Positions 1 through 31,282 of a stretch of DNA of 31,282 nt are shown here, in pieces. The notes beneath the pieces were generated by a model that did not search any database, was not told the origin of the DNA, and saw only the letters and a list, made by a program, of their open reading frames with translations. The stretch comes from a virus, in the IMG/VR virus record IMGVR_UViG_3300033980_000392, positions 1 to 31,282 of that record. One strand, written 5' to 3'. The translations under genes and the position numbers were made by a program. Within the stretch, counting starts at the first letter, position 1; each line of letters opens with the position of its first letter.

Positions 1-216
1 GATGAAGATGATAAAGCCCACTTTATTGAAGGGCCAAATGAGGAAGGTGCTTTTAAAATTCGTTCTGGTCAATACGGGTTTTTCTTTTTAAGTGAGATGG
101 AGAATCCTTTAAAATTGCTTAAAAGTCTTCGGATTGTGCAGTTTACCACCGTTGTTGCTAACGGAAAAGTGGTACGGGTTAAAAAGAAAAAAAGAGTGAA
201 TCATGAGTTGGACTGA
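1..216 (+). CDS. Hypothetical protein, C-terminal fragment
   Basis: The reading frame is open from the first base, so only the last 71 residues are visible and the start lies upstream. The fragment runs from an acidic start (DEDDKAHFIEGPNEEG) through a hydrophobic-aromatic stretch (GQYGFFFLSE) to a very basic tail (KVVRVKKKKR). The end overlaps the next start codon by 14 bases, as is usual in this plus-strand operon. I do not recognise the family. Its place at the head of the small early genes suggests an early phage protein, but that is inference. Confidence 0.6.
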   Translation, partial: DEDDKAHFIEGPNEEGAFKIRSGQYGFFFLSEMENPLKLLKSLRIVQFTTVVANGKVVRVKKKKRVNHELD

Positions 217-442
217 ACCGCAGCGTAACGATTTGTTTTATCACATAAACCGTATTTGTCGTGTGATGGATATGTATGGCATTGGCACACGTGATCCGAA
301 AAGGGTGTGTGATGCTTTGGAGGATATGTTATCCGCGCGTTTTGCTGGGGATGATGTTGTTGTTGCGGTGAAAGCGATTATCCAAGAAACGGGCAGGATT
401 CCTTTGCCTTCGGAGATTGAGGGGTATTTAAATGGAGAATGA
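203..442 (+). CDS. Small hypothetical early protein
   Basis: This 79-residue protein has no recognised motif. It is predicted mostly helical, with an acidic middle (DALEDMLSARFAGDDVVVAV) and a proline-containing end (TGRIPLPSEIEGYL). The start ATG lies inside the 3' end of the preceding frame and the stop overlaps the next start by 11 bases, so translation is probably coupled. No membrane segment or signal peptide is visible. The gene is supported by the chain of overlaps rather than by homology. Confidence 0.6.
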   Translation: MSWTEPQRNDLFYHINRICRVMDMYGIGTRDPKRVCDALEDMLSARFAGDDVVVAVKAIIQETGRIPLPSEIEGYLNGE

Positions 443-605
443 AGAGATAAATAATGCAAAGAAAAACAGTTTAGTGTGTATGCAACATTTTCGTGACGGA
501 ATAAATAAACCTTTGTATGAAATGGGATTTAGCGTTGCTGAACATTGTTACTTAGACGGTGTTTTGCGTGACCTTATAAGGAGTATGAGAGATAAAGATG
601 ATTGA
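432..605 (+). CDS. Small hypothetical early protein
   Basis: This 57-residue frame starts MENEEINNAKKNSLVC and ends RSMRDKDD. It overlaps the preceding gene by 11 bases and ends 29 bases before the next start. It fills the gap exactly between its neighbours. It contains two cysteines and a histidine (VCMQHF, AEHCYL) but no clear zinc-binding spacing. I do not recognise it. The call rests on operon tiling; there is only a weak ribosome binding site. Confidence 0.5.
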   Translation: MENEEINNAKKNSLVCMQHFRDGINKPLYEMGFSVAEHCYLDGVLRDLIRSMRDKDD

Positions 606-634
606 GGATTTTATTAAGCAAAAGGAGGAAAGCC

Positions 635-1060
635 ATGACGCATAAATACGAAAGAATTTCAAAGGTTATCACGGAAACTTTTGGGGAACCAAACCAGTTT
701 ATGAGCGACCATTATATTAAAAACCATGACGATCTTGTGCATTTTGCGTATGCAATTTTAGAGGAATTTGACGGGCCTCGTGTAGATGATGTTTTACTAA
801 AGGAATATGAACACGGACATTCTAAACATTTTTCTGAAAAGCAGTTAATTTTGGACACCATAAAACAGCTAACTGAGGAAGGCATTGTGCCTACCCGTAG
901 GTCTATATGTGATCGGTCAGGCATAGACATAGCCAGAGTATCAAACCTGCTTCAGTCTTTGCGATTGAAGGCCATTTTAGACAGTAGCATGACACATGGG
1001 GGGCGCAGAGTTGGCCGTATGGTTGAATCTTTCTCTATCAGAGATAATAAAGATGCTTAA
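635..1060 (+). CDS. Putative winged-helix DNA-binding protein
   Basis: The ATG at 635 is chosen because AAGGAGG sits just upstream; an in-frame TTG at 602 has no such site. The 141-residue product has an acidic helical N-terminal half. Its C-terminal half (residues 67-133) reads like a winged helix-turn-helix. It has a first helix (KQLILDTIKQLTEEG), a second (TRRSICDRSG), a candidate recognition helix (DIARVSNLLQSLRLKAIL) and a basic turn (HGGRRVGRMVESFSI) where the wing would lie. The family is not identified. A transcription regulator or a replication accessory protein are both possible. The stop overlaps the next gene by 8 bases. Confidence 0.6.
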   Translation: MTHKYERISKVITETFGEPNQFMSDHYIKNHDDLVHFAYAILEEFDGPRVDDVLLKEYEHGHSKHFSEKQLILDTIKQLTEEGIVPTRRSICDRSGIDIARVSNLLQSLRLKAILDSSMTHGGRRVGRMVESFSIRDNKDA

Positions 1061-1238
1061 AAAGTTGTTTGTTTACATTGAGAAAATGTTTATGTTCCTT
1101 TGGTTCGGGGTTACGGCTTTGTATTTTGCGGGTATTCTTTTTGGTTTTGAGAATCGTTCTTTAGTAGATTTTGCGCTTTTATTTGGATTTGCAGGATTTT
1201 TTATGTTTTGGGTGAGGCACCAGTATGAATCGCATTGA
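1053..1238 (+). CDS. Small two-TM membrane protein
   Basis: This 61-residue protein has two hydrophobic segments, about residues 10-28 (MFMFLWFGVTALYFAGILF) and 36-54 (LVDFALLFGFAGFFMFWV), separated by a short polar link (GFENRS). Lysines precede the first segment, so both termini probably face the cytoplasm. I chose the ATG overlapping the previous stop rather than an upstream in-frame ATG at 996 lying within the preceding gene. It could be a holin-like or superinfection-exclusion protein, but nothing specific supports either. Confidence 0.55.
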   Translation: MLKKLFVYIEKMFMFLWFGVTALYFAGILFGFENRSLVDFALLFGFAGFFMFWVRHQYESH

Positions 1239-1527
1239 GGTGATACAGCGATTAAAGGACGTGTTGCCGAAAACAGAGGCACCGTTTGTGGATATCTTTT
1301 TAAAGACGCTTGAGGTTGAATCGCGTCCGTCTGAGGGGTTGGTGGTTTTAAGACTCCCTGGGCGGCATTTGGGGAGTGTGGTGCAGCTTTATGGGTCCGC
1401 GCTAGAAAGATGCTTTGAAGAACCCAACGTGTGCATGATGAAGGGAAGCAAGGTTGAATGGATCAAGAAAGAAAGGGATTATGTTTTGCCAAGGAAAGAA
1501 ACGAAGGTGATGTGGTGGCAGAATTGA
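1225..1527 (+). CDS. Hypothetical early protein
   Basis: This 100-residue soluble protein starts inside the end of the membrane-protein gene (14-base overlap). It ends in TGATG, whose last three bases can be the start of the next gene. The N-terminal part looks helical and amphipathic. A central β-like stretch (GLVVLRLPGRHLGSVVQLYG) precedes a basic C-terminus ending in MWWQN. No family is recognised. The position and tight overlaps indicate membership of the same operon. Confidence 0.6.
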   Translation: MNRIEVIQRLKDVLPKTEAPFVDIFLKTLEVESRPSEGLVVLRLPGRHLGSVVQLYGSALERCFEEPNVCMMKGSKVEWIKKERDYVLPRKETKVMWWQN

Positions 1528-1820
1528 TGGAACCTTTGGAAGACAGAATTGTCAATGTGATTGATGATTTGTTTGGTCATCGTCGCACAAGATTTGGGTA
1601 TTTATCACCTATGGCTGATGATGATGATTTGCTGGTTTTAGGATTAGAGATTCTTAGGGAATTTGGCGTTCGGAATCCTGAAGAGGACACGCCATGGATA
1701 AAGGAATTTATGAAAAAAGAACAAGCCAGATTGGGAAAAGAAGAATTAGAACGGGATGTACGAAAAAAACAGTTTTTGCTGGAATCTAAACGATTTATTG
1801 AGAAGCCTTGCAATCTGTGA
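1527..1820 (+). CDS. Hypothetical early protein, last of the plus-strand early operon
   Basis: Starting at the ATG of the TGATG junction gives 97 residues. Alternatives in the same frame are a GTG at 1512 and an ATG at 1458, which would overlap the preceding gene more deeply. The product is acidic and helical, with an Asp cluster (MADDDDLLVLGLEILREFG). It ends in a charged helix (KEQARLGKEELERDVRKKQF). No known motif is visible. It is the last plus-strand gene before the structured intergenic region. Confidence 0.55.
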   Translation: MEPLEDRIVNVIDDLFGHRRTRFGYLSPMADDDDLLVLGLEILREFGVRNPEEDTPWIKEFMKKEQARLGKEELERDVRKKQFLLESKRFIEKPCNL

Positions 1821-1848
1821 CAAAATGTGATTAAGTTTTGCCAATAGA

Positions 1849-1885
1849 ACCCGCCACGCCTCTGATTCATGCGCACCAGGCGGGT
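1849..1885 (+). other. Stem-loop downstream of the plus-strand early operon
   Basis: ACCCGCC at 1849-1855 pairs perfectly with GGCGGGT at 1879-1885 around a 23-base loop. CGCCT and AGGCG offer an alternative pairing. There is no U-run after it, so it is unlikely to be a simple terminator. It is the first of four stem-loops in this gene-free stretch of about 316 bases. Confidence 0.4.
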
Positions 1886-1898
1886 CTTACTTGTCGGT

Positions 1899-1979
1899 GG
1901 GGAATTGACGAAAAATAGATAAACGTGTGTCACAAGTGGCATGGAGAAATCCTTGGAGGTTTGAATCCTCTGTTCCCCA
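1899..1979 (+). ncRNA. tRNA-like element, non-canonical
   Basis: The 3' half is tRNA-like. T stem GGAGG/CCTCT encloses the loop TTTGAAT, a good match to the conserved T-arm. The acceptor GGGGAAT (1899-1905) pairs with GTTCCCC (1972-1978), followed by A. The acceptor stem can extend two pairs further to nine. The D arm is poor: three pairs (ACG/CGT) and no GG in its loop. The best anticodon-like stem (GTGTC/GGCAT) has a six-base loop without U33. A variable arm GGA-GAAA-TCC is possible. CCA is not encoded. It is either a decayed tRNA or a tRNA-mimicking RNA; I do not assign an anticodon. Confidence 0.35.
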
Positions 1980-1998
1980 CAAACCGGCAGGTCATACT

Positions 1999-2030
1999 GG
2001 TTGTCTTGAGAGGATGCAAAACAGACAGCC
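1999..2030 (+). other. Stem-loop in the structured intergenic region
   Basis: GGTTGTCT (1999-2006) pairs with AGACAGCC (2023-2030), eight pairs with one G-U, around a 16-base loop. It lies between the tRNA-like element and the terminator-like hairpin. With its neighbours it suggests one folded transcript of about 280 bases. Confidence 0.4.
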
Positions 2031-2064
2031 TTAACAAGCCCTAAGCACCTATAGTGGTTTGTTT

Positions 2065-2132
2065 AAAAAGGGAGGATAAATCCTCACATCGTGCCTTATA
2101 AGGAATTTGACGATGTTGGTTCCTCCCTTTTT
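2065..2132. terminator. Nested hairpin between convergent operons, probably a bidirectional terminator
   Basis: AAAAAGGGAGGA (2065-2076) and TCCTCCCTTTTT (2121-2132) form a perfect 12-base-pair stem. Inside it ACATCGT (2086-2092) pairs with ACGATGT (2110-2116), enclosing CCTTATAAGG. The A and T tracts at the base give a U-run on either strand, and the element lies between the plus operon ending at 1820 and the minus gene ending at 2137. GAGGA-TAAA-TCCTC can form an alternative small hairpin using the 5' arm. The 44-base loop is larger than in a textbook terminator. Confidence 0.6.
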
Positions 2133-2136
2133 CCTT

Positions 2137-2436
2137 TTAGTATTTCCCTAAACGTTTGATGTCACGGTCAAGGTCATCTGGCCCGAAGGTGTCCATAGGC
2201 TTGATACGGGCGGTGTTGTTTTCGCGCAGCACGGCTTGCGATGGCTCAAGGTATTTCAGAGGTTTTTCAGGCTCGAATTGAGGGATTGTGATAACGCCTG
2301 TGATGGTCATGCCGATCATCATCATAATCAAGGCAGACGTGCTTTGCATTTTGATTTGGATGTGGTTGGCGGGGATCATTTGTGATAGTCCCCACATGAC
2401 GGCGGCGGCGATAAAGAGGTATTGAAACGGTAACAT
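2137..2436 (-). CDS. Membrane protein with two N-terminal TM segments
   Basis: The 99-residue product has hydrophobic segments at about residues 3-20 (PFQYLFIAAAVMWGLSQM) and 33-52 (TSALIMMMIGMTITGVITI). A polar tail ends in DRDIKRLGKY. The gene has a strong site (AAAGGAG) and its own upstream promoter of the TTAACC type, so it forms a one-gene unit at the end of the minus block. The family is not recognised. Two TM segments near the N-terminus fit a small inner-membrane protein such as a holin or exclusion factor, but this is not shown. Confidence 0.65.
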   Translation of the reverse strand: MLPFQYLFIAAAVMWGLSQMIPANHIQIKMQSTSALIMMMIGMTITGVITIPQFEPEKPLKYLEPSQAVLRENNTARIKPMDTFGPDDLDRDIKRLGKY

Positions 2437-2460
2437 AGTAGTGGTCTCCTTTGTTGTTGA

Positions 2461-2490
2461 TGTATAAGCACCATACCAACAAAGGGTTAA
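2461..2490 (-). promoter_or_regulatory. Putative promoter, TTAACC/TATACA family
   Basis: Read on the minus strand, TTAACC (-35) is followed by an 18-base spacer and TATACA (-10). The sequence upstream and through the spacer closely matches the region at 6821-6850, including the shared words AACC, TTAACCC and GGTAT-GTG. Both sit at a similar distance from an AAAGGA ribosome site. The -35 matches the sigma-70 consensus at only four of six bases, so an activator may be needed. Confidence 0.5.
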
Positions 2491-2498
2491 AAAAAGGT

Positions 2499-2954
2499 TT
2501 AGTATTTTGAATTTATGTCGGTTATTTCTTGCAACAAATCAATGACTTCTTTGGGTATGCCGTTTGAAAAGTCGTGAGATGTTCCGATAAGTTTTTTGTG
2601 TTCTCCGAATGCGCTGCCTTTGATAGTTATTGTTTGTTCCTTTGCATGTACGTGCATTGAAATATAGTGTTCTTTTTTGTGTTTTATTCGGTGTGCCAAA
2701 GATGTTTGCCACGTCAAATGTATGTTTTCGTCACAGGATATAAAAATTGGAAGTGGACTTTCTATATCTTTTGGTAGTTCCGCCAAAAAAAGCATTGTGT
2801 TTACTGCGGATTTTGGGTTTACAAATTCCCTATTAAAATCAGTCCATTCTTTTTTTTCATAATCACTGCCACACCATCCTTTTTTTGATTCATAAATAAA
2901 AATAGACCAAAGTTTTTCATAGCATTCTTTTCGTGTCATAAATCGCGTTAGCAT
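2499..2954 (-). CDS. Hypothetical protein
   Basis: This 151-residue soluble protein begins MLTRFMTRKECYEKLW. It has an N-terminal Trp/Lys-rich helical portion and a β-rich second half (HYISMHVHAKEQTITIKG). The ATG shares its A with the stop of the upstream 43-residue gene (TAATG), so translational coupling is likely; an internal ATG at residue 6 is an alternative. No known domain is recognised. It is the last gene of the long run of closely spaced minus-strand genes that begins at 5872. Confidence 0.6.
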   Translation of the reverse strand: MLTRFMTRKECYEKLWSIFIYESKKGWCGSDYEKKEWTDFNREFVNPKSAVNTMLFLAELPKDIESPLPIFISCDENIHLTWQTSLAHRIKHKKEHYISMHVHAKEQTITIKGSAFGEHKKLIGTSHDFSNGIPKEVIDLLQEITDINSKY

Positions 2955-3085
2955 TATTGATTTTCCAGTTCTTTTTTCAGTTTTAGAATCAAAGGTTTTG
3001 CTGCATCTGGTAAAGGTTTTCCGGTCATGGATTTAAGAATTGATCCTTTGAGTAGGTAAATCAAAGTGTAGATTTCGTATTGCAT
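2954..3085 (-). CDS. Small hypothetical protein (43 residues)
   Basis: A 43-codon frame reads MQYEIYTLIYLLKGSILK and ends KKELENQ. It tiles exactly between its neighbours. Its ATG lies four bases after the upstream stop in the sequence TAAACCCATG, a junction also found at the next gene upstream, and its own stop overlaps the following ATG. A leucine/isoleucine-rich N-terminal helix is followed by a basic segment. The function is unknown; the case rests on tiling and repeated junction architecture. Confidence 0.5.
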   Translation of the reverse strand: MQYEIYTLIYLLKGSILKSMTGKPLPDAAKPLILKLKKELENQ

Positions 3086-3089
3086 GGGT

Positions 3090-3485
3090 TTAATCCAGTG
3101 TTATGGAGATGGGATTTGTTTGGAGATATTCGTTCACCATTTCATCCACCAGAGGCTTTAGGCGGTTGTATTCGTCGTTGCGTATTTGTTGAATTTGTCC
3201 GTTTTTCATACCAATGGTGCAAACGCTATGTTCGTAAGCCACGGCCATAGATGTGGCATAGTCTTTTTTTAAAGTTTCAATAAAATACTGTTTTGAAAAG
3301 TATTTTTTATGCTGTGGGTTTGGTGGTTGGTAAAATAAATCTGTAGGTTTTTGTTTCGTATGTCGTTTGTAAAGCTCTTGATGAAACAAAAAATGATCTT
3401 CCACGTTTTTAACGTACTTACAAAAGCATACGGTGAACTTATGTTTAAGTTTAAAATCAATAATTTTGCATAAATTGACGTACAT
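3090..3485 (-). CDS. Hypothetical protein
   Basis: This 131-residue protein is rich in Lys, Tyr and Phe. The N-terminal third has three cysteines (VNLCKI, TVCFCKY); the C-terminal third is acidic and helical (RLKPLVDEMVNEYLQTNP). It begins four bases after the upstream stop (TAAACCCATG) with only GGA as a weak ribosome site, so it probably depends on coupling. No family is recognised. Confidence 0.55.
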   Translation of the reverse strand: MYVNLCKIIDFKLKHKFTVCFCKYVKNVEDHFLFHQELYKRHTKQKPTDLFYQPPNPQHKKYFSKQYFIETLKKDYATSMAVAYEHSVCTIGMKNGQIQQIRNDEYNRLKPLVDEMVNEYLQTNPISITLD

Positions 3486-3489
3486 GGGT

Positions 3490-3756
3490 TTAGTCCAAGA
3501 TTGCGTAAACGTTTTTTTCGTCGGGTTGTTTTTTGCGTTTCCGTTTCATGAAAAAGTGGATGGAATCGGCAAGAGAGGCTAGGGCAATGCAAAGGCATAG
3601 GCTGGCTAGGCCAACGCCCACAGGGGCTAGGATCACGGGCAAAGGTAAGGACGTGCCATCGTCATTTTTAAGCAAGAACAAAAAGCCAGAGCATAGCAGC
3701 AAAGACAAAAGGATAAAAAACAGATCAAGGATGATGTAAAAGGCTGGGCTTTTCAT
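3490..3756 (-). CDS. Two-TM membrane protein
   Basis: Two long hydrophobic segments, about residues 6-29 (FYIILDLFFILLSLLLCSGF) and 40-65 (PVILAPVGVGLASLCLCIAL), flank a short polar turn with Asp-Asp. A strongly basic cytoplasmic-type patch follows (KRKRKKQ). The ribosome site AAAGGAA is well spaced. Its neighbour upstream is also membrane-associated, so the two may act together. The function is unknown. Confidence 0.65.
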   Translation of the reverse strand: MKSPAFYIILDLFFILLSLLLCSGFLFLLKNDDGTSLPLPVILAPVGVGLASLCLCIALASLADSIHFFMKRKRKKQPDEKNVYAILD

Positions 3757-3767
3757 AGTGATTCCTT

Positions 3768-3983
3768 TTATCGGTTAAATGTGCGGTTACAAAAAAACCT
3801 GATGACATGGCACAGGATCGGAAACGGCAAAACTTTGATAATTTTTTCCGCGTCTTCGGTCATGCCAGCGATATAATACAATGCCAAGATGGGCAAAAGG
3901 ATTATCAGGAAAAAGTTTCCTATGTTTTTTAATAAATAACTTGTCAAAAACAGGGCTTTTTTAAGATGTTCTTTGTTGTCCAT
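3768..3983 (-). CDS. Small single-TM membrane protein
   Basis: I start at the ATG eight bases beyond the upstream stop, giving 71 residues. An earlier in-frame ATG at 4025 would run back into the upstream gene. The product has a charged start (MDNKEHLKKALF) and one strong hydrophobic stretch (about residues 22-40, GNFFLIILLPILALYYIAGM). It ends in a basic tail with two cysteines (LCHVIRFFCNRTFNR). The family is not recognised. Confidence 0.55.
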   Translation of the reverse strand: MDNKEHLKKALFLTSYLLKNIGNFFLIILLPILALYYIAGMTEDAEKIIKVLPFPILCHVIRFFCNRTFNR

Positions 3984-3990
3984 AATTCCA

Positions 3991-4221
3991 TCACGATACG
4001 ATTTTGTGGTGTTCTGTCCATTCACGCGGCATGGACGTTTTAAGCATCATCAGGTCATGGTTGATGTTCTTGATCTCTGTTCTGCATTCTGCCAGCGTTA
4101 CGGTTGCCCTGCGGCCTTCCTCATGGACAAAGAGGGCCTTGTGGCCGTGTTCTTCCATTTGGACCATGCAGCGCGTATAAAAGCCTAGGTCACGTAGTTT
4201 TTGGATGTAGATGGTGTTCAT
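3991..4221 (-). CDS. Small hypothetical protein
   Basis: This 76-residue soluble protein has a strong ribosome site (AAAAGGAGAATAACC before ATG), identical to that of the next gene upstream. The sequence contains an amphipathic helix (TLAECRTEIKNINHDLMML) and several histidines. No domain is recognised. The stop lies eight bases before the next start, so the genes are co-transcribed. Confidence 0.6.
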   Translation of the reverse strand: MNTIYIQKLRDLGFYTRCMVQMEEHGHKALFVHEEGRRATVTLAECRTEIKNINHDLMMLKTSMPREWTEHHKIVS

Positions 4222-4223
4222 GG

Positions 4224-4505
4224 TTATTCTCCTTTTGATTGTTTTATGATGGATTCCGCTTGGATGCCTACGTGTTTAAGTAAAATGTTTATAAAATCCT
4301 GTTGTGTCTCTGCTTTTTCCAAGGCTCCCGTCAAACTAAAGTTATTACCAAAAACAGTGTCACCGTTAAATGTGCCGATGCCTATTTCCCATTGATCGCG
4401 CTCGATGCTGTAACCTATGTTGAAAGTACAGTTTGGATGTCTTGATTTTAAAAGAGATTCTATAAGTTTGCATGTTGTGTAAGATTTTAGAAAGTCGCCT
4501 TCCAT
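4224..4505 (-). CDS. Small hypothetical protein
   Basis: The 93-residue product has an N-terminal helix (FLKSYTTCKLIESLLKS). A β-like middle follows (NIGYSIERDQWEIGIGTFNGD), then a helical end (GALEKAETQQDFINILLKHV). That pattern looks like a small α/β fold, but I do not recognise the family. The ribosome site AAAGGAGAATAACC is shared with the downstream gene, whose leader overlaps this stop. Confidence 0.6.
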   Translation of the reverse strand: MEGDFLKSYTTCKLIESLLKSRHPNCTFNIGYSIERDQWEIGIGTFNGDTVFGNNFSLTGALEKAETQQDFINILLKHVGIQAESIIKQSKGE

Positions 4506-4507
4506 GG

Positions 4508-4846
4508 TTATTCTCCTTTGATTTGATGGTTCATGATGGGGAATTTAATGGGATTGTATTCTTGTGGGTGTTCGGGATCAAAATGATACCTTTGCCAAGC
4601 TGACAGCTTGTCTTTTGGTAAATTAGGATTGTAGTCCTGAATAGGATTGTATTCTCGGTATCCGTAAGACGTTTCTGCGCGTTCTTTACCCCATTTGTTG
4701 GTTAGGCATGGGCTATTGAGTTTCTGTTGCTCTAGCAGCACGTGGGCGGCGAAGGCTTGCAGTTTTTCGCGGTCATCGGTTTGTCCAAAGATTTGATTGA
4801 TAAGATTGTCAATCATTTGGTAGGAAAGGATGTTATTTTGGTTCAT
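4508..4846 (-). CDS. Hypothetical protein
   Basis: Starting at the ATG preceded by AAGGAGACCAACC gives 112 residues; a longer frame to 4879 lacks that support. The N-terminus is helical and Gln/Asn-rich (MIDNLINQIFGQTDDREKLQAFAAHVLLEQQ). The C-terminal half is Pro, Tyr and Asn-rich with three YNP words (EYNPIQDYNP, EYNPIKF), probably extended. The function is unknown. It overlaps the stop of the upstream gene by 14 bases. Confidence 0.6.
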   Translation of the reverse strand: MNQNNILSYQMIDNLINQIFGQTDDREKLQAFAAHVLLEQQKLNSPCLTNKWGKERAETSYGYREYNPIQDYNPNLPKDKLSAWQRYHFDPEHPQEYNPIKFPIMNHQIKGE

Positions 4847-5057
4847 GGTTGGTCTCCTTGTTAAAAAGTTGGCTTGCATCTTCTAAAATCTTTTTTGCTA
4901 AGTTTATACTAAATTTTAATATGGTTACTCTACCTGTGCCGGAAACTAAAAAATGTGATTCTCGTTCTAACAGAGCAATCGCTTGTTCAATGTGTTCGAT
5001 CGCTTGTATTCTGTTGTTTTTTACAAAAATAAGTTCGTAATCAGGTCTATCAGTCAT
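4833..5057 (-). CDS. Small hypothetical protein
   Basis: The chosen ATG has AAAGGA upstream and yields 74 residues. The protein has a likely coiled or amphipathic helix (RIQAIEHIEQAIALLERES), a short Gly-rich turn (VSGTGRVTIL) and a second helix (KFSINLAKKILEDASQLF). It overlaps its neighbours by 8 and 14 bases. A longer upstream frame exists but would run through the XRE gene. The family is not recognised. Confidence 0.6.
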   Translation of the reverse strand: MTDRPDYELIFVKNNRIQAIEHIEQAIALLERESHFLVSGTGRVTILKFSINLAKKILEDASQLFNKETNHEPK

Positions 5058-5235
5058 TAGATTGGTCCTTTTGTTTGACAAGGTGTTTGATAAGCAGTTC
5101 CATGGATTTGGGGATGGGGTATTCGCCGGATTCATAGGATCGGATCGTGCGCACGCATTTACCCACAAGAGCGCATAGTCCTGTTTGACTGACGCCCAAG
5201 TGTAGCCTTGCTTGTTTAAATTGCTCGGGTGTCAT
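5050..5235 (-). CDS. XRE-family helix-turn-helix regulator
   Basis: This 61-residue protein is almost entirely one Cro/C1-type helix-turn-helix domain. Helices 2-3 lie at about residues 15-37 (SQTGLCALVGKCVRTIRSYE), followed by the typical SGEYPIP turn. There is no dimerisation or effector domain, so it is Cro-sized. It is the only clear transcription regulator in the minus block and is encoded within the transcription unit headed by the operator-bearing promoter at 5902-5930. It could therefore bind that operator, which is inference. The ribosome site is AAAGGAACC. Confidence 0.75.
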   Translation of the reverse strand: MTPEQFKQARLHLGVSQTGLCALVGKCVRTIRSYESGEYPIPKSMELLIKHLVKQKDQSND

Positions 5236-5675
5236 TTGTGGTGGTTCCTTTGGGGCTTTGGTTCATAGTCGGGATCGAGGAAAAAGTCGGTGTAGGCTTT
5301 ATAGAGGCCCGACAAAAAAGCTGGTTCCATTTCCTTTCTTTTATTTAGGTCTGGATAGAATTTTTGATGCACTTCTTTGTTTTCATACGGTGTTTTGATG
5401 ACATAGTTTGTGATGGTTTCGTCACCAAAATTTATTGAAAATGTATTGTAAGCAATACTAGGCAAGGTCCATGTTAGCGTAAATGTTTTGCAGGACAAAG
5501 CCACAGCAACATTGGCTTCAGGATAAAGCGGCTCCCCCGTGCGGCTATGATAATACAGCGGCAAAAGATTGCAGATTATGTCTAGGGTTTCATACTCTGT
5601 TTCAAAAAGCGCGCGATTAAGTTTTTTCCTTAGTTTGCTAAGGCAATGGGTTTTTAAGGGGTTTTCGTCGGTCAT
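5232..5675 (-). CDS. Hypothetical protein
   Basis: This 147-residue soluble protein has an N-terminal helical part (LSKLRKKLNRALFETEYETL). The middle looks β-rich (VAVALSCKTFTLTWTLPSIA) and the helical C-terminus ends in a basic Pro/His tail (DPDYEPKPQRNHHK). It overlaps both neighbours by four bases (ATGA type), so it is coupled to the membrane protein upstream and the XRE gene downstream. No family is recognised. Confidence 0.6.
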   Translation of the reverse strand: MTDENPLKTHCLSKLRKKLNRALFETEYETLDIICNLLPLYYHSRTGEPLYPEANVAVALSCKTFTLTWTLPSIAYNTFSINFGDETITNYVIKTPYENKEVHQKFYPDLNKRKEMEPAFLSGLYKAYTDFFLDPDYEPKPQRNHHK

Positions 5676-5872
5676 GGTTGGTTTCCTTTTTCAAGCGTGG
5701 TGATTCTGGCCTCTAATCGCAAATATGCTCTGCTGTTTTCGGCGCAACGTTCATGCAATCGTTTAATGTCTTCCACAGTCCGCCTGTCTTGTCTGAGGGA
5801 CAGATAATGCAGCACGGTAAAGCCAAAACAGATAATGGTTATAATGGTTAGAATGATACTGGATATGGTCAT
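5672..5872 (-). CDS. Membrane-anchored coiled-coil protein
   Basis: I use the ATG preceded by AAAAGGAAACG, giving 66 residues. Residues 3-24 form one TM segment (ISSIILTIITIICFGFTVLH). The remainder is a charged, heptad-like helix (DRRTVEDIKRLHERCAENSRAY and LRLEARITTLEKG). The topology is like a phage inner-membrane spanin or a small accessory membrane protein, but it sits among early genes and not the lysis cassette. It is the first gene behind the promoter at 5902-5930. Confidence 0.6.
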   Translation of the reverse strand: MTISSIILTIITIICFGFTVLHYLSLRQDRRTVEDIKRLHERCAENSRAYLRLEARITTLEKGNQP

Positions 5873-5901
5873 AAACGTTTCCTTTTGTTGATGATAGATA
5901 T

Positions 5902-5930
5902 ACAATACGGCAATACTTGCAGGTTGTCAA
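5902..5930 (-). promoter_or_regulatory. Promoter with degenerate TGCAATAATTGCA-type operator (copy 4)
   Basis: On the minus strand TTGACA is followed by a 17-base spacer and TATTGT. The spacer contains TGCAAGTATTGCC, a degenerate version of the palindrome found in the other three copies. An additional ATTGCA half-site lies just upstream of the -35 (5938-5943), as at the copy at 7795-7823. The promoter precedes the gene starting at 5872 and probably drives the closely spaced genes down to 2499. Confidence 0.75.
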
Positions 5931-5943
5931 GGAAGAAATTGCA

Positions 5944-6210
5944 TCATTTATTAGGGTGAATTTTTAAAAGGCTGTGCTTCAAAGGACTCAAGTGACGTTC
6001 GTATTTATCGTTGAGTTTTTCAAGGTGCAGCACCCAAGCGACGTGTTTGGCAAGTTTAGAGGCTATGCCGCCCGCTGATCTTTTGTCGTAACCCTGTTCG
6101 ATCAATTCGGATTTGATAGCCTTTGTGAAATCATCAGGTCCTAGGACTTCATAAGCAATTTTTAGTTTGCGTGGGTCATGGTCATAAATTGAACGGTATT
6201 TTGGTTTCAT
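5944..6210 (-). CDS. Small hypothetical protein
   Basis: The 88-residue basic protein is mostly helical. It contains a segment reminiscent of a helix-turn-helix (GYDKRSAGGIASKLAKHVAW), but the match is too weak to call DNA binding. The ribosome site AAGAGGA is well placed. The stop lies just upstream of the operator-bearing promoter, so this is the last gene of the preceding unit. No family is recognised. Confidence 0.6.
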   Translation of the reverse strand: MKPKYRSIYDHDPRKLKIAYEVLGPDDFTKAIKSELIEQGYDKRSAGGIASKLAKHVAWVLHLEKLNDKYERHLSPLKHSLLKIHPNK

Positions 6211-6228
6211 AGTGATCCTCTTGGTGGT

Positions 6229-6420
6229 TTAAACAGGAAAATATCCCAGTTGAGCGGCTTCCTTTATGATACATTGCCCGTAGTATTGGGCGGCCTGTCT
6301 GCTGACAAATTGAGAGGATTCACGTTTTGTGAACAGGATTTTGCCGTTTGATTTGACAAGGTATCCCAGCACGTATCCGCCGTTGCCTCTGGTGATTTTT
6401 AGGATGATTTTGGGGTTCAT
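6229..6420 (-). CDS. 63-residue protein, paralogue of the gene at 8802-8993
   Basis: Starting at the ATG preceded by AAAGGAACCC gives 63 residues; a longer frame upstream overlaps the neighbouring gene. It aligns without gaps over most of its length to another 63-residue protein in the same block. Shared words are LKI, VKS, KRE, FVS and a GY-PV C-terminus (QLGYFPV here, HCGYLPV there). The fold looks like β-strands followed by a helix (SRQAAQYYGQCIIKEAAQ). The function is unknown. Confidence 0.65.
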   Translation of the reverse strand: MNPKIILKITRGNGGYVLGYLVKSNGKILFTKRESSQFVSRQAAQYYGQCIIKEAAQLGYFPV

Positions 6421-6433
6421 GGTAAGGGTTCCT

Positions 6434-6706
6434 TTAGTAGGGGATGGGTTCGTTTGTTTCAGGTTTTGGTTTTGTAGATTTTTTGTGAAGGTCCACACGT
6501 TCAAAACGGTATCGGTCGCGTTTAAAAACGATTCTGTGGTTTTCCACAGAGCTGTTGTCTTTTGTGCGAAGGATTTTATCGCCTTTGATAGCGTAAGCAC
6601 AAACGGGAGAGCACCAGTGTGATGCAATCGCCTTTAAAAGGTGATCCGGTGTGGATCCTATGGCAAGCAATGTGATGGTTTTTGTTTTTAAAACTGTGGT
6701 GGACAT
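6434..6706 (-). CDS. Small hypothetical protein
   Basis: The ATG preceded by AAAGGAAACCAAACC gives 90 residues. The N-terminal half looks α/β (TITLLAIGSTPDHLLKAIAS) with two cysteines (SHWCSPVCAY). The C-terminal half is very basic and ends in a Pro/Lys-rich tail (KSTKPKPETNEPIPY), so nucleic-acid contact is conceivable. No known family is recognised. It overlaps no neighbour and is flanked by leaders of the common type. Confidence 0.6.
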   Translation of the reverse strand: MSTTVLKTKTITLLAIGSTPDHLLKAIASHWCSPVCAYAIKGDKILRTKDNSSVENHRIVFKRDRYRFERVDLHKKSTKPKPETNEPIPY

Positions 6707-6734
6707 GGTTTGGTTTCCTTTGTGTTGTGTTGGT

Positions 6735-6797
6735 TTAGTGAGAGCCCCAAACAAAAAAGGCTAGGGCAATCACGGATAGGGTTTCAAGAAAAGACAT
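6735..6797 (-). CDS. 20-residue membrane micropeptide
   Basis: A complete frame encodes MSFLETLSVIALAFFVWGSH. It has the same strong leader as its neighbours (CAACAAAAGGATTGTTACC before ATG) and lies right behind the promoter at 6821-6850, where it is the first gene. About 14 residues are hydrophobic, enough for a short membrane-associated helix. It is too small for ordinary gene callers. The perfect spacing and leader make real translation plausible. The function is unknown; small membrane toxins and regulators share this look. Confidence 0.55.
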   Translation of the reverse strand: MSFLETLSVIALAFFVWGSH

Positions 6798-6820
6798 GGT
6801 AACAATCCTTTTGTTGTGTG

Positions 6821-6850
6821 TGTTTAGACACAATACCCAAAAGGGGTTAA
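6821..6850 (-). promoter_or_regulatory. Putative promoter, TTAACC/TAAACA family
   Basis: On the minus strand TTAACC (-35), an 18-base spacer and TAAACA (-10) precede the 20-residue gene. The surrounding sequence closely parallels 2461-2490, including two TAACCC words upstream and GGTATTGTG in the spacer. No TGCAATAATTGCA operator is present, so this unit should be controlled differently from the four operator promoters. Confidence 0.5.
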
Positions 6851-6868
6851 GGAAGGGTTAGGTTGGTG

Positions 6869-7114
6869 TTATCCAATACAGATTTCTTCGCCGTCTATTT
6901 CAAGGTCCATTGTTAGATCGTCTCCCCACTCGGAAAACTTTTTGATTATTTCAGCTTTGTCCTTTTTGGATAGGGCAACATAGTGCCGATACTGGCCTAA
7001 CCTGTTTTTTGTGGTTAGTTTTTTAAAAGATATTTGGCCTAAAACATAAACGTTTTCCGCGTTTTGTATAATTTCTAGGGCTTCTTTGATAGGGTAAGGT
7101 TTAAATCCTGTCAT
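6869..7114 (-). CDS. Small hypothetical protein
   Basis: The 81-residue protein starts MTGFKPYPIKEALEIIQ. It has an α/β appearance (NAENVYVLGQISFKKL), a basic Tyr-rich centre (NRLGQYRHYVALSKKDK) and an acidic tail (DDLTMDLEIDGEEICIG). The ribosome site is AAAGGAAACC in the common leader. No family is recognised. It is separated from the upstream gene by a palindromic element. Confidence 0.6.
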   Translation of the reverse strand: MTGFKPYPIKEALEIIQNAENVYVLGQISFKKLTTKNRLGQYRHYVALSKKDKAEIIKKFSEWGDDLTMDLEIDGEEICIG

Positions 7115-7150
7115 GATCTTGGTTTCCTTTGTTGGTTGTTGTCTTTATTT

Positions 7151-7180
7151 GTACCCGTCTACTATTAAACGGGTACCCGT
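7151..7180. repeat. GTACCCGT inverted repeat and palindrome
   Basis: The 12-base palindrome ACGGGTACCCGT (7169-7180) is preceded by another GTACCCGT (7151-7158). The two eight-base arms can form a hairpin with a ten-base loop. No U-run follows on either strand. It lies in the 82-base gap between two minus-strand genes. An operator for a second regulator and an intercistronic RNA hairpin are both possible. Confidence 0.5.
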
Positions 7181-7196
7181 GCATTACTAAGAGGTC

Positions 7197-7493
7197 TTAA
7201 TTTGCTAAGGCAATTTTATTGATTTTTTGGTTTAACAACGAGATTTTTAATAAATTTTCTTTAATGATCCACTCAGGAAAGCCTGAATCGAAGCCTTTCT
7301 CTTTTGCTATTTTGTGGGTGATAGGCTCAACGATTTCCTCAATTTTAAAAGGAAATTCGCCTTTCTCCAGAATTTGGGCGGCAATGTATTCTATTTGCGC
7401 GTTATAGCGGACCATTTGATGATGCAAAACAGTCGCAGCTAACTGCAAGGATTCTAATGATTCTAAACATTGGTTTGTGGTTTCGGTTGTCAT
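7197..7493 (-). CDS. Hypothetical protein
   Basis: The ATG preceded by AAAGGAAACCAAAACC gives 98 residues; a longer frame to 7682 overlaps the upstream gene and lacks a site. The N-terminal half is a long helix with heptad-like leucines (CLESLESLQLAATVLHHQMV). It is followed by an acidic segment and a basic Ile/Leu-rich C-terminal helix. No domain is recognised. A small helical-bundle protein is the likely form. Confidence 0.6.
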   Translation of the reverse strand: MTTETTNQCLESLESLQLAATVLHHQMVRYNAQIEYIAAQILEKGEFPFKIEEIVEPITHKIAKEKGFDSGFPEWIIKENLLKISLLNQKINKIALAN

Positions 7494-7525
7494 GGTTTTG
7501 GTTTCCTTTGTTGGTGAGATGAAGG

Positions 7526-7542
7526 GGGGGGTATTGCCCCCC
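7526..7542. terminator. G/C-run hairpin (repeat copy 1)
   Basis: GGGGGG and CCCCCC form a six-pair stem with a five-base loop, ten bases past the stop of the gene at 7552-7740. It is flanked by GAGATGAAG and CTTTTGTTG, like the other copies. The T-run faces the plus strand; on the minus strand the hairpin is followed only by CTTCATC. It may act as an mRNA 3' hairpin or attenuator for the minus unit and a terminator for antisense transcripts. Confidence 0.5.
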
Positions 7543-7551
7543 TTTTGTTGT

Positions 7552-7740
7552 TTACTCCTTTGCTTCCAAAAAGTTAAAACAGGTTTCTTTTTTAGCGTGA
7601 TTGAAAGATATTTCTCCATTTTTGACGGCAAAATATCTTCTGTGTAAGCGGAAAACAAAATTGCTTTTGTCTTTAAAAACAATCCCGTCTCTTTCTGCTA
7701 TGGATTTAATTTTTTCATAGTCATATTGTTTTTTAGTCAT
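7552..7740 (-). CDS. Small hypothetical protein
   Basis: This 62-residue basic protein begins MTKKQYDYEKIKSIAERDG. It has a β-like centre with many Arg, Phe and Tyr residues (NFVFRLHRRYFAVKNGEISF). It follows the operator-bearing promoter at 7795-7823 with the standard leader (AAAGGAAACCAAGCC before ATG). The family is unknown. It is the first gene of its unit. Confidence 0.6.
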   Translation of the reverse strand: MTKKQYDYEKIKSIAERDGIVFKDKSNFVFRLHRRYFAVKNGEISFNHAKKETCFNFLEAKE

Positions 7741-7794
7741 GGCTTGGTTTCCTTTGTTGTTTGGTTACGCTTGTTGGTTTGTTTTATTAAAACC

Positions 7795-7823
7795 ATAATA
7801 GTGCAATTATTGCAGCCTGTCAA
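7795..7823 (-). promoter_or_regulatory. Promoter with TGCAATAATTGCA operator (copy 3)
   Basis: On the minus strand consensus TTGACA, a 17-base spacer and TATTAT form a strong sigma-70 promoter. The spacer holds the perfect 13-base palindrome TGCAATAATTGCA (7802-7814), so a bound repressor would block polymerase. An extra ATTGCA half-site lies at 7831-7836 upstream of the -35. It drives the gene at 7740 and probably the next two. Confidence 0.85.
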
Positions 7824-7907
7824 GGAAAAAATTGCATCTTTTGAAAAAAAGAGAAACAGAAAAGCACCACAAGGAAACAGACGTAAAAAGGTGTAGTTTT
7901 TGTTTAC

Positions 7908-7936
7908 TTGACAGTGTGATTTTTGTTTGTTACAAA
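7908..7936 (+). promoter_or_regulatory. Putative plus-strand promoter for the structured RNA
   Basis: TTGACA, a 17-base spacer and TACAAA lie on the plus strand, opposite to every gene nearby. There is no operator palindrome. The start would fall near 7943, just upstream of the stem-loop region, with the G/C hairpin at 8152-8170 and its T-run as a natural end. Confidence 0.45.
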
Positions 7937-7942
7937 GCTTCG

Positions 7943-8175
7943 TGCGCGTAAACTTAATAGCTCAATACCCTGATTGTTTGATAACCTTTAAGATATTCTT
8001 AAAATATATACGCCTAGGGGTCTTTAGGGGAGCGGCAGATAGGCGTTAGCCTCTCGGTGAGCATCCCCTATGAAACAAACCCAGCGTTAGCTGGTTCTTA
8101 AGGGGAGGTCTGTTTAAAATCTTTTGAACGTCTTTTTTCAGGTGGGATGAAGGGGGATAGTAAATCCCCCCTTTT
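7943..8175 (+). ncRNA. Candidate structured non-coding RNA
   Basis: No gene fits here, yet the sequence is dense in complementary segments. TAGGGGA (8025-8031) pairs with TCCCCTA (8064-8070). Inside it AGGC-GTTA-GCCT forms a hairpin at 8041-8052. ACGCCTA (8010-8016) can instead pair with TAGGCGT (8040-8046), an exclusive alternative. CCAGC-GTTA-GCTGG forms a second GTTA hairpin at 8081-8094, and AAACA/TGTTT can enclose it. Three GGGG runs compete for the single CCCC run. A plus promoter and a terminator bracket the region. Transcription from the minus strand is also possible; there the two loops would be UAAC. Confidence 0.45.
8152..8170. terminator. G/C-run hairpin (repeat copy 2)
   Basis: GGGGGAT and ATCCCCC form a seven-pair stem with a five-base loop, followed on the plus strand by CTTTTGTT. 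It lies 16 bases past the stop of the minus gene at 8187 and carries the same GGGATGAAG and CTTTTGTTGG flanks as the other copies. It would end a plus-strand RNA and may stabilise or attenuate the minus transcript. Confidence 0.55.
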
Positions 8176-8186
8176 GTTGGTTGTGA

Positions 8187-8372
8187 TTAAGAATATTCTA
8201 AAATAATTTCGTTCGATGCTTGGATTAGTTTTTTAAGGATCTCTATGTCAATAGGGCGGGTGGCTGTTGCCAGTTTATAGTGCATAGATGGCAAGTTTTC
8301 TTTGGCTATTTCAACCATAAGTTTTTTGTGTCTTTGGCTAGGTTTTAGTTTGTTTGTGGTTGTGTTGGTCAT
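8187..8372 (-). CDS. Small hypothetical protein
   Basis: The 61-residue helical protein has a Thr/Asn-rich start (MTNTTTNKLKPSQRHKK) and two amphipathic helices (LMVEIAKENLPSMHYKL and IEILKKLIQASNEIILEYS). It is a single-gene unit: operator promoter upstream at 8425-8453, AAAGGAACCC leader, and a G/C hairpin just after the stop. No family is recognised. Confidence 0.6.
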   Translation of the reverse strand: MTNTTTNKLKPSQRHKKLMVEIAKENLPSMHYKLATATRPIDIEILKKLIQASNEIILEYS

Positions 8373-8424
8373 GGCTTGGGTTCCTTTGTTGGTTGTTTAC
8401 GCTTGTTGTGTTGTTGTTATATAC

Positions 8425-8453
8425 ACAGTACTGCAATAATTGCAGCATGTCAA
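8425..8453 (-). promoter_or_regulatory. Promoter with TGCAATAATTGCA operator (copy 1)
   Basis: On the minus strand TTGACA, 17 bases and TACTGT are seen, with the perfect palindrome at 8432-8444 filling the spacer. The -10 is poorer than in the other copies, so the unit may be weaker. It drives the single gene at 8187-8372. Confidence 0.75.
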
Positions 8454-8509
8454 CACCTTTTTTTAAAAAAAATAGAAAAAAAGAAAAGGCTTTTTTTTTG
8501 GGATGAAGT

Positions 8510-8530
8510 GGGGGGATTCACCATCCCCCC
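8510..8530. terminator. G/C-run hairpin (repeat copy 3)
   Basis: GGGGGGAT and ATCCCCCC make an eight-pair stem with a five-base loop, followed on the plus strand by TTTTGTTGG. It is located 15 bases past the stop of the minus gene at 8545. Flanks match copies 1 and 2, so the unit end is a repeated module. Confidence 0.55.
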
Positions 8531-8544
8531 TTTTGTTGGTTGGT

Positions 8545-8766
8545 TTAAGCTGCTTTCCCTAAGTAACGGGCCGTTCCTTCTCCGTATTCGGCATTCATGA
8601 AATTAACGTGGTTCAATGCCTTTTCTTTTGTTTTGTGCTGACGCTTACCAGCGCTTACCGTGTAAGGTACTTGATACGATCCTATATTGTTTCCACTCAT
8701 AACGTCGGTACTTGTAAACGTCACAAATGTTTCGATTGTGCGAGTGATTTCTGTGATGTATTTCAT
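8545..8766 (-). CDS. Small hypothetical protein
   Basis: Starting at the ATG preceded by AAAAGAAAGCCAAGCC gives 73 residues; the longer frame to 8823 enters the upstream gene. The sequence is Thr-rich and β-like in its first half (EITRTIETFVTFTSTDVMSG). The second half is basic then helical (GKRQHKTKEKALNHVNFMNA), ending in GEGTARYLGKAA. No family is recognised. It is second in the unit headed by the promoter at 9047-9075. Confidence 0.6.
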   Translation of the reverse strand: MKYITEITRTIETFVTFTSTDVMSGNNIGSYQVPYTVSAGKRQHKTKEKALNHVNFMNAEYGEGTARYLGKAA

Positions 8767-8801
8767 GGCTTGGCTTTCTTTTGATTGTGTGTGAAAGTGG
8801 T

Positions 8802-8993
8802 TTAAACAGGCAAGTACCCGCAATGGTAAGCCTCATTAATGATTTTGTTTCCAAAATCAATCGCATCCTTTTTGGAAACAAAGGAAACCTTTTCTCTTTT
8901 AGAATAAAGGCACTTGTTTTGCGATTTGACAACGTAAACAGGTATAAAAACATTTTGGGTTTTAATAATTTTTAAATTGATTGAGCAATCCAT
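8802..8993 (-). CDS. 63-residue protein, paralogue of the gene at 6229-6420
   Basis: This protein has the same length as its paralogue and aligns almost without gaps: LKI near the start, VKS, KRE, FVS and the C-terminal GYLPV. It starts MDCSINLKIIKTQNVFIP, has basic β-like strands (SKREKVSFVSKKD) and then a helix (AIDFGNKIINEAYH). It is the first gene behind the operator promoter at 9047-9075, with the leader AAAGGATCACC. The function is unknown. Confidence 0.7.
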   Translation of the reverse strand: MDCSINLKIIKTQNVFIPVYVVKSQNKCLYSKREKVSFVSKKDAIDFGNKIINEAYHCGYLPV

Positions 8994-9046
8994 GGTGGTG
9001 ATCCTTTGTTGTGTTGAACGCTTGTGTTGTTGTTATTGTTAAGATC

Positions 9047-9075
9047 AATATACTGCAATAATTGCAGCCTGTCAA
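9047..9075 (-). promoter_or_regulatory. Promoter with TGCAATAATTGCA operator (copy 2)
   Basis: On the minus strand TTGACA, a 17-base spacer and TATATT are seen, with the perfect palindrome at 9054-9066. It is the outermost promoter of the minus block and faces away from the late genes. The 179-base divergent gap (8994-9172) also carries an A-rich tract and TATACA at 9153 on the plus strand, but I cannot identify a convincing -35 for the late operon. Confidence 0.8.
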
Positions 9076-9172
9076 CAAGAAAATGCAAGAAAATGAAAAA
9101 AAAAATAGGAAAAAAGAAAGGGCTTGATTTTATAGACTTTTGTTGTCATACGTATACAAAAGGGAGGATTTT

Positions 9173-9616
9173 ATGGATGATAAAAAGCCAAAGAAAACAG
9201 GAAGGCCAAAAGTTGATAAAAAACCTTTGACACCAAAACAGATGAAGCTTGCCAGAAACATAGCCAGTGGAATGCCACAGGTTGAGGCTTATAGAGACGC
9301 TTACGATACAAAAACAGATAATAAAAACACGCAACGCGTGCGTGCTTATCACGAAGCACGTAAAGATAATGTTGCCGCTATGATAGCCGATCTCAAGGCA
9401 AGAGCAGAGCAAGGCGTTGTTTGGACTCGCCAGATGGCCGTAGAGGCACTGCTAGACACGTACCAGCTAGCTAGGGACCAAAACCATGCACAAGGTGCCA
9501 CAGGGGCTTTAAAAGAGCTAAACGCGATGTATGGCTACAATGAGGCCACAAAGATCAATATTGGTGGGCAGAAAGGCAATCCGATTATCATAGCACCTGA
9601 TGAAAAGGACCTCTGA
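9173..9616 (+). CDS. terS: Terminase small subunit
   Basis: I chose the ATG preceded by AAAGGGAGG (147 residues) over an ATG at 9140. After a basic start (DDKKPKKTGRPKVDKKP) comes the helix-turn-helix-like portion typical of small terminases (TPKQMKLARNIASGMPQVEA). A long charged helix (VAAMIADLKARAEQG) follows, and then a C-terminal part that ends in an extended tail. Known members recognise the packaging site and hand the DNA to the large subunit. The stop and the next start share one base (TGATG), so the two subunits are coupled. Its position before the large terminase supports the call. Confidence 0.85.
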   Translation: MDDKKPKKTGRPKVDKKPLTPKQMKLARNIASGMPQVEAYRDAYDTKTDNKNTQRVRAYHEARKDNVAAMIADLKARAEQGVVWTRQMAVEALLDTYQLARDQNHAQGATGALKELNAMYGYNEATKINIGGQKGNPIIIAPDEKDL

Positions 9617-10893
9617 TGCTTATCAAGTGGACCGATAAGCAAAAACAGGCTTTAAAGCTACTCAGTGGCGATGCCAAGCATGTCATGCTCTATGGTGGCT
9701 CAAGATCGGGAAAGACGTACCTCTTAACCCATGTGGTTTTTATCCGTGCTTTAAAATATGACAAAACGCGTCACGCTATTATCAGGCAGACCCAGACAGC
9801 AGCAAGGCGTTCGTTATGGCTTGGCACTATTCAGGATGTGATAGCCAGCAGGTATCCTGATGCCGATTTAAAGATCAACAAAACAGAAATGACTGTGACC
9901 TTTCCCAACGGGTCTATGATTGAGATTATGGGCGTGGATGAAGGCGCAAAGGAAAAGATGCTTGGGAATGAATACACCACCATCTATTTCAATGAGTGCT
10001 CGGAGATGATGTTTTCCACTGTTTCCTTTATGTATTCACGGTTAAGCCAAAAGAGCGCAGCAAAAAACAAGTTTTTCTATGACCAGAATCCACCGCACGT
10101 TTCGCATTGGTCCTTCCCCATGTTCGTGCAAGGCATAAACTACTACAGCAAGGAAAAGCACGTCACGCCGAGTGATTATGTATCGCTTGTGTTGAATCCT
10201 GCCGATAACGTGCAGAACATATCCAGCGACTATATCCAGCAGCTTATGGAGAACATGAATGAGCAACAAAAACAACGGTTTATCTTTGGTCAGTTTGCAA
10301 GTGATCCTGACGAGAAGACAGTCTTTACCAACTGGACTATCAAGGCCTTTGATACTGACGTGGATGCTGTCTTTCAGTTTGGGTGCGATTGGGGCTTTAG
10401 TACAGATCCCACGGTTTTGATACGTTGTTACCTAAAAGAGCGCACGCTGTATATAGATCATGAGTTAGTCTTGAGGCAGTGCGACATTATAGACCTTCCC
10501 AAGATGTTCTTAAGTATTCCTGAGAGCCAGCGATATGTGATTGTTGCGGATTGTGCACGCCCTGAGACGATATCGCACATGAAAAAGCATGGCTATCCAA
10601 AGATGATGCCAAGTCTTAAAGGGTGGAACAGTGTAGAGGAAGGAATAAACTTTTTAAAAGGATACAGGATTGTGGTGCATCCACGGTGCGAAGAGACAAT
10701 AAACGAATTGTCTTTTTTTAGCTATGCCACCGATAAAGACAGCGGGAAGGTGTTGCCTGAGCTTGCAAAGAATCAGGCGGATCATTGCATTGACGCGTTA
10801 CGATATGCGTGTGAGGGCTTTAAGAACCTAAGACGCGAAGAGCCTAGGCCTCTAAGGCTTGTGGATACGTTTGGAAACTGGAATGCGGTCTAA
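9616..10893 (+). CDS. terL: Terminase large subunit
   Basis: The 425-residue packaging motor has an N-terminal ATPase and a C-terminal RNase H-like nuclease. Walker A is GGSRSGKT at residues 27-34. The Walker B-like strand TTIYFNECSEM places the catalytic Glu at 127, with Asn where many families have Asp. Nuclease acidic residues are visible in GCDWGFSTDPT (about 258), VIVADCARPE (about 310) and NQADHCIDALRYA (about 393). Length and motif order are normal for the family. It would cut concatemers and pump DNA through the portal. Confidence 0.93.
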   Translation: MLIKWTDKQKQALKLLSGDAKHVMLYGGSRSGKTYLLTHVVFIRALKYDKTRHAIIRQTQTAARRSLWLGTIQDVIASRYPDADLKINKTEMTVTFPNGSMIEIMGVDEGAKEKMLGNEYTTIYFNECSEMMFSTVSFMYSRLSQKSAAKNKFFYDQNPPHVSHWSFPMFVQGINYYSKEKHVTPSDYVSLVLNPADNVQNISSDYIQQLMENMNEQQKQRFIFGQFASDPDEKTVFTNWTIKAFDTDVDAVFQFGCDWGFSTDPTVLIRCYLKERTLYIDHELVLRQCDIIDLPKMFLSIPESQRYVIVADCARPETISHMKKHGYPKMMPSLKGWNSVEEGINFLKGYRIVVHPRCEETINELSFFSYATDKDSGKVLPELAKNQADHCIDALRYACEGFKNLRREEPRPLRLVDTFGNWNAV

Positions 10894-11282
10894 ATCATGT
10901 CTAACAATAAGAGCAAAACCAGCAACTCGTCTTCTTCCTTGATGACAAAGTTTAAGTAAATCTTTAAGAGTATCTCTAAGGCTTTTGTTTCTTTTAAGAG
11001 TGATGGCCTATCTATCTTGGCAATGTCTTGGGGTTTTTTGATTGAGACGTTAAACAGGGCGGAAAGCTGTTTTAGGTCTTGTTTGATCTTCTTTTTAGGG
11101 ATTTGCTTTGTGATGATTTGTGTAACGATGGTGTCGATGTGGACTTTGTGTTTCTTTTGGTGTGCGGGAATGTAAACATAGCCACCGCCGCCTAACAGTT
11201 CCACGTCTTGCGTTGTGGTGGTGTTGGGTGTCCAGTAGTTGCCTGCCCAGTATGTTTTAGCCCAGTATCGGTTAGACCACAT
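10890..11282 (-). CDS. Antisense gene with N-terminal aromatic YW repeats
   Basis: This 130-residue frame lies on the minus strand between large terminase (four-base 3' overlap) and portal. The N-terminus carries three YW words spaced five residues apart (RYWAKTYWAGNYW), then a Thr tract and a Gly-rich turn (LLGGGGYVYIPAHQKKH). A Lys-rich helix follows, and the C-terminus is Leu-rich and acidic (KEEDELLVLLLLLDMI). Short aromatic repeats of this kind occur at the start of small proteins in many phage structural cassettes, normally on the sense strand. There is no good ribosome site. It could be a reversed structural accessory gene; the function is unknown. Confidence 0.6.
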   Translation of the reverse strand: MWSNRYWAKTYWAGNYWTPNTTTTQDVELLGGGGYVYIPAHQKKHKVHIDTIVTQIITKQIPKKKIKQDLKQLSALFNVSIKKPQDIAKIDRPSLLKETKALEILLKIYLNFVIKEEDELLVLLLLLDMI

Positions 11283-11288
11283 TTTTGT

Positions 11289-11316
11289 TTGACTTTAAGG
11301 TTTTTTTAACTATAGC
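11289..11316 (+). promoter_or_regulatory. Putative plus-strand promoter before the portal gene
   Basis: TTGACT, a 16-base spacer and TATAGC lie in the 61-base gap between the antisense gene and the portal. Such a promoter could maintain portal, scaffold and coat expression downstream of the interrupting antisense gene. The match is moderate and the gap is AT-rich, so chance is possible. Confidence 0.35.
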
Positions 11317-11343
11317 CTATAAACAAAATAAAGGAAAAACTTT

Positions 11344-13497
11344 GTGAAAGACGAAGATTTAGTCCAGAAAATTAAGGATAAGTTTGACAGAGATCAAGGC
11401 TATTGGTCATCAATATATGATGAAGCCAAGCGTGATATGATGTTTCTATCTGGTGAGCCTGATGCGCAGTGGGTGGGCCTTAAGAAGCCCATAGGCACGG
11501 CACTTACCATTGACAGGCTTTCGTCTGTGGTGAATCAGATTGCGAATGATATACGCATGAACACGCCGGCGATTAAGGTGATTCCAGGGGATCGTGAATC
11601 TAGCGAGGATGTGGCAGAAATCTTATCGGGATTGATTAAGAACATAGAATACGAATCCATGGCGGATTCTGTGTATGATTCTGCTGCGTTGTCGTCTGTG
11701 CGTTGTGGCATTGGCTTTATGCGTATTGAGACGGAATACGAAGATGATACGTCTTTTAATCAAAAGATATGCATAAAGAGGGTGGCCAACCCGCTGAGTG
11801 TTTATATTGATTGCACGTCTGTTGAGGCAGATGGGTCGGATATGAAGCACGCAACAATCTTGCAAGAGATATTGGTTTCAGATTTTAAAGAGGATTATCC
11901 TAATTTTGATCCTTCATCATTTAAAGAAGGCGGTATAGAGCGGCAGTATAAAGACGAAGATAGTATTTTTATTGCCGAGCATTTTTATGTTGAGAATAAA
12001 AAGGAAGAGCTTGTATCGCCGGATGATGAAACGATGCGCCGTCCTGTTGTTAGGAAGGTGATTCACAGGGTATTGGTGTCTGGCAAGGATATTTTAGAAA
12101 AGACAACGTTTCCAGGGGATTATATTCCTGTTGTGCCTGTATTTGGGGAAGAGTATTGGGTTGAGGGCAAGCGTTATTTAGCAAGTGCCATTCGTCGGGC
12201 AAAGGACCCGCAAAGGATGTATAACTACTGGCGTTCTGTTGAAACGTCATTGCTGATGAAACAGCAAATTGCCCCTACTATGGTGGCTGAGGGTCAAATT
12301 TCTGGCTTTGAAGACGAGTGGAAAAATCCAAATTCTTTAGTTGTGCAGTACAAACTTTTGGATGAAACCGGAAATGCTTATCCTTCACCGCAAAGATTGC
12401 CGCCGCCTCAGATACCTGCTGGTATTGTGAATGCTGCCTTAACGATGGCAGAGGACATTAAAGCCACAACGGGTATCTTTGATGCGTCTTTAGGGAATAA
12501 ATCTAACGAGACCAGCGGTATTGCGATTCAGAGACGGCAGCAAGAAGGTGACACGGCCACGTTTCACTTTGCTGATAACCTAACGAAAGCAATATCTTAC
12601 GCAGGAAGGGTGATTGTATCTGCTATTCCTAAGATTTACGACACGGCCCGTATTTTGAACGTTATGGACCTTGAGGGGAACGTTAAGAAGGTTGGGGTTA
12701 ATGGTGAGATAACGGAAGACCAGCAAGAGGATGTTGACCTGACAAGGGGACGCTACACTGTGAAGGTGACAACGGGTCCATCCTTTACAACAAAGCGGCA
12801 AGAGTCGGCGGAGTTTTTTGGAAAGATTGCGCAATCTCAGCCTGAGATGATGCAGATTGTTGGTGATTTGGTGTTTAAGTACATGGATTTACCAGGTGCG
12901 GAAGCCTTATCGGAAAGAATTAAAAAAACCATGGATCCGAGGCTTTTGGACGAAGAAAACGATCCTATGGCGGCGCAATATCAACAGCAGATGGAGGCCA
13001 TGCAGCAGCAGCTACAAGCGGCAGCGCAAGAGATGCAAGCCATGCAACAGCAGCTTGATAACAAACAAGCTGACACGCAGATAAAGGTTCAGAGTGAACA
13101 AAACAAAGTTGAAATTGAAAGTGCAAAGTTGACGTTGCAGCAGTCTGAAATGGAAACAGATGCTCAGTTAAAGCAGCAAGAACTTGAGATAAAGTTTAAA
13201 GAACTTGAGATTAAAGAACAGGAATTGATGATCCGTTTGGAAGAATTGCGGATGCAGAAAGAATTAAAAGAACTTGAGATTATGACGAATAACTTTAATG
13301 CCCAAAACCAAGAAGATGAATCTGGTGAGATGGAAAAAGAGGATGAAGGTGATAATGGATCAAGGGATTTAGAGCTTGCTCTTTTGCAGGGTAACAGTGC
13401 CGCAATTCAGGGAATAACTAACCTGATGCAGAGCAAAAAGAACATCACGATCAACAGAGATGCCAACGGATTGATGGAATCCCTGACCGTTATGTAA
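11344..13497 (+). CDS. P22-like portal protein
   Basis: The 717-residue product starts at GTG with AAAGGA upstream. The N-terminal region (KFDRDQGYWSSIYDEAKRDM, then LTIDRLSSVVNQIANDIRMN, followed by a proline-containing linker) is characteristic of P22-type portals. These form the dodecameric ring at the capsid vertex. The core runs to about residue 540. The C-terminal part is a long Gln- and Glu-rich coiled coil (MEAMQQQLQAAAQEMQAMQQ, then repeated LEI/KELEI units), comparable in place to the P22 barrel. A short polar tail follows. Its size resembles that of the P22 portal. Confidence 0.9.
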   Translation: MKDEDLVQKIKDKFDRDQGYWSSIYDEAKRDMMFLSGEPDAQWVGLKKPIGTALTIDRLSSVVNQIANDIRMNTPAIKVIPGDRESSEDVAEILSGLIKNIEYESMADSVYDSAALSSVRCGIGFMRIETEYEDDTSFNQKICIKRVANPLSVYIDCTSVEADGSDMKHATILQEILVSDFKEDYPNFDPSSFKEGGIERQYKDEDSIFIAEHFYVENKKEELVSPDDETMRRPVVRKVIHRVLVSGKDILEKTTFPGDYIPVVPVFGEEYWVEGKRYLASAIRRAKDPQRMYNYWRSVETSLLMKQQIAPTMVAEGQISGFEDEWKNPNSLVVQYKLLDETGNAYPSPQRLPPPQIPAGIVNAALTMAEDIKATTGIFDASLGNKSNETSGIAIQRRQQEGDTATFHFADNLTKAISYAGRVIVSAIPKIYDTARILNVMDLEGNVKKVGVNGEITEDQQEDVDLTRGRYTVKVTTGPSFTTKRQESAEFFGKIAQSQPEMMQIVGDLVFKYMDLPGAEALSERIKKTMDPRLLDEENDPMAAQYQQQMEAMQQQLQAAAQEMQAMQQQLDNKQADTQIKVQSEQNKVEIESAKLTLQQSEMETDAQLKQQELEIKFKELEIKEQELMIRLEELRMQKELKELEIMTNNFNAQNQEDESGEMEKEDEGDNGSRDLELALLQGNSAAIQGITNLMQSKKNITINRDANGLMESLTVM

Positions 13498-13528
13498 AAG
13501 TGTATTGAAATTTTAAAAAAGGTGCTGT

Positions 13529-14353
13529 ATGAATGAAGAAAATGTCGTTGTTAATGAAGAGGAAGTTTCCTCTGATGTTGCAACAGATGAAGGCCAGATT
13601 GAAGAAAGTAAGGTTGAGAGTCCCGAGGTTCAGGAAGAAATTGCCGAGCCTGAGGATGATACGCCCTTTCCTAAGAAGGCTGTAAACGCTATTTCGAGGC
13701 GTGAAAAGAAGATCGAAAAACTGCGTGCGGAAAACGAGCAGCTTAAGGCTCAGTTGCAGCAGGTGCCCTCTAAAGAACAGGTTTCACAGGTAAAAGAACC
13801 TGAGGTTTCAAAATCTGACTCTGCTCCTAATCCTGATGATTATGAGACTTGGGATCAGTATCTTGAGGCTAAGGTTGAGCATAATGTGAAAACGGCTTTA
13901 GAGAAAAGAACATCGCAAGAAAAACAATCTGAGGTTTCTCGGAAAGAGCAAGAATACTTTAGCCAGAGAATTAAAGACTTTGGTGCGAGTGTTGACAAGC
14001 ATTCTGAGAGGATTTCTGATTTTGAGGTTATTGGTGATCGTATTGAAAAAGACGTTTTGCCTAATCTATCTGCGGATGTTCAAAAGGCCATTTTGGAATC
14101 AGAGGATGGGGCTTTGGCTCTTTACACTTTGATGAAGGAAGGTCGCATTGAGGATTTAGAGGACATGGACGGGCGAGAGGCCTTGAGATTTCTTGCTAAA
14201 GCTGAGGTGCGAGGCCAAAAATTTATTGAGAATTCAAGGAAAGTTTCTGCTGCTCCCAAGCCTATTCAGGCGGTTAAGGGCACGGGAACTTTTAAAAAAG
14301 ACGTTGCTGACATGACCCCTGATGAGATCAGGAAAAAATATAACCTTAGATAA
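13529..14353 (+). CDS. Scaffolding protein
   Basis: The 274-residue acidic, helix-rich protein sits between portal and coat, exactly where P22 gp8 lies. The N-terminus is Glu/Val-rich and probably disordered. A heptad-like helix (RREKKIEKLRAENEQLKAQL) and several charged helices follow. The basic C-terminal end (GTFKKDVADMTPDEIRKKYN) would be the coat-binding part by analogy. The ribosome site is AAAGGTGCTGT. The assignment rests on position, composition and this C-terminal pattern. Confidence 0.8.
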   Translation: MNEENVVVNEEEVSSDVATDEGQIEESKVESPEVQEEIAEPEDDTPFPKKAVNAISRREKKIEKLRAENEQLKAQLQQVPSKEQVSQVKEPEVSKSDSAPNPDDYETWDQYLEAKVEHNVKTALEKRTSQEKQSEVSRKEQEYFSQRIKDFGASVDKHSERISDFEVIGDRIEKDVLPNLSADVQKAILESEDGALALYTLMKEGRIEDLEDMDGREALRFLAKAEVRGQKFIENSRKVSAAPKPIQAVKGTGTFKKDVADMTPDEIRKKYNLR

Positions 14354-14364
14354 AGGAAAAACTG

Positions 14365-15618
14365 ATGCCTAATACAATTAACACAAATAAATCGGCTCCT
14401 GGTCGGATTGCCAAAGTGGCAGCGACCATGTTTGCTGATGATATGCAGTTTGTAAAAACCATTGCGCGGGAAAATTCGGTAGATTTTGCCCCGCAAGCTG
14501 GTGGTTACAAGCCTGGTGATACGATTTTTATCAATAAGCCTGCACGGTTTACGACAGGAACAAACAGGGACATTACCAGTGCAATTCAGGACATTACGGA
14601 AGAAAAGGTTGCAATGAGGTTAGATCACTCGTTTACGGCTGCTGTAGCGTTGACATCGAATGAATTTGCAACAGATATGGCGTTTGATTCGTTTGCCGTG
14701 CGTGTTTTAAAGCCTTTGGTGTCTCAAATGGCGCAGCGGATTGAATCAACGTTTATTCAGTTGGCGTGTCAATCTACGGCTAACGTTATTGGTACTGCTG
14801 GTTCAACGGTGTTTAACACCTTGACCATGATGCAAGCTAACCAGCGTATGTCTGAGTTGTTGGCAACAGGTAGTGAAAACGAGTGGATTGCTTTGTTGTC
14901 TCCTAGTGCTAAAACTTCGGCTGTGGATGCGAGAAAAGGTTTGTTTCAGTCTTCTGAGGAAATCTCTAAGCAATACAAGCGCGGTGTAATGGGTCAGGCG
15001 GATGGTTTTACTTACTTGAGTAATAACTTGATGTACACCCACACAACGGGTACGGGAACGCAAACAGATGCTTCGGTTACCACAACGGCAAACATGACCA
15101 ACGGTGCTTCAACCATTGCTGTGACGGGTTTATCGGGCTCTGGGACAATCACTGCTGGGACTGTGTTTACGGTGGCAGGTGCGTTTGCGGTTCACCCTAT
15201 TACCAAAGCAACCTTGCCGTTTTTGCAGCCTTTTGTTGTAACGACAACGGCAACGGCGTCTTCTGGTGCGGCCACGCTTTCTGTTTCCCCAACCATTTAC
15301 AGTTCTACCGGTGTTGGATTGCAGAACGTTTCTGCTTTGCCAAGTTCTGGTGCGGCTGTGGTGTTTTTAACGGGTAAGACTACAAGTACAAACTTTCAAA
15401 ACTCTTTGACGTATTGTAAGGATGCGTTTCGTTTTGCGTCTGTGCCTTTGATTTTGCCAGGTGGTATGGACAAGGCGGCGCAAGAGACTGTGGATGGTTT
15501 GACCATTCGTGTCTTGGCGGATCACGACATTAAAACCGATCAGTACATCCTCAGAATAGACTTTTTGGGTGGGTTTGTTCCTGTTCGTCCTGAGTGGGCT
15601 GTGCGGGTTACGGCGTAG
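14365..15618 (+). CDS. Major capsid (coat) protein, P22 gp5-like
   Basis: The 417-residue protein follows the scaffold and carries P22-coat-like N-terminal segments (ARENSVDFAPQAGGYKPGDT and KPARFTTGTNRDI). Residues after about 230 are Thr/Gly/Ala-rich β sequence (TTTANMTNGASTIAVTGLSG), matching the inserted accessory domain of P22 coat. The C-terminus returns to the HK97-type core (VDGLTIRVLADHDIKTDQY). It assembles the icosahedral shell. AAAGGA precedes the ATG, and a G/C hairpin after the stop may raise coat mRNA stability or limit read-through. Confidence 0.88.
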   Translation: MPNTINTNKSAPGRIAKVAATMFADDMQFVKTIARENSVDFAPQAGGYKPGDTIFINKPARFTTGTNRDITSAIQDITEEKVAMRLDHSFTAAVALTSNEFATDMAFDSFAVRVLKPLVSQMAQRIESTFIQLACQSTANVIGTAGSTVFNTLTMMQANQRMSELLATGSENEWIALLSPSAKTSAVDARKGLFQSSEEISKQYKRGVMGQADGFTYLSNNLMYTHTTGTGTQTDASVTTTANMTNGASTIAVTGLSGSGTITAGTVFTVAGAFAVHPITKATLPFLQPFVVTTTATASSGAATLSVSPTIYSSTGVGLQNVSALPSSGAAVVFLTGKTTSTNFQNSLTYCKDAFRFASVPLILPGGMDKAAQETVDGLTIRVLADHDIKTDQYILRIDFLGGFVPVRPEWAVRVTA

Positions 15619-15625
15619 TTTATCT

Positions 15626-15647
15626 GGGGGGTTGGCGACGGCCCCCC
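15626..15647 (+). terminator. G/C hairpin after the coat gene
   Basis: GGGGGG and CCCCCC form a six-pair stem around a ten-base loop, seven bases past the coat stop, followed by TTCCC rather than a long U-run. It resembles the G/C hairpins in the minus block. A partial terminator or 3' stabiliser that sets high coat expression relative to the tail genes is plausible. Confidence 0.5.
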
Positions 15648-15671
15648 TTCCCTATCATTTGAGAGGTTTTT

Positions 15672-15995
15672 ATGAGTTCAGGAATTATTGGAGGCAACAC
15701 GTTTGCCATTTGTGCGGTTAGTGTAAACATTAACCCCGCGTCTGTTGCAGCGGCAACATCGGCCGAGCAATCATTTACGGTCCCTGGTGTTTTGCTTGGG
15801 GACATTGTTGTGGTTACTCCCCCTTCTACGCTAAACGCTGGCTTGGGTGTTTCTCATGCGCGTTCAACGGGTGTTGATACTGTGGCCATTCGGTTTGTGA
15901 ATGCCACTGCAGGTGCCCTTGACCCTGCGGCTGCTGATTATGTGTTTTTGGTTACGCGCCCTGAGAGCATCGCGGGTCGTGTAACAACGGGGTAA
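15672..15995 (+). CDS. Putative β-rich virion protein (decoration-like)
   Basis: This 107-residue protein is Ala/Val/Thr-rich with alternating hydrophobic residues (ICAVSVNINPASVAAATSAE and SFTVPGVLLGDIVVVTPPST), suggesting a small β-sandwich. Such proteins often follow the coat gene in tailed phages and may decorate the capsid or form fibres. There is no cysteine pair, signal peptide or TM segment. GAGAGG precedes the ATG. The functional call is from position and fold impression only. Confidence 0.55.
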   Translation: MSSGIIGGNTFAICAVSVNINPASVAAATSAEQSFTVPGVLLGDIVVVTPPSTLNAGLGVSHARSTGVDTVAIRFVNATAGALDPAAADYVFLVTRPESIAGRVTTG

Positions 15996-15998
15996 TGT

Positions 15999-16700
15999 AT
16001 GGCAACGGCGCGTGACCTTATCACAAGGGCGTTAAAAGCATGTAGGGTTCTTGCCCCTGGTGAGAATCCTAGTGCTTCTGAGGCAGCCGATGCCTTAATG
16101 ATTTTAAATATGATGCTGTCCAGCTGGAGTACAGATAACTTAAACGTTTTTGCTCAAACTTTAGAAAGTTTTTCGCTTGTTAGCAATGTTTCGTCCTACA
16201 CGATTGGCACAGGACAAACGTTCAATACGGTTAAGCCTATTGCCATACAGACAATGTATGTAAGAACCGGATCAGTGGATTACACCGTCAAAGAAATCAG
16301 CGATCGTGATTATGCTAACGAAATAGCAATGAAATCAATCGTTGGTGTTCCATATTGTTATAATTTTAACAATGATTATCCTTCTTCTGTGATTAAGTTT
16401 TACCCTGTTCCCGATCAGAATTATCAGTTGTTTATTCTTTCTGAAAAGGCTTTAACGTCCATTGCGTCTTTAGACACGGTGATTTCGTTTCCTGAGGGTT
16501 GGGAGTTAGCCATTGCGTATAATTTGGCTGTGATGTTGTTTCCTGAGTACCAGCAGGCGGTTGACCCTGCCATTGTGAAGATTGCGGATGATGCCAAAAT
16601 GGGGATTCGTCGGGCAATCAATCGGAATCGCAAGTTTGTGTTTGGCGATGATGAGGATTTTAGACAAACGGATAATATTTACGCTGGGTGGTTTCGATGA
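15999..16700 (+). CDS. P22 gp4-like tail accessory factor
   Basis: The 233-residue protein begins with the characteristic helical N-terminus (MATARDLITRALKACRVLAP, then a helix through EAADALMILNMMLSSWS). It is located between coat and the gp10-like gene as in P22. The P22 protein binds the portal after packaging and extends the tail channel. The middle is β-rich (SSYTIGTGQTFNTVKPIAIQ), and the C-terminal part is helical and basic (RRAINRNRKFVFGDDEDF). The stop overlaps the next ATG (ATGA). Confidence 0.85.
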   Translation: MATARDLITRALKACRVLAPGENPSASEAADALMILNMMLSSWSTDNLNVFAQTLESFSLVSNVSSYTIGTGQTFNTVKPIAIQTMYVRTGSVDYTVKEISDRDYANEIAMKSIVGVPYCYNFNNDYPSSVIKFYPVPDQNYQLFILSEKALTSIASLDTVISFPEGWELAIAYNLAVMLFPEYQQAVDPAIVKIADDAKMGIRRAINRNRKFVFGDDEDFRQTDNIYAGWFR

Positions 16701-18103
16701 AAACGGGTCTTGTTGGTCCGTCATATTCTGAAAGAAGTTTGTCTTTCGACGCCCAAAGAACAATCAATTTTTATCCTGAATTGAATCAATCTGGCAAAGA
16801 AATTTCAGCTTTGTATGGCACTCCTGGGCTTTCTGTCTTTTGCGATACGGGATTAAGCAAAAGCAGGGGATTGTTTGCTTCATACAATGGTAGGGTTTTT
16901 TATGTTGCTGGGTCTGTTTTGTATGAAATTTCTTCTTTGGGTGTTGCCACGGTTTTGGGAACATTGGCATCGTCTTTGGGTTTGGTGTCGTTTGCTGAAA
17001 ATCCCACGCAGTTGATGCTTGTGGATGGGACAAAGGGTTACATCTTTACGTATTCGAGCAATGCGTTTGTTCAAATTTCAGATTTAGATTTTCCTGTTGC
17101 AAACAATGTCACGTTTTTAGATAGCTATTTTATCGTCAATTCTTCTGGCACGACTCAGTTTTTTGTTAGTGCGGTTAATAACGGAACGGTGTGGTCTGCT
17201 TTAGATTTTGCATCGGCGGAATCGTCACCAGACAAGATTTTAAAGGTGATTGCCGTTAATGGGGAATTGTGGCTCTTAGGGGAAAGAACAACGGAGGTTT
17301 GGTCTAACACGGGCGATCCTTTGTTTCCTTTTCAAAGAGCATCTGGTGGTAAAATTGATATTGGTATTTTTGCCCCAGAAACGGCTGTTTCCAGTGCTTT
17401 TGGGGTTATTTTTGTCTCTCGGAATGCGCAAGGTGATGGCATTGTTTATCAGATGAACAATCTTTCTCCCAAAAGGATTAGTAACCCCTTTATAGAGCGT
17501 CAGATTCACAAGGTGATGAATCCAAGCCTTATGTCTGCGTATATGTATCAAGAAGACGGACACACGTTTTATGTGCTTACAGGCGGTGATTTAGAGACAA
17601 GCCTTGTTTATGACCTTACAACGGATCAATGGCATGAAAGAGCGTATTCTAGCCCTGTAACGGGCTTGTTTGAGCAGCATTTGGGAGTTTTTGGAATTAC
17701 TGGATTCAACAAAACGCTTGTGGCCCATAAAGATTACGGAAAAATTTATGAAATGTCTTTAAATTATACCATGGATGACACGTTTGAATTGATTGGGGAG
17801 CGTGTTTTTGGGCACCTTAACGAAGAAAACAAACCTTTTTCGGCGGATAGTTTAGAGATTGCCTTTGAGGCGGGTGTAGGCACGCAAACGGGCCAAGGAT
17901 TGAATCCAAGAATGCTTTTGTATGTCAGCAAAGACGATGGCCGCACGTGGTTTGGTCCTTTGGAAGGCTTTATGGGAAAAGTCGGTGAATACAAAAAACG
18001 TGTGATATTTAGACGGCTGGGAACAGCATCCACATTCACGTTTCGCGTGAGAATTGCGGACCCTGTTAAGCGATGTTTGATTGGGGGGTATCTTAACGCA
18101 TGA
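16697..18103 (+). CDS. P22 gp10-like packaged-DNA stabilisation protein
   Basis: Starting at the ATG of the ATGA overlap gives 468 residues, close to P22 gp10. The N-terminus (SYSERSLSFDAQRTINFYPE, then LYGTPGLSVF) is the family hallmark. The rest is β-rich and repetitive, as expected for the propeller-like tail hub that plugs the portal and binds gp4. It ends with RRLGTASTFTFRVRIADPVK. Its last four bases overlap the next gene. Confidence 0.87.
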   Translation: MKTGLVGPSYSERSLSFDAQRTINFYPELNQSGKEISALYGTPGLSVFCDTGLSKSRGLFASYNGRVFYVAGSVLYEISSLGVATVLGTLASSLGLVSFAENPTQLMLVDGTKGYIFTYSSNAFVQISDLDFPVANNVTFLDSYFIVNSSGTTQFFVSAVNNGTVWSALDFASAESSPDKILKVIAVNGELWLLGERTTEVWSNTGDPLFPFQRASGGKIDIGIFAPETAVSSAFGVIFVSRNAQGDGIVYQMNNLSPKRISNPFIERQIHKVMNPSLMSAYMYQEDGHTFYVLTGGDLETSLVYDLTTDQWHERAYSSPVTGLFEQHLGVFGITGFNKTLVAHKDYGKIYEMSLNYTMDDTFELIGERVFGHLNEENKPFSADSLEIAFEAGVGTQTGQGLNPRMLLYVSKDDGRTWFGPLEGFMGKVGEYKKRVIFRRLGTASTFTFRVRIADPVKRCLIGGYLNA

Positions 18104-18525
18104 GTGGTGTTATTCCTCAGCCTCCGATTCGTGAAATGCTTGTGGATGGCTCGGGCCATGCCTCGTTACCATGGCGGGACTATTTTAACAAAGACTGGAG
18201 GGGTGACTCAGGCACACCATGGACCCCTGTTTGGACAAACTTTAGCCATCCTATGACGGTCACAGCAAAATTCTATAGAATTTCTCAATATTTGTGCTAT
18301 TTTAATATCGTGATTGTTCCTGTCACGCACACAACAACGTCAGGTCATTCAAGTTACGCTACGTTTCCATTAAGGATTTTGGCATCCAGTGGCTTTAATG
18401 TGGCGATTAGTGATCGGAGCATTGGAACGGGAATATCGCAAAGCAGTCCGGATCGTTTGATCTTGCCGCACTGGACAAACGAAACGCAAACGATAACGCT
18501 AAGCGGTGTTTTAGAAGCCACATGA
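18100..18525 (+). CDS. Putative virion structural protein in the gp26/gp14 position
   Basis: The 141-residue protein starts with a Pro-rich segment (IPQPPIREMLVDGSGHASLP, then WRDYF) seen at the head of small structural proteins in other phages. A β-rich body follows (MTVTAKFYRISQYLCYFNIV). It lacks the long coiled coil of a P22 tail needle, so it is not an obvious gp26. A tail or neck component, or a head-completion protein, is likely from its place between the gp10-like gene and the ejection genes. Confidence 0.55.
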   Translation: MSGVIPQPPIREMLVDGSGHASLPWRDYFNKDWRGDSGTPWTPVWTNFSHPMTVTAKFYRISQYLCYFNIVIVPVTHTTTSGHSSYATFPLRILASSGFNVAISDRSIGTGISQSSPDRLILPHWTNETQTITLSGVLEAT

Positions 18526-18540
18526 TAGGGAGAACATACA

Positions 18541-19512
18541 ATGCCTTTTAAAAAAATAGCTAAAAAAATAGGCAAGGTTGTCAAAAAAGTGGCCCCTATT
18601 GCGGCGGGTGCTGCTGGCATGTATTTTGGTGGTCCTGCTGGTGGTGCATTGGCTGGTTCTTTGTTTGGCGGCGGTGGTGGTGGTGGTGGTGGCGGCAATG
18701 ATCTTGCATCTGGCTTAGGCGGTATGGCTGGTGGTTTGTATAATTTTTATGGACAAGAAAAGGTTGATAAAGGCATTTTAGAGGCGCAATTAAAGGCTGG
18801 AGAGCAAGCCTCTCAGCTTTTGAACCCATACTACCAAACGGGCACGCAAGCCAACCAGAGGCTCTCTGATCGCCTTATGGGAGGCTTTAATTTCAATCAA
18901 GCAGATTTGTATAACGATCCAGGGTATCAGTTTGCAGTAGAACAAGGTCAACGACGATTAAATTCACAAGCAGCAAAATCTGGTTTGCTTGGCAGTGGCC
19001 GAGCTTTAAAGGAGGCCACGGAGTATGGCCAAGGTATGGCTGAGGGTCAGTTTAACAATGTTTACAATAGGAATTTAAATAAATTTAACATTGAAAACGA
19101 GGCTTTAGGTAATTTGGCATCACGAGGTCAAACGGCTGGTACTCGCATGGGCAATTTGATGTTGGACATGGGTGCTAATCGAGCAGATTATCGTGTTCGC
19201 AGAGGTCAAGGACGCAATGATTTAAGTGCTGGATTGCTAGACAACGCTGCCCCTGTTTTGAGTGGCATAGGGGATTATTTGATGGGAGATCAACAGCAAG
19301 CTGGTGGAATGGCAAAATCAAGAAACAATCCTTTGTATAATATGGGTGGTGGTGCTTTTTTACCAGGAAGAGCAAGTTTTGCAAAATCAGCAGACATGCC
19401 ATTAAGAACTGGTGCAAGAAGGCCTATGACTGGATTTGGCAGGCAAAACGCTGCTCAAAACATGCGTTTGAGTAAAGGCATGGGTGGAAGTAACTGGAAG
19501 GTTATCGGGTAA
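18541..19512 (+). CDS. DNA ejection protein, gp7-like
   Basis: The 323-residue protein has a basic start (FKKIAKKIGKVVKKVAP) and a Gly/Ala-rich hydrophobic segment (about residues 19-42). A run of ten glycines is encoded by GGN repeats. The central region carries a pattern common in phage DNA-transfer proteins: NPYYQTG, DPGYQFAVEQGQRRL, SGLLGSGRALKEATEYGQ. The tail is Met/Gly/Arg-rich. Such proteins are packaged and injected with the genome, forming a path through the envelope. It is the first of three candidate ejection genes. The ribosome site is GGGAGA. Confidence 0.72.
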   Translation: MPFKKIAKKIGKVVKKVAPIAAGAAGMYFGGPAGGALAGSLFGGGGGGGGGGNDLASGLGGMAGGLYNFYGQEKVDKGILEAQLKAGEQASQLLNPYYQTGTQANQRLSDRLMGGFNFNQADLYNDPGYQFAVEQGQRRLNSQAAKSGLLGSGRALKEATEYGQGMAEGQFNNVYNRNLNKFNIENEALGNLASRGQTAGTRMGNLMLDMGANRADYRVRRGQGRNDLSAGLLDNAAPVLSGIGDYLMGDQQQAGGMAKSRNNPLYNMGGGAFLPGRASFAKSADMPLRTGARRPMTGFGRQNAAQNMRLSKGMGGSNWKVIG

Positions 19513-19515
19513 GCT

Positions 19516-20664
19516 ATGACAAGTTTAGAACAATACAGCAATCGTCCTTACGTTAGTTTTTCAGAAAGAATGCAGCAAAATGCCGCAAGACGGCAACTGA
19601 TGCAGGATAAAGCCATTGCGCGTCAATATGACCAACAAAAGAATGCGTTGGATTTAGCGCAAGCGCAGCAAAAACTTCAGCAAGATTTGCAAAATTATGA
19701 ACAGGGTTATAATGGAAACACGCCGTCTGCTATTCAGGAATACAATTTCCTTAGCAAGCTGTCTCCTCGGGAACAGGCCTTATATCTGAGAGCAAAAGCC
19801 CCAAATTCTCAAATTCAGTTTGAAAACATGGGGATGATGGACGGTATGGGTGATGTGGGTGGCATGAATCAACCCATGACGATGCCAGCACCTCAAAGGC
19901 AACCTGCTGCACCATCTCGTCGGCAACCTTCTATGCAGCAAGGTCCTATTGTGCCCACTGATGGAGGAGATGGTCTTTCCGAGGCCGCGCCTACAATGCC
20001 AATACAACAAACTGATACCATTACCCCTCCTGTAGATTTGGGCAATGGTAAAGCTCGATACAAAGGTAAGATATGGGATAAAAAAATAGCTGAAAAAGCA
20101 TGGGCGATGGATTATAAAAATCCAACAACTGAGGATGAAAGAAAAGGAGCTTCTTGGTTATTACAGGCAAATTCCGCATATAAAAACCTTTTGAAGTCTA
20201 TGTACAATCAAAAAGGGGAAAGAACAGGAGCCGAAAGACCGAATGCTGTAGAGGCTTTTTTAAATTCAAAGTATGTTCCTATAAGTCCGCGTGCTGCTCG
20301 TAGAACAGCAGAAAGAGAACAGTTTGTTCAGGCAACCGAAACAATATCAGATGCTTTATTAAGAGCGGCTACAGGTGCTGGACAAAACGAAGCTGAGGCT
20401 AGAAGAAAAATAGAAGAAATAACACCGTCATGGTTTGATGATGATGCCACAGTTAAACAAAAGCTGGATTCTATACCTGCTTACATAGAAGCAATTAAAG
20501 CCCGTGCTGGAAGAGCAACGCCCAAAGGTTTCACCATTCCCACAGTGGAAGGTCTTGGATTAAATGTGGGACAGCAACCCACGCAAAATGCTGCACAGCC
20601 TATGATGCCTGCTGCTGGTAATGTTATACAAACTATTCACGGTTTAGTTACGGTCACAAAGTGA
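19516..20664 (+). CDS. Putative DNA ejection/internal virion protein
   Basis: The 382-residue protein is Gln-rich at the N-terminus with a likely coiled coil (RRQLMQDKAIARQYDQQKNA and LAQAQQKLQQDLQNYEQG). A disordered Met/Pro/Gln linker follows to about residue 175. The C-terminal half is helical and includes GAGQNEAEARRKIEEITPSW and KQKLDSIPAYIEAIKARAGR. That helix-loop-helix pattern is familiar from internal virion proteins. By order it would correspond to P22 gp20, though sequence identity is not evident. Confidence 0.6.
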   Translation: MTSLEQYSNRPYVSFSERMQQNAARRQLMQDKAIARQYDQQKNALDLAQAQQKLQQDLQNYEQGYNGNTPSAIQEYNFLSKLSPREQALYLRAKAPNSQIQFENMGMMDGMGDVGGMNQPMTMPAPQRQPAAPSRRQPSMQQGPIVPTDGGDGLSEAAPTMPIQQTDTITPPVDLGNGKARYKGKIWDKKIAEKAWAMDYKNPTTEDERKGASWLLQANSAYKNLLKSMYNQKGERTGAERPNAVEAFLNSKYVPISPRAARRTAEREQFVQATETISDALLRAATGAGQNEAEARRKIEEITPSWFDDDATVKQKLDSIPAYIEAIKARAGRATPKGFTIPTVEGLGLNVGQQPTQNAAQPMMPAAGNVIQTIHGLVTVTK

Positions 20665-20670
20665 TAAATC

Positions 20671-23196
20671 ATGCCTAAATACACTTTAAAAGCATCTGAT
20701 GGCGCGTCTTACACTTTGGATTCCCCAAATGAGTTAACGCAGGATCAATTAAACACAGCGTTTTCTGAGGCTTTGCAACAATCTCAACCCACGCAACAGC
20801 AAGCCCCACAACGGCAACAACCCGTTCAACCTCAACAGCAGGCTGCTCCTTCTCAAGATAACCGAAGTTTGCTTTCTAGGTATTGGGATTTATCAAAACA
20901 AGAATCCGGTAGAGAAGGAACTGGGGCTTTAAATGCTTTTTATGAACTTGGCAAAGGCACCGCAAATCTTGCAGGAGGCGTTTCTGAAGCACTGGGAAAC
21001 CCGTGGCAAGAAAATGTTGATAGAAATGTAAATAGAATCAATGCTTTTTTAAAGCAAAGAGAAAAAAATATAGCAGCTGAAGAAGCGCAACGTGGTTTAG
21101 ATCAATATCCTAATGTCCCTGGAACGGCTGGAGAAATCATTGCTTCTTCTGCTATGTATCCTTATCGTTTAGGGGCAAAAGCAGTGCAAACGTTGCCAAA
21201 GGTTTCTGGGCCTCTTATGGAGGGCGCAAAAAAACTTGGACGGGTTGCTAGGGAAGGTGCCATAGGATCAGTGTTGTTTACCCCAGCAACAGGTGAAGGT
21301 GATTACACTACGCAAAAAGCCGTTCAAGCGGGTGTTGGTGGTTTAGCGGGTTTGGGTTTTGCTGGTGGAGGTAAAGTTATAGGTGCAGCAGGTGGTGCCA
21401 TTGCTAAAAAAATTGCTGGCAAAACGCCAACAGAAACACTGCCTGTCAATTTAGATCAGTTAAAATTTGCTGATATTCAATCCATGGCTGGCACAAACAA
21501 AGATGCCGATATTCGCGCTGTCAACAAGGTTGTAGATGCACTAAAGAAACAATTTCCTGATGATTATCAATCCGTTATCAATGAATGGGCGACAAGCGGA
21601 AAACCCTTGATGGAGGTAATACCAAGACAGCTTTCAGGCTTGGCAGAAACATCGGCCATGTATCCACAAGGCGAAGAACTGGCACAAAAGTATTTTTCTG
21701 GTCAAGCGGCTGGATCGGCAGGACGTATTAACAAAGCCATTGAGAAAAACGTAAGTCCTATTGGAGAAGACGTTGCGGATATTGTGGCTAAACGTGTGGA
21801 ATTAGGACAAGAAAAAGCAGCCCCTTTATACGAAGAGGCCTTTCAATCTACAGGCATTGCGCCATTAAAAAACACCTTGCAAAAACAATGGGCAAGTTCT
21901 GGAAACACCATTGGTTCTTTGAGAAAAGAGTTAAAAGGTTTGCAACAAGAAATGGATTTGACTGCTGGTAAAGAAGCATCGCGTCCTTTTAATGTTTACG
22001 GACAAAGCAATATCAATCAATCAAAACGGGATTTGACTCAAAAAATAGAGGCAAAAACAAAAGAATTAGAAACGGCAATATCTGAAAGAGAAAAAATTGC
22101 TTCTTTTATGAAGGAAGCAATAGCTGATGAGGCTGCGGGTAAAAAAGCTGTTTGGTCGCCAAGATTGCAAGAATTTTTAGATTCCCCAAGTTTTAAAGGG
22201 GCTTTGGCAAAAGGAAAAGCCACCATAGAAATGGAAAACCTAAACAAAGGTAAAAAACAAATTTCTGATTTTGAATATGGAATTAAAGGTTACGATGCAA
22301 ATGGAGAGCCAATAGTTTCTAAAGTGCCAAATCTTAGAATGCTTGATGCCTACAAAAAAGGAATGGATAAAATTATCAACAGTCACAAAGACTTAAAAGG
22401 TAATTTGGATGATGACGGAAAGTTATTAGCAGCAAATCAAGCTGAATTTGTAAAAGAAATTGATAGAATTGTTGGCACTCAAAATCCTTATGCAAGAGCA
22501 AGAAAAACAGCAGGCGATTATATCACTGCAAGAAATGAGACACTTAAAGGACAAAAAGACTTTTTTTCAACCAGACCCGATGTTCTTAAAAGAGAGTTTA
22601 GGAAACTAACACCCGCGCAAAAATCGGCTTATAAAGACGGTGCTGTAGTTGCGGCTAGAGAGCGCATGGGAAAGATTTTAGAAACAGGTGGCAATCCTTA
22701 CCCTAAATTGATGGGAAAAACGGATGATGTGAAACGCTGGCAGCAAATTTTATCACCGCAAGAATTTAAGAATTTTTACGAATCCCTCAAAGCGGAAGAC
22801 ATATTGTTTCAAACGCGAAACAGGGTTTTGGGAAATTCCGCCACGGCTCGGAGACAAAACCTAATTAAAGATTTTGAATTATCGGGTGCTGAGGTTTTGA
22901 CGGGTGCTGGCACTATTAAAACCATCGGATTGTCTAAATTATCGGGATGGTTAAAAAGAAGAACATCTGGTTTGACAGACAATATGGCTGGAAGCGTTGC
23001 AAAGGTTTTGTACGAAGACAATCCCCGTCAAAAGGCTTTGCTTATGAAGCAGGTTTTTGGTGATGAACGGTTGTCTGAATCAGAAAAAAAGATGATAAAA
23101 GACGTGTATGTAAAGGCTGAAGGGCCTATAGAAGAATTAAAGGTTCGCTTACGTGCAGGAGCATCCGCAACTGCTGTCAACGCTATGCAAGAATGA
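20671..23196 (+). CDS. Large putative DNA ejection protein, gp16-position
   Basis: The 841-residue protein begins with a short β-like domain (YTLKASDGASYTLDSPNELT) and a Gln-rich linker. About residues 213-250 are Gly/Ala-rich and hydrophobic (AGVGGLAGLGFAGGGKVIGA), suited to membrane insertion during ejection. Residues about 417-477 form a charged coiled coil. The rest is helical and Lys-rich, ending near GASATAVNAMQE. There is no enzymatic motif that I can recognise. Position after two smaller candidates matches the gp7-gp20-gp16 set. Confidence 0.65.
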   Translation: MPKYTLKASDGASYTLDSPNELTQDQLNTAFSEALQQSQPTQQQAPQRQQPVQPQQQAAPSQDNRSLLSRYWDLSKQESGREGTGALNAFYELGKGTANLAGGVSEALGNPWQENVDRNVNRINAFLKQREKNIAAEEAQRGLDQYPNVPGTAGEIIASSAMYPYRLGAKAVQTLPKVSGPLMEGAKKLGRVAREGAIGSVLFTPATGEGDYTTQKAVQAGVGGLAGLGFAGGGKVIGAAGGAIAKKIAGKTPTETLPVNLDQLKFADIQSMAGTNKDADIRAVNKVVDALKKQFPDDYQSVINEWATSGKPLMEVIPRQLSGLAETSAMYPQGEELAQKYFSGQAAGSAGRINKAIEKNVSPIGEDVADIVAKRVELGQEKAAPLYEEAFQSTGIAPLKNTLQKQWASSGNTIGSLRKELKGLQQEMDLTAGKEASRPFNVYGQSNINQSKRDLTQKIEAKTKELETAISEREKIASFMKEAIADEAAGKKAVWSPRLQEFLDSPSFKGALAKGKATIEMENLNKGKKQISDFEYGIKGYDANGEPIVSKVPNLRMLDAYKKGMDKIINSHKDLKGNLDDDGKLLAANQAEFVKEIDRIVGTQNPYARARKTAGDYITARNETLKGQKDFFSTRPDVLKREFRKLTPAQKSAYKDGAVVAARERMGKILETGGNPYPKLMGKTDDVKRWQQILSPQEFKNFYESLKAEDILFQTRNRVLGNSATARRQNLIKDFELSGAEVLTGAGTIKTIGLSKLSGWLKRRTSGLTDNMAGSVAKVLYEDNPRQKALLMKQVFGDERLSESEKKMIKDVYVKAEGPIEELKVRLRAGASATAVNAMQE

Positions 23197-23205
23197 GAAA
23201 AATAA

Positions 23206-24504
23206 ATGGCCGTCTTATACACCCAGCATTTTGTTCAATTCTTTGACGATAATGGCAATCCTTTATCGGGTGGTCGGCTTTACACCTATGATGCAGGTGG
23301 CACAACACCGAAAGCAACCTACACGGATGCTGCTGGTTTAACAGCAAATGCCAATCCAGTTGTTTTAGACGCTGCTGGACGCGCCACGGTGTTTTTGGAT
23401 GGGACAACGTATCGGTTCGACCTAAAGACGTCTGGTGACGTTCTGGTGAGAAGTACGGACAACATTCAGTCGTTTGGTGTGGTTCAATCAAACATTCAAA
23501 ATTCAAACTTGGCTTTGATGGCAGCCAATACTGTGAAAGCAAATACTGCTTTCACATCTAATACGCCAACGGATTTAGCCATAAACACCGATTCGTTTCT
23601 TGGTCGTGCAAGCGGAAATATCATAAACATTCCTTTAACGTATGGCCGCAACAAGATTATCAATGGGGATTTAAGAATTTGGCAGCGGGGGACATCGGGA
23701 ACACCAGCACTTAACACAACAGCTTATACAGCCGATCGAGTGTTTACATACGCCACCGGAGCATCACCGAATGTGTCACAACTTTTGTTGGGCAGCAGCG
23801 GAAACCCAACAACATGCGCGTATGCTTTATATGCGGTGGGAACTGCTGGAAACACAGCGTTTCAGATTGGGCAAAAAGTAGAATCGTTAAACTGTTTGGA
23901 TATGATCGCTGGGCGTATTTATACATTCAGTGCATGGATATTTTGCACAACTGCTGTTACCCCGACATGGCAAGTGTACAACGCCAACGTAACGGATAAT
24001 TGGTCTTCAAACACTCTGGTATCCAGTGGGACGTTTTCAGCAGTCAGTGCAAACACGTGGACCCGCGTGACCGGTTCGTTTACGTCAACCAACGGCTGTT
24101 TGAATGGGATTCAAATAACTTTTGATGTTGGAACTTTGACCGCCGGAAAAAACGTTTACATCACCGGAATCCAGCTAGAATCCGGCAGCGTAGCCACGCC
24201 GTTTGAACATAGGTTACTCGCTTTAGAATTGGTGCTTTGCCAACGGTATTTTGAACAAGGCTTTGCAAGAGGAACAAATTATAGCGCGGGCGCAGGGAAT
24301 TACCGTGCCTATTCTGTACCTTTCTCCGTAACAAAAAGAGTCGCCCCCGCCGTTGGCACAAACAGTGTAGTCTACGGAGGGGCGGGAGCCAATAGTTTAG
24401 TGATTGAATATGTTGATTCTACGATGCACTCTTCAAGGGTAACGACAACCAGCGTCGGAAGTTTCATCGTAGATTATAACTGGAATGCAAGCGCGGAACT
24501 TTAA
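23206..24504 (+). CDS. Tail fibre/spike with virion-anchoring N-terminus
   Basis: The N-terminal 85 residues have the widespread phage fibre motif FFDDNGNPLSGGRLYTYDAG, TYTDAAG and ANPVVLDAAGRA, ending in a strand region that would attach to the virion. A linker carrying NKIINGDLRIWQRGTS follows at about residue 145. The distal β domain contains SAWIF and ITGIQLESGSVATPFEHR, a motif seen in carbohydrate-binding fibre domains. The product probably recognises a cell-surface glycan. Codon use shifts to a more GC-rich style in the distal half, consistent with exchange of the binding region. Confidence 0.8.
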   Translation: MAVLYTQHFVQFFDDNGNPLSGGRLYTYDAGGTTPKATYTDAAGLTANANPVVLDAAGRATVFLDGTTYRFDLKTSGDVLVRSTDNIQSFGVVQSNIQNSNLALMAANTVKANTAFTSNTPTDLAINTDSFLGRASGNIINIPLTYGRNKIINGDLRIWQRGTSGTPALNTTAYTADRVFTYATGASPNVSQLLLGSSGNPTTCAYALYAVGTAGNTAFQIGQKVESLNCLDMIAGRIYTFSAWIFCTTAVTPTWQVYNANVTDNWSSNTLVSSGTFSAVSANTWTRVTGSFTSTNGCLNGIQITFDVGTLTAGKNVYITGIQLESGSVATPFEHRLLALELVLCQRYFEQGFARGTNYSAGAGNYRAYSVPFSVTKRVAPAVGTNSVVYGGAGANSLVIEYVDSTMHSSRVTTTSVGSFIVDYNWNASAEL

Positions 24505-24506
24505 CC

Positions 24507-24923
24507 ATGATTTATACATACGCCAACTCACAAAACACCATCATCACCGACGGCCAAGGCACGTTTATTCCTGCCGACGCGGACAACAGAGACTATCAAC
24601 GCCTCATCGAAAACAATACCCCCATCGGTCCCTACGTGGCCCCACCGACACCCATTCCCACCATCACAGCCACGCAGATGCTGATTGTTTTGCAGGCTAT
24701 GGGATTTATGACGGAGGCAGAGGCCACGGATAGAACGATATTTCCAACGGCCTTTAGTGCTTTGCTTAGTGGCACGGCGGCAGAGAATGCGGCCATTAAG
24801 ATACGCTGGGCAAACTTGACGATTGTGGAAAGAAACGATCCTCTTGTTTCGACTTTTGGGTCTTTGCTTTCGCTAACAAGTGAACAGATTGATGACATGT
24901 TTATACAGGCATCCCAAGTATGA
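24507..24923 (+). CDS. Putative fibre-associated protein or chaperone
   Basis: The 138-residue protein starts two bases after the fibre gene. A short N-terminal domain (MIYTYANSQNTIITDGQGTF, followed by DNRDYQRLIENNTPI) leads into a Pro-rich linker (PYVAPPTPIPTI). A helical C-terminal part (TATQMLIVLQAMGFMTEAEA, ending SEQIDDMFIQASQV) follows. This organisation resembles fibre-assembly or short fibre-tip proteins found after fibre genes. It overlaps the next gene by four bases. Function inferred from context. Confidence 0.55.
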   Translation: MIYTYANSQNTIITDGQGTFIPADADNRDYQRLIENNTPIGPYVAPPTPIPTITATQMLIVLQAMGFMTEAEATDRTIFPTAFSALLSGTAAENAAIKIRWANLTIVERNDPLVSTFGSLLSLTSEQIDDMFIQASQV

Positions 24924-25309
24924 GTTTATTGTCCCTTATCCTTGAGACACTAAAAACACCTGACGCGCAAAAAAGAGATTGGTATGGCTGGGTGACTAAC
25001 CAGACAGGGCATTTTACCATAGGTGTTCTTATCACGGCCATTGCCATACAAGTATTGCCTTTGTATTTCAGTATTCTTCCTGCGGTTGTTTTTGCTGGAT
25101 TAAAAGAAAGCGCGGATTTGCTGCGTGGTGGTTCGTTTAAAGATTCTTTTGTGGACTGGACATTTCAGTGTGTTGGGGCTTTTTTTTGTATTGTGTTATC
25201 AATCAAAAACTTTGATCTTGTAAATCTTTCTGTAGGTTTTATTATTCTTTCGTTGGCTTTTGGTTTAATACCAAGGGTTAAAAAATTATTTACCACTAGC
25301 CGCAAATAG
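24920..25309 (+). CDS. Integral membrane protein (holin-like or VanZ-like)
   Basis: The 129-residue protein has three or four hydrophobic segments, around residues 31-60 (GHFTIGVLITAIAIQVLPLY), 80-95 and 100-120 (VNLSVGFIILSLAFGLIPRV). Between them is KESADLLRGGSFKDSFVDWT, which loosely resembles the conserved polar motif of VanZ-like proteins. It sits between two fibre genes, not in the lysis cassette. It could be a second holin, an envelope-modifying or exclusion protein. I cannot decide which. Confidence 0.5.
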   Translation: MSLLSLILETLKTPDAQKRDWYGWVTNQTGHFTIGVLITAIAIQVLPLYFSILPAVVFAGLKESADLLRGGSFKDSFVDWTFQCVGAFFCIVLSIKNFDLVNLSVGFIILSLAFGLIPRVKKLFTTSRK

Positions 25310-25315
25310 GTTTTC

Positions 25316-25381
25316 ATGGCCAATCAGATTATTACAACGGGAACCGCACTTATCGTGAACGTCGGGCAGAGGGTGCGCTGA
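25316..25381 (+). CDS. 21-residue micro-ORF before the large fibre
   Basis: The frame encodes MANQIITTGTALIVNVGQRV plus Arg and stops one base before the ATG of the 1024-residue fibre. The ribosome site is weak (AGG). It may be a leader whose translation couples to the fibre gene, or the remnant of an older fibre N-terminus left after replacement. Its sequence looks like the first strand of a β-rich fibre domain. Confidence 0.35.
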   Translation: MANQIITTGTALIVNVGQRVR

Positions 25382-25382
25382 T

Positions 25383-28300
25383 ATGGCAGCAATCACCTCC
25401 GCAACGACTGGACTTTGGAGTGCGACTGCAACGTGGGTGGGTGGCGTTGTTCCAGGTGAATTTGATACCGTGACTATCGCGGTAGGCCACACTGTCACTT
25501 TAGACGGAACTTATATTGTTGGTAATGACGCAACGCCAGGTTTGACGTTAAATGGCCGTTTGAAAGCCAGTCGCACAGTTAATAGCCTGCTGACAATCAA
25601 AGGCACTGTTGCAAATTCGGCTACGGGCGAATGGGATTGGGGCATTGAAGGAGATACGATCCCCGCGTCGGTGACGGCAGGCGTTCGCGTGAATTATTCG
25701 GGGACGATGGCCAACAACAAATACATCGTTGGCCTTGGCACTACAACGCGAATGAACCTAATCGGTATGCGTGGCGTGGATAAGCGGCGACATACCAAGA
25801 CCACGACCGCCGTCACTGGTGGCAGCACGGTCACTTTCACTGTTTCCGACGCAACGGGATGGGCGGTTGGAGACTGGCTGATTTTGAGTGCCGAAACAAA
25901 CGGTGTTAGCAGCACCTTAATTGAAAATCGGCAAATCAGCGCAATCAGCGGAAACGACGTAACTGTCTCAACAGCATGGACGAACAGCCGTGCCGCTGGA
26001 GCCGTTGTCGCAAATATCTGGTCGAACGTCTATATCGAACACTTTAACGCCACAAACTTCTCCGGTTTTACAATCACGCCTCGCACGGGGATGCCAGCAA
26101 ACAGCGTTGACATTAAAAACGTCAGTTGCCACGGATTGGGCACGGACGGCACGGCTAGTACCCAGTCAGCGTTCACGGTTTTGAGCGCGCCATATTTTGC
26201 CAACTCGACAGCCGTGTTTCGTAATGGCGTTATCTCACGTCTGGTGGTGAGCAACATCCGCCGCGATGGTTCAACGCAGACCGTAGTAAGTGGAAGTAAC
26301 CTAGGTATTGGGGTTTCCAACAGTTCTGTTGAGTTTGAGTTTTTGGAGTGCGTGGTTGCCTATCGCGGGGTGACGCTTACAGGTCAATTAGGATTGCGCG
26401 GTGCTTCATCCAGCGAGGGGGTTGGGTTTCGGTCGTGCTGCGTACTAAACGTGCCAAGCGCTTACATAAGCAGCTCCAACGATGGTGGCTCAGGAATTGT
26501 TCTTACTGATTTCGTTGTACGCAACGCGACAACGCCGGTGATTATTCAACCCGGCACCGCGCTGGTGGTCAACGGTGGCGACTTCGACCGCTACAACCGA
26601 TTTACCACCTTGGGTACTGGCGACATTACCGTGAATAACGCAAACCTCGGCGTGAACAATGCGGGCGCAGTTACAAATAGCGTAGGTGGGCTCGCGTTGG
26701 TGAAATGCACATTGACAAACTGCACCGTAGGCAGCATGGCGTTGGCCACCTCCGCGTTCGTGACTGCGCCTGCAAATCCGCTGGCTGAATTTGCCTTTGT
26801 GAACAAGAACTCCGATGCAACAGTGCAGGAAATCCAAACGGCGCGGGGTTTTATTAGCCGAAATAATGCCGTTTCCCTGCGCGGGACATCGGCAATCAAG
26901 TTTCAGCCGCAGGCGGCAAACCTCGCGCTCAGTCGGACCTATTCGCTTCCCGGCGCATCGGCGGGCCAAACCTATTTGGTGCGTGGCAGCCTTCGCTTTG
27001 ACACCACTTATGGCACTGCAACGCCGCCTTCGGTAACGCTTTCCGGCCAGGGGAGTACGCCCGCCGCATTTACCGCCCCTGCCACCGCAAATGCTTGGCA
27101 TGATTTTGCGCTGACGGTTACGCCTCTTTCAACTGGCGATCTGACGCTTACGGTGACTGGCACCAGCGCGGCAACAACGGGGGCTTACTGGTTAGACGGC
27201 GTGATCTTGCCGCCTTTTGTTGTGGCAGCGCGGCATTATGGTTACCTTTACAACAACGCCATCTTTCAGACGGTTGACCCTGTTATTACTGAGGCTGATG
27301 CCTCGATTGTCGCGGCTTATACAGGCATTGCGATTAACCACACCACAGACACAATTACCGTGACAACCAATCGCACGGCGGCGCAACTTTACGATTATTT
27401 GAAATATAATTTGGGATTGACCGCAAATTTGGCCGAGCCTGATTACGTCAGTGGTACCTTGGCTTCGCTCAACATCGGCGCGTATAATCTTGTCATTAAC
27501 GGCTGCACTTTCACAAGCGGCGGGACACTGACAACGACAGGCACGATCACGCTAGGCGCAGGCGGTAATTTTGTGGGAACGCGGGTAGATAGCAGTGGTA
27601 GCATTAGCTCGGCCATTGCGACCGTAACTAACTTAGTGGCTGGAAGTCGGGTGCAGATATACAATGTCACTACGGCAACCGAAATTGCAAATGAGATTGT
27701 TGCCTCAACGTCTTGGACGTTAAATTATTATAACGGTTCACAGTTTACAGCGGGTAATCAAATCCGCATTCGGGTGTCAAAATTGGGCTATCTGCCGCAA
27801 ACGCTGCTGGCCATTGCAACAACATCAGGATTTTCTGTCCCTGCAAGTCAACAAACCGACGCTATTTATGTGGCAAACGGCATTGATGGCAGCACGGTTA
27901 CCGAATTTACACCGGATTATCCAAACGTGCAAATAGACGTCTCCGACCCAGATGGGGTGACGACAGTCCAGCGCATATATGCTTGGCTGAGATACACTGA
28001 AACCACATTAAGCGGCATTGATTTATGGTTTGACGTGGTAACGCCAACAGACGAAGTCAATTATCTTATTGATTCTGCAAAAATAAATCTTAAAATTGAC
28101 AACACATCCGCGTCTCCGGTAACTATAAGTGGCGGTCGGATATATCGAAGCGATGGTGCCACTATTATTTCCGCAACCTCGGGATCAGTCCAAATGGACC
28201 CAAACAGGGTTTATTCTGTCACTGGCATTCCAACAGCAAGCCAAAATGCCGCTGCCACGTGGAGTTACGCATTAGAAAACACCCTTTCTTCTGGTGAAAT

Positions 28301-28457
28301 GCTGCGTGGAATAACCAGAACACAGCTTGCCAAAGTCAACGTCAACGAAACAACGGGTGACGTGACAATCTATAAACTGGATGGTACAACTGTATTTGCT
28401 CAAGCCTCAACGTCTCCCACAGGGGATAGAAATGCCCCAACCGTAGACTGGAATTAA
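25383..28457 (+). CDS. Large β-helical tail fibre/adhesin
   Basis: The 1024-residue protein is almost entirely β-rich, dominated by Thr, Ser, Gly, Ala, Val and Asn. The N-terminus (TGLWSATATWVGGVVPGEFD, then VTIAVGHTVTLDG) resembles the Trp-containing opening of G8-like or pectate-lyase-like adhesins. The middle has repeated V-N-G-G and N-C turns suggestive of a parallel β-helix. Residues about 830-930 (GVTTVQRIYAWLRYTETTLS) and the C-terminal GDVTIYKLDGTTVFAQAST match motifs I know from phage fibres. Base composition is visibly more GC-rich than the neighbouring genes. There is no signal peptide. It is a candidate host-recognition protein acquired by transfer. Confidence 0.75.
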   Translation: MAAITSATTGLWSATATWVGGVVPGEFDTVTIAVGHTVTLDGTYIVGNDATPGLTLNGRLKASRTVNSLLTIKGTVANSATGEWDWGIEGDTIPASVTAGVRVNYSGTMANNKYIVGLGTTTRMNLIGMRGVDKRRHTKTTTAVTGGSTVTFTVSDATGWAVGDWLILSAETNGVSSTLIENRQISAISGNDVTVSTAWTNSRAAGAVVANIWSNVYIEHFNATNFSGFTITPRTGMPANSVDIKNVSCHGLGTDGTASTQSAFTVLSAPYFANSTAVFRNGVISRLVVSNIRRDGSTQTVVSGSNLGIGVSNSSVEFEFLECVVAYRGVTLTGQLGLRGASSSEGVGFRSCCVLNVPSAYISSSNDGGSGIVLTDFVVRNATTPVIIQPGTALVVNGGDFDRYNRFTTLGTGDITVNNANLGVNNAGAVTNSVGGLALVKCTLTNCTVGSMALATSAFVTAPANPLAEFAFVNKNSDATVQEIQTARGFISRNNAVSLRGTSAIKFQPQAANLALSRTYSLPGASAGQTYLVRGSLRFDTTYGTATPPSVTLSGQGSTPAAFTAPATANAWHDFALTVTPLSTGDLTLTVTGTSAATTGAYWLDGVILPPFVVAARHYGYLYNNAIFQTVDPVITEADASIVAAYTGIAINHTTDTITVTTNRTAAQLYDYLKYNLGLTANLAEPDYVSGTLASLNIGAYNLVINGCTFTSGGTLTTTGTITLGAGGNFVGTRVDSSGSISSAIATVTNLVAGSRVQIYNVTTATEIANEIVASTSWTLNYYNGSQFTAGNQIRIRVSKLGYLPQTLLAIATTSGFSVPASQQTDAIYVANGIDGSTVTEFTPDYPNVQIDVSDPDGVTTVQRIYAWLRYTETTLSGIDLWFDVVTPTDEVNYLIDSAKINLKIDNTSASPVTISGGRIYRSDGATIISATSGSVQMDPNRVYSVTGIPTASQNAAATWSYALENTLSSGEMLRGITRTQLAKVNVNETTGDVTIYKLDGTTVFAQASTSPTGDRNAPTVDWN

Positions 28458-28467
28458 AGGAGTTTTT

Positions 28468-28509
28468 ATGAAAAAGAAAAAAGGAAAAGGCGGCGGTAAA
28501 GGCTGTTAA
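28468..28509 (+). CDS. 13-residue Lys/Gly peptide ending in Cys
   Basis: A complete frame encodes MKKKKGKGGGKGC. It follows the fibre gene by ten bases with a near-ideal ribosome site (AAAGGAGTTTTT before ATG), and its stop abuts the stop of the convergent holin gene. The site is stronger than needed for chance. The product would be highly basic and could bind nucleic acid or phospholipid. The function is unknown. Confidence 0.45.
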   Translation: MKKKKGKGGGKGC

Positions 28510-29025
28510 TTATGCCTTTGATCGCAATGCCGAAAGCTTATCAAATGTTCTCAGCCCCATGTAAATGTAGGGCAGCATCATAAGCCCATCAAATACCTTT
28601 TCATTGGGGCTGGGCATAAGAATAACATAGGCGATGCTTCCTAAGAGTCCTAGCCACGCCATACCAGGGCGGGTAGAGCGCACAAAAATGTCATCTGCTT
28701 TGTCCCCTGCCCTAATCGTGTCTTGCGTTTCTTTCTGCTCAAGCTGAGCGTCCTGTAGCTGGATGCGTTCCATTTCCAGCAGGTGAGAGCGAATAGAGGC
28801 TTCATTGTCGTTAGCCATCTTTTTAAGCCGTTCTAGAGCCTGTGAATCGTTTTGCAGGACAGATAGTGCCAAATCAGGCGTTGCATAGTGTGTTGCCCCT
28901 GAAACCAGCTTTACGCCAGCCTCTACAGCATTTCCAAGGTTTCCAGTTAAAAGTGAACCGACAAGGTTTGCGCCTTCCGTGCCGTTTCTGCTTAGCCATG
29001 CGCCTACGTCCTTCCATGTACTCAT
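28510..29025 (-). CDS. Holin, 3-TM (gene-transfer-agent type)
   Basis: The 171-residue protein has a soluble N-terminal half with Gly-rich helices (NLVGSLLTGNLGNAVEAGVK) and a charged coiled segment (LLEMERIQLQDAQLEQKETQ). Hydrophobic segments follow at about 122-138 (RPGMAWLGLLGSIAYVIL) and 146-157 (GLMMLPYIYMGL). The RPGMAW entry to the first membrane segment is typical of the GTA 3-TM holin family. The family makes the inner-membrane pore that releases lysozyme. It overlaps the upstream gene by four bases (ATGA) and is the last gene of the lysis cassette. Confidence 0.8.
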   Translation of the reverse strand: MSTWKDVGAWLSRNGTEGANLVGSLLTGNLGNAVEAGVKLVSGATHYATPDLALSVLQNDSQALERLKKMANDNEASIRSHLLEMERIQLQDAQLEQKETQDTIRAGDKADDIFVRSTRPGMAWLGLLGSIAYVILMPSPNEKVFDGLMMLPYIYMGLRTFDKLSALRSKA

Positions 29026-29324
29026 AGTTTCATGCCTTTCCCGTATTCCCTTAACCCTGAAAACTCTCTCATTTTATCAATATGACGGCATTGTTCAACA
29101 CGGATATGTTCAGCGAGATCATCCGTAAACTCTATAATCTCTTCAAGACTTTCCCTTTTTTCCTGATCCACGTCATCTAAATTTAGCCGCAAAGTATGAG
29201 AAATCATAGGCAAAAATTTATGAATTTCATTCAGTTTGTCATTCAATGCCACGCATAACCAATGCGCGTTTGTTTCGCCTTTGAGGTTTTCAAACACATC
29301 TTGGTAAACGGTTAGGTTTTTCAT
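29022..29324 (-). CDS. Hypothetical lysis-cassette protein
   Basis: I start at the ATG overlapping the lysozyme stop (ATGA), with AAAGAG upstream, giving 100 residues. The product is soluble, acidic and helical (DDVDQEKRESLEEIIEFTDD then LAEHIRVEQCRHIDKM). There is no membrane segment. It lies between lysozyme and holin and is translationally coupled to both, which suggests a regulator of lysis such as an antiholin, but no motif shows this. Confidence 0.6.
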   Translation of the reverse strand: MKNLTVYQDVFENLKGETNAHWLCVALNDKLNEIHKFLPMISHTLRLNLDDVDQEKRESLEEIIEFTDDLAEHIRVEQCRHIDKMREFSGLREYGKGMKL

Positions 29325-29788
29325 AGCAACTCTTTCCATCCTTCATTGCCTAAAAACATCAAGGATTCTGCCTGTCTTCGTCTGCGAAGGCCGTTAGAGG
29401 GTTGACCCTTGATATAAATCCATCGTTTAAATTCTGCGGATGCTTCTTGTATTCTGCCTTCGTTTAACAGGCGGCGTATGGTTGAACTAGAAACTTTCCC
29501 TCTCCCAAGGTTGAAAACAAAAGAAACCATAGCATCAAACTGGTTTTGGTTTAGGGGAAAATGGACCAAATCGTGGATGTGGTTTTCTGCTTTTTTTTTA
29601 TCTACTAGAAAAAGTGCGTCTGCCTCTTCTTGGGTAAGACCATTTTTAAAACGCTCTGTTTCCTCTGGCCATATTCTGTGCCCCCATCCGATAGTGGGAT
29701 ACTTTGCCCCATCATCGTATGCTTTTAATCGGCACCCTTCAAAAGCATGGATCAGGTCAATTCCATCTTGAGAAAGAGTCAGCATCAT
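29321..29788 (-). CDS. Endolysin, GH24 T4-type lysozyme
   Basis: The 155-residue enzyme has the family catalytic triad with exact T4 spacing: Glu17 (HAFEGCRLKAY), Asp26 and Thr32 (TIGWGH). Later conserved motifs are NQNQFDAMVSFVFNLG and the C-terminal RRRQAESLMFL. It cleaves the N-acetylmuramic acid to N-acetylglucosamine bond of peptidoglycan. There is no signal peptide or SAR segment, so export should depend on the holin two genes downstream. Four-base overlaps link it to both neighbours. Confidence 0.92.
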   Translation of the reverse strand: MMLTLSQDGIDLIHAFEGCRLKAYDDGAKYPTIGWGHRIWPEETERFKNGLTQEEADALFLVDKKKAENHIHDLVHFPLNQNQFDAMVSFVFNLGRGKVSSSTIRRLLNEGRIQEASAEFKRWIYIKGQPSNGLRRRRQAESLMFLGNEGWKELL

Positions 29789-30030
29789 TTAGCCCCTTGG
29801 TTAGCGATAAAGGTGGGGATGGCGTTTTCGATATTGGTAACGCGCTCTTCGAGTTTGGCAAAATCGGATTGCTCATCTTCTTTTTTCATAATCGCCACCA
29901 TTACGGCAAGGTTTTTATCCATGTCCGCTTGCGTTTTCAGAAAATAGGTTCCAGCCCCCGCAATGGTGGCGATGACAATACCAATAAGCGTTATAAGCAA
30001 CTTGGTATTTGTATTGCTGCTGTCATCCAC
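29785..30030 (-). CDS. Membrane-anchored coiled-coil protein (spanin- or XhlA-like)
   Basis: The 81-residue protein has one TM segment (about residues 11-30, LLITLIGIVIATIAGAGTYF). A helical, heptad-like domain follows (DEQSDFAKLEERVTNIENAI) with a short tail. It immediately precedes the lysozyme with a four-base overlap. This is the topology of an inner-membrane spanin or an XhlA-type accessory protein. No outer-membrane lipoprotein partner is visible nearby. Confidence 0.65.
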   Translation of the reverse strand: MDDSSNTNTKLLITLIGIVIATIAGAGTYFLKTQADMDKNLAVMVAIMKKEDEQSDFAKLEERVTNIENAIPTFIANQGAK

Positions 30031-30041
30031 AACAGGGGCCC

Positions 30042-30266
30042 TTAGTTTCCCCGTTGGCGGATAGCACCAACCGTAGCTTTGATGTTGTTGCGGAAGTTTC
30101 CAAGGTCATTAAGAGCAGAGTTCATAATGTGTCCCACTTCCTCAAGTGTAATTCTGTCCACAATCTCAGGGCTTTTCACAACGCGGAAAGCAAGATCAGC
30201 GGCATCAATAGATGCTTTTTTGAAAAAATTATCAACGGCAGCTAAGGTTTGATCGACTTCAGACAT
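30042..30266 (-). CDS. Small hypothetical protein, first of the lysis-side unit
   Basis: The ATG preceded by AAGGAAAATGA gives 74 residues; an alternative start at 30323, behind AAAGGAG, would add 19 hydrophobic-basic residues. The protein is helical (DQTLAAVDNFFKKASIDAAD and ALNDLGNFRNNIKATVGAIR) and lacks TM segments. The family is not recognised. It is followed after 11 bases by the membrane coiled-coil gene. Confidence 0.6.
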   Translation of the reverse strand: MSEVDQTLAAVDNFFKKASIDAADLAFRVVKSPEIVDRITLEEVGHIMNSALNDLGNFRNNIKATVGAIRQRGN

Positions 30267-30357
30267 TTCATTTTCCTTTTTTTTCAGGGTTTTAAACTTT
30301 GGGAAGAATGAAAAACAAAACATCGTCCATTCTCTCCTTTGGCAGGTTTTACATAAC

Positions 30358-30384
30358 TTTATACACCATTGTCTTGATTTTCAA
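30358..30384 (-). promoter_or_regulatory. Weak promoter candidate for the lysis unit
   Basis: On the minus strand TTGAAA, a 15-base spacer and TATAAA lie in the 125-base gap upstream of the 74-residue gene. The short spacer makes it weak. No operator palindrome is present. Confidence 0.3.
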
Positions 30385-30391
30385 ACTGTTT

Positions 30392-30697
30392 CTAATAACC
30401 TGAAATAGCTTGGCTGCATTTTTCTTGACGATTCTCTTCGTAACCAATTAAAGAAAATATCAAGTTCACTGTATCACCCTTAGTGTCTGGCAGTTTTATC
30501 AAGAAATCTATAATACTTGATGCTTGATCCTTTGTAAGGTTTTGCCAATTTTCCAAATTTTCACAGCCAACAATTTTAAATTGTTTTGTAATTTCAGGCA
30601 AGAAAAACGGAAACAGCCCATTATCGTCACTTTTTAGTTTAAAAAGTAAATGCGCCATGTAACGTTTTTGTTTGTCTGTGGCTAAAAAATCACTCAT
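30392..30697 (-). CDS. Small hypothetical protein
   Basis: The 101-residue protein has an opening ATDKQKRYMAHLLFKL and a later LTKDQASSIIDFLIKL. This pair is typical of small phage and bacterial proteins that contain a helical T-x-x-Q ... LTK-x-x-A-S-x-x-I motif. Their biochemical role is not clear. A good ribosome site (TAGGAG) precedes the ATG. It begins eight bases after the ATPase gene, so the two are co-transcribed. Confidence 0.65.
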   Translation of the reverse strand: MSDFLATDKQKRYMAHLLFKLKSDDNGLFPFFLPEITKQFKIVGCENLENWQNLTKDQASSIIDFLIKLPDTKGDTVNLIFSLIGYEENRQEKCSQAISGY

Positions 30698-30705
30698 AAA
30701 AACTC

Positions 30706-31282
30706 CTACGCTTCTTGATTTTCAAATGGTTTTTCCAGTTTATTTACCATCTCAAAGTACACGGGGTTGATAATGTCCATAATCACTTGGTTGTCTTTGT
30801 ACTTTTCTTCTGCCTTTTCCATGGCGGCATTCAGGTCTTTCTCGGTTTCCATAGCGCGTAGACGTTCTGCCATAGCTTGTGCAATGCGCTCTGGCGGCAA
30901 TGTTTTTTTCTCGGGTTCTTGCCCAGAGTTAAGCCAGTTTAAAATGCCTGAACACAACGTTTCATCAATGGGAAATATCTTTCCAGAAAAGAATCCCGTT
31001 CTATCTTTAGAGGAGGAAGCCATGAAGTTCCCGCCGCCAGGAAGATCAAAGACAAGCGTAAATTCATAGTCCATGCCTTCCCGTTGGATAGGGGCCAGCC
31101 CTATTTTTTCTGGCATTTTTTTACCGTTTTTCTCAACAAGCGCATATTCTTGTTTGGCCCGCATTGTTGCAATAATGTGACATTTAGAGGCTAAAATAGC
31201 GTCGATAAAGGCTTGGTGTTTTGGCGTTACGTTTTTCCATGACGTGTAGCTATTTTTTGACGATGAAGCATTCGTCACGGTG
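30706..31282 (-). CDS. Sak4-like phage AAA/RecA-type ATPase, C-terminal part
   Basis: The frame is open to the window edge, so the N-terminus with Walker A lies outside; an in-frame GTG at 31278 is not a convincing start. The visible part contains the family-typical strand HIIATMRAKQEYAL, a Lys-rich turn (NGKKMP), GLAPIQREGMDYEFTLVFDL and ASSSKDRTGFF. A charged coiled C-terminus follows. Family members anneal or remodel single-stranded DNA in phage recombination, often beside an SSB. It is the most upstream gene of the right-hand minus unit. Confidence 0.78.
   Translation of the reverse strand, partial: TVTNASSSKNSYTSWKNVTPKHQAFIDAILASKCHIIATMRAKQEYALVEKNGKKMPEKIGLAPIQREGMDYEFTLVFDLPGGGNFMASSSKDRTGFFSGKIFPIDETLCSGILNWLNSGQEPEKKTLPPERIAQAMAERLRAMETEKDLNAAMEKAEEKYKDNQVIMDIINPVYFEMVNKLEKPFENQEA

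Follow-up and report, generated by a model that had tools for sequence, protein, structure and literature searches.

A putative stand-alone RNA gene with covarying hairpins in the small-gene array of podovirus-like phages

Comparison with related phage contigs indicates that positions 7943–8175 of the window (the whole stretch analysed, a 31,282-base virus contig from IMG/VR) contain a structured RNA, encoded by a stand-alone plus-strand gene that runs from promoter to terminator. We favour, at a probability of roughly 60%, the reading that this is an accessory RNA gene of podovirus-like phages, mobile as a cassette, whose product would act in trans. The versions we compared form a conserved unit with covarying hairpins, which is distributed patchily and set among changing neighbours.

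The window carries terS, terL, portal, scaffold-like, capsid and then tail genes in that order, with matches to PHROG packaging families for terS, terL and portal. There is no close terminase among named phages, the nearest being 32.5% identical, and DNA comparison of the region with named phages gave only chance matches of about 31–56 bases. About 32 IMG/VR contigs have terL in common at an identity of at least 80%. The carriers are a group of podovirus-like, uncultured phages.

Extent and structure of the RNA

The RNA lies in a gap of 446 bases without a gene (7741–8186), flanked by minus-strand ORFs. A sequence-only reading had singled out this gap together with two GTTA hairpins (8041–8052 and 8081–8094), three GGGG runs (8017–8020, 8027–8030 and 8102–8105) facing a single CCCC run (8065–8068), and a hairpin with a T-run at 8152–8170; all of these are present in the window. 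The promoter (7908–7936, plus strand) consists of TTGACA (7908–7913), a 17-nt spacer and TACAAA (7931–7936), and both its upstream stretch TTTTTRTTTACTTGACAGTG and the end of its spacer TGTTTGTTA are conserved as far as the most divergent version, L032. The description of this promoter as consensus-like fits the perfect −35 box and not the −10 box, which is weak and varies among relatives (TACAAA, TAGAAA, TACGAA, TAGCAA). With its start placed from the promoter and its end from the terminator, the RNA would be about 196 nt long (7943–8138, plus strand). The putative intrinsic terminator (8112–8138, plus strand) is formed by the A/U hairpin GTTTAAAATCTTTTGAAC and the following GTCTTTTTT; it is found in the window, L037, L018 and L041/L044, is altered in L023 and L032, and is not conserved in L022. 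The conserved unit extends from just upstream of TTGACA through this A/U hairpin and its T's, and promoter and terminator move together as they would in a stand-alone sRNA gene (in L022/L023, where a clear T-run is absent, the terminator is unclear).

The T-run hairpin at 8152–8170 (G5/C5, plus strand), originally counted as part of the RNA, lies outside the conserved unit, behind the convergent ORF's stop. We assign it to the neighbouring units; it is one of three similar hairpins after minus-strand ORFs, is absent behind the RNA in L022, L023 and L032, and is a possible second terminator. All three G5–6/C5–6 hairpins (7522–7546, 8152–8170 and 8510–8530) stand directly behind minus-strand ORF stops with the T-run on the plus strand, an arrangement that may shield the array from antisense transcription.

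Taken by itself, the window sequence did not fold more stably than chance (z = −0.81 for the 238 nt at 7943–8180 and −0.62 for the 196-nt transcript). Values of −0.6 to −0.8 give no proof of a structured RNA, so that approach was dropped and the question had to be settled by relatives. The L032 version reached z = −4.84. When the versions are compared, the following elements can be read on the plus strand. A 5' A/U hairpin (TTTAAGA-TAT-TCTTAAA, 7987–8003) has as its counterpart TTGATTAA-TTG-TTAATCAA in the matching place of L032 (L032:404–422, where the alignment is uncertain). It is followed by the invariant block ACGCCTWGGGGTMTT, which includes the first GGGG run (8010–8024), and then by helix P1 (8025–8070), in which UAGGGGA (8025–8031) pairs with UCCCCUA (8064–8070) and GC (8032–8033) with GC (8061–8062), leaving A8063 bulged. 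The stem bases of P1 are invariant with the sole exception of a G-U to G-C change in L023. Inside P1 lies hairpin 1 (AGGC-GUUA-GCCU, 8040–8053, with a closing pair in some versions), and beyond it hairpin 2 (CCAGC-GUUA-GCUGG, 8081–8094). Unconstrained RNAalifold returned P1, both hairpins and an imperfect closing helix ACGCCU/AGGGG, so that ACGCCT may pair imperfectly with AGGGG at 8101–8105. The blocks that remain unpaired and invariant are ACGCCUWGGGGU, the P1 inner loop GGCAGA/UCGGYGA, AUGAAACAAA and UUCKUAAGGGGA. A kink-turn in the inner loop was considered and rejected, as by eye the second G-A step is absent.

The case for a conserved structure comes from base changes that preserve pairing. 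In L032, hairpin 1 has UGAC/GUCA in place of AGGC/GCCU, is 42 nt longer and gains a closing G-C pair (GUGAC...GUCAC), so that two core pairs and the optional closing pair are changed on both sides; in hairpin 2, CUUGC-UUUA-GCAAG replaces CCAGC-GUUA-GCUGG, with two pairs changed on both sides. Counted over the six versions, 97.1% of cells pair, and five pairs are doubly changed against 1.5 expected in shuffles (none of 500 shuffles reached five) and none in any of the slid controls. One of the five is the outer closing pair of hairpin 1, formed in only two of the six versions; the other four, in pairs formed by all versions, all come from L032 and may represent few events. Compensatory changes of the kind that mark a conserved structured RNA are thus present, mostly through one divergent sequence. 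The sequence-only reading had looked to such changes in relatives as support for a structured RNA of no known class, and both parts of that proposal stood: the two GTTA hairpins covary, and no covariance model of Rfam 15 reached its gathering score in the region or in L032 (only weak chance matches, of 18.6 versus 65 bits and 18.4 versus 56 bits). The RNA appears to be non-coding and to represent an unregistered family.

The same reading had also proposed mutually exclusive pairings, with two examples, and this is half supported. CCCC at 8065–8068 can pair either with GGGG at 8027–8030, as in P1, or with GGGG at 8102–8105, in an alternative helix (UCCCCU 8064–8069 with AGGGGA 8101–8106) that encloses hairpin 2 and excludes P1; the two helices have similar predicted energies. 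The competing bases are invariant in all six versions, which leaves no covariation test, P1 and the alternative varying only by the one G-U to G-C change. The predicted share of P1 is 0.98 in the window, 0.03 in L037, 0.49 in L018, 1.00 in L044, 0.97 in L023 and 1.00 in L032, and that of the alternative helix 0.97 in L037, 0.51 in L018 and 0.00–0.03 in the other four. Since small sequence changes tip the predicted balance, the modelling suggests two states of similar energy. The second example, a switch between ACGCCTA and TAGGCGT, was discarded: L032 destroys this pairing while it keeps the hairpin, rebuilt as GTGAC...GTCAC, and retains ACGCCT without a partner.

Distribution, mobility and surroundings

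Blast against terL-anchored loci, followed by pattern scans, located the RNA on nine other contigs, which together with the window give six distinct versions: L004 (identical to the window), L037, L017/L018, L022/L023, L041/L044 and the divergent L032. Searched with a covariance model (R1), six carrier records each yielded a single copy and ten further records yielded none; of these ten, G003, G007 and G009 are about 35–38 kb long. We did not find the RNA outside this phage group; a genome scan with a 20-base core gave two chance matches with no other RNA element nearby (L048 and L049), a relaxed pattern with P1 left free gave 82 stretches of which none was a new RNA by the covariance model, and L050–L052 were likewise rejected as chance matches.

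Within the group, the RNA gene is better conserved than terL. Between L018 and L044 the RNA gene is 98.6% identical as against 70.8% for terL DNA (3' part), and between the window and L018 the values are 95.4% and 80.4%. The carriers are scattered over the TerL tree (in which some rows are partial) rather than forming one group, with four changes of which at least two are forced by well supported branches, and L022 and L023 share almost nothing directly around the unit with the others. We conclude from these comparisons, above all from the L018/L044 pair, that the RNA gene moves between related phages as a cassette. Since it comes and goes between relatives and yet is better preserved than a packaging gene, it probably has a specific role for host or phage, and a core conserved more strongly than the terminase gene suggests that its molecular partner is fixed. 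Accessory ("moron") cassettes of phages are as a rule regarded as protein genes; the unit exchanged among these related phages is an RNA gene, described here with a covariance model, coordinates and a two-state hypothesis.

Several further features were noted in the window. An identical 62-aa ORF (100%) is found on the left side of the RNA here (7552–7740) and on its right side in L018 (6189–6377), from which we deduce that the small-gene array is rearranged around the RNA. Four minus-strand promoters of the form TTGACA-N4-GCAAtwaTTGC... (9075–9041, 8453–8419, 7823–7789 and 5930–5896) carry the operator-like palindrome TGCAATWATTGCA in their spacers, a pattern that recurs in relatives; as the palindrome is common to all four, the array looks as if it were one repressor regulon, for which a 61-aa helix-turn-helix protein (5050–5235, minus strand; HTH_3, just below the Pfam cut-off) is a candidate repressor. 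Two paralogous 63-aa proteins (6229–6420 and 8802–8993, minus strand; 43% identical) are encoded in the array, one or both of which occur in relatives. A plus-strand promoter candidate close to terS, CTTGATTTTATAGACTTTTGTTGTCATACG (9123–9152), is found in nearly all relatives and resembles the RNA promoter. Finally, a match to the Rfam abiF RNA at 1850–1885 (plus strand) scores 37 bits, exactly the gathering score, and is possibly just a terminator hairpin, lying shortly past an ORF stop at 1820.

Proposed action and rival readings

We propose that the RNA gene, placed in the small-gene array to the left of the terminase genes, would be transcribed from its own promoter into an RNA of about 196 nt that ends at its own terminator. 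A conserved partner would be bound by the invariant unpaired blocks, with a host RNA or an RNA-binding protein as the most likely candidate, and exchange of CCCC between GGGG 8027–8030 (P1 closed) and GGGG 8102–8105 would open or close the binding surface. That the RNA may act in trans on a fixed partner is suggested by its own promoter and terminator, by the lack of an adjacent co-oriented gene and by the long unpaired blocks that stay unchanged. When five segments of the RNA were searched for antisense targets in the phage, the best candidate, a pairing of a conserved block with the gene that begins at 30030, came to roughly the 5% level when set against its own shuffles, which is not significant over five segments. 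As no convincing target turned up in the phage, a host partner is the better guess. Tentatively, and with far less weight, we also consider a bistable RNA decoy for counter-defence, whose invariant single-stranded blocks would titrate a host defence factor or regulator; its gene would be kept in a phage accessory island where small genes are repressed together through a common operator (TGCAATWATTGCA).

It is unlikely that the RNA is instead a cis leader of the late operon, on the pattern of lambda pR'-6S RNA-tR' or of the HK022 put RNA, with a promoter firing towards terS and the RNA or a phage factor allowing polymerase to read through the terminator into the packaging genes. The RNA does lie upstream of terS on the same strand, with about 196 nt from promoter to terminator; L022 and L032 have only minute minus-strand ORFs between the RNA and terS, and CTTGA-N8-13-TTTGTT occurs in the window only at the RNA promoter and at the conserved terS-proximal promoter. 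However, at least 12 relatives lack the RNA but retain terS together with a conserved promoter of its own, CTTGATT...TTTTGTTGTCATAC, which the window, L018, L037 and L044 carry besides the RNA. Since most carriers have both and the terS promoter persists in relatives where the RNA is missing, the RNA is not a leader on which the late genes depend. Moreover, in most carriers RNA and terS are separated by as much as 1 kb of convergent genes that have promoters of their own, and the terminator is not conserved in L022. Nor is the RNA placed as a riboswitch or 5' leader of a co-oriented gene, since convergent ORFs lie between it and terS, the next gene in that orientation, at a distance of about 0.2–1.1 kb.

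That the region is a DNA element, a site of recombination or packaging with palindromes mistaken for RNA hairpins, is decidedly improbable. Proximity to terS, cassette-like movement and the fact that the hairpins are also DNA palindromes would fit it, but promoter and terminator travel along, the G-U to G-C change and bulged helices suit an RNA, there is a single copy per genome, and absence from many relatives makes the element unneeded for packaging. We give slightly less credence still to regulation in cis, by antisense pairing, of the convergent accessory genes on the minus strand. Strand and convergence agree with it, some 50 nt separating the 3' end of the RNA from the stop of the 61-aa ORF (8187–8372, minus strand), and the description of the RNA as antisense to the accessory operon was correct as to strand. 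Control of that operon is not supported: neighbour genes vary on both sides, and in place of the 61-aa ORF other carriers have ORFs of 154 aa (L018, L044) or 189 aa (L037), or minute ORFs next to terS (L022, L032), while the RNA persists. With the opposite gene varying there is no conserved overlap with a conserved partner, and antisense pairing with the convergent neighbour is not what is conserved; the conserved RNA stops short of the ORF, and conservation is in the core hairpins and not at the 3' end. That the region is translated into a short protein or leader peptide (frame GSLGERQ..VSIPYETNPALAGS, or ATG AAA CAA ... TAG) is very unlikely indeed, for although the frame is open in all versions and preserved by the 42-nt insertion of L032, neither the start codon (GTG to GCG in L023) nor a ribosome site is conserved, third positions make up only 8 of the 18 variable core positions, and the changes fit the hairpins instead.

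Comparison with known phage RNAs

The 6S RNA of phage lambda, the late leader between pR' and tR', is about 195 nt long, runs from promoter to terminator and lies upstream of the late genes. The RNA described here resembles it in all three respects, at about 196 nt, but many relatives lack it and still have a late operon with a promoter of its own. The put RNA of HK022 (about 70 nt, two stem-loops) is likewise a structured phage RNA made right after the promoter, and acts in cis on antitermination of the downstream early operon (PMC9378689); here, by contrast, a terminator follows the RNA, no co-oriented gene comes next, and size and convergent genes differ, so we do not class it with put. Racr RNA anti-CRISPRs share with it a small phage-encoded RNA, an own promoter and an accessory region, and mimic a CRISPR repeat (PMC10651486), whereas the stem-loop here measures 46 nt, or 88 nt in L032, and holds no fixed repeat-like unit, which sets it apart from Racr. 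The anti-sRNAs AgvB and EcOnc, moron sRNAs of lambdoid prophages, are 51–60 nt long with a conserved 3' part and a variable 5' end (PMC4104026). They differ from the present RNA, which at about 196 nt has a conserved central core and several helices, and no sequence relation was seen. In both cases, small phage RNA genes with a conserved core occupy an accessory site near a late promoter, convergent with moron genes, and AgvB and EcOnc act in trans on host regulation (PMC4104026), as we infer that the present RNA would.
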